Source: Bacteroidota bacterium (GTDB lineage Bacteria; Bacteroidota; Bacteroidia; Flavobacteriales_D; Crocinitomicaceae). From it: a stretch of DNA of 64,000 bases. Shown one piece after another: positions 1 to 64,000 of this stretch. The stretch lies in assembly GCA_016192075.1 (NCBI GenBank), contig JACPUU010000021.1:186001-250000 (forward strand), in the 5' to 3' direction. How positions within the stretch are numbered: the first letter of the stretch is position 1; every line of letters begins with the position of its first letter. The notes below the pieces were generated by a model, which saw only the letters and a list, made by a program, of their open reading frames with translations, did no database searches and was not told the origin of the DNA. The position numbers were made by a program, and so were the translations under genes.

Positions 1-82
1 AAATCCGTAACTTGAAAAAAACCTGAAAAACAGGAACGGAAATTGCAGCGGAAACCGTCCTATCACTTTAACCCTTTGTAGT

Positions 83-607
83 ATGAAACAGACAACCAAA
101 ATGACGAGCATTTTACTTGCAGCAACCTGTATAATGGCAGCGTGCCAGAAAGAAAAAGGAACAGGTTTTATGAACATTCGTATGGTAGATGTACCGGTAA
201 ACTTTGATGAAGTTAATGTAGAGGTTGAACAAATTAAAGTACACCACAGCGGGTCAGGTTGGCTGGACCTGGCAACCAACGCGGGAGTATATGATCTGCT
301 GGATTTGCAAAATGGCGTTTCAGCGGCGCTGGTTACCGGTGAAGAATTGCCGGTTGGTCATCTGACCCAAATGCGCCTGATACTTGGCGATGACAACACC
401 GTGATGGTGGATAGTACCTACTTTCCACTGATACTATCAAGCCAGGACAAATCCGGATTAAAACTAAATCTGAATACAGACATCGATGTGAATGATTCGG
501 TGGAAGTTGTATTTGATTTTGACGCCGAAAAATCTATTGTCATAGAAGGTAACAACACCTTTCGGCTAAAGCCGGTATTACACCTGGAAAGTGTACTGTT
601 TTTCTAA
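83..607 (+). CDS. DUF4382-type lipoprotein
   Basis: Predicted outer-surface or periplasmic lipoprotein of 174 aa. Residues 1-20 form a lipoprotein signal ending in the lipobox MAAC, with Cys21 as the acylation site. The rest is rich in beta strands, with a GxLxxRMVDxP-like opening, LLDLxNG near residue 73 and a closing RLKPVLHLE; this matches the DUF4382 family as I know it. The function of that family is not established. The gene stands alone, is followed by a strong terminator, and has about 80 bp upstream inside the window. The family call is from pattern memory; the lipoprotein call is read directly. Confidence 0.75.
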   Translation: MKQTTKMTSILLAATCIMAACQKEKGTGFMNIRMVDVPVNFDEVNVEVEQIKVHHSGSGWLDLATNAGVYDLLDLQNGVSAALVTGEELPVGHLTQMRLILGDDNTVMVDSTYFPLILSSQDKSGLKLNLNTDIDVNDSVEVVFDFDAEKSIVIEGNNTFRLKPVLHLESVLFF

Positions 608-626
608 GGACTGACAGTACCAGCTC

Positions 627-670
627 CCTCCGCATCACATACCCTTGCGTTGTGATGCGGAGGCTTTTTT
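627..670 (+). terminator. Rho-independent terminator after the DUF4382 gene
   Basis: A perfect 13-bp stem (627-639 with 651-663), an 11-nt loop and a following T run. It lies 20 bp after the stop codon. Confidence 0.85.
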
Positions 671-771
671 CTGCGTAAATCTATGTACCGGAAAATCTGC
701 AAAGAGCACGATGCAGGGAGAAAAACTGTAATTCCGTTTTTTCAAATAGCTTATCAGCTTGTTTCATTTCT

Positions 772-779
772 TATCTTTG
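772..779 (+). promoter_or_regulatory. -7 promoter box TATCTTTG
   Basis: Matches the Bacteroidota -7 consensus TAnnTTTG. It ends only 6 nt before the ATG at 786, so the transcript would start at or next to the start codon. I see no good -33 TTTG box at the usual distance. Confidence 0.4.
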
Positions 780-785
780 AAAGAG

Positions 786-1235
786 ATGGCCCTGATAACT
801 GTTAAAACTTTTGATAACTCAATTGATGCCTACCTGCTCAAATCAAAGCTGGAAAGTGAAGGTATTGTCTGTTATTTGTTTGATGAGCACACCGTTTCTG
901 TGAATCCGTTATACAACGTAACTGTGGGTGGTATCAAATTAAAAATCAACGAAGCCGATCTTGAAAAAGCGCAGCAGGTTTATGCTGAAATTCAGGCCTC
1001 ACCCTATACTGATGACAAAGGCAATGCCATTCAATGCCCCAATTGTCAGTCCATTGATTTGTTTACCGGTTACGATGCGCGCAAAGGTGTAAAAGGATTT
1101 TTTTCAACGCTGGGCGCTTTGCTGCTTACCTTTGTTCCTGCTTATTCCAAAAAAATGTACAAGTGCAAAAAATGCGGAACGGCGTTTAAGCATCCCGTAC
1201 CGCCAGAAAACAAAGCCGGTAATTCAGTGGATTAG
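786..1235 (+). CDS. DUF2007 protein with C-terminal zinc ribbon
   Basis: 149-aa cytosolic protein. Residues 1-70 match DUF2007 (putative signal-transducing, PII-like fold): an N-terminal KTFDNSIDAYLLKSKLES segment and a later LKINEADLEKAQQVYAE helix. A two-CxxC zinc ribbon follows (CPNC, then CKKC), separated by a hydrophobic stretch (GALLLTFVPAY). I place the start at the ATG at 786 rather than an upstream in-frame codon, because the DUF2007 homology begins there and the -7 box overlaps the upstream extension. The cellular role of DUF2007 proteins is unknown. The zinc ribbon suggests nucleic-acid or metal binding, which is inference. Confidence 0.75.
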   Translation: MALITVKTFDNSIDAYLLKSKLESEGIVCYLFDEHTVSVNPLYNVTVGGIKLKINEADLEKAQQVYAEIQASPYTDDKGNAIQCPNCQSIDLFTGYDARKGVKGFFSTLGALLLTFVPAYSKKMYKCKKCGTAFKHPVPPENKAGNSVD

Positions 1236-1309
1236 TGCCTTTTATTTGGTCAAAATCACTTTTTTTTATACCTTGGATCATACGCTTTGCTTATTAACCC
1301 ATTGAGCTT

Positions 1310-2014
1310 ATGAATCTGCACCTTTCTCCAAAAGCACTGCCCCGCAACCTGGGTATTCTGGGCATCACCCTGCCTTTTATTTTATGGATCGGACAAGGGC
1401 TTGCTCCATCTATCAGTCATTATTATTACTCTGACCTGGGCATTTATTTCACCGGTGTATTATTTGCGTTTGGTTTGTTTCTTTACGCTTACAAAGGGTA
1501 TAAACCCACCACTGAAAAAATCTCAGACAACGCTATATGCAACGCGGCCGGCATCTGTGCCATAGCAACCGCACTGATACCCACTTCTTTTAAAACAGAG
1601 GAACTCGTGCCTTATGATTTTCTGACCAAGGGCGGACCCAATGCACACAACAATGATATTGCAGGCATTATTCACTTAAGTTGTGCAGGCCTGTTCCTGA
1701 TCATTATGGGCTACCTTGCTTTTTTTCGTTTTACAATGAGTGGAAAAAGCAAATCAGCCTATTATGCCCGGCGTTTTTATTTGTATCGCATTTGCGGTGT
1801 TATGGTTTGGATTTCTATTGCCTTGATGGCTGCTGATTTTGTTTACAAACACTTCAACCACCAGCTCTTTTTCAGCCCTTACGACGTGTACTTTGGTGAA
1901 CTCATTGCCCTCGTTTTCTTTGGCACCGCATGGCTTGTCAAAAGTCAGATTAAGTTGCTGAAATATGTTGGCCTGGTGAGTGATGAAGAACTCAACCAGA
2001 CTTCAGTCCAATGA
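1310..2014 (+). CDS. Multi-pass membrane protein (DUF998-like)
   Basis: 234-aa integral membrane protein with about six hydrophobic helices (roughly residues 15-32, 45-62, 80-92, 120-140, 160-178, 193-210). A short polar loop contains FLTKGGPNAHNND, and the C-terminal tail is cytosolic-like. The pattern resembles DUF998-type small membrane proteins but I do not recognise the family with certainty. It overlaps the next gene by four bases (ATGA), which indicates translational coupling with the TfoX-C protein. The function is unknown. Confidence 0.6.
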   Translation: MNLHLSPKALPRNLGILGITLPFILWIGQGLAPSISHYYYSDLGIYFTGVLFAFGLFLYAYKGYKPTTEKISDNAICNAAGICAIATALIPTSFKTEELVPYDFLTKGGPNAHNNDIAGIIHLSCAGLFLIIMGYLAFFRFTMSGKSKSAYYARRFYLYRICGVMVWISIALMAADFVYKHFNHQLFFSPYDVYFGELIALVFFGTAWLVKSQIKLLKYVGLVSDEELNQTSVQ

Positions 2015-2280
2015 AAAAACAAACCCTGACTGATTTACCCAATATCGGTAAAACAATTGCTGCCAAACTAAATGCAGTTGGTATTTACACCGAACATGAT
2101 TTACAAAAAAAGGGCAGTGAAAAAGCATTGCAGTTAATTTCAACGTTGGAAAACAGTGGTGTCTGTATCAACATGCTCTACGCACTTGAAGGTGCGATAC
2201 AGGGAATTCGCTGGCATCAGCTTTCAGCAAAACGTAAACGGGAACTTTTGGATTTTTACCGGTTGATAGATCCCGTGTAA
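2011..2280 (+). CDS. TfoX C-terminal domain protein (helix-hairpin-helix)
   Basis: 89-aa protein that is almost entirely a TfoX_C domain. It opens with LTDLPNIGKTIAAKLNAVGI, a helix-hairpin-helix-like element, and continues with a helical bundle ending in RKRELLDFYRL. In Gammaproteobacteria this domain is half of the competence regulator Sxy/TfoX; stand-alone copies are common in Bacteroidota and have no proven role. Its start overlaps the stop of the membrane protein upstream (ATGA), so the two are probably one operon. DNA binding is an inference from the fold. Confidence 0.8.
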   Translation: MKKQTLTDLPNIGKTIAAKLNAVGIYTEHDLQKKGSEKALQLISTLENSGVCINMLYALEGAIQGIRWHQLSAKRKRELLDFYRLIDPV

Positions 2281-2325
2281 AACAGGTTTACATAAAAAGG
2301 AATCCAAATCTGCTGCGGGTACCGT

Positions 2326-2880
2326 TCATTCACTCACGGCCCGCTCTGCCTGATCAAGGTGCCGCTCCATGTGATATACCACAAACCGCAGCGTATCACC
2401 CAACCTCAGGCGAATGAGTTTAGTCAGTGATATGGCTGTTTTTGTTTTGGTCAGATCAACCAACGCTGCCCGGGTCATAAGTTGTTTCAGCTTTTCAGCC
2501 TGTTTCAGAAATCGTTCAACGGTAACAAGAGTCAGCACCGAAACCGCCGGTGTTTTGTCTTTGGGCGCTTTCATTTTTTTGAGTTTGCCCTTTTTATTTT
2601 TTTGCATGAGTCCGGCAAAATAATTTCCAATCACACCCGATTTGAATACTGCATTTGCAGGTGCCTTGGATGCCGAATCAAGCTGCTTTTCTATTTCAGG
2701 CAGGTAAAAATCACCATACAGATTCAGGTGTTCAATACACTCCAGCGCACTCCATTGGGCTGGTGTTTTTTTTGCATTCAGTTTTTCAATACCTGATTCC
2801 CGCAGCCTTTTAGCGCGGTCAATGACATTGTCAATACGCGCCAGCAGATCTGTTGTCAAAATGTTCGTTGTTGTTTTCAT
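2326..2880 (-). CDS. DinB-like four-helix protein
   Basis: 184-aa protein resembling the DinB/YfiT-like putative metalloenzyme superfamily. Candidate metal ligands are the His in the segment ECIEHLNLY (about residue 54) and two His in YHMERHLDQ near the C terminus, the expected spacing for a three-His site. The middle part is unusually Lys-rich (MQKNKKGKLKKMKAPKDK). The start is taken at 2880 because an upstream in-frame ATG adds only 13 unlikely residues. It faces the TfoX-C gene convergently and lies before a Crp/Fnr regulator on the same strand. The substrate is unknown; family members include bacillithiol transferases, and this genome does carry a bacillithiol-linked ytxJ. Confidence 0.65.
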   Translation of the reverse strand: MKTTTNILTTDLLARIDNVIDRAKRLRESGIEKLNAKKTPAQWSALECIEHLNLYGDFYLPEIEKQLDSASKAPANAVFKSGVIGNYFAGLMQKNKKGKLKKMKAPKDKTPAVSVLTLVTVERFLKQAEKLKQLMTRAALVDLTKTKTAISLTKLIRLRLGDTLRFVVYHMERHLDQAERAVSE

Positions 2881-2979
2881 TGATTTATTTTTTTGACAAA
2901 GTTGCACCGGTGTATTCACGCAAAAATTGATTCAAATCAAGAAAAAAAGATACTGCCACGTAATGCCGGTATAAGTGGT

Positions 2980-3543
2980 TCAGAGCACACTACTCTTATC
3001 TGAACCCAATGTTGTTGATTTACGGATGCGGCTCAGCGTTTCAGGTGTCATGCGTAAATAAGAGGCAATGTGTTTGAGCGGAATTTCCTGGAAAAGCGTG
3101 GGACTGCGCTTTAAAACCCGCGCCAGCCGGTCTGCCGGAGAAACCGTGAGCAAATCAATTTCACGCTCTATCTGCTGCGCAAAAGCGCTTTCCATAAATG
3201 CCGTATATCCTTTTAAATTTTCTGTACTCAAACCAATGAACTGCTGTAGCTGGCTGCGGGTAAGTACACTTATTTCTGTTTTTCGAAGCGCCTCAGTATA
3301 AAAGGAAGATGGTTGCTGTAACAGAAATGACGCCAGCGAATTGATGACTGAACCGTTGTAGCCAAAACGAATATTTACTTCTTCATATTCTGACAACAAA
3401 AAAACCCGTATTGCACCTGAATGTATAAAGTACAGGTTATTCTCAACCTGTCCCTCTTTTAAAAGCAGCTCTTCTTTTGAAAGCAATTTACGCACTGCAT
3501 GCTGCTCAAAAAAATTCAGTAAACCGGTGTAAAAATCAGTCAT
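2980..3543 (-). CDS. Crp/Fnr family transcriptional regulator
   Basis: 187-aa protein with an N-terminal cyclic-nucleotide-binding-like beta barrel (residues about 10-110, including LLKEGQVENNLYFIHSGAIRVF) and a long dimerisation helix. A reduced C-terminal helix-turn-helix follows (IPLKHIASYLRMTPETLSRIRK, residues about 153-174). There is no cysteine cluster for an Fe-S cluster and no clear cAMP-binding Arg, so the signal is unknown. It is separated by 13 bp from the TPR-PP2C gene that lies upstream on the same strand, so the two may be cotranscribed. Confidence 0.85.
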   Translation of the reverse strand: MTDFYTGLLNFFEQHAVRKLLSKEELLLKEGQVENNLYFIHSGAIRVFLLSEYEEVNIRFGYNGSVINSLASFLLQQPSSFYTEALRKTEISVLTRSQLQQFIGLSTENLKGYTAFMESAFAQQIEREIDLLTVSPADRLARVLKRSPTLFQEIPLKHIASYLRMTPETLSRIRKSTTLGSDKSSVL

Positions 3544-3556
3544 TCGCTGTCACTTT

Positions 3557-6301
3557 TTAAACCCGCACTCCAATCAGACATACGTCATCAACCTGCTCAA
3601 GGCTGCCACGCCAGTCTTCAAAAGCATGCTGAATTTTGTGCAGCTGTTCAGGCATTGGAAGTGCTGTTACTTCCAGGATAAGTTCTTTCAAACTGGAGGC
3701 TTTGAATTTTTTGCCTTTATCACCCCCAAACTGATCCTGGAAACCATCTGTAAAAACATAAATGGTATCTCCTTTTTCAAGCTGAAGCTGATGCCCGGTA
3801 AATGGTTTTGCATCTGCAAATTTACCAATGGGTTGTTTATCTCCCTTCAACTCTTCCAGCGCACCGGTACTTTTACGAACCACCCACAGCGGGTTATTGG
3901 CACCGGCCCAGGCAAGCGTGAGTGAAGAAAGTGAGAGCGCACAGAGTGAAATATCCATTCCATCCCTTACATTTTCATCACTCTTTTCAAATTCATGAAC
4001 AACAATTTCACGTGTTTTATCCAGAATTTTTGCAGGATCCGTAAGTCCGTATTCCCGCACAGAGCGGTTGAGTGCATTGTGACACACCACACTTACCAGC
4101 GCCCCGGGTACGCCATGTCCGGTGCAGTCTGCCGCCGCAAACAAAACGCAATCCGCTTTTCCATCAGAAGCTGAAACAGCAACCAAATTTTCTCCCCCGG
4201 AGTCCGAAACACCAGCGTTTTTCTTTCCCACAGAATCCAAAGCACCAGCGTAGTTCTTTCCCTTGGAATCCGAAGCACCAGCGTAGTTCTTTCCCTTGGA
4301 ATCTAAAGTCCCAAGTTCGTTTTCTTCCCCGGAATCAGAAACACCAACTGCGTTCTTTCCTTTGGAATCCGAAGCGCCAACTGCATTTTCTCCCCCGGAA
4401 TCCGAAACACCAGCGTTTTTCTTTCCCTCAGAATCCGAAGCATCAGTGGCGTTCTTTCCCACAGAATCCAAAGCACCAGCGTAGTTCTTTCCCTCGGAAT
4501 CCGAAGCACCAGCGTACTTCTTTCCCTCGGAATCCGAAGCACCAGCGTTTTTCTTTCCCTTGGAATCCGAAGCACCAACTGCGTTTTCTCCTTCAGAATC
4601 CAAAGCACCAAGTTCGTTTTCTCCCCCAGAATCCGAAGCACCAGCGTTGTTCTTTCCCTTGGAATCCGAAGCATCAGTGGCGTTCTTTCCCACAGAATCC
4701 AAAGCACCAGCGTATTTCTTTCCTTTGGAATCCGAAGCACCAGCGTATTTCTTTCCCTCGGAATCCGAAGCACCAGCGTAGGATTCAATCCAATAAAAAT
4801 CACCGGCAACAATATCTTTCGGTTGGTAAAGAATAAATGCATCGGCAAGTACCTGCGAAACAAATTTGCGCGAAGGAAGAATGGCTGACTGAATACGTTT
4901 TGCGTAGGTAATTGAGTCCAGAATCTCTTTGTTCTTTTCTTCCAGCTGATCAAAGGCATGTGTCACTGTAATTTTCTGTTCTTCAATAATGGCCTTTTGC
5001 TCTCTTGTAATGCGCAGGCGTTTGTAAATGATGAATCCAAACACTACTGCTGCCAGAAGACCTATAACCAGGAAAATGGAAAACTGTTCACGCCGGTGAT
5101 TCTCAGCACGCTCTGTAGCCAGTTCAGCCTTTTGCAGCTTTTTCTCTTCAACTGATTTTAAACTGTCAGCCACCGCCATTTTTTCGTATTCGGCTTTATA
5201 TTCCTGCCGGATAATGGCACTTTTATTTTCATCACTGGTAATGCTGTCTTTTAAGTGCATAAAGGTCTCATGCATCTCAAGTGACTGTTTATAATCGGCC
5301 TTTTTTTTGTACGCCGTATACAACAATTCCGCGGCCTGTTTGCGTTCGCTGATAGCACCTACGGTGGTGGCAATTTCATACGCTTCTGTTGCCATACGAA
5401 TACTTTCATCAAGTTTTCCCTGGTCCAGGTAAATGTTTGCCATGTTAAACTTAACGGCTGAAACAGAAACCATGTCCTGCGTGGCCTCAGCAATTTTAAG
5501 TGCCTCTGAAAAATACGGCAGCGCTTTCTCAAAATCACGCATATCCATATAGGTAGTAGCAAGGTTGTTGAGTGATGCACCCATGCCTACCTGGTCATTA
5601 TTTTTCTGCCGAATGGCAAATGCCTCTTCGTGATAGCTGATTGCAAGCAGACTATTCTTCAGCTCATTTTCCATTACACCCAGGTTATTAAGCACGTTGC
5701 CGCGGTTGGGCTCACTGCCAATTTTAAGGTAAAGCGCATCTGCCAGCAAATAATACTCACGCGCACGGTCATATTCACCCTGGCGGTAATAAACAATACC
5801 AATGTTCAGGTGACAATTGGCAGCACTTAGGGTGTCCCTTTTGAGCTCTTCAATTTTGAGACCCTGGTTAAATTTTTCAATGGCTACCGCATAGTTTCCA
5901 CGCGCCATTTCAATGGTGCCCATGTTATTCAAAAAGGCTGATGCAGCCCTGTACATACCAGAACGTCTGACGCAGTCAAGCCCCTTTTCATAATACACCA
6001 GGGCTGAATCAAATTCAGACCGAAAATACCATGAAATACCAATGGTGTTATAGGCATCTGCCTGCTTAAGCAGGTTTCTGCGCTTAACCGCATAATCCAG
6101 CTGTTCGTGTGCAATAACACAAGCCGTATCAGGCCGTGAAAACAAATAATTTCCCCAGATAAATGATTTGATGGCTTTAAAACGGGTGGTATCATGTTGC
6201 GTTTCATCTTTCCATACCTGGTACAGACTGTCTTGCGATGAATAGGCAACACCCGGCCCAAATACGCATAACCACATGAAAATCAAACCCGTTTTTTTCA
6301 T
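3557..6301 (-). CDS. TPR sensor PP2C (SpoIIE) phosphatase with an internal 11-residue tandem repeat
   Basis: 914-aa membrane-anchored signalling phosphatase. Order: signal sequence (1-21), about eight tetratricopeptide repeats in the periplasm (30-345), a linker, a transmembrane helix (about 403-425), a coiled coil, the linker motif AKRIQSAILPS near 466, then a SpoIIE/PP2C domain. Metal and active-site residues are present: GDFYW, AADCTGHGVPG (Asp725), DGMDISL, FTDGFQDQ and DDVCLIG. Between GDFYWIES and VLFAAADC lie residues 508-705, consisting of 18 copies of an 11-residue unit (consensus YAGASDSEGKK). A paralogue at 51343-53685 has only about 8 residues at this point. The PP2C role is serine/threonine dephosphorylation of an unknown partner, probably STAS-like. 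Confidence 0.9.
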   Translation of the reverse strand: MKKTGLIFMWLCVFGPGVAYSSQDSLYQVWKDETQHDTTRFKAIKSFIWGNYLFSRPDTACVIAHEQLDYAVKRRNLLKQADAYNTIGISWYFRSEFDSALVYYEKGLDCVRRSGMYRAASAFLNNMGTIEMARGNYAVAIEKFNQGLKIEELKRDTLSAANCHLNIGIVYYRQGEYDRAREYYLLADALYLKIGSEPNRGNVLNNLGVMENELKNSLLAISYHEEAFAIRQKNNDQVGMGASLNNLATTYMDMRDFEKALPYFSEALKIAEATQDMVSVSAVKFNMANIYLDQGKLDESIRMATEAYEIATTVGAISERKQAAELLYTAYKKKADYKQSLEMHETFMHLKDSITSDENKSAIIRQEYKAEYEKMAVADSLKSVEEKKLQKAELATERAENHRREQFSIFLVIGLLAAVVFGFIIYKRLRITREQKAIIEEQKITVTHAFDQLEEKNKEILDSITYAKRIQSAILPSRKFVSQVLADAFILYQPKDIVAGDFYWIESYAGASDSEGKKYAGASDSKGKKYAGALDSVGKNATDASDSKGKNNAGASDSGGENELGALDSEGENAVGASDSKGKKNAGASDSEGKKYAGASDSEGKNYAGALDSVGKNATDASDSEGKKNAGVSDSGGENAVGASDSKGKNAVGVSDSGEENELGTLDSKGKNYAGASDSKGKNYAGALDSVGKKNAGVSDSGGENLVAVSASDGKADCVLFAAADCTGHGVPGALVSVVCHNALNRSVREYGLTDPAKILDKTREIVVHEFEKSDENVRDGMDISLCALSLSSLTLAWAGANNPLWVVRKSTGALEELKGDKQPIGKFADAKPFTGHQLQLEKGDTIYVFTDGFQDQFGGDKGKKFKASSLKELILEVTALPMPEQLHKIQHAFEDWRGSLEQVDDVCLIGVRV
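4187..4780 (-). repeat. 33-bp tandem repeat, 18 copies, inside the PP2C domain
   Basis: Eighteen in-frame copies of a 33-bp unit encoding an 11-residue peptide of the form YAGASDSxGKx (variants YAGALDSVGKN, ATDASDSxGKN, NAGxSDSGGEN, ELGxLDSxGxN, AVGASDSKGKx). All units are 33 bp, so copy-number change would never break the frame. The spacing of the three YAGALDSV units is 231 bp (7 units), showing higher-order duplication. Because 33 is divisible by 3, several other frames are also open across it; those are shadows. Confidence 0.95.
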
Positions 6302-6415
6302 TGTCTGAAAAATTTCGCTGGTACAAAAGTAATACTCTTTGAAGCAACTGCAATGTTGTTTGGGCCACTGTTTGTATTCCCGTTTGGAAAAAAAACAGAA
6401 CCGCGTTCGCCGGAA

Positions 6416-6886
6416 TCAGTGCTGCCGCCGAAACGGATTCAGAACGGCAATTCCCAGCCAGATACCGGCCACATTCAAAATAACATCATCAACATCACAC
6501 GAGCCGGTTTGAAAAACAAACTGGAGCATTTCAGCAAAACAGGGAATCACCACTGTCAGCAAAAAAAACCAGGCACGGTGCAGCTTGCCTTTCAGGTAAA
6601 AATGAAGGGGTATAGCCATGGGCATAAAGGCCAGCAAATTGCCCGGTACATTCACAAACCAATGCCACCAGTCTTCACCGGTTTTGAAGGTATAAACAGT
6701 CAGCGAAACAATACTGTCAAAGGGTACCAGGTTTACCCGGGTCGTAGTACCGGTTCTGAAAAAAGCAAAAAACAACAGGTAACTTAGTGCAGACAAATAG
6801 AGTGCAGAAAATGCAAAAATCCACTTTCTGTTTTGCCTGAAACTACTCAAGCAGGTTTGATTTTTTACGAATATCCGATAACGCAT
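6416..6886 (-). CDS. VanZ family membrane protein
   Basis: 156-aa protein with about four transmembrane helices. VanZ-type features are NLVPFDSI in the first loop, a NVPGNLLAFMPMAIPL segment, and the acidic pair region FQTGSCDVDDVILNVAG, where VanZ proteins carry a conserved D-D-x-x-N. VanZ homologues are widespread; one lowers teicoplanin sensitivity, but most have no known function. The start overlaps the last 44 bases of the aminotransferase gene upstream, so the true start could be a little further in, but the first helix (from about residue 22) is needed. Likely cotranscribed with the aminotransferase. Confidence 0.8.
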   Translation of the reverse strand: MRYRIFVKNQTCLSSFRQNRKWIFAFSALYLSALSYLLFFAFFRTGTTTRVNLVPFDSIVSLTVYTFKTGEDWWHWFVNVPGNLLAFMPMAIPLHFYLKGKLHRAWFFLLTVVIPCFAEMLQFVFQTGSCDVDDVILNVAGIWLGIAVLNPFRRQH

Positions 6887-8018
6887 TTTTCAGAATCTGC
6901 ATATCCTGTTTTGAATTGTAAACTTGCGCTGAAATACGAATGAACTGCTGTTTTGAATTGCTTTCAAACTCAAGCCGCGTATTCATTACGGGAATTTCAA
7001 TTTTATACTCCTGGTATAAAACCTCTTTTAGTTTCAGAATATCTGCCGAGCGGATTGGAATGCTGCACATTTGACCCAGGAACTCGTCAGATACAGTGCA
7101 GATTGGTTTTGTATTTAAAAAATCACAGAATTCGAGGTAGGTGTCCTGAATGAGCTGACGGCAGGTTTTACGACGCTCTCTCCAGTTGTTGGATTCCAGA
7201 AATTCCAATGCTTTTGGAACGGTGAGAAAAGCAGAGAAATCACGCGTACCGGCATATTCATGATAATCCAGAAATTGCGAGTGAGATGGAAATTCAGCTT
7301 CATACCCCCAGGAAATAATCAACGGATCAAACAGGTGCTGAAGTTCTTTTTTAACGTACAGAAACGAACAACCTTTGGGGGTTAGCATCCACTTATGACA
7401 GGCACCGGTAAAAATATCTGCTTTTAATACGGACAAGTCCAAATCAATGTGATACGGTGTGTGTGCGCCATCAACAATGGTCATCAAACCCAACTCTTTT
7501 GCCCGCTCACAGATTTCTTTCACCGGAAAAATCAACGCCGTAGGACTGGTTATTTGCGAAATAAAAACGATTTTGGTTTTTGGTGTAAGTCCTTTCCAGA
7601 ATGCTTCAAGAAACTGTTCTTTGGATAAAAGCGGAATTGGAATAGGCTGCTGCACATATTTTGCACCGGCTTTTCTGCAATAGTAATTCCAGGTGCGGTC
7701 CATGGCTCCGTATTCATGATTGGTAGTGAGAATTTCATCACCGGCATTCAGCTTTAAATTTTTGATAACAATGTTAAATGCTGTCGACGGGTTGGGCACA
7801 TACACCACCTCATCAGCCTGACAATGAACAAATTCAGCAAGCGCCTCTCTTGATTTTTTAAGCAGTTTTGGGCCCTTAACGGTAATAAACTGAACCGGTT
7901 CACGCTCCAGTTCGAGCTGCCAGTGCTGATAGTTTTCAAAAATTGGTTTGGGGCAGGCGCCAAACGATCCATGATTCAGATAGGTAATCTGCGGATCGAG
8001 CAAAAAATGTGATTTCAT
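6843..8018 (-). CDS. Class V aminotransferase-fold PLP enzyme (isopenicillin N epimerase-like)
   Basis: 391-aa fold-type I PLP enzyme. The N-terminal YLNHGSFGACP is the signature of the isopenicillin-N-epimerase / selenocysteine-lyase-like branch. Other motifs are NPSTAFNIV (phosphate binding), TNHEYGAMD, a VDGAHTPYHIDLD aspartate region, and the PLP-binding lysine in GACHKWM (about residue 220). There is no beta-lactam cluster here, so a general racemase, lyase or desulfurase-like activity on an unknown amino-acid derivative is more likely than true epimerase function. It shares a 44-bp overlap with the downstream VanZ gene. Confidence 0.8.
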   Translation of the reverse strand: MKSHFLLDPQITYLNHGSFGACPKPIFENYQHWQLELEREPVQFITVKGPKLLKKSREALAEFVHCQADEVVYVPNPSTAFNIVIKNLKLNAGDEILTTNHEYGAMDRTWNYYCRKAGAKYVQQPIPIPLLSKEQFLEAFWKGLTPKTKIVFISQITSPTALIFPVKEICERAKELGLMTIVDGAHTPYHIDLDLSVLKADIFTGACHKWMLTPKGCSFLYVKKELQHLFDPLIISWGYEAEFPSHSQFLDYHEYAGTRDFSAFLTVPKALEFLESNNWRERRKTCRQLIQDTYLEFCDFLNTKPICTVSDEFLGQMCSIPIRSADILKLKEVLYQEYKIEIPVMNTRLEFESNSKQQFIRISAQVYNSKQDMQILKNALSDIRKKSNLLE

Positions 8019-8086
8019 AGTGCAGAATAATGCGCCAATTTAGTCAAATATTTGCTGCGATTTTGTTTCAAACCAACACCCGGTAT

Positions 8087-8644
8087 TTAATCCGAATCAA
8101 TGAGCTCATAATTTGCGCGGCGCCGCTCTTTCAAAAAAACAAAGGACAGCAGCATGGGTGTAAAACAAACAACATAAACGGCGTATTCATAATACAACCA
8201 CATTTTTTCAAAATAAAAGATAATCGCCGGAATGAGCGTGAGCAGACAGGCAAGGCTAAAAAGCCGCAACCAATTTGGAAATTTATCCCTGGTGAAAGCC
8301 AGCAATGCTGCAAACACAAACAAGGTTATTGATTGTGAATACTGCACATACATCGGTGACAAATAACCCAGAAAACGAATGGAGAAATTGATCAGGAACG
8401 AGAGATTAAGCGCCAGCCAGACAGCCAGCACAAAAAGGTATCGCTGGCGCCAGAAATAGGTTGCAAAAAAAGCAATGGCAAGCAGGTAAATAAATGCACT
8501 GATACCAAGAAACACAGATGCCCTCAATGTTTCCATAAAATCCTGGCTATTGTGCATTAAATAGTTGACATAGGCCATGCTGAGGCATACCAAAAAAACA
8601 AGCACAATTTTTACCAGGGGATTCCAATTAAACATGTACCCCAA
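8087..8644 (-). CDS. Hypothetical six-helix membrane protein
   Basis: 185 aa with about six hydrophobic segments (10-25, 42-62, 70-90, 100-115, 125-143, 150-165) and a charged C-terminal tail (KERRRANYELIDSD). A second in-frame ATG at 8635 (MFNWNP) is an equally good start. I do not recognise the family. It lies upstream of the aminotransferase on the same strand, separated by about 70 bp. Confidence 0.55.
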   Translation of the reverse strand: MGYMFNWNPLVKIVLVFLVCLSMAYVNYLMHNSQDFMETLRASVFLGISAFIYLLAIAFFATYFWRQRYLFVLAVWLALNLSFLINFSIRFLGYLSPMYVQYSQSITLFVFAALLAFTRDKFPNWLRLFSLACLLTLIPAIIFYFEKMWLYYEYAVYVVCFTPMLLSFVFLKERRRANYELIDSD

Positions 8645-8885
8645 GGTAACCGTTTACCAAAAGCAGGCTTCAAAATCAACTGTGACTTTTATGAATTTTA
8701 ACAAAAACCACCCGAATTTTAAGTTTTTACCGGCAAATTTTAAAAGCCTGGAAAAAGATGGTGCAATTGTTCTAAGTTAGCTCTGAATTCAAACGCTTAC
8801 CTGAAAAGAACTAAGCAACCGGTTCAACAAACAGTTACAAAAAGCAAATACGATACTATCTTTCATTTAACCCGAACGAAGGATA

Positions 8886-8920
8886 AAAGCCGGTCACCCG
8901 AAACGGAGACCGGCTTTATT
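8886..8920 (+). terminator. Possible terminator hairpin
   Basis: Perfect 10-bp inverted repeat (8886-8895 with 8908-8917), 12-nt loop, weak T run on either side. No annotated gene ends into it on the plus strand, so it may be a repeat element or serve an unannotated transcript. Confidence 0.4.
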
Positions 8921-8986
8921 AATTCTAAGTAACCGTTAGGATTTTTTTAAACCTTCAAAAGAAGAGGTCTATTCTCCCGCGTATCG

Positions 8987-9055
8987 CGCAGATTTTTTCG
9001 CAGATAAAGCGCAGATTTGGTTTGCATATAACAGCAATCTGCATTTTCTGCGGGA
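8987..9055. repeat. CGCAGAT word cluster
   Basis: Three direct copies of CGCAGAT(T) at 8987, 8999 and 9010, then inverted copies (ATCTGC at 9037, TCTGCG near 9047). Similar degenerate CGCAGAT tracts recur in Bacteroidota intergenic DNA as I remember them; that comparison is memory, not a search. Confidence 0.55.
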
Positions 9056-9159
9056 AATCAAAATGATGACACCTTAAACGCTGATTATAGTACTACTCTT
9101 TGAAATAAAATTTCCTAGCAGTTACTAAGAGCGATAGTACATCGTTTTTGAAGTTGTAA

Positions 9160-9837
9160 CTAAAGCAATTCACCGTTACCATCGGTAGTCAGCGCTACAC
9201 TCATATAGTCAAAAAACGGGCGCATTTCTTTAAAGGTATTGCTTAGTTTTTTATGAAAATCAGGTGCCAGTACTTCTTCATCTGTAAATGATTTGCTGAT
9301 GAGAAACTGTTTCATTTTGATCAAATCCATGTGTGGGTGTTCTTTGTCAAAACCTTTGGGAGCGGTTTTCAGCGCTTCACCCCACAGTTTGCCAAAACCG
9401 GCTTTGAATTTTTTTGAATTCAAAACTGCTTTTAATTCGTCCCCATTCAGGGCAATATCTTCACGAATGCGTTTTAAATCCTCAGGGCTGGGGCCCCAGA
9501 ACCCGCCCCCCGCAAAACTGGCGCCGGGCTCTATGTGGTAATAATATCCGCCTCGCAGTGCTGCCGTTGCCCGCTTGAAACTACCCCCGAAATGGGTATT
9601 ATACGGTGTTTTATCGGATGAAAAACGAATGTCCCGGTAAATGCGGTGAAGGCTTTTTTTGCCGGTTGCAGTTTCGATGTGATCGTGCTTGTTCATTTCT
9701 TTCAAAAGCGAATCAGCAAACAAAATCATTTTCTCATGCTGCTGTACATACGCTTCTTTATGCGCATTAAACCAGTCACGGCCATTGTTCTTTTTTAGTT
9801 TTTTCAGAAAATCAAAGACAGATTTATCAAGTTGCAT
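9160..9837 (-). CDS. DUF2461 family protein
   Basis: 225-aa protein matching DUF2461 (TIGR02453): N-terminal FLKKLKKNNGRDWFNAHKEAY, then RIYRDIRFSSDKTPYNTHFGG (residues about 66-86), then GGYYYHIEPGASFAGGGFWGP. These blocks are the conserved core of the family. Members are widespread single-domain proteins in bacteria and fungi with no established activity. Length is typical. It is flanked by long noncoding DNA upstream of the membrane gene and by a secreted protein gene on the same strand 77 bp away. Confidence 0.85.
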   Translation of the reverse strand: MQLDKSVFDFLKKLKKNNGRDWFNAHKEAYVQQHEKMILFADSLLKEMNKHDHIETATGKKSLHRIYRDIRFSSDKTPYNTHFGGSFKRATAALRGGYYYHIEPGASFAGGGFWGPSPEDLKRIREDIALNGDELKAVLNSKKFKAGFGKLWGEALKTAPKGFDKEHPHMDLIKMKQFLISKSFTDEEVLAPDFHKKLSNTFKEMRPFFDYMSVALTTDGNGELL

Positions 9838-9914
9838 AGACGACAGCGTTTGAAACAGAAGACAAATTTAAACTTAATTTGTTTCACCTGTCAACTCCTG
9901 CAAAGGCCTTTTAA

Positions 9915-10970
9915 TCAATTGTAAAATGCATACTGATACTCCGTCACAGACATCCCGCGTTTTGACAGGTAAGTAGACGTTGTCATTAACCCATTGCTAT
10001 AGGAATACCAGTTTGAACTGAACCAGTTTTTATAGGTACTTGATTTTTTTACCAATTGGTGATCCGTGTTATAAATGGTTTCATGTGTGCTCAGTACTTT
10101 TCCCCTTTTTGTAAATCCTTCCTGAAAATCACCGCCATCTTTGAAAAAAGTGGTTTGTCTTTTCATGCGGTTTTCAGCATCAAAACTGGCCGAATAAAGT
10201 ATGTTTGAATCTTTGTCAAAAACCGTTTTTATTTTTTCAGGTTCACCCTTTTTGTTAAACTCCTGGCGCCAAACCACGCGGTTACCGGCTGCATCAAACT
10301 CTTCTTTGATACAAACGCGGGTAGTGTCTTCCGTTTTTACGCCCAGCATTTCACCTTCGGGTTTGCAATCATACACCCAGGTATTTTTCAGTTTATCTTT
10401 TTCAAAAAAGCGAATTGTTTTGATGGACGCGTCTGCATAATATTCATATTCCAGTCGCTTGTTTGCCACAATTGAATCTTTATAAAACAATTTTGCAACT
10501 GTAATTTTACCCGTTTCATCGTAGCCATTGAGTCTGCCATAATAGTCACCCTTGCGGTTATAGCTGCGGATTTCTGTCATTTTGCCGGCTTCATTATAAA
10601 AATAGCGGGCAGTGCTTGTCTTCTTTTTATACCTGCCCGAAGTAGCTATCAACTGATGTTTCTGGTCATAAAAAAATGTACCCTCACCTACCAATTCACC
10701 TTTAACATTGTAACTCTGATATGAAAGAATATTCCCTTCAGAATCATATTTTTCAACCAACTTACTTTGCTGCCCGTTTTTATTGCGATAAATACTGGTG
10801 CGTTCACGCACATTTTTTTCGTTCAGCCATTCTTTTTCCTGCTGCTGATTTCTGCTGTGGTAATAATCATACGGCTCAAAAAATTCAAAGCCGGCTACCT
10901 GAGCCAGGTGTAACTGAGCATGGATACCAACTGAAAGTGTAAGAAAAAGTGTAACAAGGGTTAATTTCAT
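9915..10970 (-). CDS. Secreted protein with YD/MORN-2-like repeats
   Basis: 351-aa protein with a clear signal peptide (residues 1-18, SVGIHAQ cleavage). The body is a run of about 25-residue beta-hairpin repeats such as YDSEGNILSYQSYN, YNEAGKMTEIRSYN, YDETGKITVAKLFY and FDKDSNILYSASFD, resembling YD/RHS-like or YwqK/MORN-2 repeats. It lacks the large RHS shell and toxin tail, and there is no sorting domain, so it is probably periplasmic or surface. The function is unknown. Confidence 0.65.
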   Translation of the reverse strand: MKLTLVTLFLTLSVGIHAQLHLAQVAGFEFFEPYDYYHSRNQQQEKEWLNEKNVRERTSIYRNKNGQQSKLVEKYDSEGNILSYQSYNVKGELVGEGTFFYDQKHQLIATSGRYKKKTSTARYFYNEAGKMTEIRSYNRKGDYYGRLNGYDETGKITVAKLFYKDSIVANKRLEYEYYADASIKTIRFFEKDKLKNTWVYDCKPEGEMLGVKTEDTTRVCIKEEFDAAGNRVVWRQEFNKKGEPEKIKTVFDKDSNILYSASFDAENRMKRQTTFFKDGGDFQEGFTKRGKVLSTHETIYNTDHQLVKKSSTYKNWFSSNWYSYSNGLMTTSTYLSKRGMSVTEYQYAFYN

Positions 10971-11065
10971 GCGTGCTGTTTTTTAATGCGGTTATAACCC
11001 GCTTTTCAGATAATGGTTACGGCATTCTGAAAAAGATTGTCTGGCTTTACTATTTCACAACACGG

Positions 11066-11098
11066 CAAAAAAAATCCCCCTGCCTGGGGCAGGAGGAT
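11066..11098 (-). terminator. Rho-independent terminator after the downstream lipoprotein
   Basis: On the minus strand an 11-bp stem (11088-11098 with 11074-11084, one G-T pair) and 3-nt loop are followed by an eight-T run. It lies about 25 bp after the stop codon at 11122. Confidence 0.85.
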
Positions 11099-11121
11099 CT
11101 ATTCCTTATTTTTTTGAAAGA

Positions 11122-11508
11122 TTAAGGTTGAATAATTACCTTTTCTTCGGTTGTTTTTTCGTCTTCAACTTTGATGATGCCTTCACCATAAAGTGTATCA
11201 CCGCTGCGAACCTCAATGTCCAGTACCGCAAAACCGGCCTGGCCTAAGTTGTACATGTCGGTATAATCAAAAATGGCATACCCGTCAATATCTGTATACA
11301 GCGTATCATCAATAATAATGGCGCCATGCTCAATGACTGTAGGAGTTGGATAAAGACGCACCATTGCTCCCGGGAAAGGGGCTCCTGATGTATCAACTAC
11401 CTGAACACGTGCAATGGTTTCGCCTTCTTTACGGCATGAAAACAAAGAGATTGAAATCAGCGTTCCAAAAAGGAAAACAATACCGGTTTTAGCAATTAGT
11501 CTGTTCAT
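11122..11508 (-). CDS. Small lipoprotein, Cna-B/CarboxypepD-like (copy 2)
   Basis: 128-aa lipoprotein: signal ending in SLFSC with the acylated Cys, then one beta-sandwich domain beginning ARVQVVDTSGAPFPGAMVRLYPTPT, the pattern of carboxypeptidase-regulatory/Cna-B-type domains. The start is at 11508 because a longer in-frame extension upstream has no gene-like sequence. The gene at 11656-12042 encodes exactly the same length and aligns throughout (VxDTSGxPFxGAxVRxY, LGQAGFxVLxIEx, SGDTLxGEGIIK). The pair is a tandem duplication 147 bp apart. The function is unknown; such domains usually act in adhesion or substrate presentation. Confidence 0.75.
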   Translation of the reverse strand: MNRLIAKTGIVFLFGTLISISLFSCRKEGETIARVQVVDTSGAPFPGAMVRLYPTPTVIEHGAIIIDDTLYTDIDGYAIFDYTDMYNLGQAGFAVLDIEVRSGDTLYGEGIIKVEDEKTTEEKVIIQP

Positions 11509-11655
11509 TTTTTTACTATTTAGCTCATTAATTAAACGATGCTTCCGAACAAAAATACGGTTTTTTTCCCGAAAAGTTTCGTCCTGTCTACCAGAAATAC
11601 GCCGTTCAGCACAAATTGGTTGTTTCAGTAAGCACATTTTTTTGCGCTACCCCGG

Positions 11656-12042
11656 CTACAGTGGTTGTATTACCAGGGTTTCGTCATTCATTTTTTCTTC
11701 TTCAATCTTAATTATTCCCTCACCGGCCAGGGTGTCACCACTGTTGATTTCAATGTTCAATACCGTAAAGCCAGCCTGACCCAGTTTAAAATCAGCCGTA
11801 AAATCAAAAATAACTTCACCCTGTGAATCGGTAACCAACGTTTTGTCCATGATCATTTCAGGATGCGGGGAAAGGGTTGGCTCTCCATAAACCCTCACCT
11901 CAGCGCCCGCAAAAGGGTTTCCGCTGGTATCCAGCACGGTAATGCGCGCAAGGGTATCCTGTTCTTTTTTACAGGACGACAAAAAGCCGCTCATAAGCAA
12001 GCTGGTCAAAACCACTACCGGTAAAACAAATTTATTTTTCAT
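11656..12042 (-). CDS. Small lipoprotein, Cna-B/CarboxypepD-like (copy 1)
   Basis: 128-aa paralogue of the downstream gene. It has a lipoprotein signal (SGFLSSC) and the same beta-sandwich domain (ARITVLDTSGNPFAGAEVRVY), with the motif LGQAGFTVLNIEINSGDTL in the second half and an acidic tail (EEEKMNDET). Both copies keep intact frames and lipoboxes, so both are probably expressed. It is the first gene of the pair on the minus strand; the divergent pheS starts 148 bp away. Confidence 0.75.
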   Translation of the reverse strand: MKNKFVLPVVVLTSLLMSGFLSSCKKEQDTLARITVLDTSGNPFAGAEVRVYGEPTLSPHPEMIMDKTLVTDSQGEVIFDFTADFKLGQAGFTVLNIEINSGDTLAGEGIIKIEEEKMNDETLVIQPL

Positions 12043-12092
12043 AACACAGTGTTAAATTGTCTTGTTTTTAGGTCGTTTCAATGGTTTATTCC

Positions 12093-12121
12093 TTTGTTGG
12101 TCGGGTTTTTTTGTAATTTAG
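12093..12121 (+). promoter_or_regulatory. Candidate promoter for the pheS operon
   Basis: TTTG at 12093-12096, 17 bp spacer, then TAATTTAG at 12114-12121, close to the Bacteroidota -33/-7 consensus. It would give a leader of about 60 nt before pheS. No leader peptide or attenuator hairpin is visible. Confidence 0.4.
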
Positions 12122-12190
12122 CATCGCCTGCAAAAAACACGCTACAAACCCTAAAACAATTATACACGATCAAAAGTTACAGACAGGTTC

Positions 12191-13237
12191 ATGGAATTAA
12201 AAGAAAAAATTGAAGAATTAAACGGTGCCATTGATTCGGCAAGCATCACCAATAAAGGCGAACAAGAAGCTTTTCGCATTCAGTTTCTGGGGAGTAAAGG
12301 GGCCATCAAAAACCTGTACGAACTCTTAAAATCAGTCCCCAACGAATCCAAAAAAGAATTCGGCCAGCTGATCAACGAGGTGCGTGCAAAAGCTGAAACC
12401 AAACTGACAACCGCTGAAGATGTATTGGCCACCAGCACACAAAATCAATCACACGGGCTGGATTTAACTCGGCCCGGTGAAACAACTGAGCTGGGTGCAC
12501 GTCACCCGCTTTCAATTGTACGCAATGAAATTCTGGAAATATTCAAACGCATTGGATTCACCGTTTCTGAGGGACCTGAAATTGAAGATGACTGGCATAA
12601 TTTTTCAGCGCTCAACTTTCCGCCAAATCACCCGGCACGTGATATGCAGGACACTTTTTTCATTACCAAAGGTGACGGCACTGACCCTAAAAAAGAAATG
12701 GCACTGCGAACCCATACTTCCTCCGTACAGGTGCGTGTGATGGAAAACTCAAAACCGCCTATCCGCACGGTGTCACCGGGCCGTGTATACCGCAACGAAG
12801 CCATTTCAGCGCGGGCACATTGTTTCTTTCACCAGGTTGAAGGACTTTATATCGACAAAGACGTCTCCTTCGCCGACCTGAAACAAACCCTGCTTTATTT
12901 TGCCAAAGAACTGTTTGGTGAAAAAGCCAATATCCGCATGCGGCCATCGTATTTTCCGTTCACAGAACCAAGTGCTGAGGTAGACGTGTCTTGCACGCTG
13001 TGCCATGGCAAAGGCTGCAATGTTTGCAAATACACCGGCTGGCTGGAAATTTTAGGCTGCGGTATGGTTGACCCGAATGTGCTGGATGCATCAGGCATTG
13101 ACAGTACGGTATACACCGGCTTTGCTTTTGGTATGGGTATTGAACGTATTGCACAACTAAAATACCGGGTTACCGATTTGAGGCTTTATTCTGAAAATGA
13201 CATTCGTTTCCTGCAACAATTTAAAGCCGCTCACTAA
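12191..13237 (+). CDS. pheS: Phenylalanine--tRNA ligase alpha subunit
   Basis: 348-aa catalytic subunit that charges tRNA-Phe as an alpha2-beta2 complex in the cytosol. N-terminal coiled coil (residues 1-90), then the class II core: HPLSIVRNEI, GPEIEDDWHNFSALNFPPNHPARDMQDTF, motif 2 RTVSPGRVYRNEAISARAHCFFHQVEGL, a Cys cluster CTLCHGKGCNVCKYTGW typical of the family, and motif 3 FGMGIERIAQLKYRVTD. Length is normal. The beta subunit gene (pheT) is not in the window, as is usual in Bacteroidota. It overlaps ytxJ by one base (TAATG) and leads a run of tightly coupled genes. Confidence 0.97.
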   Translation: MELKEKIEELNGAIDSASITNKGEQEAFRIQFLGSKGAIKNLYELLKSVPNESKKEFGQLINEVRAKAETKLTTAEDVLATSTQNQSHGLDLTRPGETTELGARHPLSIVRNEILEIFKRIGFTVSEGPEIEDDWHNFSALNFPPNHPARDMQDTFFITKGDGTDPKKEMALRTHTSSVQVRVMENSKPPIRTVSPGRVYRNEAISARAHCFFHQVEGLYIDKDVSFADLKQTLLYFAKELFGEKANIRMRPSYFPFTEPSAEVDVSCTLCHGKGCNVCKYTGWLEILGCGMVDPNVLDASGIDSTVYTGFAFGMGIERIAQLKYRVTDLRLYSENDIRFLQQFKAAH

Positions 13238-13602
13238 TGGGTTTTTTCGGATTTTCTAAAAATAAGTCTGCGCTGGTTTGGAATGACCTGAATACGCTTT
13301 CACAACTTGCTGAACTTGAAAAAGAATCTGCCACCACGCCTGTTCTAATTCTGAAACACAGCACGCGGTGTTCCATTTCTGCCATGGCCAAAAACCGGCT
13401 GGAATTATACTGGGATGCCGAAATTCCGCTAAAAGCGTATTACCTTGATTTGCTTGCGCACCGCGATATTTCAAACGAAATTGCAGCCCGTTATCACATT
13501 GCACACCAGTCTCCTCAAATCATTGTTCTTAAAAACGGACAGCGCATTTTTGACGCTTCACACAATGAAATTGATTACAACCAATTAAAATCACATTTAT
13601 GA
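13237..13602 (+). CDS. ytxJ: Bacillithiol system protein YtxJ (monothiol, thioredoxin fold)
   Basis: 121-aa thioredoxin-fold protein of the YtxJ family (DUF2847). The active-site signature LILKHSTRCSISAMA carries a single Cys45, consistent with a monothiol bacilliredoxin-like reaction on bacillithiol mixed disulfides. The cis-Pro region SPQIIVLKNGQ is present. Bacillithiol use is known in Firmicutes and in Bacteroidota of this type. The gene overlaps pheS by one base and the response regulator by four bases (ATGA), so the three are translationally coupled. Confidence 0.88.
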   Translation: MGFFGFSKNKSALVWNDLNTLSQLAELEKESATTPVLILKHSTRCSISAMAKNRLELYWDAEIPLKAYYLDLLAHRDISNEIAARYHIAHQSPQIIVLKNGQRIFDASHNEIDYNQLKSHL

Positions 13603-14324
13603 TCAGAGCCGTAATTATTGATGATATCCCCGAAGCTATTTCTGTGCTGAAATCAGACCTTGAAAATTATTGCGTAAACATAGACGTGGTAGGTTCTGCT
13701 GAAGGGGTTGTATCCGGCGCAAAACTAATCAGAGACCAGAAACCCGATTTGGTTTTTTTAGATATTCAGATGAAAGACGGTTCAGGATTTGATTTGCTTG
13801 AAATTGTGCCCGACGTGCATTTTAAATTGATTTTTACCACCGCCAGTGATGAGTTTGCAGTAAAGGCATTCAAATTCTCAGCGGTTGACTACCTGCTTAA
13901 ACCCATTGATCCGGATGAACTGATGGATGCCGTAAGCCGCGTTGAAGGACAGGATAAACCCACACAGCGCATTGATTTGCTCAAAGAAAACTTTGTGAAA
14001 GCCAAACGCATTGCGTTGAATACGCTGGAAAAAATTCACATTGTAAACGTAGAAGAAATTCTGCGGTGCGAATCGAACATCAACTACACCATGTTCTATT
14101 TTACCGATGGCTCAAAACTATTGGTAACAAAGACCCTGAAAGAATTTGATAACCTGCTGTCAGGCCACAACTTTATTCGTGTTCACCAATCACACCTCAT
14201 CAACACCAATTTTATCAAAGAGTTTTTAAAATCAGACGGTGTAATTGTAATGAAAGACGGAACCAAAGTTCCGGTTTCAACACGCAAAAAACAGGTATTG
14301 ATGGATATGATTTCTAACTTTTAA
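13599..14324 (+). CDS. LytTR response regulator
   Basis: 241-aa LytR/AlgR-family regulator: receiver domain (residues 1-120) with the acidic pair DD8-9, phosphoacceptor Asp55 in LVFLDIQMKDG, Thr in FTTASD and the KPID motif, followed by a LytTR DNA-binding domain (about 140-240; ILRCESNINYTMFY, FIRVHQSHLINTNFI). No LytS-type kinase is adjacent; it sits between ytxJ and a glutaminyl cyclase. Its partner kinase is probably elsewhere, possibly a HisKA_2-type protein. Confidence 0.92.
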   Translation: MIRAVIIDDIPEAISVLKSDLENYCVNIDVVGSAEGVVSGAKLIRDQKPDLVFLDIQMKDGSGFDLLEIVPDVHFKLIFTTASDEFAVKAFKFSAVDYLLKPIDPDELMDAVSRVEGQDKPTQRIDLLKENFVKAKRIALNTLEKIHIVNVEEILRCESNINYTMFYFTDGSKLLVTKTLKEFDNLLSGHNFIRVHQSHLINTNFIKEFLKSDGVIVMKDGTKVPVSTRKKQVLMDMISNF

Positions 14325-14336
14325 TCTGCTTTGAAC

Positions 14337-15404
14337 ATGAAAAGGTACATTGCTCTTGCTGGTCTGTCTCTCTTTATTTACGGATGTTCAGGAGACTCCC
14401 CTGAAGAAATTGACAAACCGCACCATGCTGAAGCGCCGCTTAAAATTGTAAGCCCGCAAAACGATACGCAGTATACTGTTGGAGATGCCGTTGAAATTGA
14501 AATTTCGGTTTCAGACGCAGCCAGGATAAAAAACCTGGAGTTCTTTTTTTCAGATACGCTTTACACCGCTGATCTGAAAGCAGAGAGCCAGAAAATTACC
14601 CTGAACACAACCAACGGCAAAGTTGGGTTTCACAAAATTTATTTCTCGTACGAAGATGAAAAAGGCGAAAAACACGGTGATACACGTACCATTGTATTTT
14701 TTGCAGACAGTGCGCCTGAACAATTGGCTGCCGTAAACATGAAAGTATACCCGCATGACAAAAGTTCGTACACCCAGGGCCTTGAATTTTACAAGGGAAA
14801 ACTCTACGAAGGAACCGGGCAGGCAGGACAGTCCATACTGGGTGAAGTAGATTTAAACAGTGGTAAAATTGTACGTAAAACCAATCTGGAACCGCGTTAT
14901 TTTGGTGAAGGAATAACCATTCTCAATGACACTATTTACCAGATTACCTGGAGTGAAAAAACCTGTTTTGTGTATGACCTGAATTTTACCAAAATCAAAG
15001 AATTCAGTTATGAAGGAGAAGGCTGGGGATTGTGCAATGATGGGGAATATCTGATTATGACCAACGGTTCCAATGAAATTGTATGGCGTAACCGGCACAC
15101 TTTTGCCATTGAGAAAAAAATCTATGCATTTACCAATGAGAGTGATGTTTCAGCCTTGAATGAACTCGAATTAATTAACGGTACCCTTTACATCAATGTT
15201 TACCAGGAAGACCGCATTATTGCCGTAGACACGGCCACCGGCAAAGTGATACAAGAAATTGACTGCAGCAGCATTTCCAGCGATGGCCGTACACCTGGCG
15301 CAGATGTGCTGAACGGAATTGCATACAACCCTGAAACCGGCAAAACATACATCACCGGTAAATGGTGGCCTAAATTGTACGAGGTAAAATTTGAATCGCG
15401 TTAA
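14337..15404 (+). CDS. Glutaminyl-peptide cyclotransferase lipoprotein
   Basis: 355-aa lipoprotein (lipobox LFIYGC). An Ig-like domain fills about 30-125, then a five-bladed beta propeller of the plant-type glutamine cyclotransferase family (YPHDKSSYTQGLEFYKGKLYEGTG, LEPRYFGEGITI, FSYEGEGWGLCNDG, LNELELINGTLYIN, LNGIAYNPETGKTYITGKWWPKLYE). This enzyme converts N-terminal Gln to pyroglutamate. Periplasmic or surface enzymes of this kind act on exported proteins, and Gln after signal cleavage is common in Bacteroidota (many signals here end in AQ). I use the ATG at 14337 rather than an upstream TTG. It is 12 bp after the response regulator stop, so same transcript likely. Confidence 0.88.
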   Translation: MKRYIALAGLSLFIYGCSGDSPEEIDKPHHAEAPLKIVSPQNDTQYTVGDAVEIEISVSDAARIKNLEFFFSDTLYTADLKAESQKITLNTTNGKVGFHKIYFSYEDEKGEKHGDTRTIVFFADSAPEQLAAVNMKVYPHDKSSYTQGLEFYKGKLYEGTGQAGQSILGEVDLNSGKIVRKTNLEPRYFGEGITILNDTIYQITWSEKTCFVYDLNFTKIKEFSYEGEGWGLCNDGEYLIMTNGSNEIVWRNRHTFAIEKKIYAFTNESDVSALNELELINGTLYINVYQEDRIIAVDTATGKVIQEIDCSSISSDGRTPGADVLNGIAYNPETGKTYITGKWWPKLYEVKFESR

Positions 15405-15456
15405 GCAGGCTGTAGGCGCTGGTCGCGACCAGCACCTGCAGCCTGCCGGTTTTTTT
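15405..15456 (+). terminator. Palindromic terminator abutting rsmI
   Basis: A 21-bp inverted repeat (15405-15425 with 15426-15446) with one mismatch and one G-T pair, core GGTCGCGACC, followed by a T run ending three bases before the rsmI ATG. It should terminate the cyclotransferase transcript and leaves no room for a ribosome-binding site for rsmI. Confidence 0.75.
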
Positions 15457-15459
15457 ATT

Positions 15460-16206
15460 ATGAGCAAATTATTCATCGTTCCCACCCCTATCGGAAACCT
15501 GGAAGACATGACCTTCCGCGCTATTCGCATTCTCAAAGAAGCAGATGCTGTTTTAGCCGAGGATACACGTACCACCGCCACACTTTTTCAGCGCTACGAA
15601 ATCTCCAACAAACTCATTGCACATCACAATCACAATGAGCATCAAACGGTAGACCGCCTGGTGCAGGAAATTAAGAACGGAATGACGTATGCCCTGGTTT
15701 CTGATGCCGGCACTCCGGGTATCTCTGACCCCGGCTTTTTGCTGATACGCGCCTGTGTACAAAACAACATTGAGGTAGAATGTCTGCCGGGTGCAACCGC
15801 TTTTGTACCGGCACTGGTAGCGTCTGGTTTCCCTTGCGAAAAATTTGTATACGAAGGCTTTTTACCCCAGAAAAAAGGACGTGAAACGCGCATTAAAAAA
15901 ATAGCGGATGAAGAACGTACCGTTGTGCTGTATGAATCACCACACCGGCTGTTAAAAGCCCTGGAGCAGTTTAAAACCTTCTTTGAAAAAGAGCGTCAGT
16001 TAGCTGTTTGCCGTGAGCTCTCCAAAAAATTTGAAGAGATTGTGCGCGGCAATTGCGATGAACTCATTACCCATTTTACCACCCACCCCATTAAAGGCGA
16101 ATTTGTAATTGTGGTGGAAGGCCGTCACATAGTAGGGACCGGTCGTGACCGGTCCCTACTGAAAAACAAAAAATCCAAACGGCACCGCCAGGAGGAGGAG
16201 GAATAA
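15460..16206 (+). CDS. rsmI: 16S rRNA (cytidine-1402 2'-O) methyltransferase
   Basis: 248-aa SAM-dependent enzyme that modifies C1402 in the ribosomal decoding centre. Family motifs are intact: LFIVPTPIGNLEDMTFRAIRIL, AEDTRTTATLF, LVSDAGTPGISDPGFLLI, LPGATAFVPALVASG, FVYEGFLPQKKGR and a C-terminal GEFVIVVEG. The start at 15460 matches the family N terminus; an upstream TTG would read through the palindrome. The normal end is near VVEG. Here a basic tail (RHIVGTGRDRSLLKNKK) follows, encoded largely by a perfect palindrome at 16131-16160. Confidence 0.93.
   Translation: MSKLFIVPTPIGNLEDMTFRAIRILKEADAVLAEDTRTTATLFQRYEISNKLIAHHNHNEHQTVDRLVQEIKNGMTYALVSDAGTPGISDPGFLLIRACVQNNIEVECLPGATAFVPALVASGFPCEKFVYEGFLPQKKGRETRIKKIADEERTVVLYESPHRLLKALEQFKTFFEKERQLAVCRELSKKFEEIVRGNCDELITHFTTHPIKGEFVIVVEGRHIVGTGRDRSLLKNKKSKRHRQEEEE
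16131..16160. repeat. Perfect 30-bp palindrome inside the 3' end of rsmI
   Basis: Arms of 14 bp (16131-16144 and 16147-16160) with a 2-nt centre. It shares the GTAGG-GGTC-GACC layout with the palindrome at 15405-15446. It is translated as VGTGRDRSLL near the RsmI C terminus. Confidence 0.9.
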
Positions 16207-16298
16207 TGAACTTTGAGCAGAATGATGTGATCCCCGTCCATCAAAAGATTTGTCTTTTAATCTGAAAAGACATTGCCCAAACGCTTATCTCAATTTTC

Positions 16299-16306
16299 TA
16301 TCTTTG
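16299..16306 (+). promoter_or_regulatory. -7 promoter box TATCTTTG
   Basis: Fits TAnnTTTG, 19 nt upstream of the ATG at 16326. A weak TTG lies 23 bp upstream (16273). Likely promoter of the MDR oxidoreductase. Confidence 0.5.
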
Positions 16307-16325
16307 CACCCCCATTTTACAGCAA

Positions 16326-17354
16326 ATGAAATCCATCTACCTCAAAAAATACGGCAATTCTGCAAATGCGTTTGAACTGCGTGAAACACCCAGACCCGCT
16401 TGCGGACCGCAGGATGTGTTGATTAAAGTGGAATGTTTTGGGTTAAATTATGCTGAGGTAATGGCCCGCAACGGACTCTATGACTCTGCTCCGCCATTGC
16501 CCTGCGTGCTGGGTTATGAGGTGGCCGGGGTTATTTGCGAGGTTGGAGAAAATGTTGCCAAACATCACCTGGGTAAACGTGTTGTTGCTTTTACCCGCTT
16601 TGGCGGATATGCTCAATACGCCGTAACCAACCAGCATGCCTTCACAGAAATAGATGACATGGATGCCGGCGAGGCCTGCTGCATTGCCGTTCAATATGCC
16701 ACGGCCTATTACATGGCGTATGAAGCAACCAATCTCAATCCCGGTGACCGTGTGTTGATTCATGCCGGTGCGGGTGGTGTGGGTTCAGCCCTTATTCAGC
16801 TCTGCGCGCTTAAAGGCTGCACTGTCTTTGCCACGGCCGGCAGTGATGACAAGCTGGAATACATGCAAAAACTGGGCGCAAACCATGTTTTTAACTACCG
16901 CAAAAATGACTACGAACACCAACTAAAAACAGCAACCGGCGCACATAAACTCGATGTCACGTTTAATCCCATTGGCGGGTCAACTTTCAAAAAAGATTTC
17001 CGCCTGATTGGTTCAGGTGGACGCGTTATTCTGTTTGGTGCCTCTGAACGGTCCGGTAAAAAATTCGGTATCCTTTCAAGTCTGAATTTTTTGCGAAAAA
17101 TGGGGCTCATTTTCCCCGTCTTTCTGATCAGCAAATCCAAATCACTGATTGGCGTAAACATGCTTAAAATAGGTGATGATAAACCTGAAGTGCTGGCTCG
17201 CTGCCTGAAAAATGTGGCCGCACTGGTGGCCACTCAAAAAATCAAACCGCATGTGGGCGCACGTTTTGCCGCATCACAACTGGCTGATGCACACGCACTG
17301 CTTGAAAGCCGCCAGTCAATTGGCAAGATTGTTGTATACTGGGAACAGAATTAA
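16326..17354 (+). CDS. Medium-chain dehydrogenase/quinone oxidoreductase (VAT-1-like)
   Basis: 342-aa zinc-independent MDR enzyme. GroES-like N-terminal domain (GLNYAEVMARNGLY, LGYEVAGVICEVG), then a Rossmann domain with the nucleotide motif HAGAGGVGSALIQL (about 145-158), KLGANHVFNYRKND, and a C-terminal SIGKIVV. The catalytic zinc ligands of alcohol dehydrogenases are absent, as expected for NADPH:quinone reductases and VAT-1-like proteins. The most likely reaction is NAD(P)H-dependent reduction of quinones or enones. It has its own promoter-like box and reads as monocistronic. Confidence 0.85.
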   Translation: MKSIYLKKYGNSANAFELRETPRPACGPQDVLIKVECFGLNYAEVMARNGLYDSAPPLPCVLGYEVAGVICEVGENVAKHHLGKRVVAFTRFGGYAQYAVTNQHAFTEIDDMDAGEACCIAVQYATAYYMAYEATNLNPGDRVLIHAGAGGVGSALIQLCALKGCTVFATAGSDDKLEYMQKLGANHVFNYRKNDYEHQLKTATGAHKLDVTFNPIGGSTFKKDFRLIGSGGRVILFGASERSGKKFGILSSLNFLRKMGLIFPVFLISKSKSLIGVNMLKIGDDKPEVLARCLKNVAALVATQKIKPHVGARFAASQLADAHALLESRQSIGKIVVYWEQN

Positions 17355-17393
17355 AAATTCGACTATCTTTAATTAATGATAAAACCTGTACCT

Positions 17394-18599
17394 ATGAAAA
17401 GAGGATTACTCTTACTGTTTGGCGGATTGAGTATAGCTGCCTCAGCGCAAAACGTAACTGATAACAAAGTTTCATTTAATTATATTCAGCTGCCAACAAA
17501 CCCTATTGATTCAAAATACACCCAGTTTGAACTGGTGGTGGTGAAAGACTTTGAAAAAAGTAACCAGGACAGCCTTACCGCTTACCAGATAAAGCTGGAC
17601 AACGCCAACGTACAATACGAGTCGGCCATGAATGTGTGGAAAGAACAAAAGAAAAACCTGGACCGGAATTACCTGACCCAACTGGCTACCTGGGAAAAAA
17701 CCACCAACGCGGGTACGGTAACAACCATGCCTGTGGCACCCACCTACCCGCCCCAGCCGGTGAAACAGGATTTTCCACAACCCAACCTGCATGAGGATTT
17801 ACCAACTGACCAGGTAAACAACATGGTAACCATGGATGGTTTCAGTAAAGGAAGCGGTGGTGCTATAATTACCCTTACGTTTAAAGGAATTGGCAACATC
17901 AAAATTGTTGAAACCAAAAGCGGCAGCGGTACCACCACCAAATACAGCTACAAAGTTGATTATGTAATGCCGGTTGAAATCAAAGTTGAAACACCGGCAC
18001 AGGGTGTTGTGTTAAACACTATTATTCTGACCGATGTCCGTTCATACCCACTGAAAGATTACACCAGCAAGTATGAGTATCAGCTTTGGTACCTTGACAA
18101 TCAAACCCTGTTGTGGTCTGAACTTCAAAAACATGCGCGCAGTAAAGCCATGGCTGAAATTACAACTTACCTGAACAACAGTTGTGGTTTTTCAACCCGT
18201 ACCTGGAATACTGAAATTTATTCGATTAAAAGTTACAAAGACTATAACTACGATGATCTGACACAAGCCTATACCACTGCCAAACAAGGATACGACCTGA
18301 TTTACCAGACACGCGACCGCAAAAACGGAAGTGCAAAACTGACAGAAGCCATCAACATCTGGAAAAAAGCGCTGACAGAAAGTAACGTAAACGACAACAA
18401 GGCGCGCATCAATGATAAAGTAACCGCATTGATTTATTACAACATTGCAGAAGCTTATTTGTGGATGAGTAATTTTGATGAATCTGAACAATACATCAAC
18501 AAAGCCATCAACGCCGGTGAAATGAAATACAAAACGGAAGCAAAACGCCTGCAGGGTGTTTTAGCCGATCAAAAACTGCGCTGGAACGCTAATTATTAA
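17394..18599 (+). CDS. Secreted protein of unknown function with TPR-like C terminus
   Basis: 401-aa exported protein; signal peptide 1-19 (cut after AASAQ). The middle has a Pro-rich stretch (VAPTYPPQPVKQDFPQP). The C-terminal 90 residues look like one or two tetratricopeptide repeats (ALIYYNIAEAYLWMSNFDESEQYINKAI). I set the start at 17394 because the signal peptide begins there; the ATG at 17376 adds six residues. I do not recognise the family. A strong terminator follows. Confidence 0.65.
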   Translation: MKRGLLLLFGGLSIAASAQNVTDNKVSFNYIQLPTNPIDSKYTQFELVVVKDFEKSNQDSLTAYQIKLDNANVQYESAMNVWKEQKKNLDRNYLTQLATWEKTTNAGTVTTMPVAPTYPPQPVKQDFPQPNLHEDLPTDQVNNMVTMDGFSKGSGGAIITLTFKGIGNIKIVETKSGSGTTTKYSYKVDYVMPVEIKVETPAQGVVLNTIILTDVRSYPLKDYTSKYEYQLWYLDNQTLLWSELQKHARSKAMAEITTYLNNSCGFSTRTWNTEIYSIKSYKDYNYDDLTQAYTTAKQGYDLIYQTRDRKNGSAKLTEAINIWKKALTESNVNDNKARINDKVTALIYYNIAEAYLWMSNFDESEQYINKAINAGEMKYKTEAKRLQGVLADQKLRWNANY

Positions 18600-18625
18600 C
18601 CCGCTTTAGCTGGTAGAAAGCATTC

Positions 18626-18671
18626 ACCCGGAGGTATACTGAAACAAGTTCAGGAATGCCTCCGGGTTTTT
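18626..18671 (+). terminator. Rho-independent terminator
   Basis: 9-bp perfect stem (18626-18634 with 18659-18667) and seven Ts. The T run reaches the stop codon of the convergent gene at 18672, which therefore shares this boundary. Confidence 0.8.
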
Positions 18672-19265
18672 TTATGACCCAACTGCCCTTTTCAGATCAA
18701 AAATTGCCCTGAATTTGGCGGTATCAAAAAACGTAGCAAATAGCGGAATGTAGGTTTGGTGCTGCCTGCGAATCTCAAAAACATATTGGCCAAAAACATC
18801 CATAAAAATATGCAGTAACAACTCACTGCAATAAAACCGCGCGGCATTCTTCAAATCAAACCGGTGATCAAACGGAATTTTTTGACCCAGGTAATAAAAG
18901 GCACGCTGCGCCAACGCTTCATTCTTAGTAGTATCAATAACCGCACGGCAAATAAACAAGGTAGAATCAGCCGTATATTTTACAAACTCAGCTAATGGAA
19001 TGAGTTGAACACCATCTTCGTATCCTTTTTGATCAGCCATTGATTGAATGACTTTCCAGCTGTTTTCATGCCGCACAATTATTCCGCAATGGCTGTAGTT
19101 TTCTTTTGATTCATTCATCAACTGATACGATAACGGGCCTCCCCCTTTTCGAATAATGATGTCTCCCGGCTGCAAGCTATCAGAGACGGGTAAAGGCAAT
19201 TCAACTGCACCGGCATAAACCGGCAAACAGCTCCAAAAAGCCAGGTAAATAAGCAAATATTTCAC
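18672..19265 (-). CDS. Permuted papain-like amidase (YiiX/C92 type)
   Basis: 197-aa exported protein. Signal-like helix (1-19), then the permuted NlpC/P60 arrangement: GDIIIRKGGGPLSYQLMNE, the His in YSHCGIIV (catalytic), and the Cys in RFYCSELLLH much later. That order (His before Cys) identifies the YiiX/YaeF branch, which cleaves amide or ester bonds in lipids or peptides. The start is GTG at 19265, one base past the TGA of the upstream gene (19267-19269); a longer frame upstream only reads the other gene out of frame. Coupled to the TonB-C protein. Confidence 0.72.
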   Translation of the reverse strand: MKYLLIYLAFWSCLPVYAGAVELPLPVSDSLQPGDIIIRKGGGPLSYQLMNESKENYSHCGIIVRHENSWKVIQSMADQKGYEDGVQLIPLAEFVKYTADSTLFICRAVIDTTKNEALAQRAFYYLGQKIPFDHRFDLKNAARFYCSELLLHIFMDVFGQYVFEIRRQHQTYIPLFATFFDTAKFRAIFDLKRAVGS

Positions 19266-19266
19266 A

Positions 19267-20718
19267 TCAATGATCCAGCGAAAAGCGAATTGGCAATGTG
19301 TAATACGAAGCCACGTTTTTTCCAGCAACCGTACCCGGTATCCAGGCGGGCATGGCATATACCAGGCGCAGCGATTCAGCATCAAGATCTGCATTTACAC
19401 CTTTCACCACGCGCACATCACTTATAATGCCATCTTCTGAAACAGTAAACATGAGGTAAACAACACCTGAAACACCTTCCTCTTTTGCCCTTGGCGGATA
19501 CATCAGGTTTGTTTTCAGAAAGGTTGAGAGCGCCTCTTTTCCACCCGGGAACGAAGCCTCAACATCTGGTAACACAACCATTTCATGTGCTGATTTATCT
19601 TCGTACGCATTTTCGTCCTGCTCCACCACCGTTTCTGTCTCACCGTCCGTTGTTTCTTCCGTTTCAACAATACCTTCTTCACCCATATCCAGGTTGAGAT
19701 CCTTCTGGTAATCGGCAATCAGCAGGAGACCGTCATACACGGCAAGTTCGTACTCAAACGTCATTTCCATTCCATCTCTTTTTTCTTTGCAGGAGCAAAT
19801 GGTTGTATCCCCTTCTTCATAACATTCAACGCTCATAATTTCTGTTTGATAGCTGGCACAACCGGCATCAATAGAACCCTGCACATGCTCAGCGGCAACG
19901 CCAAACGCCATCGTTTTGGCCTCTTCACAATGACCATTTGCCAAAGCCATTACAAAACGTGTTACCACACCTTCAGCCCCGGTAGAAGTACCATACTCCA
20001 GAATTTTCCATTTACTGTCAATCAGTACCAGTTTATAATACCCTGCTTCTTTTTTGCCCGATGCCGTTTGCTGATCACAACTGCAGGAAGCTGTTTGTTT
20101 TCTTTCTGACTGGTAACAAACGACATTGGTCACACTTACCGGCAAACTGCCTGAATCTTCTGAGATTTGCGCAAGTAAATAGCTATGCGCCGCCATAATG
20201 GTTATAGCTCCTGCTTTTTTGTACCTGCCAGCCTGATTATGCACTGCAAAAAGTGCTATCGTTTCTTCCGGACTCATGCGGTCAGACGGGTCCGCTTCTT
20301 CCATTTTTTCGCGTTTCTTTTTGGTGCGCAATTCGCGGTTAATCGGTGCTGAATCAATGCCGTAAATTTTCCAGCGGCCATCAACCTCTGTCATGGCAAA
20401 AATGAGCAGTGAATAGTGGCCATCAATATAGGTTCCGCATTCGCAATCAACACCGTTGAGCGTTTGGGCCGTTGCACAATCAAAAATTTCGAAGTAATAC
20501 CTTCTGCCGCGGCGATACGAGCGCTCTTCTATATCACGCTGCATATCTTCTCTCAACTCCAGAATACAGTAACTGGCTGCCTTTTCATAATTTCCGTCAT
20601 TGATGGCTCTGATAAACGCCTTTGCCGTTTTTTCAGGTCCGCCAAAAAGTTGTGCCCTGGCTGCAGGAACTGTTAGTATAAAAAATAAAATAAAACTGAT
20701 TGATCTGAAATAGTGCAT
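19267..20718 (-). CDS. Exported protein with two NTF2-like domains and a TonB C-terminal domain
   Basis: 483-aa periplasmic protein; signal 1-22. Two related N-terminal halves (about 25-130 and 240-340) resemble DUF4878/NTF2-like folds (KTAKAFIRAINDGNYEKAASYC, then VTRFVMALANGHCEEAKTMA), each with paired cysteines. An acidic linker (EEGIVETEETTDGETETVVEQDENAYEDKS) leads to a TonB_C domain (about 390-480: FPGGKEALSTFLKTNLMYPP, GVSGVVYLMFTVSEDGIISDVRVVKG). There is no transmembrane anchor as in true TonB, so it is a soluble TonB_C protein. It is coupled to the amidase downstream. Confidence 0.75.
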   Translation of the reverse strand: MHYFRSISFILFFILTVPAARAQLFGGPEKTAKAFIRAINDGNYEKAASYCILELREDMQRDIEERSYRRGRRYYFEIFDCATAQTLNGVDCECGTYIDGHYSLLIFAMTEVDGRWKIYGIDSAPINRELRTKKKREKMEEADPSDRMSPEETIALFAVHNQAGRYKKAGAITIMAAHSYLLAQISEDSGSLPVSVTNVVCYQSERKQTASCSCDQQTASGKKEAGYYKLVLIDSKWKILEYGTSTGAEGVVTRFVMALANGHCEEAKTMAFGVAAEHVQGSIDAGCASYQTEIMSVECYEEGDTTICSCKEKRDGMEMTFEYELAVYDGLLLIADYQKDLNLDMGEEGIVETEETTDGETETVVEQDENAYEDKSAHEMVVLPDVEASFPGGKEALSTFLKTNLMYPPRAKEEGVSGVVYLMFTVSEDGIISDVRVVKGVNADLDAESLRLVYAMPAWIPGTVAGKNVASYYTLPIRFSLDH

Positions 20719-20930
20719 GGGTGTGTATAGATTGGGTTAAACAATTACTCTCAAAAAGGATGAAAAAACACACGCGCTGAACAATCCTTTTTTGAGTTCC
20801 GCACTGTAAAATGACCCCCCTGAAAATCCGGTCAAATCTACGTATAAATTGGCATTAAATAATGCTTTTACCACGGGTACCGTTTTGCAATACCCGTCAG
20901 TGAGCCTATATTTTGTTACCTTTCGCTGTG

Positions 20931-22007
20931 ATGTTTGATTTTTTCTACGTGCTATTCTGGCTTATGGTTATTCTGTTTGGATTGCAGTTTGCAGCCAGCC
21001 TGGTACTGAGTGCGCGCATGACAAACAAAACAGACCGGGCCGCAAAAAAAATGGAAGGGGTTTCCATTATCATTCCCTTTCACAACGAATTTTCACGCAT
21101 TATGCCGCTGCTTGAATCACTGAACAGACAGCAGCCGGGCGGTAAACCAGTTGAACTTATTTTTGCGGATGATTGTTCAACCGATGCAACCGCAGAACGC
21201 ATCCGGTCAACGTTAAAAATTCCGTTTTCAATTATTCAGCTCGACCACAAATCAGGTAAAAAACAGGCACTGCATCAGGCTATTTTGAAAGCCCGGCATG
21301 ATTTTATACTAACCCTGGATGCGGATGTTGAATTGCCGGATAATTACATACATTCTCTTTTTCAGCTGCCTGAATCAGACATGACCATACTCCCTGTTAA
21401 AATGGGTGGTAAAAAATTGCATCAGCACCTGGCGGCGGTAGAATTTGACTGGCTTCAGATACTGACCTTTGGTGCTGCCAAGCCTGTGCTCTGCAATGGT
21501 GCCAACCTGCTTTTTCGCAAATCAGCCTACCTGAACGTATTTGCTTCGCGATCTGATTTTGACCTGGCATCGGGCGATGATGTTTTTTTGCTCAGTGCTT
21601 TTTTGAAATTAAACCGAAAAATAAACCGCATACATGACGACGAATTAACAGTTAAGACACCTGCCCCTCAAAATGCAAAAGAATTGTTTCAGCAACGCCG
21701 GCGATGGATTGGCAAACTTTCACGCATGGGTGACGCGGGCAGTTATGTAATGCTGCTTTTTTTGGTTGCCCTGCAGGCGGGTTTTATTTTTTCAGTTTGC
21801 GCGGTCTTCTTTAACCCGCTTTACCTGTTTGTTATAGCGCTGAAACTGATTACAGAATTTATGCTGGCAGCAAATGCAGCGCACGCGGATATACGAACCG
21901 CGTTTGCAACAACCCTGGTTCACCAGTTCTGGTATCCGTTTTATTTGATTTTGCTGCTTTTACCTGCCGGTAAAGAGGAGCGGTGGGGTGCCCCACAATC
22001 ACGCTAG
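20931..22007 (+). CDS. Membrane glycosyltransferase, family 2
   Basis: 358-aa GT-A enzyme. An N-terminal TM helix (about 5-25) precedes the catalytic domain: GVSIIIPFHNEFSRI, the first Asp pair ADDCSTDAT, the LTLDADVELP DxD, CNGANLLFRKSAYL, and the QQRRRWIGK box typical of processive or dolichol-type GT2 enzymes. Two or three TM helices end the protein. I use the ATG at 20931. The donor and acceptor are unknown; a surface polysaccharide or lipid-linked sugar is likely. Confidence 0.85.
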   Translation: MFDFFYVLFWLMVILFGLQFAASLVLSARMTNKTDRAAKKMEGVSIIIPFHNEFSRIMPLLESLNRQQPGGKPVELIFADDCSTDATAERIRSTLKIPFSIIQLDHKSGKKQALHQAILKARHDFILTLDADVELPDNYIHSLFQLPESDMTILPVKMGGKKLHQHLAAVEFDWLQILTFGAAKPVLCNGANLLFRKSAYLNVFASRSDFDLASGDDVFLLSAFLKLNRKINRIHDDELTVKTPAPQNAKELFQQRRRWIGKLSRMGDAGSYVMLLFLVALQAGFIFSVCAVFFNPLYLFVIALKLITEFMLAANAAHADIRTAFATTLVHQFWYPFYLILLLLPAGKEERWGAPQSR

Positions 22008-22154
22008 TTCAGCCAGGGCCCCTATCACATAAACACGAAAGACCATTAACACATCTGCTTAAAAGAAGTATAAATAAGGTATTTACCTTAGATCCATGTT
22101 CCTAATTCTGACTACCTTAGTTTTTAATGTGATTCCTCTTCAAACAGGCAGAAT

Positions 22155-25148
22155 ATGGTAGAAAAAATAAAAAAATCCCTTGCGCTGCTGACTTTCGCAA
22201 GCTGCGTAATTTCTTCATCAACTTTTGCACAAACCGGTGATAGATACCTGGTCATTAACCCTGATGGTCACCGCGCAACAATTCAGGATATGGCCATTGA
22301 CAAAAACGGCCGGGCTATTACTGCTGGTTTTGACAAAACGCTTAAAATATGGAATACCAAAGAGGGTTACCTGGAACGGCAGGTTTTTGGGCAAATCGGT
22401 CCGGGCAGTGAGGGAATGATTTATGAAGTGGCTATATCAGCAGACAACAAATACCTTGCAACCGGTGGCTGGTTTGGAGACAATGTTGGTACCAATCCGG
22501 TAGGTGATATACGCATTTACAAATACGCAACCGGTGAGCAAATACGCCTTTTCAAAGGCCATTTTAATACCATTAAAGACCTTGAATTTTATTCCAACTC
22601 CAACTTTTTACTCTCGTATGATTCAGACGGTGAAGTCATTTTATGGGATATTGAAAGCAATGAATCTGTTGTGCTGGAAGATATACCTACTGACATTACC
22701 GACCTTGAACTGATTGAAGGAAAAATGGTAACCTCACACGCAAGCGGCAACGTTTATTTGTGGGACATTGTCAACATTGTTGACGGCGGAAAACCGCAAA
22801 AAAGTTTCAAAAAAATTGCCGACATGGGCCTTAAAGCCTCGCACGTTACCATTAATCCGCAAGGTACGCGTGTTGCCGTTTCTGCTGACAATTACCTCTA
22901 TATTCTGGACGAAAAAATGCACGAAATTTATTCATTCAACCACGGTGAAGAAAACATAACCGCTATCAATTTTTCACCGGACGGAACCCGCCTGGTGGTT
23001 GCAGAATCAGGCTACTACGTCAAAAACAACAAAGTTACGGTGTACGAAGAGCGTGAAAAAGAATGGTACATTCTGTCAAGCTACAATCAACATACTGACC
23101 TGGTGAAATGTGCTGCTTTTATCAATAATTCAACCTGTGTTACAGCTGGTGGCTTAAATCACGAAGTTGTGGTGTGGAAAGTAGAAACCAAAAAGAAAAA
23201 TTCCACCGTGCTTCACTACATGTCAGGCGCCGGCCGGCCAGTTTATTCGGTTGGTATGCGCGGTGATCAGCTGGCCTTTTCCAATACCTGGGATAAGACA
23301 AACGGAGGATCTACATTCACTGAAATTTTTGATTTATCAGCACGTGAATTCAGACCTTATACTGAACTGGACACCTTTGAATATCCGGTACTCACTGTAG
23401 GTGAGCGTTCATTCACCATTTCCAATGACGACGCCACACTTACCATTAAAAAAGGAAAATCAGCTACCGGAAAAATCACCCTGGATATTACCAACGGATC
23501 ATATCACAAAGCGGTCACGTTTGTCAATGAAAAATACATTGTTTCAGGTGCCGCTTACGGGGTAATAACAGCCTACACACTAACCGGTGAACATGCCACC
23601 AACCTTATTGCACATGAAGGTGACATTCGCGGATTGGGTGTTTCTTCAGACGGTAATTTTCTGATTTCATGCTCGCATGATCAAACCATACGCCTTTGGA
23701 GAATAGCTGAAATAGGCACAAAAAAAGACATGTACCCCGCTGTTTCATTGTTTTTGGGAGCCAATAAAGAATGGATTATGTGGAACGAGCAAGGCTATTT
23801 TGCCTCTTCTAAAAAGGGTGCAGCTTATGTTGGCTATCACGTAAATCAGGGGCGCAATAAAGCGGCCCGCTATTATCCGTTTGAACAGTTTGATATCATG
23901 TACAACCGGCCTGATATTATTATGGCTGAGCTTGGATTTGTCGACTCGTCCATCATTGACCTTTACCACTCTGCCTACCTGAAAAGATTAAAGCGCATGG
24001 GTATTGAGGAAGATGCACTAAGCGGACAAATGAATGTACCGTATGTTCAGATTAAACCTGAAAAACCATACAAGGGTCTTGTAAAAATTGCTGTTACTGC
24101 AAAAGACAGTTTGTACCCGCTCAAATCACTGCAGGTGTATTTAAATGATGTGCCTGTATTTGGCAGAAACGGGCTTGATGTAAGTTCAGCCAACACCCAA
24201 AAACTTTCCAAAACGCTGGATGTGGAACTTATGTCTGGCCTGAATAAAATACAGGTATCTGCAACAAACTCAGCCGGTGTTGAATCACTCAAAGAAACAA
24301 CCATGATCACAAACAGTGAAGTGATTCAAAGCAATTTGTTCATTGTGTCAGTAGGCGTTTCAAACTACAAAGACACCGTATACAATCTTGATTATGCAGC
24401 CAAAGATGCTGAAGATGTAGCAGCGCTTTTTTCAACTGCAACGCATTACAAAACAGTAGAAAAAATGGTGCTGACTGATAAGCAGGTAACCAAAAATAAC
24501 CTGGTTGGGTTAAAAGATTTTCTATCCAAAGCCAACCGTGATGATGTGGTTATTTTCTTTGTTGCCGGGCATGGCGTGCTCAACAAAACGCTGGATTATT
24601 ACTACTGCACATATGATATGGATTTTATGAATCCTGAAAAATACGGCATTACCTATGCTGAACTGGAGGCCTTGTTTGATGGTATCAGGGCCATTCGCAA
24701 AATTCTGATCATGGATACCTGCCACAGCGGTGAAGTTGATAAAGACGATGTGGAAGAAATTGCATTTGTCAATACCGAGATGGGTGAAATTACCTTCCGC
24801 TCAACCAACACCAGCACCAGTTATCGTGAGGCGCAGGGGCTGCAGAAAACAAACGAGGCGGTAAAAGAAATGTTTAACGAGCTGCGCCGCGGAACCGGGG
24901 CAACGGTTATTTCCAGCGCCGGCGGGGCAGAATATGCCATGGAAAGTGATGCCTGGAAAAACGGACTTTTTACGTACTGTTTGCTGGAAGGCATTCAAAC
25001 CAAAAATGCGGATGCCGATAAAAACGGTGAAATACTGTTGTCTGAACTGCAGAACTATATCAATTCACGGGTTACTGAGCTGTCACAAGGCCGGCAAATG
25101 CCTACCTCGCGGTTTGAAAACCTGAGTCTTGATTACCGGATCTGGTAA
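22155..25148 (+). CDS. Exported WD40-repeat caspase-like peptidase
   Basis: 997-aa protein. Signal peptide 1-25 (SSSTFAQ). Residues 30-520 form at least seven WD40-like blades (TLKIWNTKEG, GEVILWDIES, TIRLWRIAE). An Ig-like region fills 620-720. The C-terminal 270 residues are a caspase/C14 domain: FIVSVGVSNYKDTVYNLDYAAKDAEDV, catalytic His806 in VAGHGV, catalytic Cys856 in MDTCHSGE, and a later EILLSELQNYINSRVTEL. Both catalytic residues are present, so activity is plausible, with Arg/Lys or Asp preference unknown. The leader implies action outside the cytosol. It stands alone; no partner is adjacent. Confidence 0.85.
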   Translation: MVEKIKKSLALLTFASCVISSSTFAQTGDRYLVINPDGHRATIQDMAIDKNGRAITAGFDKTLKIWNTKEGYLERQVFGQIGPGSEGMIYEVAISADNKYLATGGWFGDNVGTNPVGDIRIYKYATGEQIRLFKGHFNTIKDLEFYSNSNFLLSYDSDGEVILWDIESNESVVLEDIPTDITDLELIEGKMVTSHASGNVYLWDIVNIVDGGKPQKSFKKIADMGLKASHVTINPQGTRVAVSADNYLYILDEKMHEIYSFNHGEENITAINFSPDGTRLVVAESGYYVKNNKVTVYEEREKEWYILSSYNQHTDLVKCAAFINNSTCVTAGGLNHEVVVWKVETKKKNSTVLHYMSGAGRPVYSVGMRGDQLAFSNTWDKTNGGSTFTEIFDLSAREFRPYTELDTFEYPVLTVGERSFTISNDDATLTIKKGKSATGKITLDITNGSYHKAVTFVNEKYIVSGAAYGVITAYTLTGEHATNLIAHEGDIRGLGVSSDGNFLISCSHDQTIRLWRIAEIGTKKDMYPAVSLFLGANKEWIMWNEQGYFASSKKGAAYVGYHVNQGRNKAARYYPFEQFDIMYNRPDIIMAELGFVDSSIIDLYHSAYLKRLKRMGIEEDALSGQMNVPYVQIKPEKPYKGLVKIAVTAKDSLYPLKSLQVYLNDVPVFGRNGLDVSSANTQKLSKTLDVELMSGLNKIQVSATNSAGVESLKETTMITNSEVIQSNLFIVSVGVSNYKDTVYNLDYAAKDAEDVAALFSTATHYKTVEKMVLTDKQVTKNNLVGLKDFLSKANRDDVVIFFVAGHGVLNKTLDYYYCTYDMDFMNPEKYGITYAELEALFDGIRAIRKILIMDTCHSGEVDKDDVEEIAFVNTEMGEITFRSTNTSTSYREAQGLQKTNEAVKEMFNELRRGTGATVISSAGGAEYAMESDAWKNGLFTYCLLEGIQTKNADADKNGEILLSELQNYINSRVTELSQGRQMPTSRFENLSLDYRIW

Positions 25149-25296
25149 CTTCCGTTGTGCCGGTCACCGGGGTGTTAGTTTGATTCTGAACGACTCTTTC
25201 TTAAACAGGAAAACCGATGTCCTTGCATAACCACATGTCGCTGAAGCTATGAAAAAGTGATGGCAGTGACCGCACAATTATGTAAAATTCCCCGAC

Positions 25297-25304
25297 TATC
25301 TTTG
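25297..25304 (+). promoter_or_regulatory. -7 promoter box TATCTTTG
   Basis: TAnnTTTG match, 14 nt before the ATG at 25319, giving a very short leader. No clear -33 box. Confidence 0.45.
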
Positions 25305-25318
25305 TGCGCTTCACAACC

Positions 25319-25885
25319 ATGCAAATACATCACCATTTTATTATCTACAAACCGTTTGGTTACCTGAGCCAGTTTGTTTGTGAACACAAAAAGAAAAAAC
25401 TGTTGGGTGAGCTCTTTGATTTTCCTGCCGGAACCATGGCTATTGGCCGGTTGGATGAAGACAGCGAAGGATTGCTTTTTCTCACCACAGATGGTAAAAT
25501 GAGTGAGGCCATTCGCAGTTCAGCCGTTGAAAAAGAGTATTACGCGCAGGTAGATGGTTTAATTACCGATGAAGCCCTCAGGCGATTGCAGCAAGGCGTG
25601 GAAATTGGTTTTGAAGGCATCAAATACCAAACATTACCCTGCCGGGTAAAAGCATTGAACACCATTCCTGATCTGCCGCCGCGCGGCAGAAAAATACGTG
25701 ACGACCGCCACGGCCCCACCTGCTGGATATCCATTATTCTAACCGAAGGCAAAAACAGGCAGGTACGTAAAATGACTGCTGCTGTGGGGTTCCCGACACT
25801 TCGCTTAGTCCGCGTTCGCATTGGTAACGTTTTGTTGGGTGCCATGCAGGTGGGAGAAGTACAGGAAGTTGAAACCCTGGGGTAA
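25319..25885 (+). CDS. rluE: Pseudouridine synthase, RsuA/RluE family
   Basis: 188-aa enzyme that isomerises a uridine in rRNA, most like RluE (23S rRNA). FIIYKPFGYLSQF opens the domain, the catalytic loop is GTMAIGRLDEDSEGLLFLTTDG with the essential Asp in GRLDEDSEG, and GKNRQVRKMTAAVGFPTLRLVR closes it. There is no S4 domain, which suits the RluE type and not RsuA/RluB/RluF. The ATG at 25319 is used. RluE versus another small member is not settled. Confidence 0.8.
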   Translation: MQIHHHFIIYKPFGYLSQFVCEHKKKKLLGELFDFPAGTMAIGRLDEDSEGLLFLTTDGKMSEAIRSSAVEKEYYAQVDGLITDEALRRLQQGVEIGFEGIKYQTLPCRVKALNTIPDLPPRGRKIRDDRHGPTCWISIILTEGKNRQVRKMTAAVGFPTLRLVRVRIGNVLLGAMQVGEVQEVETLG

Positions 25886-26229
25886 ACCAAAACAGGCGTG
25901 ATTTTTATGTTTGGCTATTCTTTTCCAGCCTGGTATTTTTACTATGGAAGATCGAACTAGCGATTAACGAATGTTCATTTTCAGATGTATTCAATCTTTC
26001 AAAAATCCGAAACTGTTGATTCTCTTTTCTTACCACATAGGCACAGCAGAAAACATAGGTTTCACATAGGATTTTCGAGAACAAAAATTGATGTTTCCAT
26101 GCTGTTTTTCTATCTGAACCCAGGTGGTAAAATTCACTCCTTTTTTGAAACACAAAAAATTATATCAAACTCATGTTAAGTAATCCGCGAAAGGTATTTG
26201 GAATTTTGATATTGTCCATCCGGAACTCC
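25886..26229. other. 344-bp noncoding region
   Basis: No gene-like frame. Holds a small cluster of CACATAGG words (26032-26070). The minus-strand MFS gene ends at 26230. Confidence 0.5.
26032..26070. repeat. CACATAGG word cluster
   Basis: Three copies of (C)ACATAGG at 26034, 26053 and 26063 in about 40 bp. Too short to classify; looks like a degenerate intergenic tract. Confidence 0.45.
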
Positions 26230-27489
26230 TCAGTGTCTCACCTCCAGCGTCCGGTCATGTTTATGTTTGAAGAACAATGCAAACAAAACAGCCACCACGG
26301 CGGCATAACAGGCAAAGGTGAGCCAAATGGGTTTCCACATAAACGATCCATCGGGATGGAGGAAATATTTTTCAATGATGTATCCGCTGGTGAAGCTTCC
26401 AAACACAGCTCCAAAACCATTTACCATCATCATAAAAAGTCCCTGTGCACTTGAGCGTATTTTGGAGTCCGTTTGTGTCTCCACAAAAAGAGAGCCGGAG
26501 ATGTTGAAGAAATCAAATGCCATTCCGTAAACAATGCAGGAGAGAATAATCATCCATAAACCACCCACAGGATCAGCATAAGCCAGCAGGCCAAAGCGTA
26601 AAACCCAGGCAATCATACTTATGAGCATCACCTGTTTAATGCCAAACCGCCGCAGAAAAAACGGTATGGCAAGTATAAACAACGTCTCTGAAACCTGCGA
26701 GATTGACATAATGATGGTGGAATATTTTACCACAAACAAATCAGCATATTCCGGCACTTCTTTAAAATTATCCACATACCGGTCGCCATACATATTGGTG
26801 AGCTGTAGCGCTGCCCCAAGCATCATGGCAAAAACAAAAAACAGCGCCATTTTGGGGCTCTTGAAAAGGCGGAAAGCATTAAGGCCAAGTGTTTCAGTAA
26901 GTGACTTCGATTTTTCGGCCAGCGCCGGCGGACATTTGGGAAGTGTGAATGAATAAATTCCCAGCAAAAAAGAACCGGTTGCCGAAATGTAAAACTGCAT
27001 TTCCGTTGCTTTGCTGCCGCTTAAATTGGTGATCCACATGGCGGCAATAAATCCAATGGTGCCCCACACGCGGATAGGAGGAAAAACCTTAACCAGGTCG
27101 AGGTTATTGGATTTAAGCGCATGATATGCCACTGAATTTGACAAGGCAATGGTTGGCATGTAAAACAACATGGCCAGCAGCATCACCCAGAAAAATGTAT
27201 CGGGATCATGCACTAACGGAATGCAGCAAACCACTGTACCGGATAGTATATGAAGCAAGCCGTAAAGCCTTTCTGCGTTAAACCACCGGTCCGCTATAAT
27301 GCCGGTTAAAGCAGGCATAAGAATGGAGGAAATGCCCAGCGTGGTGAAAATTTTTCCAAACTCAGACGGGTTTCCAATTCCCTTCCCAAACCAGTAATTG
27401 GCAATGGTTATCAGCCAGGCGCCCCAGACAAAAAACTGAAGAAAATTCATCAGAATAAGGCGTCCTTTAAGGTTCATGGCAGATTGCAT
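26230..27489 (-). CDS. MFS nucleoside:H+ symporter (NupG-like)
   Basis: 419-aa transporter with 12 predicted helices. It resembles NupG-type nucleoside permeases, with LNFLQFFVWGAWLITIANYW at the N terminus, a DRWFNAERL loop between helices 2 and 3, and FPPIRVWGTIGFI in the middle. Predicted role is uptake of nucleosides across the inner membrane. A second ATG at 27477 (MNLKGR) is a good alternative start. Confidence 0.82.
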   Translation of the reverse strand: MQSAMNLKGRLILMNFLQFFVWGAWLITIANYWFGKGIGNPSEFGKIFTTLGISSILMPALTGIIADRWFNAERLYGLLHILSGTVVCCIPLVHDPDTFFWVMLLAMLFYMPTIALSNSVAYHALKSNNLDLVKVFPPIRVWGTIGFIAAMWITNLSGSKATEMQFYISATGSFLLGIYSFTLPKCPPALAEKSKSLTETLGLNAFRLFKSPKMALFFVFAMMLGAALQLTNMYGDRYVDNFKEVPEYADLFVVKYSTIIMSISQVSETLFILAIPFFLRRFGIKQVMLISMIAWVLRFGLLAYADPVGGLWMIILSCIVYGMAFDFFNISGSLFVETQTDSKIRSSAQGLFMMMVNGFGAVFGSFTSGYIIEKYFLHPDGSFMWKPIWLTFACYAAVVAVLFALFFKHKHDRTLEVRH

Positions 27490-27589
27490 TTAACGATTAA
27501 ACAAGGTCACTGAGCGCTCAAAAAGTCTCTGCAGGTGAAGATACTAATTCAAAAGAAGAATGCGTTGAATACGTTAAAAAAGGTGGTAA

Positions 27590-28180
27590 TCAGTTTCGCT
27601 TTTTGATTTCATCACGAATCTGCGAAGCGCGCTCATAATCTTCTGTCTCAAGGGCCTCTTTCAACATGGTTTCAAGCTCTTCGCTGGTGAGGGAACCCAG
27701 TTCGGTTCCTTTGGATTTTTCCACTTCCTCTTCACCGCCCTCAGCTTGTTCCTGCTCTCCAATCAACTCATCTTCCAGTTGAATGCCGGCTGAACTCAGA
27801 ATATGTTCGTAGGTGTAAACCGGGCTTCCGCAGCGCAGGCCAATTGCAATGGCGTCTGACGTGCGTGCATCAATTTCAATCTCGTCTCCGTTTTGCTCGC
27901 AGATAAGTTTTGAGTAAAAAACACCTTCAACCAGGTTGTAAATAATCACCTCTTTTACTTCAATGTGAAAAGCATCGGAGAAGGCCTTGAATAAATCATG
28001 TGTCAGCGGGCGTGACGGTTTCATTTTTTCCAGCTCAATGGCAATTGACTGGGCTTCAAACCCACCAATAATAATGGGTAACCGCCGTGTTCCGTTGCGC
28101 TCAGATAATACCAGCGCATAAGCACCGGATTGTGTTTGACTGTATGAAAGACCGACTATTTTGAGTTCTAATTTTTCCAT
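27590..28180 (-). CDS. Bifunctional nuclease domain protein with UVR motif
   Basis: 196-aa protein: BFN (DUF151) domain at 1-130 (LPIIIGGFEAQSIAIELE, DARTSDAIAIGLRCGSPVY), an acidic linker, and a C-terminal UvrB/UvrC motif (EELETMLKEALETEDYERASQIRDEI). BFN-domain proteins include plant nucleases acting on RNA and DNA; the bacterial role is not established. The UVR motif is a helical protein-interaction element. The etf genes lie 31 bp away upstream on the same strand. Confidence 0.85.
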   Translation of the reverse strand: MEKLELKIVGLSYSQTQSGAYALVLSERNGTRRLPIIIGGFEAQSIAIELEKMKPSRPLTHDLFKAFSDAFHIEVKEVIIYNLVEGVFYSKLICEQNGDEIEIDARTSDAIAIGLRCGSPVYTYEHILSSAGIQLEDELIGEQEQAEGGEEEVEKSKGTELGSLTSEELETMLKEALETEDYERASQIRDEIKKRN

Positions 28181-28211
28181 GATAAAGCTGCTGCTCCGGG
28201 CCTTCTCTACG

Positions 28212-29153
28212 TTAGTTCTGTGATTTCAGTTTTTGAATTTCAGCATTCAATTTTGGAAGGACATCAAATGCATCGCCAACGATTCCATAATCTGCTGCTT
28301 TAAAAAATGGTGCTTCAGGATCTGTATTAATAACCACAATCACTTTTGATCCGTTTACGCCTGCCAGGTGTTGAATTGCTCCTGAAATTCCGACTGCAAT
28401 ATACAGATTTGGACGAATAGCCAAACCGGTTTGGCCGACATGTTCATGATGCGGTCTCCAGCCAATGTCTGCTACCGGACGGGAACAAGCGGTGGCTGCA
28501 CCCAGCGTTTTTGCCAATGTTTCAACTATGCCCCAGTTTTCAGGTCCTTTTAAACCGCGTCCTGCCGAAACGACTACTTCAGCCTCAGGCAGCAATACAT
28601 CCCCTTCTTGTTTCTGTGTTGATTTAACAGTATATGACGGTGCGCCGCAATCAGCTGAAAATTCTTCAACAGCGGCAGCGGCACTTCCGGCCTCAAGCAT
28701 TATAGAATTCGGTGTCAGGTTAATGACACAAACCGGAGAATTTACTTTTACATTGCCGGCAGCTTTGCCTGAGAAAACATTTACTTTATAAATACCATTG
28801 GCATCTGGCAGTGCAATAGCACCTGCAACCAATCCGGCTTTTAAGGCTGCTGATACACGCGGTGCAACGGCCCGTCCGTTCAAATCCTGCGAAAAAACAA
28901 TGGTTTTTGCACCGGTAACACCTGCAGCAGCAACCACCAGTTTGGTGAGCTGTGCAGCATCATGACTTTGAAGACCGCGGTGAACCAAAACTTTAGAAGC
29001 ACCATAGTTACCCAGTGCGGCAAGTTTATCTGCAGCAATGGATCCGTTGGTAAGCACCGTAACCGGCCCTATTTTACTGCCATAAAAAATGGCTTCGTTT
29101 GCGTTTTTTGAAATTGTTCCGTGAAGGGTATCAATATATACTAAAACTGACAT
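28212..29153 (-). CDS. etfA: Electron transfer flavoprotein alpha subunit
   Basis: 313-aa FAD-binding subunit. The C-terminal signature is VVSAGRGLKGPENW, GATAACSRPVADIGW, HVGQTGLAIRPNLYIAVGISGAIQHLAG and INTDPEAPFFKAADYGIVGD. With EtfB it carries electrons from acyl-CoA dehydrogenases to the quinone pool. Start at 29153 (MSVLVYID); a longer upstream frame overlaps etfB. Gap to etfB is 19 bp, one operon. Confidence 0.95.
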   Translation of the reverse strand: MSVLVYIDTLHGTISKNANEAIFYGSKIGPVTVLTNGSIAADKLAALGNYGASKVLVHRGLQSHDAAQLTKLVVAAAGVTGAKTIVFSQDLNGRAVAPRVSAALKAGLVAGAIALPDANGIYKVNVFSGKAAGNVKVNSPVCVINLTPNSIMLEAGSAAAAVEEFSADCGAPSYTVKSTQKQEGDVLLPEAEVVVSAGRGLKGPENWGIVETLAKTLGAATACSRPVADIGWRPHHEHVGQTGLAIRPNLYIAVGISGAIQHLAGVNGSKVIVVINTDPEAPFFKAADYGIVGDAFDVLPKLNAEIQKLKSQN

Positions 29154-29172
29154 GTCTTTTTCCTTTGAATGA

Positions 29173-29913
29173 TTAAATAACTTTAGCTTCTGTGTGCAGC
29201 AAATGAACAAGTTCAGCCACATTAGCCGGGTCTATAAATTTGCAGGCTGATTTGGCTTTTGGCAAGTCGTATGACACAAAACTGACCAGTTCATCACAGG
29301 CCACCGGCTCAACAATTTGCAGCGGTTTGGTGCGTGCCGCCATAATGCCCCGCATGTTTGGAATGCGTTGTTCTGCCATACCTTTGGCAGCACTGATTAC
29401 AAAGGGGGTATTTAATTCAACGATTTCAATACCGCCGGTCATTTCTTTTTCAATGGTTGCGGTGTTTGCCGCCAAATCAAGTTTGGTTGCCAGTGAAACG
29501 TAAGGCAGCTGCATAAATTCAGCAATCATACCACCCACCTGGGAACCGTTGTAATTAATGGTTTCTTTACCAGCGAAAACAATATCAAATCCACCCTTTT
29601 TAGCATACTCTGCAATTTGAAAAGCGGTATAATAGGCATCTTTTGGATTGGCGTTGATACGCACCGATTCATCTGCCCCAATGGCCAGTGCTTTACGAAT
29701 CACAGCCTCATCTTCAGGCGTACCTACGGTAATGGTAGTTACTGTTCCTCCAAGGGTTTCTTTAAGCTCAAGCGCACGCACCAGGGCGTACCACTCATCG
29801 TAGGGATTTACAATATATTGAACTCCGGCTTCGTTAAATTTGGTGTTATTTTCTACAAAGTCAATTTTTGTAGTAGTGTCGGGAGCCTTACTGATGCAGA
29901 CCAGAAATTTCAT
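29173..29913 (-). CDS. etfB: Electron transfer flavoprotein beta subunit
   Basis: 246-aa subunit: N-terminal KFLVCISKAPDT, IVNPYDEWYALVRALELKE and the recognition-loop/AMP region FAGKETINYNGSQVGGMIAE, ending GIMAARTKPLQI. It binds AMP and contacts dehydrogenases. Length is usual. First gene of the etfBA operon on this strand; the UVR/BFN gene follows. Confidence 0.95.
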   Translation of the reverse strand: MKFLVCISKAPDTTTKIDFVENNTKFNEAGVQYIVNPYDEWYALVRALELKETLGGTVTTITVGTPEDEAVIRKALAIGADESVRINANPKDAYYTAFQIAEYAKKGGFDIVFAGKETINYNGSQVGGMIAEFMQLPYVSLATKLDLAANTATIEKEMTGGIEIVELNTPFVISAAKGMAEQRIPNMRGIMAARTKPLQIVEPVACDELVSFVSYDLPKAKSACKFIDPANVAELVHLLHTEAKVI

Positions 29914-30022
29914 TTGAACGGTTGGATTTAGTTAAAGAGCCAAATTTACCAAAAAAGAATATTTCAGGCTTTATTTTCTGAGAAAAACAAAGGCCGGTCA
30001 GCAATTGTACGATTGGCACTGC

Positions 30023-30553
30023 TTATTTCAGCAGATTCAGGATGTCTTTATGATCTGGCTCAACACCACTTCTGAAACGGGCGATCAGTTTGCCGGCCTC
30101 ATCCAGCAGAAACTTTTCAAAATTCCATTTGATGTCACCGTCAAACGAGTCGTTTTTTTGTGCAGTCAGCCATTTAAACAGCGGGTGAATGTCATCTCCC
30201 TTGACCGATACCTTTTCAGCCATCAGAAAGGTAACCCCATAATTTTTTTCACAAAAAGAAGCTATTTCGCTATTTGTACCGGGTTCCTGCTGACCAAAAT
30301 TATTGGCCGGAAAACCAACAATGACCAGCTTGTCACCGTATTGTTCATGCACCGCCTGAAGTGCTTTGTATTGCGGTGTATACCCGCATTCGCTGGCCGT
30401 ATTCACAACCATTATTTTTTTTCCGCTGAAATCAGCGAATGATTTTTCCTGCCCGTCAATGGTCTTAAATGAAAAATCATGAATTGAAGTTTGTGCCGTC
30501 ATAAGTGTAATGCCTAAGATAAACTGGGTAAAAATCAAGCTTGCTTTTTTCAT
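30023..30553 (-). CDS. Exported glutathione peroxidase (Cys type)
   Basis: 176-aa peroxidase with a signal peptide (about 1-20). Catalytic Cys56 in NTASECGYTPQY replaces selenocysteine, Gln89 in FPANNFGQQEPG, and the Trp/Asn pair in DIKWNFEKFL complete the tetrad. These proteins usually use thioredoxin rather than glutathione and reduce peroxides. The signal implies periplasmic action. It lies downstream of the TonB receptor gene on the same strand with a 39-bp gap. Confidence 0.9.
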   Translation of the reverse strand: MKKASLIFTQFILGITLMTAQTSIHDFSFKTIDGQEKSFADFSGKKIMVVNTASECGYTPQYKALQAVHEQYGDKLVIVGFPANNFGQQEPGTNSEIASFCEKNYGVTFLMAEKVSVKGDDIHPLFKWLTAQKNDSFDGDIKWNFEKFLLDEAGKLIARFRSGVEPDHKDILNLLK

Positions 30554-30592
30554 AAAAATTTTAGTTTTAATGTTTCAGACAGGTCGCTCAAC

Positions 30593-32989
30593 TTACATTC
30601 CACTGTCTCCGTCACCGCCAAATTCAGGACGGTCATTTTTGCCTTTTTTCTGGTTGATGCGGTACACAAAGTTAAGGGTTAATTGCCTTGAACGCCATTG
30701 AAATTCACTCTCTGAATAAAAATACTGGGATTCAACAATACTGCGGCGTTTGCGTGAATTAAGAATATCACGTGCGTTAAACGACAAGGTTCCATTGCCC
30801 TTAAACAAATCAACCGATGCTGATGCATCCCAGAAATACTGGGCTTTTGCTGAACCCTGGTAGGTTGACGAGGGTGATTCATAGGTAAATGAGGTTTGAA
30901 AACTCAGCTTGCGTTTAATGGTAAATTTAGAGGTGATTTTACCGTTCCAGACATAGGCATCGTTGGTATAAAGCACATTGTCATAGGTGCCTTCTGAAAT
31001 GGAGCGGTAAAAATTAAACGATCCGCTCATGTTCCACCATTTGTAAATTTCATACGACCCTGAACACTCAATCCCAAAAGAATTGCGGTTACCCAGGTTT
31101 ACCGGTATACGCCAGGTAATGCCGGTTGAATCAGTAGTTAAAATACGCTCCATAACATCCACGGTACGACGGTAATAAAACGATGTAAGAATGGACCCCT
31201 TTTTCCAGTATTTCAAATGCCCCAGTTCATACGACCCTGCAAATTCAGGGTTGATATTGGGGTTGCCGGTTTCATAATTCCGCGAGTCACGAAAGGTAAA
31301 AAAGGGGGTTAACCACCAGTAGCGCGGGCGACTCATGCGTCTTGAATAACTGACCTGCAAAAAGTTGTTCTTTTTTAGTTCATAGGCAAAGTGAAGGCTT
31401 GGAAAAAATCGCAGATAGCTGCGGTTATTGACCTGCTCTGTTAAAACTAAATTCGTAGTTACATCACTGTATTCTGCCCTCAGGCCTCCCTGGTAACTGA
31501 ATTTTTTGGTTTTGTTACCGGCCATCAGATAGCCGGCATAAACATTCTCTGTATAAATTAGCCGGTTATTGAAAAGATCATTGACCACCCAGGCGGCATC
31601 TTCGGTGCTGTCTTCAAGCAGGTAATCACTTTCAAGGCTGCGGAGTGATACTTTGGCACCGGTTTCAAACTTTCCCTCTTTCCCAAGCGGGTGAATGTAA
31701 TCTGTCTGAAACAACCAGGTACTTTCATTTTCATTGTTGGTGGTGCGCTGCACCGTGTTTTGAGCCGGCTCATTGCTTCCATATTGCCATAAGGCCGACG
31801 ACTCATTGTCGAGCGAATACATTTTTTTGAAATCTACTGTCCAAAGCCTTTCTTTCTGCGCAAACGTTTTTCGAAAGTTCACATTATACTCCTGTGAATT
31901 CCCATAATCATCTTCCTGCTCATCACGGTTAACAACCTGCGTCAGCGCGTCATTTAAATCATAGTCATTATAAACAATGGCACTCCAGTTATCACCCTCT
32001 GAAAATTGAAAATTTCCAGAAACCGTGAGTGACATTTTATCGGTAAAATTGAAATCAACACCACCGTTCAGGTTGTGTGAAAAACCCCCGCGCTCGTGCT
32101 CTGAAAACTGCTCATACCGGTAAGCTGTGTCCGGACTGTCAAACACCTGGTAATTATGGCCCATGCCTGGTGAACGCTGAAGACCGAACCCATAACCGGC
32201 AAAATAATTTACCTTTTTTGTGCGGTAATTCAGGTTAAATCCGGCACCGTAACCAAGGGGATACCCGGCACGCACATTGACGCTTCCGTTAAACCCGGTC
32301 TGCAGTTCTTTTTTGAGAATGATGTTGATGATGCCCACTTCTCCTTCAGCGTCATAGCGCGCAGACGGATTTGTAATGACCTCAACGCTTTCAATCATGC
32401 TGCCATTAATCTGGCGCAGCGCATCAGCATTACTCATGCCGGTTAATGTGCTCGGTTTTCCGTTAATCAGAATGCGCACATTCTGGCTGCCCCGCAGGCT
32501 GACATTGCCCTCGGCATCAACGCTGATAGAGGGCACGTTGTCGAGTATTTCAGCTGCATTAAGGCCGACATTGGACATGTCTTTTTCGATATTGAAAATC
32601 CGCTTGTCAAGTTTCAGTTCCATTTGCGGTTTTTCTACCGTGACATCAACGGCATCCAGCAATTCATCTTTTTGTTTGAGCACAATTTGTGGCAGTGTCA
32701 TGGCTGATCCGGCAATAATTACATCCGGTACAAGCTTTTCTTCAAACGACAGAAAACGGATTTTGAGAAAATAACTACCCGGCTCAAGCTCAATGCGATA
32801 AAGCCCATCAGCAGTGGTAGAACCACCGTCTTTTAAAACAGAATCAGGCAATGAATAAACAAGAATGGTAGCATAAGGCACCGCGTTGCCGGCTTCGTCT
32901 ACAACGGTTCCCGTAAGCGGAAATTTTTTAGACTGGGCAAAACCGGAACAGGTAAAAATCAGGAATAAACTAACAGCGGCTAATCTCAT
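30593..32989 (-). CDS. TonB-dependent outer-membrane receptor
   Basis: 798-aa receptor: signal 1-18, carboxypeptidase-regulatory-like domain (about 22-105; LTGTVVDEAGNAVPYATILV), plug (about 130-230; LRGSQNVRILINGKPSTL, IESVEVITNPSARYDAEGEVGIINIIL), then a beta barrel of the outer-membrane family 'Outer membrane protein beta-barrel'. No SusD partner is near, so it is not a classical glycan pair; the substrate is unknown. The end is Asn/Gly-rich (KKGKNDRPEFGGDGDSGM). Confidence 0.9.
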   Translation of the reverse strand: MRLAAVSLFLIFTCSGFAQSKKFPLTGTVVDEAGNAVPYATILVYSLPDSVLKDGGSTTADGLYRIELEPGSYFLKIRFLSFEEKLVPDVIIAGSAMTLPQIVLKQKDELLDAVDVTVEKPQMELKLDKRIFNIEKDMSNVGLNAAEILDNVPSISVDAEGNVSLRGSQNVRILINGKPSTLTGMSNADALRQINGSMIESVEVITNPSARYDAEGEVGIINIILKKELQTGFNGSVNVRAGYPLGYGAGFNLNYRTKKVNYFAGYGFGLQRSPGMGHNYQVFDSPDTAYRYEQFSEHERGGFSHNLNGGVDFNFTDKMSLTVSGNFQFSEGDNWSAIVYNDYDLNDALTQVVNRDEQEDDYGNSQEYNVNFRKTFAQKERLWTVDFKKMYSLDNESSALWQYGSNEPAQNTVQRTTNNENESTWLFQTDYIHPLGKEGKFETGAKVSLRSLESDYLLEDSTEDAAWVVNDLFNNRLIYTENVYAGYLMAGNKTKKFSYQGGLRAEYSDVTTNLVLTEQVNNRSYLRFFPSLHFAYELKKNNFLQVSYSRRMSRPRYWWLTPFFTFRDSRNYETGNPNINPEFAGSYELGHLKYWKKGSILTSFYYRRTVDVMERILTTDSTGITWRIPVNLGNRNSFGIECSGSYEIYKWWNMSGSFNFYRSISEGTYDNVLYTNDAYVWNGKITSKFTIKRKLSFQTSFTYESPSSTYQGSAKAQYFWDASASVDLFKGNGTLSFNARDILNSRKRRSIVESQYFYSESEFQWRSRQLTLNFVYRINQKKGKNDRPEFGGDGDSGM

Positions 32990-33060
32990 GGAGTTTGTAA
33001 AATTAAGGTCTCCGCCTGATTAAAGCCTACTATTCAGCTCTTTTAAGAAATATTTAACGT

Positions 33061-33510
33061 TTACGCCCGGTCTACAAGTTCTTCATTGGCAGCGGAAACG
33101 GCATTGGCAGCGGGTTGCTTCATTTTGAGCCAGGCGGCAACACACAGGAGTATGAAACTTCCCATCCAGGCATAAAATGCCATACCAAGTGACAATTTAC
33201 CAACTGTTTCACTATAACCCACAAAAGCTTTGCCGGCTCCCAATACAGCGGCACCCAGCAAAACTGCCAATATTCCATAAACAAACGCCGCCCTGGGTTT
33301 TGGATTTTTGCGTTTTAGAATCATGACAAAGGCCAGAATGTACATAACGTTTGCCAGCCATGAAACCGCTGTGGGAATGTCATTCAGGCCAACCATCCAG
33401 CCGCCGAGCAACGCTAAATAGCCTGGTAAATCAGGTTTATCTGCATAAACCGGTAAAAAAAGTGACCATCCGAAAAGAGCAATTGAAAGCAATAATACAA
33501 CGCGAAACAT
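33061..33510 (-). CDS. Small four-helix membrane protein
   Basis: 149-aa protein with four hydrophobic helices (3-20, 50-66, 74-92, 105-127). A short conserved-looking piece is LLGGWMVGLNDIPTAVSWLAN. The C terminus is cytosolic and polar. Family not recognised. Confidence 0.55.
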   Translation of the reverse strand: MFRVVLLLSIALFGWSLFLPVYADKPDLPGYLALLGGWMVGLNDIPTAVSWLANVMYILAFVMILKRKNPKPRAAFVYGILAVLLGAAVLGAGKAFVGYSETVGKLSLGMAFYAWMGSFILLCVAAWLKMKQPAANAVSAANEELVDRA

Positions 33511-33661
33511 GAAATCTTTTTTTGTAAAGATAATGATTTCGTCTTATCTCCTTCCAATATTAAAAGACGGGTTAATTCTGGCCGATAAAGTACCCTGATT
33601 AACACCATTCGAACTAAAAAAGCCGGTGTCTATCAATTTGATCATTAATAAATTGGGTTCA

Positions 33662-34798
33662 TTATTCTGATTTAAGCGTTCCAACCCCTTCAAACGAAAG
33701 TTGTTTCAGATCAGGAGAGCCCTGGTAGCGGATATCACCCACACCATCTGCCTCAATGATCAGGCTTTTATCTGCAAAAATATACATGTTGCCAACGGCT
33801 GAACTGATTACGGTTACATCATGCGCTTTCAGTTCATAAGCCTGCACATCACCAATACCGGTATTTACATAATTCGCCGTAGCAGCTACACCCATCAGGT
33901 TTACGTTGCCTACACCTCCTGAAATAAACTCAAAATTCTCACAGGTGACGTTCATTTCCAGGTCACCAATGCCGTCAAATTCAACAATCAGGTTTGGGGC
34001 ATTCAGTTGCTCTACCGTTACATTTCCCACACCGGTTACCCGAAGGAGTGACAACTCTTTAACAGTAACACGTACCAGCAAAACGTCTGTATCTTTACAA
34101 CGGGTTGTACCGCGCACATCCATTGTTGAAAGCACCAGCATGTCACCCACATTTTCTGCATTCACCATCAAATTTTCACCGCCTGATTCTACAACTACCC
34201 CTTCTTCATCGCCCTGTACAATGATGACATCAAAAATTCCGTCAATTTGTAATTGCGTAAACGGACCAACTTCAATCTCTCTTGAGCTGACTTCACGGAC
34301 CGTATCTTTGCGATAAATTGTTTTGACGGGGTCCTGAATTTCATAGCGGTTGTAGACCGGGGCAACAAGCTGTTCAGGCAATTTTGGAAAATCCTCTTTC
34401 TGAACCACAACCTTCACCGGATTTTCTACTGCGGGCGTGGCACATTCGGGCACGTCTTCCACAATATCGGTCATTGCATAAAACGTTGTCTCTGTGTTTT
34501 CCTTGTTTTCATGCGGCTCAAAATAAGCTACACTGTTTTGTTTATCGGGGGTCAATTCAGGTTCTGCTGAAGAAAAAATGCCGGTTGATACAACCGCAAT
34601 ACCTGCTACACTTAATGTTCCTACAATCATGGCAATCATGTTTTTGGTTAATACTAATTTGAATCCGGCAGCGGCAACACCGGCAGTAGCCGTTGCAACA
34701 GCTGCAGCGGCAAGCCATTGAGTTACCTCTTCACGCGACGTTTGCAGTTCTGCATTTCGTGCCGACTCGAAAAGCTGATCGAGTTTTTGTTCTGTCAT
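33662..34798 (-). CDS. Anti-sigma-like membrane protein with GIN (DUF2807) domain
   Basis: 378-aa protein. Residues 1-27 are a short cytosolic helix (MTEQKLDQLFESARNAEL), followed by a hydrophobic region with one or two transmembrane segments (27-75), a linker rich in Glu/Thr/Pro, then a GIN-type beta-helix (about 168-378) with repeated FxxLxVxGxGxV blocks. GIN (putative auto-transporter adhesin head) domains are common in Bacteroidota surface lipoproteins. Its ATG overlaps the stop of the ECF sigma gene by four bases, so the N-terminal part is presumably the anti-sigma that holds the sigma factor. That combination is unusual. Confidence 0.75.
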   Translation of the reverse strand: MTEQKLDQLFESARNAELQTSREEVTQWLAAAAVATATAGVAAAGFKLVLTKNMIAMIVGTLSVAGIAVVSTGIFSSAEPELTPDKQNSVAYFEPHENKENTETTFYAMTDIVEDVPECATPAVENPVKVVVQKEDFPKLPEQLVAPVYNRYEIQDPVKTIYRKDTVREVSSREIEVGPFTQLQIDGIFDVIIVQGDEEGVVVESGGENLMVNAENVGDMLVLSTMDVRGTTRCKDTDVLLVRVTVKELSLLRVTGVGNVTVEQLNAPNLIVEFDGIGDLEMNVTCENFEFISGGVGNVNLMGVAATANYVNTGIGDVQAYELKAHDVTVISSAVGNMYIFADKSLIIEADGVGDIRYQGSPDLKQLSFEGVGTLKSE

Positions 34799-35349
34799 AC
34801 TACTAGTGTTTTTTTCCCTGCCTGATTGTTTTCAGACAGGGGTTCCACCCCTTTTTCACGCAGCACCGCCAGGAGTTCTTTTCTCCCGCGCAGCAAGCGT
34901 TGTTTCACCGCCGAAACACTGCAGCTTTGCAGCTCAGCAATTTCAGCAATGGAGAATCCTGTTATTTCAAAAAGAATCAATGCTTCACGCTGATCGTCGG
35001 ATAACTGTGCCAGTCCCTGGTAAAGCAAATCAAGGTCATCATTCTTATCCGCCCGGTTTGATTCATCTTCAATAAAAAGCACCATTTTATTCTCCCGGAT
35101 TGGTTCAGGCCGGTTTTTTCGGTTGGCATTTGCCAGTACACGAATAGCTATTCCAAACAAAAAATGCAGAAAAGCGCCGGGGTTTTTTAACGTGTCCAGC
35201 TTTTCATAGGCAATCAGAATGGAATCATGCATCAGATCTTTATACAACATGTCACCATACACCCGTGCCCTGCAGAATCTTTCAAATCTTGCATGCACCG
35301 GGTTGTACAGCGCCATGAAATCATGATCTTTGGTTTTTATGTTATCCAT
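34795..35349 (-). CDS. ECF RNA polymerase sigma factor
   Basis: 184-aa sigma-70 family factor: region 2 (HARFERFCRARVYGDMLYKDLMHDSILIAYEKL) and region 4 (LAQLSDDQREALILFEITGFSIAEIAELQSCSVSAVKQRLLRGRKEL). It probably directs expression of its own operon and others. Coupled by a 4-bp overlap to the GIN/anti-sigma gene. Confidence 0.92.
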   Translation of the reverse strand: MDNIKTKDHDFMALYNPVHARFERFCRARVYGDMLYKDLMHDSILIAYEKLDTLKNPGAFLHFLFGIAIRVLANANRKNRPEPIRENKMVLFIEDESNRADKNDDLDLLYQGLAQLSDDQREALILFEITGFSIAEIAELQSCSVSAVKQRLLRGRKELLAVLREKGVEPLSENNQAGKKTLVV

Positions 35350-35512
35350 GTAGTGTGCTTACACGTTTGGGTTAGTGTCAAAACTCAGGGAAAAGTGACA
35401 GCAAGGTCTGAAAAATTACGTATTAATTTATGCAGCACGCTTCAAAACATGACTCATTTACATGTATTTCAGCAAATTGCTTACCTTGCCAACCCTTTGT
35501 AAAAAACGCCTT

Positions 35513-36499
35513 ATGCCTGAACTTTCAAGCCAGAAATTAATGCTGCTTATTGCAGTTGCCGTAATTATACTGGGTTATGTAATTTTAAAACTGAAAGCAC
35601 ACTTTGCCAAAGGAGAACTGGTACAGGCGCTGCTGGTTGACAACCGCGTTGTTATGCTAACCGGTTTACACCAGGCATCCGGGGGAGGCATGAGTTCAAC
35701 CGCAGGTGGCAGCCGCTATATCCGCTTAAAAATAGTGGATGCTGCTACAGGCAAAGTCACAGGCCGAAAAATTATTTCACCGCAATACGAAATCAGAATG
35801 GTGGTTAATGGAATCATCTGGCTGGCATTAAACCGGGCCCGTTACCAAAAAAGAGCCGATCAGGAACTTATAGCGATTGATGTTTTTTCACTGAAAAAGG
35901 TATTCGATGCCAATCAACTGAAAAAAGCACTTGGCATTGGCCGCAATGAATTGTTTCACTCCCTGAATTTTGACACAAAAACAAGTCAGCTTTTAATTGT
36001 AACCGCAGCGGGTTTCAACCATACTTTTGATTGCACAACGCTGCAGGCGTCCGGTGCTTCTAAAAACAGTCTGCCTTCTCCTGATACATATACCGCTGTT
36101 CAATCACAACGAGCCGGTAAATTTCATTTTGATAAACTGGAAAATGCGGAGCGCTTCAGGCTCTTTCACGATAAAATCCCTTTTAACGGAAACGAGAGTT
36201 TTGTGAATCCGGTTTGCTTGTTTGCGGGCAGCACGGCAAATACCAACGAGGTGCTTGTTTTTTTTCACCAGCGTGACCTTAACCGACAAACAGAATCATA
36301 CCTTTCAATAGCCCGGCAAGGTGATTCTAAAATCACGCATTTGCTGACAATAAACGCGGCTTCAACAAACGCAGTTGAAGTATTCAGGGCAGGTGAAACC
36401 AACACCCATACCTTTATTTCAACACGCCATGCAACGCGCGACTCGGTCATAGCCATTGACAAATCAACTGCCTCACTGAGCTGGCGGTGTAAAAACTAA
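35513..36499 (+). CDS. PA2928-like membrane-anchored protein
   Basis: 328-aa protein with an N-terminal TM anchor (about 8-27) and a beta-propeller-like body (VQALLVDNRVVMLTGLH, RYIRLKIVDAATGKVTGRK, TSQLLIVTAAGFNHTFD). It resembles the PA2928 family, whose function I do not know. The start is at 35513 (MPELSS); the upstream ATG at 35462 lies before a -7-like box (TTACCTTGCC). No partner is adjacent. Confidence 0.5.
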   Translation: MPELSSQKLMLLIAVAVIILGYVILKLKAHFAKGELVQALLVDNRVVMLTGLHQASGGGMSSTAGGSRYIRLKIVDAATGKVTGRKIISPQYEIRMVVNGIIWLALNRARYQKRADQELIAIDVFSLKKVFDANQLKKALGIGRNELFHSLNFDTKTSQLLIVTAAGFNHTFDCTTLQASGASKNSLPSPDTYTAVQSQRAGKFHFDKLENAERFRLFHDKIPFNGNESFVNPVCLFAGSTANTNEVLVFFHQRDLNRQTESYLSIARQGDSKITHLLTINAASTNAVEVFRAGETNTHTFISTRHATRDSVIAIDKSTASLSWRCKN

Positions 36500-36589
36500 T
36501 TCCGGCACTTAAGGTTGCACCATACAACTACCGGTTAATGGTCCATTTGCCTTAATTTAGTCCTGCATTCTCAAAATTTTAAATAACCC

Positions 36590-38338
36590 ATGCGGCAAAA
36601 TCTTTCTCTCATTTTATTACTGCTTTATTTCGTAACGGCTTGTAACCAGGGTTCACAAACCGAAGAAACACAGTCAATTCAGGAAATGCTTGAGCGCGAA
36701 ATGCAAAACCAGCAACGCTCGCTGAACGGAGACGGATCAGACTACCTGGTTGAAATTATTACCGATGAAACTGAAGTTCAACAACTGATCCGGCGCATTG
36801 CCAAAAGTCAGAAAAACCGAGAAAATAACGTGGATTTTTTTGATGATCCGGAATCGTTGGGTGCCCGTTACAAAGCCGGAGATAAAAGCGTCGTGCCTGA
36901 AATTGTTGCGCTGATGAAAGGCCGCATGAATGATGAAAAAAGTAACCTTTTCTGGCAGCTCACACCCTGGTTTGAAGATGAAGCATTTACCATTACAGAA
37001 CCGGAATTGATTGAGGCCGTTTTTGACAATATCACCCGCGGTGGTGAACAAGAAGAAAAAGCCATTCAGCTGGCCGGTGAACTAAAATTAAAGGGCTATG
37101 TTACCCGGTTTGAAAAACGCCTGCTTTCAGGTGAATCAGCTGACCCCGGACGTTTATTTTACTGGTTAAGCCAGGACGGAACCAGTTCCAAAGCGCTCAC
37201 CTACGCTGAAACAGAATTACAGTCGGGCAGCGTTTCAGAAGAAATGCTGGTTGATTATGTTCAGGGGCTTGGGGGTTATTGCGAATACGGTTCCAAAACA
37301 AACAAAAATAAAGCGCTTGATTTGTGTTATTACATCTATAACCAGGACCTCGTTCCCGCTGCAAAATTTAATGAACTGCGTGATAGTTATGCTTCTGATA
37401 ATCCGGCGTGGGACCTGCTACTCGCGCTTTTTAAATACGGCGACACCCGTTCTGTTTTAGCCGCTGAAAATTATTACCGCAGAGACATTTTGCAAACCGA
37501 TGCGTTGAGTTGCCTGATACGGCTCGAGGGCAAAAAACACGCCGATAAAGTGTACCATTTACTTGAATCTGAAACCAAATACGAAGATGGTTTGATTCAT
37601 GTACCGGCTATGTATGCACTCACAAATGACAAAGCCTTAATTGAAACCAGCATTGTGAATTTCGAAAAATTTCTGGCAGACTCGTATGAAGATTACGTAC
37701 TGGAAAAATTGCTGAATGCACTCGATGAAACAGACCCGGCAAACACCCTGAAAAACCTGGACGCCTACCTGACCAGCACAGCCATTCAGGAAGATGCTGA
37801 ACAGCTGCACCGCATAATGCACACCACCGCTACAGAAGTAGCAACCTATTTGCTGGATCACCACTTGATTGATCAACCCGTTGATGCGGTTAAACTGGCT
37901 GAAATTAATGATCAACAAGGTACTGAAGCCATTTGGTCCGTGCTTGAACTTTCAGGTATTCAACTTTGGTTTGATGCAGAAACCGATTTAGTGCCGGCTG
38001 ACTACGATGTGCTGCTGGAAGATTTTTTCAAAATCAGCCACGGCAAATTAGACGGTGCCGTGGCAGGTATGGAAGCCGAATCAGACGATGATTTCGAAAC
38101 AATTACCTACGAAGTTATGGTGGTTTTCAACAACAAAGGCTACGTTATTAAACCCGAAGACATTGGCGATTGGTATGACGTGCAGCACGTTGAAAAATTA
38201 CTCAACACCATACTCGAAGACAATGGTATTGCAGAACGTTATGTACCGGTAATTTCCGGCGACCAGACTGCACAATATATTTTTGGTGATGAAGAAGCAG
38301 CAACCGCGTTTATTGAAGAGTTCAGGTTGGGGTATTGA
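36590..38338 (+). CDS. Large lipoprotein of unknown function
   Basis: 582 aa. Lipoprotein signal with lipobox VTAC (Cys18). The body is alpha-helical and acidic, resembling a HEAT/armadillo-like solenoid (NLFWQLTPWFEDEAFTITEPELIEAV, DALSCLIRLEGKKHADKVYHLLESE, IHVPAMYALTNDKALIE). I do not recognise a family. Likely outer-membrane facing the periplasm. The gene is monocistronic. Confidence 0.6.
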   Translation: MRQNLSLILLLLYFVTACNQGSQTEETQSIQEMLEREMQNQQRSLNGDGSDYLVEIITDETEVQQLIRRIAKSQKNRENNVDFFDDPESLGARYKAGDKSVVPEIVALMKGRMNDEKSNLFWQLTPWFEDEAFTITEPELIEAVFDNITRGGEQEEKAIQLAGELKLKGYVTRFEKRLLSGESADPGRLFYWLSQDGTSSKALTYAETELQSGSVSEEMLVDYVQGLGGYCEYGSKTNKNKALDLCYYIYNQDLVPAAKFNELRDSYASDNPAWDLLLALFKYGDTRSVLAAENYYRRDILQTDALSCLIRLEGKKHADKVYHLLESETKYEDGLIHVPAMYALTNDKALIETSIVNFEKFLADSYEDYVLEKLLNALDETDPANTLKNLDAYLTSTAIQEDAEQLHRIMHTTATEVATYLLDHHLIDQPVDAVKLAEINDQQGTEAIWSVLELSGIQLWFDAETDLVPADYDVLLEDFFKISHGKLDGAVAGMEAESDDDFETITYEVMVVFNNKGYVIKPEDIGDWYDVQHVEKLLNTILEDNGIAERYVPVISGDQTAQYIFGDEEAATAFIEEFRLGY

Positions 38339-38988
38339 TGTGGTTTTTGGGGATGTTTTTCTTTGTCTGTTCAACGACTTTCTTTGAGACTGGTTTACCT
38401 CGTTAAATGAACAAAACCGATGAAAGAAATAATCTTGGTCAATGTTTTATTTTGCATCTCTATTCAGCATGGACTAGGGTTATGCACCAATCCAAATACT
38501 TGAATTTTTTTAAACTATTCCTAAACTCATCTGCTTCTTTGAAGGTTTTAAACCAAGGCGTTCTATCAATAATACTCAAACCCGGAATAATTAACGGGCA
38601 ATTTGAATGTCTCACATCACAGACTTTCCAATACATAATTTTAATTTTTATACAAGATACAAAAGGCTGATAATTATTTAAAGACAAATTTTCATTCCTT
38701 ATAGCATATATTCTATGTAAAAGACGCTTTTGTACCAATTCCCACCCCCACAGCCGTAATGTCGTTCTGCACAAATCCAATGAAGAGCGACCAAGACCTG
38801 GTTCCAACACAACACCTCCCAACATTCAGACAGCGATTGAATAAATTCCGATCGTTATCAGCTAAGCCCGCTGCGTTATCTGATTGATATATAATACGCT
38901 AACAAGCCCATGTGGAGTACTTTTAACAAGTTCATCCGCAGCGCATGTCTTTATTTCTTATTCTTGTAGTTGAGAAGATAAATTTATC
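38339..38988. other. 650-bp AT-rich region with a possible small gene
   Basis: AT-rich stretch with only short open frames; codon use differs from neighbours. The best candidate is on the minus strand (38460-38636). It may be a remnant of an older gene. Confidence 0.5.
38460..38636 (-). CDS. Possible small hypothetical protein
   Basis: 58 aa. The segment MYWKVCDVRHSNCPLIIPG and RTPWFKTFKEADEFRNSLKK reads like real protein, and the frame is open further upstream, but no family is recognised and no promoter is clear. It could be a gene fragment. Confidence 0.3.
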   Translation of the reverse strand: MYWKVCDVRHSNCPLIIPGLSIIDRTPWFKTFKEADEFRNSLKKFKYLDWCITLVHAE

Positions 38989-39246
38989 ATGACAATTCAC
39001 GAATCGTTTGAGCAATCTTTCCGGTACTCCCTTGATCATGAAGATGAGCTCATGCTGAAGTATAAAAACAAAGTGGTGGCCATTTACCTCAACCGCGTTT
39101 TGGGCGTATATGAAAGTACGCTGGATGCGTATCTCAACGTTCCTAAACAACACGGCGTTGAACCGGGGTCGTTTATTATAAAAACGTGTTCGCCCCAGGA
39201 ACCGCGGTACGTTAAACTTTATCACTCCAATTCTGATTTGGGATAG
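38989..39246 (+). CDS. DUF5678-like small protein, partner of the retropepsin
   Basis: 85-aa cytosolic protein: HEDELMLKYKNKVVAIYLNRVLGVYESTLDAYL, then EPGSFIIKTCSPQE. This layout resembles DUF5678-type small proteins that, as I recall, are encoded immediately before retropepsin-like proteases. The next gene starts 9 bp later, so they are cotranscribed. A physical link with the protease is inference. Confidence 0.6.
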   Translation: MTIHESFEQSFRYSLDHEDELMLKYKNKVVAIYLNRVLGVYESTLDAYLNVPKQHGVEPGSFIIKTCSPQEPRYVKLYHSNSDLG

Positions 39247-39255
39247 TAAAGTTAA

Positions 39256-39717
39256 ATGAATCTTGTCTCTGACGCTTTTATAAAAGAGTTCCAGCCCGGA
39301 AAAACAGACCTGACTACAAGTGTCGGCATTTGCAGAGTTTTTGATTCGGATACCATTGGCCAACCACCAAAACCTCACCTGACTTCAGCACTTTGGGACA
39401 CCGGCTCTTCAAACTGCATGATCACACGGGCCCTGGCAGAAAGTCTGGAACTTCACCCGATCAAAAAAGTACCCGTTGCCCATCACGAAGGCCTGTCTTA
39501 TTCCAATGTATATCTTATGGCTATTTACGTCACCAAAAGATACTACTTTTTTGTAGAGCTGACTGAAACAAATGCCCCAAGCGACAACTTTGAAATAATC
39601 ATTGGTATGGATGTAATTTCCAAGGGAGATTTTGCACTGACCAGTAAAAATAACCGGATTACGTTTTCGTTCAGACTTCCGTCTTCAACTCACATTGATT
39701 TTACGAAAGAGGTTTAA
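39256..39717 (+). CDS. Retropepsin-like aspartic protease
   Basis: 153-aa single-domain aspartyl protease. The active site is ALWDTGSSNCMITRALAESL with catalytic Asp in DTGSS; the Ile-Gly flap-side motif IIIGMDVISKGDFALT resembles the second conserved region (G-M/L-D-x-I) of dimeric retropepsins. Dimerisation would supply the second Asp. Substrate unknown. Directly follows the small DUF5678-like gene. Confidence 0.75.
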   Translation: MNLVSDAFIKEFQPGKTDLTTSVGICRVFDSDTIGQPPKPHLTSALWDTGSSNCMITRALAESLELHPIKKVPVAHHEGLSYSNVYLMAIYVTKRYYFFVELTETNAPSDNFEIIIGMDVISKGDFALTSKNNRITFSFRLPSSTHIDFTKEV

Positions 39718-39836
39718 TTCCTTTTCTCATTCAACCGGGCTTCCAGGAGATTGGTTTACTTTCAACATCCGAAACTTCAGCGCAGGATGACTTAGACAAC
39801 AAAACCACCGCATGTAGAGTTCGTCACGACTCCCCG

Positions 39837-39889
39837 CCAATTAACCCCATAAAAAAAGCCCCGCAGTTGCGGAGCTTTACGTTGGCCCA
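39837..39889 (-). repeat. 53-bp direct duplicate of tRNA-Gln 3' end plus terminator (copy 1)
   Basis: Identical to 39969-40021, offset 132 bp. It contains the last nucleotides of the tRNA acceptor strand and the downstream hairpin terminator. Confidence 0.9.
39851..39876 (-). terminator. Duplicated terminator hairpin
   Basis: Copy of the tRNA-Gln terminator 132 bp further on, with a 9-bp stem (one G-T pair), 2-nt loop and T run on the minus strand. Confidence 0.75.
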
Positions 39890-39921
39890 TTTATCCTTCG
39901 TAATGCAATGAAGATGGGCCA
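39883..39921 (-). pseudogene. tRNA-Gln remnant: acceptor stem only
   Basis: On the minus strand TGGCCCA (39915-39921), a 25-nt insert containing CTTC...GAAG inverted ends, and TGGGCCA (39883-39889), followed by a copy of the terminator. The tRNA body is missing. Confidence 0.6.
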
Positions 39922-39968
39922 GGGCTTGCTTCGGCTACACTGCGTTTCGCTCAGCATAAACTTCTCGC

Positions 39969-40021
39969 CCAATTAACCCCATAAAAAAAGCCCCGCAGTT
40001 GCGGAGCTTTACGTTGGCCCA
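39969..40021 (-). repeat. 53-bp direct duplicate (copy 2, belongs to the intact tRNA)
   Basis: Second copy of the block at 39837-39889. It includes the true 3' end and terminator of tRNA-Gln. Confidence 0.9.
39983..40008 (-). terminator. Terminator of tRNA-Gln
   Basis: 9-bp stem (39989-39997 with 40000-40008), loop GT, T run on the minus strand, just after the tRNA 3' end. Confidence 0.85.
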
Positions 40022-40086
40022 CTAGGGCTCGAACCTAGACTCTTCTGAACCAAAATCAGACGTGTTGCCAGTTACACCATGGGCCA
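40014..40086 (-). tRNA. tRNA-Gln(TTG)
   Basis: 73-nt cloverleaf: acceptor TGGCCCA/TGGGCCA with discriminator A, D arm GTGT...CAC... , anticodon stem TCTGA/TCAGA with loop TTTTGGT and anticodon TTG (plus-strand 40051-40053), T arm CTAGG-TTCGAGC-CCTAG. The CCA end is not encoded. The gene decodes CAA/CAG. Confidence 0.95.
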
Positions 40087-40113
40087 ATATTCTCCTTCAA
40101 AATTTGCAGTTTC

Positions 40114-40166
40114 TGTTGCCAGCCTGCCCGCCGTAGTGCAACGAAGGAGGGTTACACCGTAGGCCA
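40114..40166 (-). pseudogene. tRNA-Gln 5' fragment with insert in the D loop
   Basis: Minus strand reads TGGCCTACGGTGTAAC (40151-40166), then a 28-nt insert (40123-40150), then CTGGCAACA (40114-40122). The true gene reads GTGTAAC directly into TGGCAACA. No anticodon arm follows. Confidence 0.6.
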
Positions 40167-40175
40167 ATAAACCAA

Positions 40176-40232
40176 TCTTTGCCTTCCGATGCACATCCAC
40201 CGAAGCATTGCGGAGGTGGGCACCATGGGCCA
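40176..40232 (-). pseudogene. tRNA-Gln 5' fragment, second interrupted copy
   Basis: Minus strand TGGCCCATGGTG (40221-40232) is identical to the start of tRNA-Gln, then a 38-nt insert with a CCACC...GGTGG inverted core, then GGCAAAG-like sequence resembling the next tRNA segment. Interrupted at the same D-loop region as the other copy. Confidence 0.55.
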
Positions 40233-40428
40233 ATTTTGCTAAAAGCAATCTCAGAACGTGCTGTTTATGCCATTAGCGGGTGCAAATTTAAACATTTTTT
40301 TTGTTTTGCAAGGGCTTGGCAAAAAAACCTTATGTCTTAATTGCTGTGAAGCCAAACCCCCTTTTAGTGTTTTTTAAGAGCCGGGCTCCGAATATATTTC
40401 TAAATTCGCAACTGCTTAAAACAAACGT

Positions 40429-43400
40429 ATGGATTACAAAAGACTGAACACCATTGTAGGTTGGATGGTATTTCTCTTCGCCACCAGTGTCTACATTCTG
40501 ACACTTGAACCAACAACCAGCTTATGGGATTGCGGTGAGTACATCACAACCGCTTACAAACTGGAAGTAGGTCACCCTCCGGGAGCACCGCTCTTTATGA
40601 TGCTGGGACGCCTCTTTACCATTTTTGCGTCGCCTGAAAATGCGGCTTACATGGTTAACATGATGTCTGCCCTGAGCAGTTCATTCACCATTCTGTTCCT
40701 GTTCTGGACTATTACCATGATTGGAAAACGCATTGTTTTAACTCCTTCATCGGTATTTGGCGCTGAAACTGCAGCTCCAAAAAAATCGGTTGGACGTGAT
40801 TTAACAATGGCTGAACAATGGGCCATTCTGGGCAGCGGACTCATTGGTGCTGTTGCTTACACCTTCTCTGATTCATTCTGGTTTTCGGCTGTTGAGGGTG
40901 AGGTTTACGCCATGTCTTCGTTTTTTACAGCTATCGTAATCTGGGCTATTTTTAAATGGGATCACGAACTACAGCAGCAAGAGTGGTACACTGACAATGC
41001 AGACATTCAGGGCCGCAACGCCAACCGCTGGCTGATTTTTATTTTCTTCATGGTGGGTCTTTCCATCGGTGTCCACTTATTGAACCTCTTGTGTATTCCG
41101 GCTATTGCCTACGTCATCTATTTCCGCAAGTTCAAAGAAACCAATGCGCTTGGATTCATTGTAACAGGTATCATCGGGGTTTTTACACTGGGTATTGTAC
41201 AGTCTGTACTGATTCCAAAAACGGTACAGATTGCCGGATTCTTTGAGCGTTTCTTTGTAAACGACTTGGGTATGCCGTTTAATGCCGGTACACTCTTCTT
41301 TTTCTTGTTTATGGCAGGTATAATTGTAGCATTGCTGCTCTATTCAAAACGTAAAAACTGGGCCATTGTGAACACCTCTGCATGGGCCTTGTCTATGATT
41401 TTTATCGGGTATAGCTGTTTTGCCATGATCGTAATTCGTTCAAATGCCAATACACCGCTCGATGAAAACGACCCTGAAAACCTGGTAAGTTTAGAATCTT
41501 ACCTGAAACGTGAGCAATACGGTGACTGGCCCATTCTCTATGGTCCTTACTTTACGGCAGATTATGCCCCGCGCACAGATTGGGATGATCGCAGTGATGT
41601 GTATCAGCGTTTGTTTGTAGTAACCAACCGCACCGGAAAAGACCTGAAAGGATTCAAAAGCAAACAGGAAGCCGATGATTATGCTAAAAATTCAGGTGGA
41701 ACCGTGGTTGAAAAATACCTGCTCACCTTTAGCGGAGAGAAAGGAAAACCAACGTTTGACCCTGAACATTCTACTTTTTTACCACGGATGTACAGTAAAG
41801 AACCACACCATATAAGCGGGTACAAAAGCTGGTCAGGCCACGTAGGTAATTCAAAACCTACCATGGGACAAAACCTGGCTTATTTTGGCAGTTACCAGGT
41901 TGACTGGATGTACTGGCGTTATTTTATGTGGAATTTTTCTGGTCGCCAGTGGGATGAGCAAGGCCATGGCGGTGCCCGTGACGGGAACTGGATTTCAGGT
42001 TTGAATTTTATTGACAAACACCATATTGGTGACCAAACCAACGTTCCGGCCTTTATTGAAAACAATGCCGCACACAACAAATTTTACATGCTGCCATTGG
42101 TTCTGGGTTTAATTGGTTTCATTTTCATGCTCATGAAAGCGTCTAAAGAATGGTGGATTGTTATGCTGCTTTTCTTACTCACCGGTTTTGCCATTATTAT
42201 TTACCTGAACCAAAAACCAAGTGAACCGCGTGAGCGTGATTATGCCTACGCCGCATCGTTCTATGCATTTGCTATTTATGTTGGTCTTTCAGTACTGGCG
42301 CTTTACCAGGCTTATAAATCCATGACCTGGAAAGAACTGGCTATTCTCATCAGTCCACTGGTTGGTTTAAGCATCATTTTTGCCGCAGCTGATAAAACGC
42401 TTGCGCTGAGCATGATTTATATGACCTTTATTATTGCCGCTGCATTTGCATTGATGATTGCCCTGCGAAATGTTTTCAGCAATGAAAATCACGGCGCCAT
42501 GACATCTGCCCTGCTGGCATTACCTATTCCAATTATGATGGGTGTTGTTGGCTGGGACGACCATGACCGGAGCGAGCGTTATACGGCACGTGATCTGGCA
42601 TACAATTACCTGATCAGCTGTGATGACAATTCCATCATTTTTACCAACGGTGATAACGACACGTTCCCGCTGTGGTACCTGCAAGAGGTAGAAGGCACTA
42701 AAACAAGTGTTCGCGTATGTAACCTGTCACTCTTAAATACAGATTGGTATACGGAGCAAATGACCCGCCAGGCTTACGATTCAAAACCACTGCCAATCAA
42801 ATTTACAGAAGAACAGTATCGTCAAAACGGCCTGCGTGATTACATGTACGTTTTTGGAACCAATGAACTGACAATGCGCAGCGGTGAGCTGGAACCAAAA
42901 TGGCGTGACATTCTCACCAAAAAAATTGAGTACAACCCTGATTTATTCAAACCGGCTTTTGCAGCTGCCTGTGACTCACTGACCAAAATTCTTTCAACGA
43001 CTGAATTTGCTGTCAAAGAACCGGCAATGATGAGTAAACTGCCGACCTTTGATACCTCAGGAACCTACTTTGAATTCAGAAATCTGATTTTTAACCTGAC
43101 TTCAGAAGAGTCAAGGGTGAAATACTTCAACAATTTCTCACCTGATCAGCAAATGAATGATCAGCTTTCTCAAATGGTCAGAGGTTCTATTCAAAATGTG
43201 CTGGTTGAATTAAACGATGCTTTTGATTACCTGCCGGCTGACTTTGTAATGGAGTGGCTGCGCAATGATGCCAATGCTGAAGTAGATGGCGAAAACACCG
43301 TGTTTATTATGCCTACCAAAGGTTTAACGGTGTTGGTTGATAAAGAAAAAGTGCTGGCAAACGGCATTGTTTCAGAAGCAGATGCCAGCCGCGTTCAGGA

Positions 43401-44373
43401 TAAAATTCAATGGAAAATTCCAAAACAAAGCATCTACAAAGCTGACCTGATGATTCTGGACATTGTGGCACATTTCAACTGGGACCGTGCCGTGTATTTT
43501 GCAAGTTCTGCAGAGCGCTCAACATACCTTGGTCTTGACAAGTATTTTTATTCTGAAGGCCTTGTTTACAAACTGGTACCGTTCCCGGTAACCGGCAACC
43601 GCAATCCAAATTCACTGGGTGAAATCAACAAGCCTAAGCTGTATGAAAACCTGATGACTACCTTTAAATGGGGTAATATGGAAACCGAAGGCGTGCTGGT
43701 TGATTACTATACCCGCCGTTTGACCAACAACTACCGTGTACAATTCAGCGTGCTGGCAGATGCTTACCTGGAAGAGCATGACCTGCACCAGCAATTAATT
43801 ACGGGTATGAAAGAAGTATTGGCTGCTCCGGCACCACCGGATACGAGCTACGCTTACCCTACACCGGTTGGCCGTTTTACACGTGCACAAATGCCTGAAC
43901 AAATTAAAAAATCAGAGGCCATTGTTGCAGACTGTAAAGTTAAAATTGCTGAGGTGCTTGACCGTTCACTGGTTGTAATGCCTGAGTATAATGTGCCTTA
44001 TGACAAAGTGTTCCCGTCGTACATTTCAACTTACTACGGCGCCGGACACGAAGCCAAAGCAGAAGAACTTTCTAAAAAAATGCTGGTGGTTTTTGAAGAA
44101 GAAATTGATTATTACCTGGGCGTTGATCCAAAATTCACCGCTACTATGATTGATGACTTGTTTGGAACATACCGCGGTGTTTTCTCTATTTACCAGGCGG
44201 TGAACCTTTATGCCACAAACGAGGCATACAAAGAAGAAGTCAGCGCCAAATTCTATTCAGTTACTGAACGTGTTCAGGCTGCACTGCCAAGAATTCAACG
44301 TGTAAGCCCGGCCGCATTCCAGCAGATTGAACAAACCTTCTACGCCTTCTTCCAACGCATTATGGCAATGTAA
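40429..44373 (+). CDS. DUF2723 membrane protein (protein O-mannosyltransferase-like)
   Basis: 1314-aa membrane enzyme. The N-terminal 600 residues carry about 11 TM helices and the DUF2723 signature: YILTLEPTTSLWDCGEYITTAYKLEVGHPPGAPLFMMLGRLF with its Asp-Glu pair, the GT-C-type catalytic loop. A second hydrophobic block is at about 605-700, then a large soluble C-terminal half. DUF2723 (GT117/TMEM260-related) proteins are thought to be O-mannosyltransferases; in Bacteroidota they are implicated in protein O-glycosylation by inference. The polysaccharide deacetylase follows 9 bp after the stop, so cotranscribed. Confidence 0.88.
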   Translation: MDYKRLNTIVGWMVFLFATSVYILTLEPTTSLWDCGEYITTAYKLEVGHPPGAPLFMMLGRLFTIFASPENAAYMVNMMSALSSSFTILFLFWTITMIGKRIVLTPSSVFGAETAAPKKSVGRDLTMAEQWAILGSGLIGAVAYTFSDSFWFSAVEGEVYAMSSFFTAIVIWAIFKWDHELQQQEWYTDNADIQGRNANRWLIFIFFMVGLSIGVHLLNLLCIPAIAYVIYFRKFKETNALGFIVTGIIGVFTLGIVQSVLIPKTVQIAGFFERFFVNDLGMPFNAGTLFFFLFMAGIIVALLLYSKRKNWAIVNTSAWALSMIFIGYSCFAMIVIRSNANTPLDENDPENLVSLESYLKREQYGDWPILYGPYFTADYAPRTDWDDRSDVYQRLFVVTNRTGKDLKGFKSKQEADDYAKNSGGTVVEKYLLTFSGEKGKPTFDPEHSTFLPRMYSKEPHHISGYKSWSGHVGNSKPTMGQNLAYFGSYQVDWMYWRYFMWNFSGRQWDEQGHGGARDGNWISGLNFIDKHHIGDQTNVPAFIENNAAHNKFYMLPLVLGLIGFIFMLMKASKEWWIVMLLFLLTGFAIIIYLNQKPSEPRERDYAYAASFYAFAIYVGLSVLALYQAYKSMTWKELAILISPLVGLSIIFAAADKTLALSMIYMTFIIAAAFALMIALRNVFSNENHGAMTSALLALPIPIMMGVVGWDDHDRSERYTARDLAYNYLISCDDNSIIFTNGDNDTFPLWYLQEVEGTKTSVRVCNLSLLNTDWYTEQMTRQAYDSKPLPIKFTEEQYRQNGLRDYMYVFGTNELTMRSGELEPKWRDILTKKIEYNPDLFKPAFAAACDSLTKILSTTEFAVKEPAMMSKLPTFDTSGTYFEFRNLIFNLTSEESRVKYFNNFSPDQQMNDQLSQMVRGSIQNVLVELNDAFDYLPADFVMEWLRNDANAEVDGENTVFIMPTKGLTVLVDKEKVLANGIVSEADASRVQDKIQWKIPKQSIYKADLMILDIVAHFNWDRAVYFASSAERSTYLGLDKYFYSEGLVYKLVPFPVTGNRNPNSLGEINKPKLYENLMTTFKWGNMETEGVLVDYYTRRLTNNYRVQFSVLADAYLEEHDLHQQLITGMKEVLAAPAPPDTSYAYPTPVGRFTRAQMPEQIKKSEAIVADCKVKIAEVLDRSLVVMPEYNVPYDKVFPSYISTYYGAGHEAKAEELSKKMLVVFEEEIDYYLGVDPKFTATMIDDLFGTYRGVFSIYQAVNLYATNEAYKEEVSAKFYSVTERVQAALPRIQRVSPAAFQQIEQTFYAFFQRIMAM

Positions 44374-44382
44374 GAACGGTAT

Positions 44383-44997
44383 ATGCGATTCTATCAAATT
44401 CCCAAATGGTTCAGGACTTTATACCCCGGTGCCATTTGGGATTTTTTTTTGGATCAGAAGCCAACGCTGTACCTGACTTTTGACGACGGCCCCAACCCAA
44501 ACACCACACCATTCATTTTAGATCTGCTGAATCAATATGATGCAAAAGCCACCTTCTTTTGCCTGGGTAAAAACGTCAAAGAATTTCCAGCTTTATTTGA
44601 ACGCATACGCACCAACGGTCATGCCATTGGTAATCACGGCATGCTGCATTTAGATGGCTACAAAACCACTACGGAAGCGTATATCAGAAACGCATCAGAA
44701 GCTGCTGGTTACATTCCATCTTCACTTTACCGCCCGGCCTATGGCCGCATCAAAAAATCACAGTATACAGCTTTAAAAAAACAGGGCTTTCAACCCGTAT
44801 TCTGGTCCTTGCTGACGTATGATTTTGACGCTGCTTTCCCTTCGGAAAAAAGGCTGGCGCTGATTCGCAAAAAAACCAAAGCGGGTACCATCCTGGTTTT
44901 TCATGATTCTGAAAAAGCCTTTCCGCAGTTAAAAAAAGAATTACCCGTTTTGCTGGAAGAATGGAAACGGATGGGGTATACATTTGTCGCCATTTAA
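44383..44997 (+). CDS. Polysaccharide deacetylase family protein (NodB domain)
   Basis: 204-aa enzyme: LYLTFDDGPNPNTTPFIL (Asp34/Asp35 metal motif), HAIGNHGMLHLDGYKT (zinc-binding HxxxH region), LYRPAYGRI, FWSLLTYDFD, and ILVFHDSEKAF. It de-N- or O-acetylates a sugar chain in the envelope. No signal peptide or anchor is obvious (RFYQIPKWFRTLYPGAIWDFFL), so it may sit at the membrane or cytosolic side, working with the DUF2723 protein upstream. Confidence 0.88.
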   Translation: MRFYQIPKWFRTLYPGAIWDFFLDQKPTLYLTFDDGPNPNTTPFILDLLNQYDAKATFFCLGKNVKEFPALFERIRTNGHAIGNHGMLHLDGYKTTTEAYIRNASEAAGYIPSSLYRPAYGRIKKSQYTALKKQGFQPVFWSLLTYDFDAAFPSEKRLALIRKKTKAGTILVFHDSEKAFPQLKKELPVLLEEWKRMGYTFVAI

Positions 44998-45042
44998 ATT
45001 CAATTGGTGGAATCAGAGATTCGTCCCGTATTACTCTCACAT

Positions 45043-45160
45043 AATTGTCATTTCGAACGGAATGCAATGGAGAGAGAAATCTTATCCTGTTAACGTCCAA
45101 TATCATCCCATTTATGGCTCCGTTATTGGCAGATTTCTCACTGCGTTCGAAATGACAATT
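45043..45160. mobile_element. MITE-like inverted-repeat element
   Basis: Perfect 15-bp terminal inverted repeats (45043-45057 AATTGTCATTTCGAA and 45146-45160), imperfect continuation with GAGAAATCT on both sides. About 118 bp, no coding capacity. The GTCATTTCGAA...AGATTTCTC pattern is, from memory, a recurrent hairpin repeat in Bacteroidota genomes. Confidence 0.75.
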
Positions 45161-45194
45161 CCAGGTCTTATGGTCAGTAGAATATTCCAAATTA

Positions 45195-45227
45195 AAACCC
45201 CGGCTCTGCGTTCAGAACCGGGGTTTC
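45195..45227 (+). terminator. Hairpin, possible terminator
   Basis: 9-bp stem (45195-45203 with 45218-45226), only three Ts after it; may terminate the DUF2723 operon after the MITE. Confidence 0.45.
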
Positions 45228-45366
45228 TCCATGAAAAAAATCTACTATTAACGTTGCTATTGTTGACCCCTGAACTGCATTTGTGCTTACTTATGCCATG
45301 AAAAATTTACGTCGTCTTAGGGTCTTCAGATAATAGTAGCTCTTTTGAGTTTAAAACTCAGTTTCT

Positions 45367-46176
45367 TTAAAAGTGAAAGGATGCACCAAACGTAAGCGGA
45401 TATGCTGTTTCTGATTTTCCGTTTTCATACAGTGACAGCAGGTTGTAATTTGCAAACAACCCAAAATCACGGTAACCCATACGCACTGTAGCACATACCT
45501 GGAACGGGTTGAGGTTGTATCTACCCTTTTCTTTATGATCATTTTCACCGCCAAACACATCGTAAATGTATTTTACTTTTGAACCAATTCTGACACCGCC
45601 AATGGCTCCAAAAGCAATGTGAAAGTTCTTCTCAGCATACCTGGATGTATTGATTTGAAAAAGCACCGGAATGTTGAAGTAATTTACGCGCAACTGATTT
45701 TTGGTAAAGCCCGTTACCAGTGTTGAATCATACATTCCCCAGGTAGAATCTGCATTTGACGTCAGGCGTAAATGATCATCTTTAAAACCATAACGGCTGT
45801 TGGTAAATCCAAGCCCGGTAACAATTCCAAAATAATCTTTGACTATTCTGATTTTTTGTTCTGCAAAATTAAAACTGTATGAGAATGATTGCGCCGGGTC
45901 TACCTCCAGGTGAGCTGAATTAAAAGTAGGTTCAAAATTGCCATTCATGAGCATGTTTACACCTACATCCAATCCACCCCAATAGGTTAAATCTCCATAA
46001 TCCCAGTCTTTTGACCATTCTTCAGGCTCCTGCGTATCTTCTGCCAGCAGGGTGTCTTTATCTACAATTATAAACTCAATGTCTCCAATTGTAAAACGGG
46101 TTGTATCACCTTCTTCTTCTTGTCCGAATAAAATTGCGCCTGCAAGCAGTGCAAAAATTGTTGTTAGCTTTTTCAT
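45367..46176 (-). CDS. Outer-membrane beta-barrel protein (PorT/OmpW-like family)
   Basis: 269-aa protein; signal 1-19, acidic N-terminal segment, then an 8-strand-like barrel with alternating hydrophobic strands (TYWGGLDVGVNMLM, YFGIVTGLGFTNSRYGF, NYFNIPVLFQIN, FHIAFGAIGGVRIGSK, CATVRMGYRDFGLFANYNLLSLYE) and C-terminal aromatic FHF. Belongs to the outer membrane beta-barrel (PF13568-like) family. It is the third gene of a sigma/anti-sigma/barrel unit and is separated from the anti-sigma gene by a 44-bp perfect palindrome. Confidence 0.8.
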   Translation of the reverse strand: MKKLTTIFALLAGAILFGQEEEGDTTRFTIGDIEFIIVDKDTLLAEDTQEPEEWSKDWDYGDLTYWGGLDVGVNMLMNGNFEPTFNSAHLEVDPAQSFSYSFNFAEQKIRIVKDYFGIVTGLGFTNSRYGFKDDHLRLTSNADSTWGMYDSTLVTGFTKNQLRVNYFNIPVLFQINTSRYAEKNFHIAFGAIGGVRIGSKVKYIYDVFGGENDHKEKGRYNLNPFQVCATVRMGYRDFGLFANYNLLSLYENGKSETAYPLTFGASFHF

Positions 46177-46194
46177 AGTTGTTCGTTTTTTTTG

Positions 46195-46238
46195 CCCGGC
46201 CCTTAGCCCGGGATTTAAATCCCGGGCTAAGGGCCGGG
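46195..46238. repeat. 44-bp perfect palindrome
   Basis: Arms of 22 bp (46195-46216 and 46217-46238) with no loop, core GGGATTTAAATCCC. It lies 18 bp upstream of the barrel gene start and downstream of the anti-sigma gene. There is no T run on the minus strand, so it is not a normal terminator for that operon. Confidence 0.95.
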
Positions 46239-46342
46239 GGCTGTTTTTCTGATTTTTTCAGGGAGCGCTTTTGAATTTCGCAAGGCCTGTTGAAATTCGT
46301 TAAACTCCTTGTTGGTTGTAGGACGCGCATGCACACCAAAAG

Positions 46343-47392
46343 TTACAGCCCGCTTTGTTTTTTTCTTTCAAATTCAAAATTTCCGATTTTAAATCCGTAC
46401 GCTACATATTCATTAGTGCCCACATTTTTATCACGGGTAAAATAAACCTCCCGTTTTGTAACATTGCTGGCAGCATCTGTCACAATTTTGTAAGGCTCTT
46501 CCGTCACAATTTTTTCAAAGTGCACTTTTTCCACGCTCGTTATTTCAAGGTCTTTGTCATCCGATTGTGGATTCAAATCCGGCGCTTTTTCTTTATTACC
46601 ATCCGCTATTTTCAAATCATCAGGTAATTCTAATGGTTTAACCGGGCTGGTTGAATCCTGATCAGGTGCTTTTTCCTCGTTTACAAAAAGATTATCCGGC
46701 GCGGGTTGTTGCACTCTGTAATGCTTTTCAGGTGATGTGCTGTTGTTGTCGGGTGAATTGGAAATCAACTCTCCCGGTTGCATGTCCGTATTGTACGAAT
46801 TTTGCTGAACCGTTTCTGCCATGTTTCTTTCAATAGCCAATGACGCCAATACAGCACTGTTATCACCCGTTGTTTCTGCCACAGGTGTTTCAGCACCAAA
46901 CCGGTTTACAGCAGCGGTAATAACTAGAACGGCAACTGCAGCAACCGCAGCTATACGCAGGTATAATGGTATTACAAGGCCGGTTGCTATTTTCAGCTTT
47001 TGTTTGTCTTCATAAACCTCACTCAAATCTGCTTTCAGAATGGTTGACTGATAAGCGGTATAGGTTTTTTCAAGCTGGTGTTTGCGTATAAAATCTTCCA
47101 GTTCCTGCTGTTTCGAGGCGGTGAGATTTCCCTCAACGGATTCAATCATCCAGGTTTCTGCCGTGCTCATAGAAAGCACCGCATCATCATCTACCTTAAG
47201 TGCTGGTTTGTTTTCAAAAACAGCAGCAGACGGGTTTAATGAAATCTCTGTCAGATCAAGATCCAGTCCGGCTTTCAAATCAGGATTCTGCTCCAGAAAA
47301 ACAAACAGATCATGTTGCTCTTCTGCACCCAGATTTCCTTCGATGTAATCGAGAAAATACGCCTCGTAATTATGTCTGTTTATCTTTTCCAT
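46343..47392 (-). CDS. Anti-sigma factor-like membrane protein
   Basis: 349-aa protein: two N-terminal helical modules (YFLDYIEGNLGAEEQHDLFVFLEQNPDL and the repeat ESVEGNLTASKQQELEDFIRKH), a transmembrane helix (about 146-165), and a long acidic, Pro-rich periplasmic tail. It lacks the HxxxCxxC zinc motif. The start is 30 bp after the sigma factor stop, so it is the partner that holds that sigma factor. No signal-receiving domain is recognised; the barrel downstream may be the sensor or target. Confidence 0.78.
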   Translation of the reverse strand: MEKINRHNYEAYFLDYIEGNLGAEEQHDLFVFLEQNPDLKAGLDLDLTEISLNPSAAVFENKPALKVDDDAVLSMSTAETWMIESVEGNLTASKQQELEDFIRKHQLEKTYTAYQSTILKADLSEVYEDKQKLKIATGLVIPLYLRIAAVAAVAVLVITAAVNRFGAETPVAETTGDNSAVLASLAIERNMAETVQQNSYNTDMQPGELISNSPDNNSTSPEKHYRVQQPAPDNLFVNEEKAPDQDSTSPVKPLELPDDLKIADGNKEKAPDLNPQSDDKDLEITSVEKVHFEKIVTEEPYKIVTDAASNVTKREVYFTRDKNVGTNEYVAYGFKIGNFEFERKKQSGL

Positions 47393-47422
47393 TTGTTCAT
47401 TCTCCTTTCCTGTCCCTCTGCA

Positions 47423-47914
47423 CTATTGCTCTAAAACTGCTTCAACGCTGATCAGAATTTGTTTCAGCTTGGTGCGGGCTCTGAATATGTATACCTTTAC
47501 CTGGCTTTCTGTCAAATTTGTAATCTCCCCTATTTCAGCATACTCATACCCTTCATAGTCGCGCAGCAAAATAACGGTTCGTTGTATTTCAGGCAGCTGA
47601 TCCAGGGCGTCGTGCAGAATTTTCTGCAAATCGGTATTTTTATGCGGTGATGCTGATTCGTGTTTGTCAATTGCCTCAACAGTGGTCTGATACTTTTCTT
47701 TTCGCAACACATCAATCAATGTATGATGAGCTGTTGTGAACAGATAGGATCTGATTTTTTCAACCGAAACCGTGTCACGCTTAATCCAAACCTTTGCAAA
47801 CGTTTCCTGCACAATATCTTTTGCCACATCGGTATTTTTAATGTGTTTCAATACAAACCGGTAAATATTATCGGCGTACTGATCAACGGCGCTATTGTAT
47901 TCCCGTGCGGTCAT
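47423..47914 (-). CDS. ECF RNA polymerase sigma factor
   Basis: 163-aa sigma factor: region 2 (YADNIYRFVLKHIKNTDVAKDIVQETFAKVWIKRD) and region 4 (LDQLPEIQRTVILLRDYEGYEYAEIGEITNLTESQVKVYIFRARTKLKQIL). Heads an operon with its anti-sigma and an outer-membrane barrel gene. Confidence 0.93.
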   Translation of the reverse strand: MTAREYNSAVDQYADNIYRFVLKHIKNTDVAKDIVQETFAKVWIKRDTVSVEKIRSYLFTTAHHTLIDVLRKEKYQTTVEAIDKHESASPHKNTDLQKILHDALDQLPEIQRTVILLRDYEGYEYAEIGEITNLTESQVKVYIFRARTKLKQILISVEAVLEQ

Positions 47915-47970
47915 TTGGTTGCGTTCTGATGGTGTGACGCATCACCCCCATCAAAAGTTACACTCTTCTT

Positions 47971-48327
47971 TTATTTAATTACAAATTTAATGGGAACTAT
48001 GTAGACTGTGTTCTGTTTTTCACTGCCTGAAATTAATTCACTAACCGGCATTTTTAATACGGTTTCAAGTGCTGCATTGTCAAGGGTTTCTGAAATACCC
48101 TGCGCAATTTCAACATTTGCCAGCATACCCTGGTCAGCTATTGTAAAGGTTACATACACGGTTCCCTCTTCATTATTGGTTAACGCTTCTGTAGGGTATT
48201 CGACATGTGCAGCAATCCAGGTTTGCATTTTTTCTGCCGTACTCACGGGATTAATACCACCGTTTACGTCATTGGCCCGTGAAGACAATGTCAGCAGAAT
48301 TCCAAGGGCTAAAATTAAATTTTTCAT
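47971..48327 (-). CDS. Small exported TonB C-terminal domain protein
   Basis: 118-aa protein; signal 1-18, then a TonB_C-like domain (MQTWIAAHVEYPTEALTNNEEGTVYVTFTIADQGMLANVEIAQGI, YIVPIKFVIK). It has no anchor. It is encoded just upstream of the sigma gene with a 56-bp gap on the same strand and may belong to that unit. Confidence 0.75.
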   Translation of the reverse strand: MKNLILALGILLTLSSRANDVNGGINPVSTAEKMQTWIAAHVEYPTEALTNNEEGTVYVTFTIADQGMLANVEIAQGISETLDNAALETVLKMPVSELISGSEKQNTVYIVPIKFVIK

Positions 48328-48490
48328 ACAGTCAAATTTTGGTTATTTGATCGTATGACGCCCGGGGTGTTTTATTTGTTACAGGTTACCCCCTGAAAAA
48401 TTGTGGTTTACCCCAAAACCCTGACCCGCCGCTCACAAATGAGACAATAATTCCGGGGCATTGCCGTTTTATTTCAACCTAAAACCCGTT

Positions 48491-48595
48491 ATGAAAAAAC
48501 TACTGTGTACGCTGCTTTGCTGCCTGAGTATTCTGACCGGCAGCTATTCCCAAAGTAACGGCCGGTTTTTTGGTATTTTAGCTCTTTTTGTTTAA
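48491..48595 (+). pseudogene. Orphan signal-peptide fragment
   Basis: ATG at 48491 opens a 34-residue frame, MKKLLCTLLCCLSILTGSYS then QSNGRFFGILALFV, ending at TAA 48593. It has a normal signal peptide with SYSQ cleavage but nothing after it. Probably the left end of a deleted secreted-protein gene; alternatively a small secreted peptide. Confidence 0.5.
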
Positions 48596-48636
48596 AACTG
48601 GGTTCAATCCGTTCAGGAAATCTGGAGAGATAACCC

Positions 48637-48644
48637 TAATTTTG
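48637..48644 (+). promoter_or_regulatory. -7 promoter box TAATTTTG
   Basis: TAnnTTTG match ending only 4 nt before the ATG at 48649, again predicting a leaderless or near-leaderless message. Confidence 0.4.
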
Positions 48645-48648
48645 CACC

Positions 48649-49542
48649 ATGCTCAGCATTGATCCCAAATCGATACCAACACCACAGCTTCATGCCTATT
48701 TACTGGGAGCCATTGGTCCGCGCCCCATTGCTTTTGCAAGTACGGTTGATGAAAATGGAAATCCCAACCTGGCACCTTTTAGTTTTTTTAATGTTTTCAG
48801 CGCAAATCCGCCTGTTTTAATATTTTCACCGGCCCGCGCCGGAAGAACCAATACCACCAAAGACACTTACAACAATGTCAAAAAAGTACCGGAAGTAGTA
48901 ATCAATGTGGTAAATTATGACATGGTACACCAAATGTCACTGGCCAGTTCACCTTATCCGGCTGGAACGGATGAATTTATCAAATCAGGTTTTACCAAAA
49001 TTGCGTCAGATACGGTAAAACCTTTCCGCGTAGCGGAGTCACCGGTGCAGTTTGAATGCAAAGTGACCCAGGTTATCGAACTTGGAGCTGAAGGCGGCGC
49101 AGGAAACCTGATTATCTGCGAAGTAACAAAGCTTCATATTCAGGAAGCGGTGCTGGATGCCAATGGCAAAATTGATCAGCATAAAATTGACCTGGTTGCC
49201 CGCATGGGGGGTAACTGGTATTGCCGGGCAAATAAAAATTCCATGTTTGAAATTGAAAAGCCCATTACCACCTGCGGTATTGGCTATGATCAGCTACCCG
49301 CTGATATTATTGCCTCTAAAGTGCTTACCAAAAACGATTTGGGTCACCTGGCCGGTATTGAAGTATTACCCAATGAAACAGATGTTAATGAATATAAATT
49401 GCTGGAATTAAGTGAAATTTTCGTTTCTTTGGAAAACAATCAAAACGAGCTTGAAATTCAGTTACACAAACGTGCAAAAGAATTATTAAATCAAAATAAG
49501 CTGGCAGAGGCATGGTTGACGCTGCTGGCTTTTAACAATTAA
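48649..49542 (+). CDS. Flavin reductase family protein
   Basis: 297-aa FMN-binding split-barrel enzyme: LLGAIGPRPIAFASTVDENGNPNLAPFSFFNVFSANPP, FSPARAGRTNTTKDTYNNVKK, HQMSLASSPYPAGTDEF, FECKVTQVIELG. It reduces flavin or uses bound FMN to supply an oxidoreductase partner. The last 80 residues are a longer helical extension than in the smallest members. DUF3127 gene follows. Confidence 0.9.
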   Translation: MLSIDPKSIPTPQLHAYLLGAIGPRPIAFASTVDENGNPNLAPFSFFNVFSANPPVLIFSPARAGRTNTTKDTYNNVKKVPEVVINVVNYDMVHQMSLASSPYPAGTDEFIKSGFTKIASDTVKPFRVAESPVQFECKVTQVIELGAEGGAGNLIICEVTKLHIQEAVLDANGKIDQHKIDLVARMGGNWYCRANKNSMFEIEKPITTCGIGYDQLPADIIASKVLTKNDLGHLAGIEVLPNETDVNEYKLLELSEIFVSLENNQNELEIQLHKRAKELLNQNKLAEAWLTLLAFNN

Positions 49543-49591
49543 CAACAGTCCTCCGAAGCTTTAGCGAAGGAGAATGATAAAACCAAACAAT

Positions 49592-49951
49592 ATGTACACA
49601 TTAAAAGGAGAATTAAAAGTAATCAGCCCTACGCAACAAGTATCTGATTCATTTAAAAAGAGAGAATTTGTGGTGGTGGATGCCTCCGGACAATATGCCC
49701 AGACAATTCAGTTTCAAGCCGTTCAGGATCGTTGTGAATTGCTTGACCGTTTTAAAGTGGGTGACAGTGTTGAAGTAACTTTTTTCCTACGCGGAAGAGA
49801 GTGGACCAACCCGAAAGACGGACAAGTTCGTTTCTTCAACTCACTTGATGCATGGAAAGTTGAACCACTTGGTTCAGGTACTGATAAAGTAACCAATGTT
49901 AACAATGCTGAGACTTTTGTAGCTGAAGGAGACGATGATCTTCCGTTCTAA
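49592..49951 (+). CDS. DUF3127 OB-fold protein with SSB-like acidic tail
   Basis: 119-aa protein: YTLKGELKVISPTQQVSDSFKKREFVVVD, YAQTIQFQAVQDRCELLDRFKVGDSVEVTFFLRGREW, typical of DUF3127, a small OB-fold family common in Bacteroidota. The C-terminal six residues DDDLPF match the conserved tip of single-stranded DNA-binding protein (DDDIPF), which recruits repair and replication enzymes. Start at 49592 (MYTLKG) rather than an upstream ATG. Binding to ssDNA is inference. Confidence 0.8.
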   Translation: MYTLKGELKVISPTQQVSDSFKKREFVVVDASGQYAQTIQFQAVQDRCELLDRFKVGDSVEVTFFLRGREWTNPKDGQVRFFNSLDAWKVEPLGSGTDKVTNVNNAETFVAEGDDDLPF

Positions 49952-49969
49952 ACTACACTAAAACACGCA

Positions 49970-50007
49970 AAAGCCCGGTTATTCTGTATTAGAATCCGGG
50001 CTTTTTT
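49970..50007 (+). terminator. Rho-independent terminator
   Basis: 9-bp stem (49970-49978 with 49996-50004) and T run after the DUF3127 gene; minus-strand HK gene ends at 50065. Confidence 0.8.
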
Positions 50008-50064
50008 AGTTACCTGTTTTTTTCCAAAAACACCTTTGAAAGGTGTTTCCGGCACGTCAAATAA

Positions 50065-50835
50065 TCACATAAACCGCAGGCTGTAAGACAGCCCTTTATC
50101 CCGTTTCACAACAAGCTCACCATCCAGCTGCTCAGTCAACATAACAATAAGCTGCGTTCCCAGGCTTTCTGATTTAGCAATATCAAAGTCTTTCGGCAGT
50201 CCTTTTCCATCATCAGAATAGGTAATGGTATACCACCCTGTTTCATCTACCGCTGCATGAATTTTGATTTTGCCCTCACCGCCAGGGAAAGCATGCTTGA
50301 GCGAATTGCTCATCATTTCATTCATAATCAACCCAAGCGGAATCATGTAGTCAATTTCGAAATAGATTGCGCGGTCAATCTCCAGTTCAAGCACAATGGC
50401 ATGCTTTGGTGGTGCATACGATAAAAAAAGACTGGCCGATAAAAATTCAATGTACTCACGCAGCTGGGTAAATACAAAATCTTTGGTGCTGTATAACATT
50501 TCATGTACCAGGGCCATAGCACTAATGCGGTTTTGACTATCCTGAACCAGTGCCAGCAAGCGCTCATTGTCTTCATTAATTGTTTGCAGCTTGAGCATGC
50601 TGATAATAATCTGCATGTTGTTTTTTACCCGGTGATGCAGTTCCTTAAGCAACTGTTCTTTCTCTTTAAGTGAAACAACATTCTCACGCAGTTCTTCACC
50701 CAGCATATTTACCCCGGCGGCAATTGCGGCAATAGAATCACCAGCTCCATGAATTTGAATTTTATGAGAAAAATCAAGTCGTGCCAGGGCCATAATGGCT
50801 TCCAGAATCTCTGTTGTTCTTGAATCAGATTTCAT
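50065..50835 (-). CDS. Soluble HisKA_2-type histidine kinase
   Basis: 256-aa kinase: N-terminal helix pair resembling a HAMP-like linker (EILEAIMALARLDFSHKI, GEELRENV), the DHp motif LLKELHHRVKNNMQIIISMLKLQ with phosphoacceptor His68, and an HATPase domain (IPLGLIMNEMMSNSLKHAFPGG N-box; YSDDGKGLPKDFD; SLGTQLIVMLTEQL). No TM segment, so cytosolic. I choose 50835 as start because the longer frame overlaps the upstream gene by 62 bp; at 50835 the overlap is 11 bp. Coupled to the STAS-like gene. Confidence 0.85.
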   Translation of the reverse strand: MKSDSRTTEILEAIMALARLDFSHKIQIHGAGDSIAAIAAGVNMLGEELRENVVSLKEKEQLLKELHHRVKNNMQIIISMLKLQTINEDNERLLALVQDSQNRISAMALVHEMLYSTKDFVFTQLREYIEFLSASLFLSYAPPKHAIVLELEIDRAIYFEIDYMIPLGLIMNEMMSNSLKHAFPGGEGKIKIHAAVDETGWYTITYSDDGKGLPKDFDIAKSESLGTQLIVMLTEQLDGELVVKRDKGLSYSLRFM

Positions 50836-51238
50836 GTGTACCGTTATTGGAGAAATCTGCACACCAAGCGAGTGCTTTTTTTTCATTCGTAAATAACCGT
50901 ACCGGAACCCGGGGTTTATTTAACCCCATGAAAAAATTACCAATAATGGTGCTCAACGGAGACTCTATCAGAATTGCAAAAGCGATCACTCTTGAATCAC
51001 GGCCCCGCATTGAAAAATGGTCACGTGCTTCTTTGGTAATTGATTTGATAGGACGTGCATCAATCAACAATGCAAAATTGGAAGGACCCGGAAATGCATT
51101 AATCACTTCTGAATTTTCACGGGCGTCGTTCAGGTCAATTTCTGCTGATTCTCTTACCACCGTCCGCGCAATTCCATCTGCACCCATCCAGGTTACATAG
51201 CAGCGCAGTTCTTTACGGGTTTGGGTCTCTACATCCAT
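50825..51238 (-). CDS. STAS/SpoIIAA-like protein (DUF7793 type)
   Basis: 137-aa protein with a STAS-like core: FALLIDARPIKSITKEARDHF, RVIAFAILIESPLSTIIGNFFMGLNKPRVPVRLFTNEKKALAWC. It resembles STAS-type domains used as anti-sigma antagonists or phospho-switches; these keep a Ser/Thr that is phosphorylated by kinases and freed by PP2C phosphatases. Overlaps the HK by 11 bp and is divergent from the Cache-PP2C gene, 104 bp away. Confidence 0.7.
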   Translation of the reverse strand: MDVETQTRKELRCYVTWMGADGIARTVVRESAEIDLNDARENSEVINAFPGPSNFALLIDARPIKSITKEARDHFSMRGRDSRVIAFAILIESPLSTIIGNFFMGLNKPRVPVRLFTNEKKALAWCADFSNNGTHEI

Positions 51239-51303
51239 CGAGTAAAAATAACAAGTTTTCTTTCTGAAACCCAATTCCACCAAACGGTTTTGCTTAATTA
51301 TTC

Positions 51304-51311
51304 TATATTTG
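51304..51311 (+). promoter_or_regulatory. -7 promoter box TATATTTG
   Basis: TAnnTTTG match giving a leader of about 25 nt before the GTG at 51343. It lies in the divergent region shared with the STAS-like gene. Confidence 0.45.
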
Positions 51312-51342
51312 TTTCAAACTCTAACATTTATACCTCAAATTT

Positions 51343-53685
51343 GTGAGATTTTTCGACCGCATTGCTGCTCTGAAAATAAATGCAAAACTCACGTTGGCGT
51401 TTTTTGTAATTGCATTTTCTTCTATCACCATTATTGGTCTTCTTTCTTACTTCAAAGGAAAACGGTCACTGGAAGAAGAATCATTCAACCGGCTGACAGC
51501 GGTGCGTGAAATGAAAGCAACGCAGATTGAAGATTATTTTCTGCAAATCACCAATCAAATTTTAACCTTTTCTGAAGATCATACCATTATTGAGGCCATG
51601 CAGGCTTTTAAAGCTGGTTTTGATACCCTGGAGGGTGAATTGAATTACGATGAAAGTGAACTGCAAAGTGCAAATTTCAGACTGACAAAATATTACGAAT
51701 CTGAATTTTTACCCCGGCTAAAACGCAACCTCGATGGCGATGCAGAAACGGCTTCCTACATTCCTTCCAGCACCAATGAAAAACTGCTGCAGGACCTCTA
51801 CATTGCCTCCAATGAAAATGAGGTAGGAGACAAGCACTACCTGCATTTTGCACCAGACAGCAGTTCCTACTCAAAGGCACACCGGATTTATCATCCGCTT
51901 ATCCGTAGCTATCTTGAAAAATTTGAATACTATGACATCTTTCTGGTAGACCATGAGACCGGGCATATTGTGTATTCTGTTTACAAAGAAGTTGATTTTG
52001 GAACATCGCTGCTGGATGGCGCCTATGCCAATACCAACATTGCTGAGGCTTTCAGACAGGCGCGTGATGCAGATAAAAAAGAGTTTGTTCGCCTGGTTGA
52101 TTTTGAACCATACCACCCGTCTTACAACGCGCCGGCAGCATTTATAGCATCACCCATTTTTAATGACGCCCATGAAAAAATTGGGGTACTCATTTTTCAG
52201 ATGCCCATTGACCGCATCAATGAAATTATGACTAACCGCCATGAATGGGCCAACGTGGGCCTTGGAAAAAGCGGAGAAACCTATATTGTAGCGGATGATT
52301 TTACACTGCGCAACCAGTCTCGCTTTTTCATTGAAGACAAGGAAAACTATTTCAAACTGATTCAGGAAATAGGAACACCCGAATCAACCGTTACCAAAAT
52401 CAAAAATTTTGAAAGTACCATTGGCCTTCAGCAGGTAAAAACAGAAGGCACTATTGCAGCACTTGAAGGCAAAACAGATGCCCGCATTTTTGACGATTAC
52501 CGCGGAGTGCCGGTGCTGTCATCGTACAAACCATTAAACATTCAGGACATGCACTGGGTGATTATGAGTGAAATTGACCGCGATGAAGCCTTTGCCCATG
52601 TGTATGATTTACGACGAAATATTGTTATTGTATTTATTGGCTTGTTCATCAGCATCATTTTTGCTTCTATCATTATCTCAAAAAAAATTACACGCCCCAT
52701 TAAGCAACTCACCGGTAAAGCGCAAGAGCTTGCTGCCGGTAACCTGGAGGTGCAAATTGAGGTGCTTGGAAAAGATGAAATTGGCATTTTATCTCAGAGT
52801 TTTGGCAACATGCAGCACTCTATCAAAAAAATGGTGGATGAGCTAAATGACATTAACCACAACCTTGAAGAAAAAGTGCTGGAACGCACGCATGAAATTC
52901 AGCATCAGAAAGAAATGGTTGAAGAGAAAAACAGAGAAATTCTGGATTCCATCAACTATGCACTGCGCCTGCAATCTGCCATCATTCCGCCGGTTTCAAA
53001 AATCAAAGAAAAGTTTGAAGACAGTTTTGTTTTGTTTAAACCAAAAGACATTGTAAGCGGTGATTTTTACTGGATGGATGTCAAGGGGCACAACATTCTG
53101 CTGGCTGCGGCTGACTGCACCGGGCATGGTGTACCCGGCGCTATGGTAAGCGTTGTTGGTGCCAATAGCCTGAACCGGTGTGTAAAAGAATTTGGCCTGC
53201 GCAAACCTTCTTCAATACTGGATAAGCTTCGCGAACTGATTATTGAAACCTTTGAAATGTCTAACCATGAAGTAAAAGACGGCATGGATATTTCACTGCT
53301 TTCCATTGACCGTGAAAAAGGAAAAGCTCAGTGGTCCGGCGCCCACAACCCGCTATGGATATTGAAACGTGACAGCCATGAAATAATTGAAATAAAAGCA
53401 GACAAACAACCCATTGGAAAATTTGAGTTTGCCAAACCATTTACCAATCATGAAGTTGATATTGAACCGGGTGATTGTTTGTACCTTTTTACTGATGGTT
53501 TTGCTGACCAGTTTGGCGGTGACAAAGGAAAAAAACTAAAGGCTTCAACCATGCGTGACCTTTTTGTATCACTCAAAAACGTTCCGATGGAAGAACAAAA
53601 AGTGCGCATTGACGAAACATTCGAAAACTGGAAAAATGTGCTCGAGCAGGTTGATGACGTTTGTGTTATTGGAGTACGGCTTTGA
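51343..53685 (+). CDS. Cache-HAMP SpoIIE/PP2C phosphatase
   Basis: 780-aa sensor phosphatase: TM1 (about 15-37), double-Cache-like extracytoplasmic domain (40-425, with VGEDKHYL-like and FLVDHETGHIVYSVYKEVDFGTSL), TM2 (427-450), HAMP (450-500), coiled coil, linker INYALRLQSAIIPP, then PP2C (560-780: GDFYW, AAADCTGHGVPGAM, DGMDISLLS, FTDGFADQ, DDVCVIG). All metal ligands are present. GTG start at 51343 because the TM1 begins immediately. It is the paralogue of the TPR-PP2C at 3557-6301 and lacks its 11-residue repeats. Confidence 0.9.
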   Translation: MRFFDRIAALKINAKLTLAFFVIAFSSITIIGLLSYFKGKRSLEEESFNRLTAVREMKATQIEDYFLQITNQILTFSEDHTIIEAMQAFKAGFDTLEGELNYDESELQSANFRLTKYYESEFLPRLKRNLDGDAETASYIPSSTNEKLLQDLYIASNENEVGDKHYLHFAPDSSSYSKAHRIYHPLIRSYLEKFEYYDIFLVDHETGHIVYSVYKEVDFGTSLLDGAYANTNIAEAFRQARDADKKEFVRLVDFEPYHPSYNAPAAFIASPIFNDAHEKIGVLIFQMPIDRINEIMTNRHEWANVGLGKSGETYIVADDFTLRNQSRFFIEDKENYFKLIQEIGTPESTVTKIKNFESTIGLQQVKTEGTIAALEGKTDARIFDDYRGVPVLSSYKPLNIQDMHWVIMSEIDRDEAFAHVYDLRRNIVIVFIGLFISIIFASIIISKKITRPIKQLTGKAQELAAGNLEVQIEVLGKDEIGILSQSFGNMQHSIKKMVDELNDINHNLEEKVLERTHEIQHQKEMVEEKNREILDSINYALRLQSAIIPPVSKIKEKFEDSFVLFKPKDIVSGDFYWMDVKGHNILLAAADCTGHGVPGAMVSVVGANSLNRCVKEFGLRKPSSILDKLRELIIETFEMSNHEVKDGMDISLLSIDREKGKAQWSGAHNPLWILKRDSHEIIEIKADKQPIGKFEFAKPFTNHEVDIEPGDCLYLFTDGFADQFGGDKGKKLKASTMRDLFVSLKNVPMEEQKVRIDETFENWKNVLEQVDDVCVIGVRL

Positions 53686-53847
53686 CGGACGAACAAAAAC
53701 ACAGTAACGTCATTCCCGTCTGCTGAAACGTAGTGAAGGTAGAAATCCCGACTACAAATAAAATAAACCCGTCGGGATCTGCCCGATCTGATTCAGAAGC
53801 TCGTCGTTTGTGTTATTGGAGTACGGCTTTGACGGACGAACAAAAAC
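53658..53847. repeat. 43-bp direct repeats flanking a small inverted element
   Basis: Identical 43-bp copies at 53658-53700 and 53805-53847, offset 147. The first contains the last nine codons and stop of the PP2C gene; the second lies just upstream of the next gene. The 104 bp between them (53701-53804) carry ATCCCGAC and its inverse GTCGGGAT. Confidence 0.9.
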
Positions 53848-53853
53848 GTGGTA

Positions 53854-54126
53854 ATGACAAAAAAAGCAAAAATCTATTCCTGGAAAGGGCTGCTCATCAA
53901 TTTTATCTGGAGGCTCGCAATCCCGGTTTTTTTTATCTGGTTAATCCCTTACATGATTGACAACGATATGATCAACGAACGTAAGTGGGCAAATGCACTG
54001 GTTCCACTAATGATAGCGCTCATTGTTGGTTCCATCACCACGTTTTTTTACCTGGTTTATTACCTCATCATGGTTCTTACGCAGCTGCCCGATGACAATG
54101 CGGCAACAGGCAAAATCAAACGGTAA
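53854..54126 (+). CDS. Small two-helix membrane protein
   Basis: 90 aa: basic N terminus, TM1 (about 13-29, FIWRLAIPVFFIWLIPY) and TM2 (about 50-72, LVPLMIALIVGSITTFFYLVYYLIMV), acidic-polar tail. Family not recognised. Start at 53854; the upstream GTG at 53848 lies just after the direct repeat. The direct repeat 53805-53847 sits immediately upstream, so its expression may have been altered. Confidence 0.5.
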   Translation: MTKKAKIYSWKGLLINFIWRLAIPVFFIWLIPYMIDNDMINERKWANALVPLMIALIVGSITTFFYLVYYLIMVLTQLPDDNAATGKIKR

Positions 54127-54330
54127 AAATCAGCCCGTTGTTGTGCTTTGAAAACCCGGTTATTTGTCTGCTGAATTTTGAAGTTTAATCAAAACGAAGG
54201 ACTAATTTTTGAAGCAGTTCAGCAACGTAACTTTTCAGGTTTATTGTTCTGTAAAATGATCCGGATAAATCGGCTGATTTGTTTAATCACCTTTTGAAAA
54301 AACCTATAAAATTGTACCGCTGTTGATAGC

Positions 54331-54360
54331 TTGTTAATTAATTCCATATATTTACGTTTG
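54331..54360 (+). promoter_or_regulatory. Promoter of the T9SS cargo gene
   Basis: TTG at 54331-54333, 19-bp spacer, TACGTTTG at 54353-54360, a good fit to the Bacteroidota consensus with a short leader to the ATG at 54379. Confidence 0.55.
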
Positions 54361-54378
54361 TCTCATTTTTCAGACACT

Positions 54379-55653
54379 ATGAAATTAAACGATTTATTAG
54401 TTCTTTCAGGACTGATTTCTGCCACGGCTGTTGCGCAACCCGCAAACGATGCCTGCTCAAATGCAGAACAGCTTTGTCCGAATGTGGTGCTTTCAGGCAC
54501 AACAACTGCGGCCACTGCAGACATGAGCACAGATGTTATTACCTGTTTTTCACCTTCAGCCACTGTCTGGTATAAATTCACCACCGATGCTGACGGAGGA
54601 ACAGTGACCATTGATGTTTCAAATTTGGTATTCAACACTGACCCATCCTATGGCCAGCTGATTGAGGGATTTTTTTTAAGTGCAACCACTCCCTGCAACA
54701 CAACTACCTACAATCCGGTTTCCATTTGTTTTGGCGGATCCAGTGCTTTTTCAATAACCACATCTATTTCACTTGACCCTAATACCACGTATTTTTTCAC
54801 GCTGAATGGCTCAGTGGGCGGTGCCACTTTTCCTGCAGAATGTTCTTATGACATTGCTATTTCAGGTGCCGGTGTTCAACAAAGCATTCCAACAGCCAGC
54901 ATAACCACAGCCAATACGGTGTTGTGTTACGGTGACACAGAAATAGTCACAGCTACCATAACCGGTGCCACTGATACGGTTAATTTTAACTGGTATTTCA
55001 ACAATGCACTTCTTACCTCTTCTACCACACAGTCAACTTACAATGCCGGTACACTAAGCGGAAACGGGTATCTGAAACTGATTTTTGAATCTGACTTTAT
55101 TTGTACTGTAAGTGATACAACCGACAGTATTTACTTTGAGGTTACGCCCATCAGTGCTGATGCCGGACCCGATAAATTTATCAGCGAAGGCGGGCAGGTT
55201 CAGCTTGACGGCAGCGGTGACGGCACAGCGCTTTGGGTGCCGGGCGCAACACTCACCAGCACCACCTCCTTTACACCCATTGCTTCACCATCTGAAACAA
55301 CCTATTATTTTCTGACAGTTACCAACGGTGCATGCACTGCCACTGACAGCATGCGGGTTTATGTTGGAGAAGTAATTACCGTTTTCACCTCGTTTACACC
55401 AAACGGCGACGACATCAATGACAAATGGATTATTCAAAACAGCGGCCAGTTTGATAACATTGAAATTTGGGTGTATGACCGCTCAGGGCAGGAGGTGTTT
55501 CACACAACCAACTACGCCACGCAGGACAAATGGTGGGATGGAACACTCAAAAACAATGGTGATCCTTTGCCGGCATCTACCTATTTCTATGTCATTGATC
55601 TCAAAGAGGGTGATTACCCGGTTTATAAAGGTCCTGTAACAATTATTCGTTAA
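54379..55653 (+). CDS. T9SS cargo protein with type B sorting domain
   Basis: 424-aa surface protein. Signal 1-20 (ISATAVAQ), a beta-sandwich region (about 22-170, starting PANDACSNAEQLC), an Ig/PKD-like region, and a C-terminal type B (gliding-motility-associated) sorting domain (about 335-424): FTSFTPNGDDINDKWIIQN, IWVYDRSGQEVFHT, DKWWDGTLKNNGDPLPASTYFYVIDL. It is exported by the type IX system and is presumably cell-surface attached or secreted. A PorP/SprF gene follows immediately. Confidence 0.92.
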   Translation: MKLNDLLVLSGLISATAVAQPANDACSNAEQLCPNVVLSGTTTAATADMSTDVITCFSPSATVWYKFTTDADGGTVTIDVSNLVFNTDPSYGQLIEGFFLSATTPCNTTTYNPVSICFGGSSAFSITTSISLDPNTTYFFTLNGSVGGATFPAECSYDIAISGAGVQQSIPTASITTANTVLCYGDTEIVTATITGATDTVNFNWYFNNALLTSSTTQSTYNAGTLSGNGYLKLIFESDFICTVSDTTDSIYFEVTPISADAGPDKFISEGGQVQLDGSGDGTALWVPGATLTSTTSFTPIASPSETTYYFLTVTNGACTATDSMRVYVGEVITVFTSFTPNGDDINDKWIIQNSGQFDNIEIWVYDRSGQEVFHTTNYATQDKWWDGTLKNNGDPLPASTYFYVIDLKEGDYPVYKGPVTIIR

Positions 55654-55655
55654 GC

Positions 55656-56600
55656 ATGAAAAAAAGTTTACTTGCGGTTCTGGTGCTGTCAACAGTTCTT
55701 TCTGCCTCTGCACAACAAACAGAACATTATACCCAGTACGAATTTAACCAGTTTGCATTTAACCCCGCGGTTGCAGGCACCAAGTCATGTATTGACATTC
55801 GCTCAGGTTACCGCTTTCAATGGCTGGGAATTGATGGCGCACCTCAAACCGGTTTTATCAATGCCCATGCTCCGCTGCGGTTCAGCAAAAAAAGCCGGAT
55901 GTCATTTGGTCCCAAACATGGTATTGGCGGCCAGATAAAGCGTGATGTCTTTGGTCCCTTCTCTTTTCTGCAGGCTGAGGTAACGTACGCACTTCACATC
56001 CCCATCAACCGTAACTGGACCATGTCTTTTGGTACATCGCTGGGCGTAAAACAAGCCTATTTTGATGCAAACTCACTCACCACCCAGGTATACGATCCGT
56101 CCGTTCCAAATTCAAGCCAGTCTTTTCTCGTTTTTCCCGATGGTAAGGCCGGTCTTTGGATCGCTGATAAAAAAACCTACATCGGGCTGTCCATTCACAA
56201 CCTGTATGGCCGCACCATGAAAGGTATTGGTACCGATAACGATTTTCAAAGGCACTTTTATTTCACCGCGGGGCACAGCCTCAGGCTGAAAGGATCATGG
56301 ACATTGATTCCATCCATCTTTTTTATGAAAACCAAAAACACACCGGTTGATTTTCACCTGAGTGCAATTGTTGACCTGGACAATAAATTCTCTTTTGGCC
56401 TGGGATTGAGACGGACAGATGCCATTACAGCGCAGTTTCGCGTAAAGCTATTCAACTTTGTTTCTGTTGGTTATTCGTTTGATTTTGTGATCTCTAAACT
56501 TGCCGGTGACATGTGGTATTCACATGAAATAACCGGCGGATTTAACTCCTGCTCAAACTACGGGAATTCGAGTACCACTGATTGTCCTGCATTTGAATAA
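55656..56600 (+). CDS. PorP/SprF family outer-membrane protein
   Basis: 314-aa beta-barrel: signal 1-20 (SASAQQ), YTQYEFNQFAFNPAVAGTKSCIDIRSGYRFQWLGIDGAP, the conserved opening of PorP/SprF, then repeated GYSF-like strands (VGYSFDFVISK near the end). SprF-like proteins are needed for surface display of the adhesin SprB in Flavobacterium. It lies 2 bp after the cargo gene and 107 bp before the giant SprB-repeat gene, which suggests it serves that protein. Confidence 0.93.
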   Translation: MKKSLLAVLVLSTVLSASAQQTEHYTQYEFNQFAFNPAVAGTKSCIDIRSGYRFQWLGIDGAPQTGFINAHAPLRFSKKSRMSFGPKHGIGGQIKRDVFGPFSFLQAEVTYALHIPINRNWTMSFGTSLGVKQAYFDANSLTTQVYDPSVPNSSQSFLVFPDGKAGLWIADKKTYIGLSIHNLYGRTMKGIGTDNDFQRHFYFTAGHSLRLKGSWTLIPSIFFMKTKNTPVDFHLSAIVDLDNKFSFGLGLRRTDAITAQFRVKLFNFVSVGYSFDFVISKLAGDMWYSHEITGGFNSCSNYGNSSTTDCPAFE

Positions 56601-56707
56601 AACAACCTTTTGAATATGTTCTGCGTTTACACGATAGAGACCATTGAAGAAATCTTCAGAAAAAAAACCACACAACGGGCAGTAGACGTATTTTTAAATG
56701 ACAAACT

Positions 56708-59700
56708 ATGACATTTGGACGCGCTCACTTTTTTAACACCACACTTTTGGTCCTTCTGCTGGCATCCTCTTCCGTTGCTCTTTCAAGGAATTTTTATTGG
56801 ATTAACAATGCAGGTAACTGGAATGATCCATCTCACTGGTCTTCCTATTCCGGCGGCGGCTCCTGCGGTGAAATACCCGGGCCTGATGATGCCGTCTATT
56901 TTGACGCGGCATCTTTTACCACGTATTTTCCAATTGTAACCCTGAGTAATTCAGTTGAAGTCAAAAGCCTTTATTTTGAGTCTGATTTTAATCCGGTGCT
57001 GCAGGCCGAAAACGTTACGCTGACTATTACAGAGACACTCAACGCAACGGCCAGGTACGGTGTTGAAATAAGCGGTTCAGGATACCTTCATTTTCTCAAT
57101 CAGACAGCTTCAGAAAAATTCATAAACACCTCCGGCATTCAATTAAACACCAATGTTGTTTTTGATGGTAAATGGGCGTTGGCAGATCATTTTCTGACAA
57201 CCAATACCAATCTTATTTCTATCGCGTCCGGATCATTAAAAACAAACGGATATACGCTTTATGCAGATCAGATAGAGGCCCGCGAAAATCAGGTTGATCT
57301 GGATTTCTCAGGTTCGCATATTTACGCCCATTCAGCCTTAAACCTGGACAAAGCCGAAAATACCGGATCAGCAGCCTTTTTTCACACCACTGACGGAACC
57401 TTTTCAAACAGTGATAAAAGCAAATTCACCGGTTCAGACTGGATTAAAACAACGGTAAACTGCCCTAACCCGCCATTTACGTTAACCCTCACCGTTACTT
57501 CAAACTACAATGGTTCTGAAATCAGTTGCAACGATTCCTGTGATGGTATATTAACCATTGTTGCGGGCGGTACACCGGGTCCGTTTTCTTATTCGTTCAA
57601 CTCTGGTTTTGGCCCCTTTACTTCTCAGACTGTTTATCCTGATTTGTGTGCCGGTACCTATACCATTACGGTTAAAGATTCCTCACAGCAAATTGTTCCG
57701 GGTCTATACGCCCAATGTTCTGTTTCAGAAATTGTCGATGAGCCACCCATTCTTATTTTCGATCCGCCATTTGTTATTCAGCCAACCTGTCCGGATATCT
57801 GCGACGGGCAGGCATTTAGTTTTCCCAGCGGCGGAACCGGTGTTATAACTGTATTCTGGCCTAACAGTGGTGAAACAACCGCCAACCCGGTGGGCCTCTG
57901 TACAGGAGACAATCCGGTACATGTATCGGATGAAAACGGATGCTTCATTGATGATATTGTCACCATTATGAATCCTCCTGCCATTATGCCGAATGAGGTT
58001 ATTACGCCACCATCGTGTAACGGTTCCTGTGATGCTGAAATTCTGCTTGCACCATCAGGCGGAAATGGCGGACCGTATACCTACAGCTGGTCACCCATTC
58101 CAACTGTCAGTGGACAAGGCTCCAATCCGGCAATCGGGTTCTGCGCAATTACTGTTGATGTGTCTATTTTTGACCAGGACGGCTGCCAGAAAGACACGTC
58201 ATTTACCATTATTAATCCTCCAATACTGAGCGTTACAGCAGCATTTGTTTCCAATGCGCTTTGTTTTGGATCATGTGATGGCCAGGCCAGTTCAAGTCCT
58301 GCCGGTGGTTCCGGTGGATTTACGTTTGAATGGTTTGATAATGCCACAGGTCTTACAACGGGTATAACTGACGAGGACCCGACAACGCTTTGCGCCGGAA
58401 GTTATTATGTGATTGTTACCGATGCTTCAGGATGTACAGCACAAAGTAACGTTATTGTAATTGGTGAACCAACTGCTTTGACTGCAACCGCTGCTGCCTA
58501 TGATGTTTCATGCTTTGGTGTGTGTGACGGATCAGTCGATGTCGATGTTTTCGGCGGTATACCGGGATATAGTTACAGCTGGACAACCGTACCTGGTGGC
58601 TCAGGTGCCGGGGCAACCGATTCCTTGAGCGGTTTATGTCCGGGACAATATCAAATTGATGCAACAGATGCTAACGGCTGCGCCATTGTACCCATTGTTG
58701 TAGAAGTATTTGAACCGGCTCCGGTTACGCTTGACCTGACCGTATCCACACCACCTACCTGTTATGATTTATGCGATGGTATTGCAACGGTAGTTGCGGG
58801 TGGCGGCGTTAGCCCTTTCACTTACAACTGGTCACCGGCACCGGGCGCGGGGCAAGGTACGCCTAATGCAACTGCCATGTGCGACGGTACCTATACCCTC
58901 ACAGCAACTGATGACAACGGCTGTTTTCTGGATACTACATTTACACTCAACAATCCGGCATTTTATGATATCACCAGTAGCCAAACCAATCTTTTATGCT
59001 TTGGAAATACGGACGGTTCAGCAACTGTTACCGTTAACAGCGGCGGCAGTGGTGCGGGATATACCTATACCTGGGCACCGGTACCTCCGGTTGGGCAGGG
59101 CACACCTACGGCCTCTGGCTTAAGTGCAGGTATCTACAGTGTAACAATCAGTGACCCGCTGTTATGTGATACGATTATTTCATTTACCATTACAAGTCCG
59201 CCACAATTAACGGCAACGGCATCTGTCATTTCACAGGTATCCTGCTTCAATGCCTGTGATGGTTCAGCACAGGTAGTTATTGCCGGCGGCTCACCCGGAT
59301 ACAGCGTTCTATGGGATGATCCTGCTGCGCAGACAACCCTGGTGGCAAGCGGATTGTGTGATGGAACATACAACGTGGACATTACCGATTTGAATGGCTG
59401 TACAGCAACCGACAACATTATTATTACAGAACCTGGCCCGTTTGTTCTGGATACCAGTTGGATAAATGTGCTCTGTTACAATGCCTGCAGCGCAACGGCC
59501 ACTGTAACCATGCTCAGCGGAGGTGTACCCCCTTATCTGATTCAATGGGATGATCCGCTGAACCAGACCACTTTTACCGCGTTCAACCTCTGTGCCGGAA
59601 CGTGGACCGCAGTTGTTACCGATCAGAACCTGTGTGATACCATTATTCCGTTCACCATTACAGAACCGCTTGAACTTATTGTTTCAATTAACAGCACCAT

Positions 59701-62700
59701 CAGTTCTTGTTTCGGTGACTGCTCAGGAAGTGCAGATGTAATTGCCTCAGGAGGAACCGGAGCACTTGCCTATCAATGGTATAATGCCTCAACAGGCCTC
59801 CCGGTTGCCGGACAAACCAATCCCGCAGCTGCAAACCTTTGCCCGGGAGATTATTATTGCATTGTGACAGATCAGAACGGCTGTACAACACAGTCAGCAA
59901 CCGTTACTATTACTGAATTACCACAAATCACTACATCCATACTGTCCATTACCGATGCTACCTGCGGTGTGTGTGATGGTGCTGCCCAGGTATCTGCAGC
60001 AGGCGGAGCCGGCGGTTTTACTTTTACCTGGGTACCTGCTCCGGGAACCGGGCAGGGAACCGATAATGTAACCGGTTTGTGTGCCGGTGTATCGGCCGTA
60101 AATATTGTAGACGCAGCGGGTTGTATCGCAAATATTGCCATACCTATCAACAGCATCTCTATTGAAGTACTTACACTCGACTCAGTAGATGTTTCTTGTT
60201 TTGGCCTTTGTGACGGACAGGCAATTGCAACCTATACCTCCATTGACCCGCCCTATACCCTAGAATGGTTTGATAACAATACGGGGCTAACTACCGGCAT
60301 TATTGATAATCCGGCATCGAACCCAAGTACTGCAACAGGCCTTTGTGACGGAGATTACCTGGCTGTACTCACCAATAATACAGGCTGTGTAACAACGGGT
60401 GTCGTTACAATCAACGAACCTACACAAATCACTGCAACACTTACACCAACCAACGTGCTCTGCAACGGTGACTGCAATGGAACCATAGACGCCGTGGCAG
60501 CTGGTGGCGCCGGTGGATACTCTTATAACTGGGCTCCCGCACCGGGTGGTGGCCAGGGAACACCAAATGCAAGTGGTTTATGTGATGGTAACTATACACT
60601 CACTGTAACAGATCTGAACGGCTGTTCACAGCCTTTTGTCGGCACTATTTCTGAGCCGGTACAGGTTTCTATAAACAGCACCACCTCAACCGATATTTCC
60701 TGTTTTGGAGCAAATGACGGAACAGCCAATGTTGCCGCTTCAGGCGGTATTCCACCACTGAGCTATGAATGGTTTGACTGTAACACCGGGCTTACAACAG
60801 GTATTACAACACCGCTGGCCAGTAATCTGGGTCCGGGTGTCTACCAGGTTGTTGTTTCAGATGCCAACGGATGTTCAGCAACCGGACCATGTCTGCCGGT
60901 AATTGAACCACCTGCACTTACCGCCACAATCAATACCAGCAATGTTAATTGCTACGGTACATGTGACGGACTGATAGACGCTGCAGGAGCAGGCGGAACT
61001 GCCCCTTATTTTTATCAGTGGCAGGATGAATTTGGCGTTGCACTGCCTGGTCAGACAAACGATACAATGAACAATGTTTGCCAGGGAATTTACAACGTAG
61101 TGGTTACAGATTTTGAAGGCTGTTCTATAACATTCGGGCCAATTGATATGACTGCGCCGGCTTCACCGTGGATAGTTACTACCGCATCAACAGACCCTAC
61201 CTGCTCAGGCTCCTGTGATGGTACCGCAACAGTAACAGTTTTGGGCGGAAACAATCCTCCTTACTCGTACCAATGGGATGACCCTTTTCTACAGGTAGTT
61301 CCCGGTGCCACAAATCTTTGTGCAGGAACCTGGACTGTTGTTATTTCAGATGCCGGTATCTGTGACACCACTATTTCATTTACACTGATAGGTGCACAGG
61401 CAATAATGGCAAATGCAACCGTTACAGACATTCTTTGTTTTGCTGATGCAACCGGGGCGGTTTCAACAAATCCTTCCGGCGGAACAATTCCATATACCAT
61501 TACCTGGTCAGACGGTCAGCTGGGAGCTAATGCGGTTAACTTACCCGCAGGGCCTATAACCGTTAGCATTACAGACGGTAATGGCTGTACCAAAGACACC
61601 ACCATTACATTAACACAGCCCCCTCAGCTGGTTGTAAACTCTTCTTTTTCCAATAATTCTACCTGCGGTGTTTGCAATGCCAGTGCTACGGTAAATATTG
61701 TTGGCGGCGTACCAGGCTATACGTATGACTGGTCCCCTGATCCGGCAGCGGGAGAAGGAACAAATAACGCAACCGGATTGTGCCCTGGAGTGGTTACCTG
61801 CACGGTTACCGATCAGAATAGTTGTGTATTAATTCAATCATTCCCGGTTTCAGACATCAATGGCGAAATTTTAACCCCAACCTTTACCGATGCCTCTTGT
61901 TTTGGTGCCTGTGACGGAACGGCTGATGCCGCCTATGTTTGCGGAGACCCTGCCTGTACGCAGGAATGGTTTGACGCCAGCACGGGGCTTTCTACCGGTG
62001 TTACAACATCAACCATCACCAACCTCTGTGCCGGTGATTACTTTGTAGAAGTACTGAATAACTCACTTTGTATTTCTGTAGGCAATGTGACTATTTCAAG
62101 TCCTGCACAAATTATTGATAATGCGGTACTTGTGCCGGTTACCTGTAACAACGATACAGACGGCAGCATTACAGTCGCCCCTACCGGTGGATCAGGTGCG
62201 GGTTACACGTATTTCTGGACTCCCGTTCCTTCAAACGGACAGGGAACAAATCAGGCACTGAACATAGGTTCAGGCACCTGGTCAGTCGATATTACAGATA
62301 GCGACGGCTGTACAGAGACATATACGTATGATGTGATCAACCCAACCCCAATCACAATTACAGCAACACCAACTGACCCAACCTGTGCAGTGGCCTGTAA
62401 CGGAACCATAAGCATTGTTGTGTCGGGCGGTTATGGCGGCTATACTTACCAATGGACAACCGGCGGGGCTCCGATTCCCGGTGAAACAGGTCCGCTTATT
62501 GCCAACCTGTGCTCAGGCAATTATAACATTGATGTAACGGATTTAAATGGCTGCCTTGTAAACATGGCGGCAGATGTTACACTGAGTGAGCCTGTACCGG
62601 TGAGCTCACCTATCTCAGGTACCGATGGACTTTGTTTTGGTGATTGTTCAGGTACAGCAACCGTAGTGCCTTCGGGCGGATTTCCACCATACCTGATTAA

Positions 62701-64000
62701 CTGGTACGACTCAGGAACCGGTTCGCTCATTGGCCAAACCGGAACAGTAGCCACCAACCTTTGTACAGGTGTCTATTTTGCGGTAATTACGGATAATAAT
62801 GGATGTAATTTTACCACACCTGATCAGACCATTAACGAACCCACACAGCTTACCAATGTGCTGACGCTGACAGATGCTTCCTGCTTTGGTTTTTGTGATG
62901 GAACAGGTGATCTGGCGCTGGCCGGTGGTACAATCCCATACACCTACGAATGGCTTGACATAATGGGCAACCCTATTGTTGGCGGAACGAACGCAACCGT
63001 AAACAACATGTGTGAGGGCAATTATACCGTTGAGGGAACAGATGCCAACGGATGTTCAACCGGGGTAATGTTTGCGGTGATTAACGGATTCCCTGAAATA
63101 ACTGCCAACGTATTTTCGAACAATGCCAATTGCGGTGTTGCCGACGGAAATGCAACAGTATTCGCAAATGGCGGAAATCCACCGTTCACCTACCAGTGGA
63201 TGGACAACCTGATGGTTCCGATCGCAGGGCAGACCAGCAGCATTCTCGCAAATGCTTTTGCCGGTACTTATTTTGTATCTGTAACCGATCAGAATGGCTG
63301 CTCACAGGTATTTCAGGCTGATATTTCAAACTTCTCTTCTACAACCATTACCTGGGACAGTGTCATTGATCCTTCTTGTACCGGATCTGCAGATGGAAGC
63401 ATTTCAATTACCGTAAATAGCCTAAACCCACCATTATTGTATACCTGGAATCCGGGTGGAATAATTGCAGAAGATCCGACAGGGCTTGTTGCAGGTATCT
63501 ATACCGTGCAGGTAACAGATGCATCAGGCTGTATCAATTTCTTCAGTACCACACTGACAGATCCGGCACCTATAACCATTACACCAAGTTCTACACCATC
63601 TGATTGCGGACAGTGTAACGGAACAATTACCATTGTACCTGCCGGCGGAACCGGTGCGCTTTCAACTATCTGGAATAACGGACTCGTTGGTAATTCCATC
63701 TCAGGCCTTTGCTCAGGTGTTTACCAGGCCCAGGTAACCGATGCAAATGGATGTATGCTCATAGAGCCGGTTGACGTTACCAATACAGGCGGCCTCATCG
63801 GTGACCTGGTAATTACTGCTATTACCTGTGCAGGTGGCTGTGACGGCCAGGCTGTTGTTTCAGGTACAGGCGGAACCGCACCATACAGTTATGCATGGCT
63901 GCATGACGGGTCAACTTCTGATACACAAACAAACCTGTGTGCCGGCACTTACTTTGTAACCGTTACAGACGCCACCGGCTGTTCTGTAAACATACAGGTA
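56708..64000 (+). CDS. Giant SprB-repeat surface protein (incomplete)
   Basis: Open frame from ATG 56708 to the window end, 2431 codons with no stop, so incomplete. Signal 1-26 (RAHFFNTTLLVLLLASSSVALS), then an N-terminal domain (about 27-270, FYWINNAGNWNDPSHWS...) common in these proteins. From about residue 272 onward the sequence is SprB-type repeats of 75-90 residues, each with the motif (V/T)C-x-G-x-C-D/N-G followed by GGxxPYxYxW and LCAGxYxxxVTDxxGC; I count about 27. SprB is a mobile adhesin of gliding bacteria exported by T9SS. Preceded by PorP/SprF. The expected C-terminal sorting domain would lie beyond the window. Confidence 0.93.
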   Translation, partial: MTFGRAHFFNTTLLVLLLASSSVALSRNFYWINNAGNWNDPSHWSSYSGGGSCGEIPGPDDAVYFDAASFTTYFPIVTLSNSVEVKSLYFESDFNPVLQAENVTLTITETLNATARYGVEISGSGYLHFLNQTASEKFINTSGIQLNTNVVFDGKWALADHFLTTNTNLISIASGSLKTNGYTLYADQIEARENQVDLDFSGSHIYAHSALNLDKAENTGSAAFFHTTDGTFSNSDKSKFTGSDWIKTTVNCPNPPFTLTLTVTSNYNGSEISCNDSCDGILTIVAGGTPGPFSYSFNSGFGPFTSQTVYPDLCAGTYTITVKDSSQQIVPGLYAQCSVSEIVDEPPILIFDPPFVIQPTCPDICDGQAFSFPSGGTGVITVFWPNSGETTANPVGLCTGDNPVHVSDENGCFIDDIVTIMNPPAIMPNEVITPPSCNGSCDAEILLAPSGGNGGPYTYSWSPIPTVSGQGSNPAIGFCAITVDVSIFDQDGCQKDTSFTIINPPILSVTAAFVSNALCFGSCDGQASSSPAGGSGGFTFEWFDNATGLTTGITDEDPTTLCAGSYYVIVTDASGCTAQSNVIVIGEPTALTATAAAYDVSCFGVCDGSVDVDVFGGIPGYSYSWTTVPGGSGAGATDSLSGLCPGQYQIDATDANGCAIVPIVVEVFEPAPVTLDLTVSTPPTCYDLCDGIATVVAGGGVSPFTYNWSPAPGAGQGTPNATAMCDGTYTLTATDDNGCFLDTTFTLNNPAFYDITSSQTNLLCFGNTDGSATVTVNSGGSGAGYTYTWAPVPPVGQGTPTASGLSAGIYSVTISDPLLCDTIISFTITSPPQLTATASVISQVSCFNACDGSAQVVIAGGSPGYSVLWDDPAAQTTLVASGLCDGTYNVDITDLNGCTATDNIIITEPGPFVLDTSWINVLCYNACSATATVTMLSGGVPPYLIQWDDPLNQTTFTAFNLCAGTWTAVVTDQNLCDTIIPFTITEPLELIVSINSTISSCFGDCSGSADVIASGGTGALAYQWYNASTGLPVAGQTNPAAANLCPGDYYCIVTDQNGCTTQSATVTITELPQITTSILSITDATCGVCDGAAQVSAAGGAGGFTFTWVPAPGTGQGTDNVTGLCAGVSAVNIVDAAGCIANIAIPINSISIEVLTLDSVDVSCFGLCDGQAIATYTSIDPPYTLEWFDNNTGLTTGIIDNPASNPSTATGLCDGDYLAVLTNNTGCVTTGVVTINEPTQITATLTPTNVLCNGDCNGTIDAVAAGGAGGYSYNWAPAPGGGQGTPNASGLCDGNYTLTVTDLNGCSQPFVGTISEPVQVSINSTTSTDISCFGANDGTANVAASGGIPPLSYEWFDCNTGLTTGITTPLASNLGPGVYQVVVSDANGCSATGPCLPVIEPPALTATINTSNVNCYGTCDGLIDAAGAGGTAPYFYQWQDEFGVALPGQTNDTMNNVCQGIYNVVVTDFEGCSITFGPIDMTAPASPWIVTTASTDPTCSGSCDGTATVTVLGGNNPPYSYQWDDPFLQVVPGATNLCAGTWTVVISDAGICDTTISFTLIGAQAIMANATVTDILCFADATGAVSTNPSGGTIPYTITWSDGQLGANAVNLPAGPITVSITDGNGCTKDTTITLTQPPQLVVNSSFSNNSTCGVCNASATVNIVGGVPGYTYDWSPDPAAGEGTNNATGLCPGVVTCTVTDQNSCVLIQSFPVSDINGEILTPTFTDASCFGACDGTADAAYVCGDPACTQEWFDASTGLSTGVTTSTITNLCAGDYFVEVLNNSLCISVGNVTISSPAQIIDNAVLVPVTCNNDTDGSITVAPTGGSGAGYTYFWTPVPSNGQGTNQALNIGSGTWSVDITDSDGCTETYTYDVINPTPITITATPTDPTCAVACNGTISIVVSGGYGGYTYQWTTGGAPIPGETGPLIANLCSGNYNIDVTDLNGCLVNMAADVTLSEPVPVSSPISGTDGLCFGDCSGTATVVPSGGFPPYLINWYDSGTGSLIGQTGTVATNLCTGVYFAVITDNNGCNFTTPDQTINEPTQLTNVLTLTDASCFGFCDGTGDLALAGGTIPYTYEWLDIMGNPIVGGTNATVNNMCEGNYTVEGTDANGCSTGVMFAVINGFPEITANVFSNNANCGVADGNATVFANGGNPPFTYQWMDNLMVPIAGQTSSILANAFAGTYFVSVTDQNGCSQVFQADISNFSSTTITWDSVIDPSCTGSADGSISITVNSLNPPLLYTWNPGGIIAEDPTGLVAGIYTVQVTDASGCINFFSTTLTDPAPITITPSSTPSDCGQCNGTITIVPAGGTGALSTIWNNGLVGNSISGLCSGVYQAQVTDANGCMLIEPVDVTNTGGLIGDLVITAITCAGGCDGQAVVSGTGGTAPYSYAWLHDGSTSDTQTNLCAGTYFVTVTDATGCSVNIQV

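Follow-up and report, generated by a model that had tools for sequence, protein, structure and literature searches.

How a phosphatase of the SpoIIE/PP2C type came to carry about 207 extra residues between two of its metal-binding motifs is the question raised by a gene of a Bacteroidota bacterium; it lies in the window, that is, the whole stretch of 64,000 nucleotides that was analysed. The gene, its insert and an uninserted paralogue are located as follows.

3557..6301, minus strand: gene for a 914-aa TPR / one-TM / coiled-coil / SpoIIE (PP2C) phosphatase (ORF, translation, Pfam TPR and SpoIIE)
4193..4781, minus strand: tandem array with 17.8 repeats of a 33-bp unit; the encoded peptides resemble YAGASDSxGKx (TRF and unit table)
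4799..4801, minus strand: GDFYW codon for the Asp presumed to bind metal, preceding the insert (translation)
4127..4129, minus strand: DCTGHG codon for the metal-binding Asp, following the insert (translation)
51343..53685, plus strand: paralogue with Cache-HAMP-SpoIIE architecture and an ordinary 13-residue hairpin, MDVKGHNILLAAA

Regarding the host gene, its ORF is open throughout with the array in frame, as the translation confirms, and the 914-aa product has a hydrophobic, signal-like N-terminus, one TM helix and a coiled coil, all recognized by eye; Pfam finds TPRs followed by SpoIIE (E 6.3e-24), the latter match beginning only past the insert. The motifs 3' of the insert (DCTGHG, DGMD, TDG and DD) are intact in the translation. 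Judged by the profile match and the metal-binding motifs GD..., D[CS]TGHG, TDG and DD, the protein is a member of the SpoIIE/PP2C (PPM) phosphatases. It has the catalytic fold and motifs in common with both SiaA (6k4e, the top PDB match for the PP2C fold) and Bacillus subtilis SpoIIE (5ucg); the difference lies in the β1-β2 hairpin, which according to the alignment is short in SiaA at the position where the 914-aa protein has its 207-residue excess.

As for the array, which spans 4193-4781, TRF detects a 33-bp period repeated 17.8 times (score 600) and, above it, periods of 198 and 231 bp. All 18 units are exactly 33 bp long; the distance from GDFYW to DCTGHG is 220 residues, hence an excess of ~207. 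These values bear out the preliminary description of the locus, which spoke of eighteen in-frame units adding some 200 residues; its further statement, that the array lies within the PP2C domain with the frame preserved and the downstream motifs intact, agrees with the ORF, the translation and the Pfam result. An intein or other self-splicing element was also considered and is ruled out, Pfam having found no splicing domains in the repeat protein or in the DUF559 insert described below.

The two Asp residues, of which that of GDFYW is presumed to be a metal ligand as in PP2C enzymes generally, are joined by a β hairpin. In the model of the uninserted paralogue (51343-53685), which is of modest confidence and agrees in fold, as the paralogue does in sequence, with SiaA 6k4e, the two strands comprise residues 41-46 and 49-55, the turn residues 47-48, and the two Asps are residues 40 and 57; the model thus places the insert at the distal tip of the β1-β2 hairpin, remote from the metal ligands. 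The DCTGHG Asp corresponds to D628 of SpoIIE, which coordinates M2 (PMC5468089), and the substrate-docking loops published for the family are the switch-loop, the flap and the α3/4 loop (PMC11418112); the hairpin bearing the insert is not among these three. The structure models, which are based on two sequences, have low confidence, and that of the inserted domain is poor (mean pLDDT 46), with the insert unstructured along its length (pLDDT ~21-30, from a weak model), so that the 207 residues are probably a disordered loop; none of the conclusions depends on the coordinates of this loop. The preliminary description had envisaged a large disordered loop at the active site: the disorder is in line with the weak model, while a location at the active site is not supported, the modelled one being the distal hairpin tip, outside the published docking loops.

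The source genome encodes 35 SpoIIE domains, and the GDFYW-DCTGHG spacing is 13 residues in 23 of 34 of them; the same spacing is found in 61/90 domains of relatives, chosen mainly as best tblastn matches and not at random, and the longest inserts among these have 183 residues. Four paralogues of the source genome have long inserts at exactly the same hairpin, and their arrays differ in period: 33 bp in the 914-aa gene, 30 bp in L002 (unit FAGASDSKHP), 66 bp in L019, and 33 bp in L017, where the array consists of two units. All four inserts open with the same seed, ES[F/Y]A-x-ASDS. When the loops of 65 domains were compared, the β1-β2 hairpin had both the longest insert (207 residues) and the largest total (463 residues), followed by loops with longest and total values of 47/138 and 25/210; the hairpin is not the sole permissive site, since two other SpoIIE loops tolerate inserts. 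A 47-residue His/Ser-rich low-complexity insert, for instance, occupies a different SpoIIE loop in L079 (G004). The array had been thought to have no counterpart among described PP2C enzymes: a literature search for SpoIIE proteins with tandem repeats, with subscription journals mostly outside its scope, returned no description, but three further paralogues of the same genome and several relatives have inserts at the same hairpin. Equally long inserts in many homologues, which would have spoken against such singularity, were found part-way, those of the relatives reaching at most 183 residues. A scan of viral contigs for the SpoIIE domain gave no relatives.

The seed is, at the DNA level, a palindrome, GAATCC-TACGCTGGTGCTTC-GGATTC or the near form GAATCC-TTCGCTAAAGCTTC-GGATTC, and copies in the window are located as follows.

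4761..4786, minus strand: seed palindrome GAATCCTACGCTGGTGCTTCGGATTC at the upstream array junction, with 1 mismatch to GAATCCTWCGCTNNAGCTTCGGATTC
49552..49571, minus strand: intergenic palindrome copy TCCTTCGCTAAAGCTTCGGA, between two plus-strand genes
39769..39786, minus strand: weaker core copy, with 2 mismatches

The element measures ~26 bp and combines a constant core, CCT[A/T]CGCTNAAGCTTCGG, with complementary arms that are specific to each copy. With up to 2 mismatches allowed, the core CCTWCGCTNAAGCTNCGG has 54 matches in the genome and the reversed pattern 0; SpoIIE inserts account for ~13 of these matches, and the clear copies outside SpoIIE are mostly intergenic or not in long ORFs. 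The core is present in 22 of 395 genomes of the phylum, where a typical copy is CCTCCTTCGCTAAAGCTTCGGAGGAC, and a pattern scan of genome contigs matched only in Flavobacteriales bacterium UBA2798. The arms covary: they pair within copies at 116 of 170 positions, compared with 62.1 ± 5.8 when the right arms are shuffled (0/10000). Single strands fold as an imperfect stem with an internal loop, as is typical of REPs, with individual z-scores that are modest (-1.1 to -2.4), and the element is, like REPs, an imperfect palindrome of 20-40 bp with many dispersed, mainly intergenic copies. Inspection by eye of the flanks of own-genome and phylum copies revealed no constant tetranucleotide of the GTAG or CGTC kind; a RAYT was considered as the mover of the palindrome and rejected, since a search allowing up to 3 mismatches detected the core in none of the six Y1_Tnp loci, and the association of REP and RAYT is thus not found here. 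Rfam gave no family match for the palindrome, its one match in the window being a tRNA, and the literature, searched for both the core sequence and a FAKATADK-like peptide with few subscription journals covered, yielded nothing relevant.

The palindrome recurs at the same hairpin as single copies in four relatives (G044, G003, G037 and G060). The G044 copy is identical over 26/26 bp to a copy of the source genome, the two belonging to different families of the order, and that of G060 is found in a different SpoIIE subfamily (DSTGHG), one codon away. These copies lie in frame within ORFs without breaking the frame, as do the Rickettsia palindromic elements (RPEs). Three self-complementary pairs of arms occur at the SpoIIE hairpin, GAATCC/GGATTC, GCATCC/GGATGC and GAGGCC/GGCCTC; the left arm overlaps host codons, with Glu at that position in 52/86 uninserted DC-type domains and Ala after Trp in 2/2 uninserted domains of the DS type, and the right arm is an inverted copy of the left one. 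Because the left arm overlaps the usual host codons and the right arm repeats it inverted, the sequences suggest that insertion copies the host flank in inverted orientation. An AU test, run on quick trees, rejects a single clade of palindrome carriers (p 5.8e-6 with 8 rows; 3e-41 with the G060 gene).

Other kinds of insert occupy the same hairpin. In genus g4 they are repeats such as TTCCAAGT/ACTTGGAA, CGAG-rich repeats and GAGCAA, and the CTTGGAAC family has copies scattered through G024 (50 matches, control 1) but none in the source genome. Two SpoIIE paralogues of G003, L269 and L283 (C81, C245), have a DUF559 domain at the hairpin (PF04480, E 3e-31), flanked by palindromes such as CCCCTCCTTCTCAAGGAGGGG; L283 is cut by the contig end. 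The DUF559 insert is ~97-100% identical between the two genes and the flanks fall to 78-93% and lower; with an insert so nearly identical and flanks so diverged, the insert would have been recently copied from paralogue to paralogue, or the stretch converted.

DUF559 domains were also seen in frame in other enzymes. The LeuRS of the source genome (L297, G000:C19 ~152.5-155.5 kb, outside the window) has one (E 8.7e-33) together with tandem AQGSLRSEEEQ-like repeats, in the hairpin before FTTRPDT, the ends being palindromic, and farther along a second insert, ASPETTPLSFGEGQGERYGEGE; the MetH L292 (G002:C44) has one (E 1.8e-36) between its B12-binding_2 and B12-binding domains.

The account that we regard as likely is that a REP/RPE-like palindrome landed in frame at the permissive hairpin and was then amplified in tandem into a tolerated, disordered loop. 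A short palindromic element, scattered in the source genome and in other Bacteroidota, would have entered in frame at the codons of the hairpin tip, where it would encode ES[F/Y]A-x-ASDS; tandem duplication of this in-frame seed, by slippage or unequal recombination, would then have produced ~18 units of 33 bp, and the product would be a long and probably disordered loop pointing away from the metal centre, presumably tolerated without loss of activity. In the family at large, the palindrome would have entered the same hairpin repeatedly, as would other repeats peculiar to one genome and a DUF559 nuclease-like domain flanked by palindromes. We infer the insertion event itself from genomes that include no congener of the source, hence no empty-site orthologue of the 3557-6301 gene. 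Further points that weigh against this account are the inserts in two other SpoIIE loops, the invariant Asp-Ser of the units, the possible single clade of the four paralogues, the low confidence of the structure models, and the finding that no transposase could be linked to the element.

An unlikely alternative to independent landing from dispersed copies is that gene conversion, or homing, of the hairpin region carried the seed from one SpoIIE gene to another. In its favour, the two G003 paralogues resemble each other much more closely in the DUF559 insert than in the flanks; so does speak the possibility that the four paralogues of the source genome are one clade: they form one in one tree, with support 0, and their seed may derive from one event followed by duplication. 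Against it, flank identity around the seed of these paralogues shows no clear decay, hence no clear tract of co-conversion, and the arms differ between subfamilies and match the local host codons.

A different emphasis would make the insert adaptive, the palindrome being only raw material: a disordered loop that, through partner docking, crowding or localisation, would give one phosphatase among 35 paralogues its insulation or specificity, and would have been retained and enlarged by selection. The loop is indeed expanded in several paralogues of one genome, and every one of the 18 units keeps both the frame and an invariant Asp-Ser, which could reflect some selection or recent homogenisation. 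The units are nevertheless nearly unconstrained, with dN/dS between them of ~0.8, as expected for a tolerated spacer; moreover, relatives have unrelated inserts at the same tip, and the tip lies outside the known docking loops (PMC11418112), all of which leaves an adaptive origin unlikely.

It is very improbable, and strongly disfavoured, that no DNA element was inserted and that an ordinary low-complexity loop grew by slippage, its likeness to the palindrome being due to coincidence or codon bias: low-complexity inserts do occur in other SpoIIE loops, but such growth does not fit the 54-to-0 dispersal, the covarying arms, or the 26/26 bp match seen across families of the order. That the array is an assembly artefact or belongs to a pseudogene is hardly credible, since, even if the genome is a draft of 22 contigs and repeats are error-prone, the frame is kept in all 18 units, the catalytic motifs are intact, inserts occupy the same site in other genomes, and the units have diverged from one another, with 53 bp as the longest stretch that recurs exactly within the array (offset 231 bp), so that ordinary short reads should mostly resolve it and gross collapse appears unlikely.

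The DUF559 domains of LeuRS and MetH hint at something broader: it may be general in this taxonomic family that proteins take up, in frame, nuclease-like modules flanked by palindromes. A more ambitious and improbable proposal is that DUF559 modules and small palindromes form one homing-like system of non-splicing coding insertions, in which the nuclease would transfer DNA bordered by palindromes to the hairpin turns of conserved proteins (SpoIIE, LeuRS, MetH), copy it between paralogues and leave remnants that expand to arrays such as 4193-4781. A literature search for DUF559 with palindromes gave no description, subscription journals being mostly outside its scope. A comparable published case is the ShiLan-type homing insertion in a phage methylase, in frame and non-splicing, where insertion of the endonuclease keeps the frame and forms a loop (PMC11855218); the ShiLan HNH is encoded out of frame, whereas the DUF559 domains are in frame and flanked by palindromes, and are at most candidates for homing.

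Among known palindromic elements, the closest include RPE-1 to RPE-7, which are dispersed, also occur inside ORFs with the frame kept, in solvent-exposed parts of the protein, and occupy the same site in orthologues, some genes resembling insertion hot spots (PMC3767692, PMC3733652). The element described here is likewise a dispersed palindrome found in frame within ORFs, at the same site and in an exposed position. However, RPEs measure 100-150 bp and come from Rickettsia and Wolbachia (PMC3767692), while this one measures ~26 bp, has copy-specific arms and comes from Bacteroidota, so that it is set apart by size and presumably by sequence; amplification into an 18-unit array, present here, is not described for RPEs in PMC3767692 and PMC3733652. 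By analogy, then, the palindrome appears to work like an RPE yet to stand outside the RPE family. The REPs tagged by GTAG or CGTC are imperfect palindromes of 20-40 bp, mostly intergenic with some in ORFs, whose grouped repeats encode up to 82 residues (PMC3733652). The present element resembles them in size, in imperfect symmetry and in its mostly intergenic location with some copies inside ORFs; it differs in having neither tag nor adjoining RAYT, in its outer arms, which vary and covary, and in an array that adds 207 residues. PARCEL, a 25-residue amphipathic motif of membrane proteins and of ORFs with no assigned function, is also a tandem coding repeat with dyad-symmetric DNA, mobile within and between genomes (PMC2996958), and it differs from the hydrophilic 11-residue unit found here within an enzyme fold. 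The palindrome is further marked by its amplification and by its repeated capture at a single structural position.

In-frame palindromic elements were previously known mainly from Rickettsia and Wolbachia and from some REP-rich genomes, and a like process is now seen in Bacteroidota. The family of 35 paralogues is a natural replicate experiment, with empty hairpins, single palindromes, arrays of varied period and nuclease-like domains at one position; it is an enzyme family that records how selfish DNA settles inside proteins, and it makes testable the entry of such DNA into proteins, the tolerance of the hairpin tip and the origin of new protein segments. The copy-specific complementary arms would provide a testable mechanistic signature of the suggested inverted flank copying.

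Some minor observations concern transposase genes and inverted repeats. At G000:C5:98766-99243, ~130 bp separate a Y1_Tnp transposase gene from a SpoIIE domain, and two more Y1_Tnp genes (C1, C7) are within ~6 kb of SpoIIE genes; both proximities may be due to chance. In the window, a perfect 22-nt inverted repeat with no spacer, CCCGGCCCTTAGCCCGGGATTT, is found between ORFs at 46195-46238, and several inverted repeats are clustered at 45043-45346, in the gap between an ORF ending at 44997 and another starting at 45367.
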